13,093 nucleotides of DNA, taken from Akkermansia sp. GTDB taxonomy: Bacteria; Verrucomicrobiota; Verrucomicrobiia; Verrucomicrobiales; Akkermansiaceae. Below, in pieces: positions 1 to 13,093 of the stretch (positions are counted from its first letter, which is position 1; every line of letters begins with the position of its first letter). Location: NCBI GenBank assembly GCA_020047775.1, contig JAIFNK010000314.1:1-13093 (forward strand). The letters are read 5' to 3'. The translations under genes and the position numbers were made by a program. The notes below the pieces were generated by a model. That model saw only the letters and a program-made list of their open reading frames with translations. It did not search any database and was not told the origin of the DNA.

Positions 1-140
1 ATGATCGTGGGGACGCTGACATTGATGAGGGTCGCCAGTTCTTGGGGTTTCAGAAGCTGCTGCATGCGCGGTTTGGTGATGGGTGAATTGCCGGAGGGAT
101 GATGGCCGGTCATTCGGAGGATGCGCAAGTAGGGGATCAT
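1..140 (-). CDS. Partial gene: helix-turn-helix (excisionase/MerR-like, HTH_17 type) protein, N-terminus only
   Basis: Reading the minus strand from the ATG at 140, 46 codons stay open to the window edge, so only the N-terminus is visible. Near the end the peptide reads LLKPQELATLINVSVPTI. This matches the usual start of small HTH_17 domains: a Leu-rich opening, a Pro-x-Glu-Leu helix, then a turn with N-V-S-V and a recognition helix beginning P-T-I. Such domains occur in excisionases and other small DNA-binding proteins of mobile elements. In-frame ATGs also exist at 113 and 65. The one at 65 begins MQQLLKPQEL and would give a compact excisionase-like protein, so the first 25 residues may not be translated. 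None of the three starts has a clear ribosome binding site. An in-frame TAA lies shortly upstream of 140. It is divergent from the plus-strand SEC-C gene. The identity rests on about 20 residues and is tentative. Confidence 0.5.
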   Translation of the reverse strand, partial: MIPYLRILRMTGHHPSGNSPITKPRMQQLLKPQELATLINVSVPTI

Positions 141-306
141 GGTTATTGGTGATGTTTAGCGCCTATTGATTACGCGTGCGATCCGACCACGTCAGAACAG
201 CTCCGTCTGCTGCGGTCCATCGCACCCGGCACATGTTTCGCCACTACAAATCGCCATGCGTCGTGCCGCCGAGGGGTAAGCGCTGGTCCTGACCGCTTGC
301 CAAAGT

Positions 307-1557
307 ATGATCACTGGGCGATTGATAGTGGCCATGGGACCGTCACTGCTGCTGGACAAGTCGACATTACAATCGCTGTCTCACAATGAAATGGCGATCC
401 TGCGTCGGTATTTCTCCCTCGTAGTGCCGCCTATCCTCCTGGTGGAGATCCTTGCCGATCTCAAGAAACAAGCCGGATCAGGCCGTAAACCCAGCGTTCC
501 AGACCTTGCACGGCGGATTGTTCCGTCATCTTCACTCCCCATACTTCCCAGCTACCGTGATCTCATAAACGCTGAACTCACGGGCACCAGGATTGCCATG
601 GATCATCGCCCTATATTATTGCGAGGTCGAGGAGTCCGCAGCGCTGATGGCAAACGTGGGACTGTGGTCGATTCTTCTAGCGAAGAGCAGGCTCTACTCC
701 GGTGGCAGCAGGGCGATTTTGAGGCGGCGGAAGAACTGCTGGCAGAACAGTATCGCCGCGCTATCAGCGAGATGGACGTGGAGGCATTGCAGCGCCAGCT
801 TCAGTCAGAATACAGCAAGAGTCTCAAACTGGACTCCCTGGAAGCTACTGCCGAGTTCGTCGAAGATCTCGTTGAGAGCGCCAATCCTGAATTACTACTT
901 CGTTGGTTTTTCGGAGAGGCCTTGGGTGAGAGCATACTACCTGATTCCGTCCTGACCCGTGCAGGCGCTCCGTCGGGATTGGGTCAGCGCTTTCCTTACC
1001 TCTCCTACTGCCTAAAGGTTTCCCTATTGTTTCACTTCGGATTGGCATTCCGACACATTACGACCCGACCCACCAACCGGATCGATCTTGAGTATTGCTT
1101 CTATCTCCCCTTCACACTTGGATTCTCCTCGGGAGACCAGCTTCACCGTGACCTGTTTGAGCATGTCGCCCTCCCCAAGAACGACTTTTGTTATGGTGAT
1201 GATCTGAAGCACGACTTTCGTCGCCTATTGAGTCACCGGGAACATGATCCGGAGGCGCTGGAGGCGGTTAAGCCGCCGGAGTTGGCACCCGATTCGTTCA
1301 CTTGCCGGATGTGGGAAAAGCACATGAAGCCGGTTTCTCAGAGGAGGGAGAATCTTGCCAAGTCGCTCTCCCCGGAGGAACAGCAGCGACTTATTGAGCA
1401 GCTTCGAACCATGATGGACGGGGAGATGGACCATGACACCGCACCGGAGTGTCACCAGGACTTCCTCTTCCGTAAGATGCAGATCCACCGAGACGGTCCC
1501 TGCGTTTGTGGCAGCAGCAAGTCGTTCGGTGAATGCTGTGGTGCTGGAATTGAATGA
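307..1557 (+). CDS. PIN-like/SEC-C motif protein (possible nuclease)
   Basis: The predicted 416-residue protein ends in a clear SEC-C zinc motif, PCVCGSSKSFGECCG, with Cys399, Cys401, Cys410 and Cys411; the same Cys pattern occurs at the SecA C-terminus and in many stand-alone proteins. The N-terminus (LLLDKSTLQSL, Asp17; then LLVEILADL, Glu47 and Asp51) and a later FSSGDQLH segment (Asp277), preceded by Asp260, are spaced like the acidic residues of a PIN-like nuclease fold split by a long helical insert (about 125-215). The nuclease reading is inference from this pattern. No signal peptide or membrane segment is seen. The ATG at 307 is the longest start; ATG 334 is equally plausible because the conserved-looking part begins at MGPSLLLDKS, and neither has a good ribosome binding site. 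The gene converges on brxHI and is not part of that operon, but may be another gene of a defence island. Confidence 0.8.
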   Translation: MITGRLIVAMGPSLLLDKSTLQSLSHNEMAILRRYFSLVVPPILLVEILADLKKQAGSGRKPSVPDLARRIVPSSSLPILPSYRDLINAELTGTRIAMDHRPILLRGRGVRSADGKRGTVVDSSSEEQALLRWQQGDFEAAEELLAEQYRRAISEMDVEALQRQLQSEYSKSLKLDSLEATAEFVEDLVESANPELLLRWFFGEALGESILPDSVLTRAGAPSGLGQRFPYLSYCLKVSLLFHFGLAFRHITTRPTNRIDLEYCFYLPFTLGFSSGDQLHRDLFEHVALPKNDFCYGDDLKHDFRRLLSHREHDPEALEAVKPPELAPDSFTCRMWEKHMKPVSQRRENLAKSLSPEEQQRLIEQLRTMMDGEMDHDTAPECHQDFLFRKMQIHRDGPCVCGSSKSFGECCGAGIE

Positions 1558-1571
1558 CAAACATAACAGCG

Positions 1572-1594
1572 TGTCCCCCAGCACACCCGGGACA
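1572..1594. terminator. Weak dyad between convergent genes, possible bidirectional terminator
   Basis: The 39-nt gap between the two convergent stop codons contains the inverted repeat TGTCCC (1572-1577) and GGGACA (1589-1594), with an 11-nt loop. Its position between converging genes suits a shared terminator. However, the stem is only six pairs and neither side is followed by a run of T, so it is not a classical intrinsic terminator. Low confidence. Confidence 0.25.
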
Positions 1595-1596
1595 AA

Positions 1597-3687
1597 TCAA
1601 ATTTGAATCATACCAAGCGCATCCTCCCTCACTCGTATCCTGCCGCGTGCGGCGGCTGCGGCGAAACGCTCTGGCAGACAATCTGAGAACTTCAGGCCAT
1701 CCAGCCATTGCTTGGAAATGGGTAGCTGCCGCAGGGCGTCCGGGTCTGCCAGCAGACTCCGGATCGCAACCGTCACCCGCGAGGTGTCCGTCTCGTATGG
1801 GAACTTAAGGCTGAAGTCGTCGAATCGTGCCTCGATGCCGGCGCTGGTCTCAAGCACAGAGGCGAATGCCTCGTTCAAAAAGCGGCCGGCGAAGTTCCAC
1901 CAGATCACATGATTCTCTGCCGGGTCGCTGACGCAGTTGGTGCTTTCCACTCCGAGAGCAAGATAGTCTCCACGCAGCGCTCCCATCCTTGTGCTACAGC
2001 GGTTCGACCAACGAGGTGAACTTTGCTCCGACAGCAGCACCGCCCCCACGCCACGCGCCATCTCGAAGGAGAGGCCTTGTCCCTGACCATACCAGCGGGC
2101 GCTGCCCTTGGCGGTGGTTGGGGTGACGAAGACCTTGCGGCCAGTGAAATCGATGTCCCGGATGTCCCAGGCTCGTCCGCTTAGGATCAGTGGGCGGCGC
2201 TCCTTTCCTTCCTCCACCGCCACGGTAAGCCAGTCCACCATGCCGATGCTGTTGACGCCGTGTACGACTTCGAACAACGGCGGCGAGGTGAACACCGACA
2301 CGAGTTCGAGGAAATGGCGACGCCCGAAGCGCTTCTCGCCTTCGTCGCCCATTGAGAGCAGGACGCCGTCCGAAAACAGAATCTCCGAGTCGATCAGGTG
2401 CTGGATCAGGATTGCGACTTCTTCGGGCGGCAGGTTCGAAAAGGCCGGGAAGTTCCCCAACCAATCCCGCCAGCCATCCACCCGGATTCCACCGGTCTGA
2501 AGCGTCAGGGCGAGAAGCTGTTGGACGAAGAGGTGATAGGGATCACGCGGTGCGATGATGGGTTCGACGAATCCTTCCTCCCAAAGTTTCACCAGAGCGG
2601 TCGCATGCAGAAGCGCGTTGTCCGATGTCGTCAGGAAGAGGCAGTTCCGTGAGGAGCCTGGCCGGCGACCGGTGCGGCCGATCCGCTGCAAGAAGGACGC
2701 CACCGTGCCCGGCGCATCGATCTGAATGACGCGATCGAGATCACCCACGTCGATGCCAAGTTCCAATGTGCTGGTCGCAACAATCACGCAGTTGGAGTCC
2801 GAGCTGAAAGCTGCCTCCGCTTCGCGCCGCTGTTCGGCGCTGAGCGAGCTGTGGGAAACGAAGGTGCTGATGCCACGCTCCCGCAGCATCACGGCCAGTT
2901 CCTCGACGCGCCGCCGGCTATCGCAAAAAACGAGTCGCTTCTCACCCTCGTGAAGTTGGCTGATCACGTGGGCGGCGTTCTCCAGAGTGCCGACGTAATC
3001 GACGCAGACGTTCGCCGCAACACTGGCAGCCTCCACTGAAATAACGCGCCGTTCACCGCTGCAATGACCCGCGAGCCAGTCGATCAATGAATCCGGGTTA
3101 CCAACGGTCGCAGACAGGCCGATACGCTGGAACTCTCTCCCTGCCAGCCGCTGGATCCGCTCGACGACTGCGAGCAGGTGAAGCCCTCGGTCATCCCCGG
3201 CGAAGGCGTGGATCTCATCAATCACCACCATCCGCACATTCACCAGCAGCTCACGCAGTTCCCGTCGGCTTGAAATCATCATCACCTCCAGTGACTCCGG
3301 CGTGGTCAACAGGCAGGCTGGCTTCTTCGCTTCGATGATCTTGCGGTCCTTCGTCGGGACATCCCCATGCCAGAGGCCGACCTCGTGGCCGACCATGCCG
3401 AAGTAAGTTTCCAGCCGTTCATGCAGGTTGTTGAGCAGCGCCTTGAGCGGGCACAGATAGAGGATCGCGGTACCGTCCCAGTTCTCGGTGAGCAGCCGGG
3501 AAATGGCAGGCAACACGGCGGCTTCCGTTTTTCCGCCAGCAGTGGGGGCGATGACGAGTGCGTGCTCGCCCGCTAGGATCGGCACGGCAGCCAATTCCTG
3601 GAGCGGCCTAAGACCCGGCCAGCCAAGGGTGTTAACCAGATGGTGCCGCAGCAACGGGTGAAACGAATCTGACGCGCGCTCGTTCAC
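1597..3687 (-). CDS. brxHI: BrxHI-type BREX helicase (Lhr-like superfamily 2 DEAH/DEIH helicase)
   Basis: The 696-residue protein is an SF2 helicase with all main motifs: motif I APTAGGKT (47-54), motif II DEIH (157-160), motif III SAT (192-194), motif V TSTLELGIDVGD (305-316) and motif VI QRIGRTGRR (334-342). A Q-motif-like LRPLQ lies at 26-30. The order, the DEIH box and the GTVASFLQRIGRTGRR context resemble the Lhr core. The C-terminal half (about 350-696) would hold the winged-helix and core extension, without the very long C-terminal part of full-length Lhr. Lhr-like BrxHI is the helicase associated with type 2 BREX and presumably acts on DNA by ATP-driven translocation; its precise role there is not known to me. 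The GTG start at 3687 forms a GTGA overlap with the brxD stop, which supports this start and suggests translational coupling. It is the last gene of the operon. Confidence 0.88.
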   Translation of the reverse strand: MNERASDSFHPLLRHHLVNTLGWPGLRPLQELAAVPILAGEHALVIAPTAGGKTEAAVLPAISRLLTENWDGTAILYLCPLKALLNNLHERLETYFGMVGHEVGLWHGDVPTKDRKIIEAKKPACLLTTPESLEVMMISSRRELRELLVNVRMVVIDEIHAFAGDDRGLHLLAVVERIQRLAGREFQRIGLSATVGNPDSLIDWLAGHCSGERRVISVEAASVAANVCVDYVGTLENAAHVISQLHEGEKRLVFCDSRRRVEELAVMLRERGISTFVSHSSLSAEQRREAEAAFSSDSNCVIVATSTLELGIDVGDLDRVIQIDAPGTVASFLQRIGRTGRRPGSSRNCLFLTTSDNALLHATALVKLWEEGFVEPIIAPRDPYHLFVQQLLALTLQTGGIRVDGWRDWLGNFPAFSNLPPEEVAILIQHLIDSEILFSDGVLLSMGDEGEKRFGRRHFLELVSVFTSPPLFEVVHGVNSIGMVDWLTVAVEEGKERRPLILSGRAWDIRDIDFTGRKVFVTPTTAKGSARWYGQGQGLSFEMARGVGAVLLSEQSSPRWSNRCSTRMGALRGDYLALGVESTNCVSDPAENHVIWWNFAGRFLNEAFASVLETSAGIEARFDDFSLKFPYETDTSRVTVAIRSLLADPDALRQLPISKQWLDGLKFSDCLPERFAAAAARGRIRVREDALGMIQI

Positions 3688-5003
3688 AGATCGAGCTGGA
3701 TTTCATCCGGAGAGACCGCACCGATGGCCGAGCGCTCCGCATCGTTGAGTTCTTCGCCAGTGATCACTGGCTGATAGTGTTCGAGCGGATTGAAGTCTTT
3801 GTGAAGTTCCACCACATCGAGCAGTTCACTGACGAGTTTCTTAAGGAAGATCCGGGGAGCCAAGCCGACCTCGCCACCCAAACGACCGGCGATCCCGGAG
3901 GCCAGGGATGAAATGACGGAATCGTCCACCTTCGCACTTACTCGCTCACCATCCGCCAGACCCGACACAAAAATGTTTCTGACCTTCCGCCCGACTTCCA
4001 CCAGCGATTCATGCTTGAAGGGCATCAGCCGGATCTGCGGCGCTCGTGGATTATCGAAGCGATTGTCCGGCTGAAATTCCGTCGCCAGTCGCTGGGCGAG
4101 CGGTTGCGATTTTTTCACCCCCTGAGGCCCATCGAAGAAGATCGGAGTTCCGGTGATGACCAGCATCAAGCCCGGGAAACGTCCTGAGTCCAGTTCATCA
4201 AGCAACTGGCGCAATGCATTCAGGCTCTTGTCCCGCACGTCCGAGCGCGCCCGCTGAAGGGTCTCCACTTCGTCGAGCACCAGCACCAGTCCGCCATTGC
4301 CGCTGTCGCGCAGGACCATCAGAAGCCCCTGAAGAAACGTGAGCGCGCTCTTGTGGTCGATCTCCCCCTTGACGCCCGCGACCCGTTTCACTTTCGCGGA
4401 CACGTTAGGCTGGCCGCCCAGCCATGCGATCAACCCTTCAGCCGTTTCGGTGTCGCCCTCGGCGAGAGCGCGGCGGTAGGCACGCAGGACGGCCGAAAAC
4501 GCCGGTGCAGTCCGAGCCACCTCGCCGAGACGCTTCTCCATCAACTTGTCAGTTTCTACGAGCAGGTCATTCTCAGACGTTGCACCGGCGGCGATCACAT
4601 CCTCCTCCAACGAGTAGAACCAACTGTCAATGACTTCACGAAACGCACCCTCCCGAGTGCCTGATAGATTCAATCGTTCGATAAGCCGGCGATAGACGGT
4701 TTCCAGCCGATGCAGCGGCGTTTCGGTTTCCGAAATCTGCACCTCCGCCGCCGCGAAATTCCTCTGCTTTGCACGCTCTTGAATCCAGCGCGAGAAGAAG
4801 GTCTTGCCGCAACCGTAGTCGCCGCGGATCGCCTTGAAGGCGGCGTTCCCCGTCTCCACATGATCGAGCATTTCATCAACCGTCGTCTCGAAGCCATTCA
4901 GTCCGACTGCCAGTTCGTCCAAGCCACGACGAGGTACGGTGCCCCGGCGGAGGGCTTCGAGGATTTCTTTCCGCTTTTGCGCGCTGATTACCGGTGCATC
5001 CAT
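3684..5003 (-). CDS. brxD: BrxD-type BREX ATP-binding protein (AAA/ORC-like P-loop ATPase)
   Basis: The 439-residue protein has a Walker A motif GDYGCGKTF (61-69) and a Walker B motif LVLVLDEVETLQ (239-250, acidic pair Asp244-Glu245). The sensor-like strand LVITGTPIFFDGP follows (281-293). The N-terminus, with the GTVPRRGLDELAVGL segment before the P-loop, and the overall length fit the family annotated as BREX system ATP-binding protein BrxD, an ORC/Cdc6-like AAA group found in type 2 BREX beside brxHI. The residues after about 320 (QIRLMPFK onwards) would be the lid and a helical C-terminal region. No membrane segment is seen. Its ATG overlaps the pglZ stop by one base (TGATG, 5001-5005) and its stop overlaps the brxHI start, so it is embedded in the operon. 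The role in defence is unknown; ATP-dependent DNA or partner loading is an inference from the fold. Confidence 0.88.
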   Translation of the reverse strand: MDAPVISAQKRKEILEALRRGTVPRRGLDELAVGLNGFETTVDEMLDHVETGNAAFKAIRGDYGCGKTFFSRWIQERAKQRNFAAAEVQISETETPLHRLETVYRRLIERLNLSGTREGAFREVIDSWFYSLEEDVIAAGATSENDLLVETDKLMEKRLGEVARTAPAFSAVLRAYRRALAEGDTETAEGLIAWLGGQPNVSAKVKRVAGVKGEIDHKSALTFLQGLLMVLRDSGNGGLVLVLDEVETLQRARSDVRDKSLNALRQLLDELDSGRFPGLMLVITGTPIFFDGPQGVKKSQPLAQRLATEFQPDNRFDNPRAPQIRLMPFKHESLVEVGRKVRNIFVSGLADGERVSAKVDDSVISSLASGIAGRLGGEVGLAPRIFLKKLVSELLDVVELHKDFNPLEHYQPVITGEELNDAERSAIGAVSPDEIQLDL

Positions 5004-7708
5004 CAGAGTTTGAGTTGAAATTGGCTGGCGAGCAGTTTGCGGTTCAGACGGACCGTGTCGGAGTCCCTGTCGATTTCGAGAATCTCATAACTGTCCACAT
5101 TGGTGAAGCGGGCCACCCGTGACAGGACACCTTGCATCCGGAGCGACTGTTCACCGATTGCCTGGGCCAACGCACCCATCAGCAACGTGCCGCCATTGGC
5201 GTCGAGGGCCGACAGGACCTTCCTCATGTGATCCTTGTTCGGTGCTGCCCGGCCAAGCAGGCGGTCCTGTTCCGCATAGACATCGGACTTCAGGAACTCC
5301 GCCATCCAAGCCGGCTCACCGGGAGATTCGACAGCCGGGACAAGCGGCTCATCAAACAACGGCAGCTCATCGACATTCGTGACGGGCTTCTTCTTCGGCT
5401 TGAGTTTGAGGGGTGTAGGAGGCGCGGCCTTGACAGTGCCATCGCCAAGAAAGACCCGCTGCCAGTTCCACCAGTCAGGTTGTGGTGCGTCCACGGCTTC
5501 GTAGCCCTCGATCTCATCCTCGGGCGCGGCGAACACCGCCAGTGGGATCAACACTTCCAAATCGCAAGCGCCACCATGATAGCCGGCCGACTTCGGGCCA
5601 TAACGCAGGGTTTCGGTGATCGGTAGAATGACCGACGGCGCACCGATTGCGGCCTCGACTCTCGACCCGGAAAACTTCCGCTCGCCCTCGTCGCTGACCT
5701 CGCCATGGCGGAAGCGCGCCTCCCCTTCGGATTGGCGCTCGATCATCTTGGTGTTCTCCATCTCCGGGATGTGACCGTGATCGCTCGTCAGGACAATCAG
5801 GCGCTTACCCTGGTCCGCCGCTTCAAGAATCGCGGGCAGGATCCCGATGTCCTGCACCTTCCAGTCGAGCGATAGCTGCCCGCCGGTTTTCAGTTGGTCG
5901 TCGATGGCGTTGAGCACCACCGCGACCACCCGGTGTTCGCTACCTGCGAGTGCATCGCGCACCTTGATCGACAAGCCACTGCTGTCCCCGGATCCAAGAT
6001 CGCCCTTGGTAAAGAGCAGCGGCTTGCCCTTGCTGCGGACATTGGCCAAGTCGGCATGCTCACGGAACGCGACGGCCTCGGTATTGCGAATCCCCGCCTG
6101 CACCTTCCCTGAGAAAAGCGACCAGCGTGAGTGTTGGGTCACGCTCGGCAGCACGCTCATGACCCGTGTTGGAAATTCTTCTCCCACCCGCCGCTGAGCC
6201 GCCCAGCCTGATTGTTCGAGGCTGCGTCCCAGTTGGTGGAATGCGGGGAAATTCATGCCGTCCATCACCAGCAACAGCACCGGGCGCTGGGAGGCCAGTG
6301 GTTCCACACATTTGGCGACGACGTCCTCGATGGGGATCAGCCCTTTGCCGCCGCTCTCATTGTCGCAGTGCCAGTGGCAAACGCGCTCGCCGAAGTCGAC
6401 TTGGGCTTCGATGCGGGCCTTCGCCATCCGCCGGACCAGCCGTCCATACACTTCCGCGACCTCGGGAAGCGGATCACCCCACGACAGGGAAAACCTCGCC
6501 CAGTCGATGAACGAATCATTCGCCGCGAACTCCCGGGCGGCATCGTTCAGACCGGTCGCCCGTTTCCGCTGAGGTGCGAAGTTCGCTTCGTAGCCGGCCA
6601 GGCGCGCCGCCATCTCCGCCCGTGCAAGCCTGACGGTGTGGAGCTGGGCCAGCGCGTGGTTTTGAAGCTGGCGCAAGCTGTTGAAAACCGCCCGGCTTCC
6701 GGTTTCCCACTTCCGCTTGCCGAGGCGGTCGATGTCATCAGCGAAGCCCAGCCAGCGGTCCTTGAAGCCTTGTCTCGAATAACCGAAGGCAGATGCGAGA
6801 GGCAGCGCCCGGATACCTTCCAAAATAGCATCCACCTGCGCCGCAATGCGGTCGCGCTCCTCGGACTGGCGCTTGTCCAGCACCTCCCGGGCCGCATGAC
6901 TCCACGTCGCCGCCTCGGTGGGTTTTAGGGATTTGCCGTTCAGATAGTTTTCCACACGCACCCGGGCATCCGCTGCGCCGTCCGTTTGATCCAGGCGCTC
7001 GTGAAACAAATCGCCAACAACAAGCCCCAACGGCAGATAGAGATTCGTCTGGTCTGTGGTGAAAAGGCTCTCCAGACACCCCGCCACCTCACCGGCGCGT
7101 TCCCCGACCCAGTCGAAAAACGAAGGCACCAAATTCTTCTCCAACGCCTCCACCGCCGCCCAGCGCTCCGTATCCAGGCTCCAGCGCAGAATCTCCACCA
7201 GATCCGGCCGTTGGTTCATCAGGTCCGGTTGGCGCAGGATCACACTCCAGGCGAAGTCCAGATCCAAGGTGCCACCGGGGGCCTTGCGCCCGGTGCCGCC
7301 TGATCCCGCCATCACCAGCGCTTCCAGCAGCGCGTCGTCATTGGAGATTCTCGGATCAATGGCAGTGGCCTGATAGATCTCCTTCAGCACCTCCCGCGGA
7401 TCGAGCGTGTGGACCGTTTTCCCGGCGAAGCGCGCCCGCACGTCCTCACCGATCCGGTCCTCATCCGTCCGCATCAACAGCAGCAGCCCATGTCCATCCT
7501 GAGTGGTCAGGTCGAGCATGAGGTCTCTGGCTTCCAGATCGGAGCGGCAGTCCGCCACCTTCACGGCCAGACCACCGCAAATGATCTCAGGCGCACCGAC
7601 GTAGGGGAAGTCCGTCCGGATCGCGAACACGCGTTCCGATTCCCAACCCCTACGGCCACGCCACCGGTCGATCTGCGCCTTCAACTGTTCTGGGATCAAA
7701 CTTGGCAT
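5003..7708 (-). CDS. pglZ: PglZ, BREX alkaline-phosphatase-superfamily protein
   Basis: PglZ is a core component of all BREX/Pgl systems and carries an alkaline-phosphatase-like domain whose substrate is not established. With the start chosen here the protein has 901 residues. The phosphatase domain spans about 470-735 and shows the metal and active-site motifs: VLLLVMDGM (Asp483), LPSVTQHSRWSLFSGK (520-535, candidate nucleophile Thr524), VVLNAIDDQ (Asp603-Asp604), VLTSDHGHIPE (Asp643, His644, His646) and YHGGACDLEVLIPL (His711). The region before it (1-460) is largely helical. After it come a Lys/Pro-rich linker (about 761-778) and a C-terminal domain (about 800-901) that looks like a winged helix. 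The frame stays open upstream to 7945, but those 79 codons overlap the end of pglY and read as basic junk. ATG 7708, giving MPSLIPEQLK, lies 8 nt after the pglY stop and is the sensible start. No Shine-Dalgarno is visible; coupling to pglY is likely. Confidence 0.92.
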   Translation of the reverse strand: MPSLIPEQLKAQIDRWRGRRGWESERVFAIRTDFPYVGAPEIICGGLAVKVADCRSDLEARDLMLDLTTQDGHGLLLLMRTDEDRIGEDVRARFAGKTVHTLDPREVLKEIYQATAIDPRISNDDALLEALVMAGSGGTGRKAPGGTLDLDFAWSVILRQPDLMNQRPDLVEILRWSLDTERWAAVEALEKNLVPSFFDWVGERAGEVAGCLESLFTTDQTNLYLPLGLVVGDLFHERLDQTDGAADARVRVENYLNGKSLKPTEAATWSHAAREVLDKRQSEERDRIAAQVDAILEGIRALPLASAFGYSRQGFKDRWLGFADDIDRLGKRKWETGSRAVFNSLRQLQNHALAQLHTVRLARAEMAARLAGYEANFAPQRKRATGLNDAAREFAANDSFIDWARFSLSWGDPLPEVAEVYGRLVRRMAKARIEAQVDFGERVCHWHCDNESGGKGLIPIEDVVAKCVEPLASQRPVLLLVMDGMNFPAFHQLGRSLEQSGWAAQRRVGEEFPTRVMSVLPSVTQHSRWSLFSGKVQAGIRNTEAVAFREHADLANVRSKGKPLLFTKGDLGSGDSSGLSIKVRDALAGSEHRVVAVVLNAIDDQLKTGGQLSLDWKVQDIGILPAILEAADQGKRLIVLTSDHGHIPEMENTKMIERQSEGEARFRHGEVSDEGERKFSGSRVEAAIGAPSVILPITETLRYGPKSAGYHGGACDLEVLIPLAVFAAPEDEIEGYEAVDAPQPDWWNWQRVFLGDGTVKAAPPTPLKLKPKKKPVTNVDELPLFDEPLVPAVESPGEPAWMAEFLKSDVYAEQDRLLGRAAPNKDHMRKVLSALDANGGTLLMGALAQAIGEQSLRMQGVLSRVARFTNVDSYEILEIDRDSDTVRLNRKLLASQFQLKL

Positions 7709-7716
7709 CGTATTGT

Positions 7717-10700
7717 CTATCCGTTGTGGTCCGCCTTCACCGTGATCTTGCGCTCGATGCCCATGCTTGGAATCGATAGCAAGCCAGCCTTCAAGTCGAG
7801 CTTGGCATCGGCACAAGCATGCATCAGCGCGTGCAGGGTGGGAGTGAGCACGATCATGTTCGAGCGTTCGTCCTCGCCACCGGTGCCAAGAGGATCGATG
7901 TGGTGAACCTCTAGCAGCAGTTCCACAAGCGAAGCGGGCACCCATTCAGGCAAGTCGTCACCCTCCACCTGGCTCGTCTGATAGAGCGACTTCAGCTCGC
8001 GCACCATCTTCCGGTTGCGTTCCAGGGCGGCGGTGTCGTTGCCATACTTCCGCCGCACCTCATCTTCATCGGACCCGGCCCAGTTCCCTTTGGTCGCAGT
8101 CGGCGCTCCTCCACTCGGGGTATTGGGGACGAACACAGGAACCTCATCGGCTCCTTTTCCGGTTGGCGCGGGGGCGGGCGTCCCAGCTCCTTTGCTGCCC
8201 TGAATCTGCCGTTGCAGAATCGCCAGCGCCTTGATGTTGATCCGCTCCACCACCGGAGCGAGCGCGGCGACGTATTCGTTGAATCCCAGCGCTGCGAGCA
8301 GTTCGGCATCGAGTTTCTCCGCCTCTTCTTTCAGCGGCGAGTCCAGACCGAGCGCCAGGTCCAGCGTCTTGCGGTCGATCGGCAGCACGTGCAGCACTGA
8401 CTCAGTGCCCTTGATGCTGGTCGAGATCGCCTCGTTGGGCGAATCACTCACGAAACCTGCCAGCGCCTTGATCAGTGCGCACCCTTGGTTGGACTTGATC
8501 AGAGCGAGGAAACGCTGCGCCTCCTTGGCCGCGTTCAGGCGGTCGAAATCCTCATCCAGCCCCTGCCTGCTGGCCTCGGTGGCGAGCAGATTTACAAGTT
8601 GGCCCACCACCCTCTCATAAGTGGCGGCCTCATTCCCCACCTTCGTGCTGAAGTCATCCAGCGTCTGCGCCGTCATCAGCTTGGGCAGGCCCGCGAGGCC
8701 AAGCAGGGAGTCTTGGACAGTCCGCGCCTTGTCCCATTCTTCCTGCGTCGGCAGTTCCTGGGTCTTGAGCTTGCACTCCCCGGGCAGGTCTTTAAGCGAA
8801 ACCGGATACGGGCTTCCATTTACCGTAAATGAGCAGTTCAACTGCGCCGCGCAGGCGAGGATGATCAGGTTCTCCAGCATTGGCGGGATGCCCCAGCCGA
8901 TCCAGTTCCGCAGTTCCGAAACCTTCACACCATCCAACCCATCGGGAGCCTTGCGGCGGAAGTGATCTTTCCAGTGCTCGCCGGGCACGAAATACTGAGG
9001 TGCCATCTCGCCGAGTTTCAGCGGATTGGAGATCATCCGGATCATCTCACGCTGGCTTTTCTCCACCTCGACACGGCCTTCGCTCTGCTGGAGCGCGTCC
9101 AGGAACACATCAAGCACCCGCTGCACGAACGGAGCGGACAATTTCACGCTGTCGTCAAAATCCGGATGCTGCGGATACTGGCTGCTCATCGCCTGTTCCA
9201 GCAATTCGCTCATCGCCCCTTGCAGGTGGGTCGCGCCCGGGACGTGCAGTTGCAGGCCGGAGTCGAGGCTTTGGAAATGATCCACGCCATCCAAATTCCG
9301 CATTGTATCGATCACGCCGGTCTTGTCCTCCCGCAGGCCGTAGGCCGTCTGCAGGTGGGTGACCATGCGGTTGCGCAGCGCGTCGCGTTGATTGGTGAGG
9401 ATCGATTTGGCAGTGGTCTTGTCCTGCATCGAGAGATCGCTCACGTAGCCGTCAAAGGCATGCTCCGCGAGGATCGTTTCCAGCTTCACGAGTTTCCCGA
9501 GATCCTGGAGTGCCTGCTGGCTGAAGAACGAGGGCAACCACACCACGGTGCTGGTGGAGCCACGCTCTTCCCGATACTTCTGAAGCTGGGCACGGTCCGC
9601 CGAGGGTCCCTTGTTCGGATCCGCGTCGAGCGGATAGTCGATCACCAATTTCCATTCGCCTTCGTTGGCTTCCAACAGATCAAAATCCGCCTCCCAGACA
9701 TTCTTGAAGATCACCTTACAACGGCGGTCCGTGCCGCGCCAGCGGAAGCCGTGTTCCAGCCACAGCTTGTCCTCGCTGCGGAGTTCCAGTTGCTTGAAGA
9801 GGATCTCTTTCAAGCAGCGCAGGCGATTTCCGAAATTGTCCTGCGAGGCCGCCTTGTCGATGATGCCATCCACATCCACGCCTGTCAGTTGCAGGGAAAT
9901 GATCGGCGGCGTGCTTTCATCCACCTTGAGCTGTCCTACCCGGCCCGCCCATTCCCGGAACTTGCCTTCCGCGATGGATGCTTCCTGGCCCTTGATCCGG
10001 GTCTTGATCGTGCCGTGGTTGAGTGCGGAGAGTCGTGCAGGGGTCAGGCCGCGGAGCGTCTCCACCTCGGGCGCGAGGGCTGCTAACAAAACAGTCTTGA
10101 TCAGTCGGTCGTCGTTGCGGAGCGCCACCCGTTTCGGGTCGTCCATCGGCAATTCTTCAGCCGCTGCAAAGCTCAAGTCATGCGTCGCTTCCAGCATCGG
10201 CTTCAGGTTCTGCCGATAGAGCTTATCCGCCGTTTGGAAATGCTTCTTCATCTCGCTGCTGAAGGCATCGTCCCCCTTGGCGATCTGATCGTAGAGGTCA
10301 CCCACCGGCACCAACTCGCCGAGCTGCATCGTATCGCGCTGGTCGACGAGAAGCTGAAGCAGTATGCGCAGGGCGGTGCGCTCCCGCTGGAGCAGTGAGG
10401 ACACCGCCACCAGCGTATCCACCAGCGCCGGGCTGAATGGATAGAGATTCCGCCAGGCCTCAGGATTCGAGTTGGCCGTCATCAGCACATCACGCACTTC
10501 CTGCCGGACCGCCACGGTTTCCTCGAACTTGGCGTCGATCTGCCTGCGGGCGTCCGCGTTGATAGGTTTAAGCAGACGCTCAGAGGCGATCTCGGGCAGG
10601 TTCGTATCGCCCATCTTGATGGTTTCGAATCGACCCTCGAAATACTTCAACTGGTCGAGGAAATTCAGGTTCGCGGCACCGGCCACGTTGTCGCCCACCA

Positions 10701-11631
10701 GCTCCCGCAGGTCCCGCTGCCGGGCGATGAAGCTGATGATCGGGATCGGCCGCCGCATCTCCTGGGCCTCCACCAGTTTCGCCAGCTTGTTCACTTCCTG
10801 GTTGAGGAAGTCCACACTGCCTGAGCGACTGGCCAGCCACAGGACGAGTTCGTCCAAGAACAGGATCACTCCGTCGTATTTGAGGTTCTTGGCGTGACGG
10901 CTCAGCGCGGCCAGTCCCTTGTCCAGGTCCAGGTATTCGCCATCTTGCCGCACCGAGGTGATCAGGTGCTGCACCAGATCACTCACCAGATCGCCGTGGC
11001 GGTCCGAGGTCGGATCCTCTGCGGCGGTCTCATAACTCTCCGCCGTCCAGCCACCGGAGAGCGAACCCCAACGGCTTCCCCCACCTTGGTCGCCCTGGTT
11101 CAGTGCTTTGAAAAACGCGTCATCTCCCATCTGCGTCCGCAGGCCGGAGGCATTTTCCAGAATCGCCTGGGAACGGAACAGCGGTGGCACTGGTGCATCC
11201 GGGTGATGCTCCGCCACCCAATCCACGTAGCCCTCGAAAATCTTATCCTCCAGCGATACCGCCCCGATCATGTGATAGGGCACCATCAGGAATTTTTTCC
11301 CTTGCAGCCATGCGTCGTGTTTTTTCACCACCGGTGCCAGCTTCGGCAGCGCCCGCGCCTCGTGATTCCCTTCCAGCAGCAGATCCAGCACCGCCATGAA
11401 GTGCGACTTGCCGGAGCCAAAACTCCCGTGTAAGTAGCTGCCCCGGCTCTTGTTCGAATCGATCGCCCCCTTGATGAAGCCCAGCGCGTCATCGAAGTTC
11501 TGGACCAGTTCCTTGGTGACCACGTAGGTCCCCAGCGTCGATCCCGGGTCTGCAACGCCGGCGGTGAGCTTCAGAACGAAGTCGTCCTTGTTGACGCGCT
11601 CTTGGATGTGGATGAGTTCTCGGATTAACAT
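7717..11631 (-). CDS. pglY: PglY, large BREX P-loop ATPase (BrxC/PglY family) with C-terminal HNH-like domain
   Basis: The 1304-residue protein has the size and layout of the PglY/BrxC ATPases of BREX. A P-loop lies early, LHGSFGSGKSHF (67-78, Lys75), and a Walker B strand GVILFLDELVLWLA (254-267, Asp260-Glu261) comes about 185 residues later. The spacing and the FGSGKSHF form are typical of the family. The long middle and C-terminal region is mostly helical and has no other motif that I recognise. From about 1145 to 1186 there is a linker rich in Pro, Gly, Ala and Thr. It is followed by an HNH-like domain (about 1215-1275) with LLEVHHIDPL (His1243-His1244), Asn1258 and His1267. In type 2 BREX, PglY acts with PglX, PglZ and PglW to mark host DNA and block phage; the ATPase presumably drives or licenses that complex. 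The ATG at 11631 is 21 nt after the preceding stop and has no clear Shine-Dalgarno. Confidence 0.9.
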   Translation of the reverse strand: MLIRELIHIQERVNKDDFVLKLTAGVADPGSTLGTYVVTKELVQNFDDALGFIKGAIDSNKSRGSYLHGSFGSGKSHFMAVLDLLLEGNHEARALPKLAPVVKKHDAWLQGKKFLMVPYHMIGAVSLEDKIFEGYVDWVAEHHPDAPVPPLFRSQAILENASGLRTQMGDDAFFKALNQGDQGGGSRWGSLSGGWTAESYETAAEDPTSDRHGDLVSDLVQHLITSVRQDGEYLDLDKGLAALSRHAKNLKYDGVILFLDELVLWLASRSGSVDFLNQEVNKLAKLVEAQEMRRPIPIISFIARQRDLRELVGDNVAGAANLNFLDQLKYFEGRFETIKMGDTNLPEIASERLLKPINADARRQIDAKFEETVAVRQEVRDVLMTANSNPEAWRNLYPFSPALVDTLVAVSSLLQRERTALRILLQLLVDQRDTMQLGELVPVGDLYDQIAKGDDAFSSEMKKHFQTADKLYRQNLKPMLEATHDLSFAAAEELPMDDPKRVALRNDDRLIKTVLLAALAPEVETLRGLTPARLSALNHGTIKTRIKGQEASIAEGKFREWAGRVGQLKVDESTPPIISLQLTGVDVDGIIDKAASQDNFGNRLRCLKEILFKQLELRSEDKLWLEHGFRWRGTDRRCKVIFKNVWEADFDLLEANEGEWKLVIDYPLDADPNKGPSADRAQLQKYREERGSTSTVVWLPSFFSQQALQDLGKLVKLETILAEHAFDGYVSDLSMQDKTTAKSILTNQRDALRNRMVTHLQTAYGLREDKTGVIDTMRNLDGVDHFQSLDSGLQLHVPGATHLQGAMSELLEQAMSSQYPQHPDFDDSVKLSAPFVQRVLDVFLDALQQSEGRVEVEKSQREMIRMISNPLKLGEMAPQYFVPGEHWKDHFRRKAPDGLDGVKVSELRNWIGWGIPPMLENLIILACAAQLNCSFTVNGSPYPVSLKDLPGECKLKTQELPTQEEWDKARTVQDSLLGLAGLPKLMTAQTLDDFSTKVGNEAATYERVVGQLVNLLATEASRQGLDEDFDRLNAAKEAQRFLALIKSNQGCALIKALAGFVSDSPNEAISTSIKGTESVLHVLPIDRKTLDLALGLDSPLKEEAEKLDAELLAALGFNEYVAALAPVVERINIKALAILQRQIQGSKGAGTPAPAPTGKGADEVPVFVPNTPSGGAPTATKGNWAGSDEDEVRRKYGNDTAALERNRKMVRELKSLYQTSQVEGDDLPEWVPASLVELLLEVHHIDPLGTGGEDERSNMIVLTPTLHALMHACADAKLDLKAGLLSIPSMGIERKITVKADHNG
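7807..7962 (-). other. HNH-like endonuclease domain at the C-terminus of PglY
   Basis: This segment encodes about residues 1224-1275 of PglY. The text LLEVHHIDPLGTGGEDERSN followed by MIVLTPTLHALMH aligns by eye with the McrA-like HNH pattern (I/L-E-V-H-H, P-L, G-G-x-D, N-L-I-x-L-x-P-x-x-H-x-x-x-H). The His pair (1243-1244), Asn1258 and His1267 sit where the HNH residues belong. The zinc-ribbon cysteines usual in this family are replaced: Ser1220 and Glu1223 stand where CxxC would be, and LTPTLH replaces LCPNCH. The fold call is good; whether the domain still cuts DNA is open. Confidence 0.7.
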
Positions 11632-11652
11632 GAGGAAAGTTATTGGGAAAAT

Positions 11653-12555
11653 CTATAGAGAATGATTTGGAGTCTGATTCGGAGGCACTGATCCATCGTT
11701 CTCTTTTGTCAATGGATCTGGATCGAGCGGGGGCTTGTCTTTTGGAATCAGCTCTGGCTGGGAATCAATACTTTCGCGCGGCACCTGCTCGTCTCCATTT
11801 GTCTCGTTTGGTTCCAGATCAGAATTTGGATCTGAAGTCTTGGATGTAGTCTCAGGTAGTGGTGGCGGAGTGGGAATGGTTTTGGTGCCGCTCTCGTCCA
11901 CAGCTTTCTCAACGGGAACGGGCGGGGGAATCAGAAAATACCCAATGGCACCCGCTACTAACACACCTGCCCCGATGATCAATTTTCCTCGCCCGGTAAA
12001 TGGCGGGACTTGGGCGGTTTCTTTCTTCGCAGGTTCTGGATCCAGCAACCGAATCATCCTTCCTGCGCCATCCATGCCCCAGTGACCGAAGCGGGAGTTT
12101 TCTTCGAGATCTTTCCGAAGCTGAGCCAGAGTGGAATTGGGTTCTGCATCAGGCCATCCACCTTCGAGAGGTTTCGTATTGAGGGGGAGTCCACGCTCCT
12201 TTTCAAAGTAAGCAAGCAGTCCGGCTACCTGAGGGTGGGTGATCCCGTCCAAAGATAAAAGCCGCACCAAGGCGAAAAAATACCTTCCTGGCCGGCCGTG
12301 CTCATCCCTTCCTGCCGGATAAACACGATAGAGCCAGACAAATTCAGAGTGTCGGATCACACCCAGCAAGACCGCCTGTTGATCCGTAAATACCCGCTGT
12401 TCGGCAGGCCAACCCTGATGGATGAGAGCTGCAGCGGCCTTCCAAGACTCGTCAAATCTCACATTTCCCCACTGCCAGTTGCTACGGGAAACCCCACGCG
12501 AAGTATCATAAACTCCAGCTTCAATCACTTCTGCGTTCTGTGGCGTGCTCATCAT
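11653..12555 (-). CDS. Single-pass membrane protein with unknown N-terminal domain and proline-rich acidic tail
   Basis: I do not recognise this 300-residue protein with certainty. Residues 10-185 form a soluble domain with aromatic-rich stretches (SNWQWGNVRFDESW, RHSEFVWLYRVYPAGRD) and a motif GRDEHGRPGRYFFALVRLL (82-100). That motif is reminiscent of the N-terminal domain of GTPase-associated (GAP1) proteins of bacterial conflict systems, a similarity seen by eye only. A membrane segment follows (about 192-209, LIIGAGVLVAGAIGYFLI), preceded by GRGK. The last 90 residues are rich in Pro, Asp, Glu, Asn and Thr and look disordered. Positive residues before the membrane segment suggest the N-terminal domain is cytoplasmic and the tail is outside. 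Two adjacent ATGs (12555 and 12552) could start it, 9 nt after the PLAT gene stop. It ends 21 nt before pglY, so it is probably in the same operon. GC content here is visibly lower than in the BREX core. Confidence 0.78.
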   Translation of the reverse strand: MMSTPQNAEVIEAGVYDTSRGVSRSNWQWGNVRFDESWKAAAALIHQGWPAEQRVFTDQQAVLLGVIRHSEFVWLYRVYPAGRDEHGRPGRYFFALVRLLSLDGITHPQVAGLLAYFEKERGLPLNTKPLEGGWPDAEPNSTLAQLRKDLEENSRFGHWGMDGAGRMIRLLDPEPAKKETAQVPPFTGRGKLIIGAGVLVAGAIGYFLIPPPVPVEKAVDESGTKTIPTPPPLPETTSKTSDPNSDLEPNETNGDEQVPRESIDSQPELIPKDKPPLDPDPLTKENDGSVPPNQTPNHSL

Positions 12556-12564
12556 GGGTCGATT

Positions 12565-13059
12565 TTACATTCTGGAGTCATCCGATGTCAGAGTCACTTC
12601 CCAAGGATCATTTCCCGGATTGGATGAATCCCTGCCCAACCAGCGGGAACATGAAAAAGTGCTCACCATGCCAGTATTCTTGTTTGTCACATGAACGCTC
12701 TCTAAAAACCAAGCGGGTTTGTCTCCCGTATCCGTAATTTTCACTGACACGGCTTTTATCTCGCCAAGAGGTATCATCCTTCGTTCGAAAATGTTCGCTT
12801 CACCGTTTTCAAATAGCTTCGGCATGAGCAGGCTTTCATTCAATCGACCGAGAGTGGCATGACTTACCCGGTCATCATTTCCTGTCAGACTGATGATTAC
12901 GGGAGAGTCCGTCCCGGCTCCAGGTCTGTCGCCAGTAACAAACTTGAGTTCATATTTATCAGTGGCCAGAAAGTAAAAGCCGAGTGACAAGAAAGTAAGA
13001 ACAACAAACACGACGAGTAGTCTTACCTTTCTTGGAAGTGAGCGTATCAGGCCAACCAT
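12565..13059 (-). CDS. Membrane-anchored PLAT/LH2-domain protein
   Basis: From the ATG at 13059 the protein has 164 residues. An N-terminal basic stretch (RSLPRKVR) and a membrane segment (about 13-32, LLVVFVVLTFLSLGFYFLA) form a signal anchor. The rest is a PLAT/LH2 beta-sandwich: YELKFVTGDRPGAGTDSPVIISLTG (36-60), a central LFENGEANIFE (82-92), IPLGEIKAVSVKITDTGDKPAWFLESVHV (96-124) and a closing FSCSRWLGRD (135-144). The TGDxxGAGTD start, the PxWFLESVxV strand and the C-x-x-W end are the hallmarks of the domain, which binds lipids or membrane partners in other proteins. The basic N-terminus implies that PLAT faces the periplasm. The frame stays open to a GTG at 13092 at the window edge, so a longer start, or one beyond the window, is possible. 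I prefer 13059 because the residues before it are a Gly/Ser-rich run and ATG 13059 places the anchor at the N-terminus. Confidence 0.8.
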   Translation of the reverse strand: MVGLIRSLPRKVRLLVVFVVLTFLSLGFYFLATDKYELKFVTGDRPGAGTDSPVIISLTGNDDRVSHATLGRLNESLLMPKLFENGEANIFERRMIPLGEIKAVSVKITDTGDKPAWFLESVHVTNKNTGMVSTFSCSRWLGRDSSNPGNDPWEVTLTSDDSRM

Positions 13060-13093
13060 TCCCGCCGAACCGCCTGATAGCCCGCGCTGCACG

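Follow-up and report, generated by a model that had tools for sequence, protein, structure and literature searches.

A type 2 BREX system of Akkermansia sp. encodes a PglY ATPase with an HNH domain fused to its C terminus, a fusion that does not appear in the main texts of the papers we searched. It lies in a 13,093-nucleotide stretch of DNA (contig JAIFNK010000314.1 of assembly GCA_020047775.1), referred to here as the window. We lean toward reading the tail as an HNH with all five active-site residues and a predicted bba-metal fold, a putative metal-dependent DNA endonuclease flexibly linked to a DNA-binding AAA+ scaffold. How BREX blocks phage replication is still an open question, and its DNA-cutting component is only now being settled, with PglZ in type 1. 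A PglY with a built-in HNH would offer a clean test for type 2, in which two histidines are mutated and the effect on restriction, methylation or both is followed. If the more far-reaching scenario given further below is true, the type 2 BREX of the tail-bearing clade has both live and dead versions of a nuclease as a structural part of the defense.

The window system is a type 2 BREX, with pglZ, brxD and brxHI downstream of pglY. Its main features are these:

7717..11631, minus strand: pglY, a BrxC-family AAA+ ATPase of type 2 BREX with a C-terminal HNH tail (open reading frame, 1304 aa)
11401..11427, minus strand: Walker A motif of PglY, residues 69-77 (GSFGSGKSH, from sequence and alignment)
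10846..10866, minus strand: Walker B motif of PglY, residues 256-262 (ILFLDEL, from sequence and alignment)
5003..7708, minus strand: type 2 pglZ (NCBIfam BREX_PglZ_2, NF033446, 651.6 bits against a cut-off of 200)
3684..5003, minus strand: brxD (NCBIfam BREX_BrxD, NF033438, 620.7 bits against 350)
1597..3687, minus strand: brxHI helicase (PADLOC BrxHI, E 5.6e-271)

The start of pglZ is likely the ATG at 7708 (by eye), the listed reading frame of 5003-7945 being too long. PglY is matched over residues 2-1218 both by PADLOC BrxC-PglY PDLC02488 (1304 bits) and by NCBIfam NF047891 (BREX-2 PglY; 987 bits, under its cut-off of 1700), and because both type 2 profiles end at residue 1218, nearly the whole HNH tail lies outside them. 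PglW is encoded on another contig of the window genome (G000:C181:390-4649), where it ends 389 bases from the contig end, carries Pkinase and NERD domains, and is 88% identical to the PglW of genome G327. A search for pglX in the window genome, which is 57% complete, gave only five weak partial matches (best E 9.8e-6); the window contig and C181 both stop at the expected pglX position. The gene is present in G327, G931, G980 and others, and in these three genomes all six BREX components lie side by side, together with a complete HNH tail.

Within PglY, the tail is laid out as follows:

7720..8073, minus strand: HNH tail domain, residues about 1187-1304 (predicted structure, structural matches, conserved in 52/52 aligned tails)
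7819..7911, minus strand: HNH core, residues 1241-1271 (sequence, invariant columns, alignment with the HNH of EcoKMcrA)
7903-7905, minus strand: H1243, HNH core residue
7900-7902, minus strand: H1244, HNH core residue
7858-7860, minus strand: N1258, HNH core residue
7831-7833, minus strand: H1267, HNH core residue
7819-7821, minus strand: H1271, HNH core residue
7981..8034, minus strand: helix LERNRKMVRELKSLY at the tail start, residues about 1200-1217, common to a stand-alone plasmid HNH protein
8074..8184, minus strand: variable linker, residues about 1150-1186, predicted to be disordered (pLDDT about 41-51)

The original prediction, made from the DNA letters alone, had proposed that an HNH-like nuclease domain follows a linker at the end of PglY, and the domain is real, as conserved residues, profile matches to the PDB and a predicted structure all indicate. 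The motif it quoted, EVHHIDPL..GG.D...N...L.P..H, stands near the C terminus exactly as given; its interval of 7807-7962 captures the HNH core (residues about 1224-1276) but falls short of the whole domain. Residues 1180-1304 are matched by 50 other database proteins, so the proposed layout of linker plus HNH recurs. When these are aligned with the window tail and that of locus L006, H1243, N1258, H1267 and H1271 are invariant in all 52 tails and H1244 is at least 90% conserved, with 45 of the 50 matched proteins having all five residues and the other five lacking H1244. The histidines presumably divide into general-base and metal-ligand roles, which we assume from other HNH enzymes. The Pfam check that had been suggested came out mixed: 15 of 17 isolated tails have a Pfam HNH match with an E no higher than 0.1 (2.8e-5 for the best), but the window tail alone reaches 18.8 bits, under the curated cut-off of 21.4, and within the full-length window PglY the match has an E of only 0.028. 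A profile built from the 17 tails and run against the PDB picks out EcoKMcrA (E 1.5e-4), an HNH-fused Cas8f (1.1e-3) and ScoMcrA (2.6e-3). Structure prediction of residues 1190-1304, also suggested at the outset, gave a confident model (pLDDT block means 77-98) with a bba-metal fold, which VIA-align matches to HNH nucleases; Foldseek with the same predicted tail gave no match at E <= 0.001, the best being ScoMcrA at 0.059. The CxxC zinc-knuckle pattern that is common in HNHs is absent from the tail (by eye), and scanning the DNA around the tail for promoters and terminators gave nothing. A second site in the window genome (G000:C133:904-923, locus L001) resembles the HNH-motif DNA, with two mismatches to the pattern.

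The tail is confined to some PglYs, as the original prediction supposed in calling it non-standard. In a scan of GTDB contigs we confirmed 429 PglY loci and analyzed the best 80, of which 74 have a readable end; 73 of these 74 lack the HNH tail, and the sole bearer is L006, from a Verrucomicrobiaceae assembly. Most of the 73 instead finish, by eye, with a short strand-helix-strand module after a proline-rich linker, and a profile comparison of this ordinary ending with the HNH tail gave a probability of at most 0.7, against 94.6 for a positive control. The profile ends, the 73 tail-less loci and the absence of the fusion from the papers searched led us to reject the idea that the tail belongs to the standard, already described make-up of type 2 PglY. 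Closer to home, overlapping draws of genomes around the window genome had a PglY match in 4 of 387 (phylum), 5 of 260 (family), 8 of 384 (class) and 8 of 386 (order), or 14 different genomes combined: seven with complete HNH tails (G000, G327, G931, G506, G694, G734 and G980), four with degenerate tails by eye (G158, G271, G725 and G586) and three with PglY fragments (G518, G840 and G877). L006 comes from assembly G931, which falls in the same order as the window genome. The few tail-bearing proteins that carry a name are from Verrucomicrobiota (P0041, L006 and the degenerate P0072, from a Chthoniobacter assembly).

The nearest relatives of the domain outside PglY point to restriction enzymes. 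Full-length PglY matched 10 of 72,556 plasmid records, seven of which encode PglYs, while three Rhodobacterales plasmids match it at residues 1203-1271 only. In the latter, the match is to an HNH protein of 373-377 residues that adjoins D12-class and N6_Mtase/TaqI_C adenine methylases (domains scanned on the Paracoccus plasmid record). This stand-alone protein (P0144, P0145) has the same domain of about 110 residues, at 46% identity to the window tail over 79 aa, and shares the ERNRK..LK.LY helix with the PglY tail, but differs in having its own N-terminal region, which has no Pfam match. P0144 scores 22.1 against Pfam HNH (curated cut-off 21.4), and the stand-alone protein matches EcoKMcrA at E 5.2e-9. 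Given this identity and the EcoKMcrA match, the tail falls within a restriction-type HNH family. Of 122 members of the stand-alone family examined, 120 could be aligned, and 119 of these have an intact site, the one exception having Y for the last His; only 56 of 138 PglY tails do. We infer from these comparisons that the HNH was probably captured once from a restriction-type nuclease, at the site where other type 2 PglYs have their short C-terminal module. A search of a phage record collection with the tail gave no match. The plasmid intervals L121:3715-7576 and L122:2224-6069 have the appearance of a restriction-modification module on small Rhodobacterales plasmids, and a database search with the stand-alone protein listed 310 relatives.

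In the tail-bearing clade the fold endures, but the active site has often decayed. We assembled 223 PglYs, comprising the window's, 142 database proteins and the 80 loci; of the database proteins, 50 were found via the tail and 120 are the best of 3416 by core similarity, with 28 in both groups. An HNH-derived tail is present in 138 of the 223, absent from 75 and not evaluable in 10 (truncated or off frame). The tail is complete, H-H-N-H-H, in 56 of the 138, a fraction that is not a prevalence because the set of 223 is biased; seven lack H1244 only (H-[L/Q/V]-N-H-H) and are otherwise normal, and 75 are degenerate, with other residues. Among the 120 best of 3416, 35 are complete, 4 lack H1244, 75 are degenerate, 2 are tail-less and 4 are not evaluable. 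Profile comparisons of complete with degenerate tails (probabilities 98.1-99.9) show that the two are homologous, and in the model of the degenerate protein P0132 (pTM 0.49) the tail runs through its secondary-structure elements in the order of the complete ones, helix-strand-strand-helix-strand-strand-strand, with pLDDT block means of 81-93. Thus 82 of 138 tails have lost at least one of the five active-site residues and kept the domain, and even P0017, close to L006, has its HH motif changed from H to L. The active site is therefore dispensable in many relatives, and cutting is not the sole reason for which the domain is retained. Nature thus provides, among close relatives, a series of tails from complete through base-less to degenerate in which a catalytic and a structural role can be told apart without designed variants.

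Trees built from the PglY core alone, with the tail columns excluded, indicate how this came about. Tail-bearing rows cluster with a support of 99, and a single clade for all of them is not rejected (p-AU 0.245, with only 3 rows outside). Two tail-less rows, P0113 and P0123, sit inside the cluster on the FastTree tree, perhaps because a short tail was regained by recombination or as a tree artefact. The deepest tail-bearing clades, of 6, 11 and 7 rows, are all complete (24/24), with strongly diverged cores. A single loss of the active site was rejected: in a test of 37 rows on core columns only, forcing 19 degenerate rows into a single clade lowered the log-likelihood by 865 units (p-AU 6.4e-107). 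When changes in either direction are allowed, the degenerate label needs 4 of them on a 222-row FastTree tree and 3 on a 58-row tree, and if regain of residues is excluded, 7 losses are counted on the latter. The seven H1244-only changes are further losses, mostly recent.

The tail is under purifying selection. In six pairwise comparisons among four genes (those of the window, L006, G327 and G506), dN/dS is 0.16-0.26 for the tail, 0.26-0.76 for linker residues 1140-1186 and 0.10-0.15 for PglY core residues 926-1130; for the 38-codon HNH core, with a complete site in all four, it is 0.07-0.33. Across complete tails, the pairwise identity of tail and core rises together (Spearman 0.60 over 63 rows, with pairs that are not independent), which fits inheritance of the tail with the core.

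What might such a tail do? The original prediction had started from the premise that BREX lacks a dedicated nuclease in its core, which is now outdated, as type 1 BREX has a metal-dependent nuclease in PglZ, with a share in defense (PMC12205998). The compared PglZ motif residues are kept in 10 of 10 loci, seven with complete and three with degenerate tails, the window's among them. As PglZ is already a nuclease in type 1 and the window PglZ keeps the motif residues compared, the HNH would add a further nuclease to the system, and we rejected the idea that it stands in for a dead PglZ. The window tail is likely an extra DNA-cleaving arm, and a candidate for the direct effector that the original prediction proposed: after the BREX complex has committed itself to restricting unmodified DNA, PglY would use its ATPase and DNA-binding domains to hold the HNH arm near that DNA, and the arm would nick or cut the DNA so held, beside the PglZ nuclease. 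The HNH tail probably has a second, non-cutting job as well, to which we would attribute the keeping of the fold in lineages that have lost the site. By analogy with BrxC this job is most likely PglY self-association, such that the HNH fold, whether complete or degenerate, would join PglY subunits. In type 1, BrxC binds DNA via its central domains and forms large DNA-dependent oligomers, and its last 80 residues are a constitutive dimerization interface whose removal leaves DNA binding intact (PMC13326643). We infer that the HNH may have replaced a PglY end equivalent to this dimerization module, an equivalence of position and not of sequence: hhalign of the last 85 residues of Escherichia fergusonii BrxC against ordinary PglY tails gave a probability of 7.8, through the proline-rich linker only, and the same BrxC end (one sequence) against HNH tails gave a probability under 1. 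The fuller scenario, in which the HNH was captured once, replaced a self-association module, joins subunits and cleaves the DNA that they encircle, with the cutting site dying repeatedly while the fold stayed, is one that we put forward tentatively, as a possible but doubtful whole.

It is conceivable, if rather unlikely, that the tail is already non-catalytic in the window PglY, so that the fold would serve self-association or DNA contact and the full residue set would be undecayed inheritance. The frequency of site loss with a retained fold in this clade speaks for such an account, as do the seven tails that are normal except for H1244 and the role of the same protein end as a dimerization interface in type 1 BrxC (PMC13326643). 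Against it, all 24 rows of the three deep clades have the complete set despite their strongly diverged cores, and four close genes keep the site at the low dN/dS of the 38-codon core, which would be unexpected for an idle site.

We consider it improbable that the HNH is a last-resort cutter of the cell's own DNA, in the manner of abortive infection, or acts like a type IV enzyme on modified phage DNA. In its favor, the enzymes akin to the tail in structure (TagI, EcoKMcrA, ScoMcrA) act on modified DNA, by the titles of their structures, the best matches of the tail in a PADLOC domain scan are mREase_IV, and for type 2 BREX a suicidal backup role has been suggested for the NERD nuclease of PglW (PMC12839542). 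However, weak scans of full-length PglY (Pfam at E up to 1, and PADLOC) listed no modified-base reader family, and the nearest relative of the tail is encoded with adenine methylases, like an ordinary restriction-modification pair. Finally, in a metagenome assembly in 337 contigs, 57% complete, the motif might be due to chance, or an HNH gene might have been added to pglY by a false join or a shifted frame, but such an artefact is ruled out for practical purposes by recurrence of the fusion in the 50 database proteins and six other assemblies (G327, G931, G506, G694, G734 and G980), where the matches have no internal stops.

The preferred reading, of an HNH arm on a PglY scaffold, has partial parallels in known systems. 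The type 2 BREX PglY, known from the Pgl system of Streptomyces coelicolor, has the same AAA+ body and an operon with pglZ, brxD and brxHI, as in the window, and with pglW and pglX, as in its relatives, whereas type 2 PglYs mostly have the short module where the window PglY has its HNH. McrA-type enzymes (TagI, EcoKMcrA, ScoMcrA), which are dimers, have the HNH fold and residue pattern of the tail, but the PglY HNH is borne on the AAA+ scaffold of a multi-protein system, with no reader domain seen in PglY. Type I-F HNH Cascade likewise fuses an HNH to a scaffold subunit of a defense complex (Cas8f-HNH); being an RNA-guided CRISPR effector, it is a parallel in architecture and not in membership. 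Within BREX and BREX-related systems, the available part of PMC12839542 describes BrxL-HKD and helicase-nuclease fusions, in which a core component has gained a nuclease domain, though the core protein and the nuclease superfamily are different ones. The same part of this 2026 survey has HNH enzymes as neighbors of BREX loci and none in BrxC or PglY, and its BrxC section describes a coiled coil followed by a small strand-helix-strand subdomain, with HNH not mentioned. HNH does not occur in the S. coelicolor Pgl paper (PMC4365076) or the type 1 BrxC paper (PMC13326643), and the main texts searched held no HNH fusion to BrxC or PglY.

The surroundings of these operons are varied. Beside the BREX genes, the window encodes a convergent protein of 416 aa (307-1557, plus strand), which has weak matches only and a SEC-C-like metal-binding motif at its end, and, ahead of pglY (11653-13092), a PLAT-domain protein and an unknown protein of 300 aa. 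The interval between pglX and pglY holds different cargo among relatives (L006:7932-9989; L106:10298-11005; L107:6260-14745), including an MqsA-antitoxin-like HTH protein, unknown proteins, and a TmtA-like protein (1908 aa, with a sacsin match) together with an SNF2-type helicase. A possible accessory gene upstream of pglX, L006:2-1726, has a product that is Schlafen AlbA_2-like and includes a recG-C-terminal-like HATPase domain. In L052, from an Acidobacteriota assembly, PglY is apparently fused in frame to PglZ in one long reading frame (6082-12471), whose end looks, by eye, like the C terminus of PglZ.
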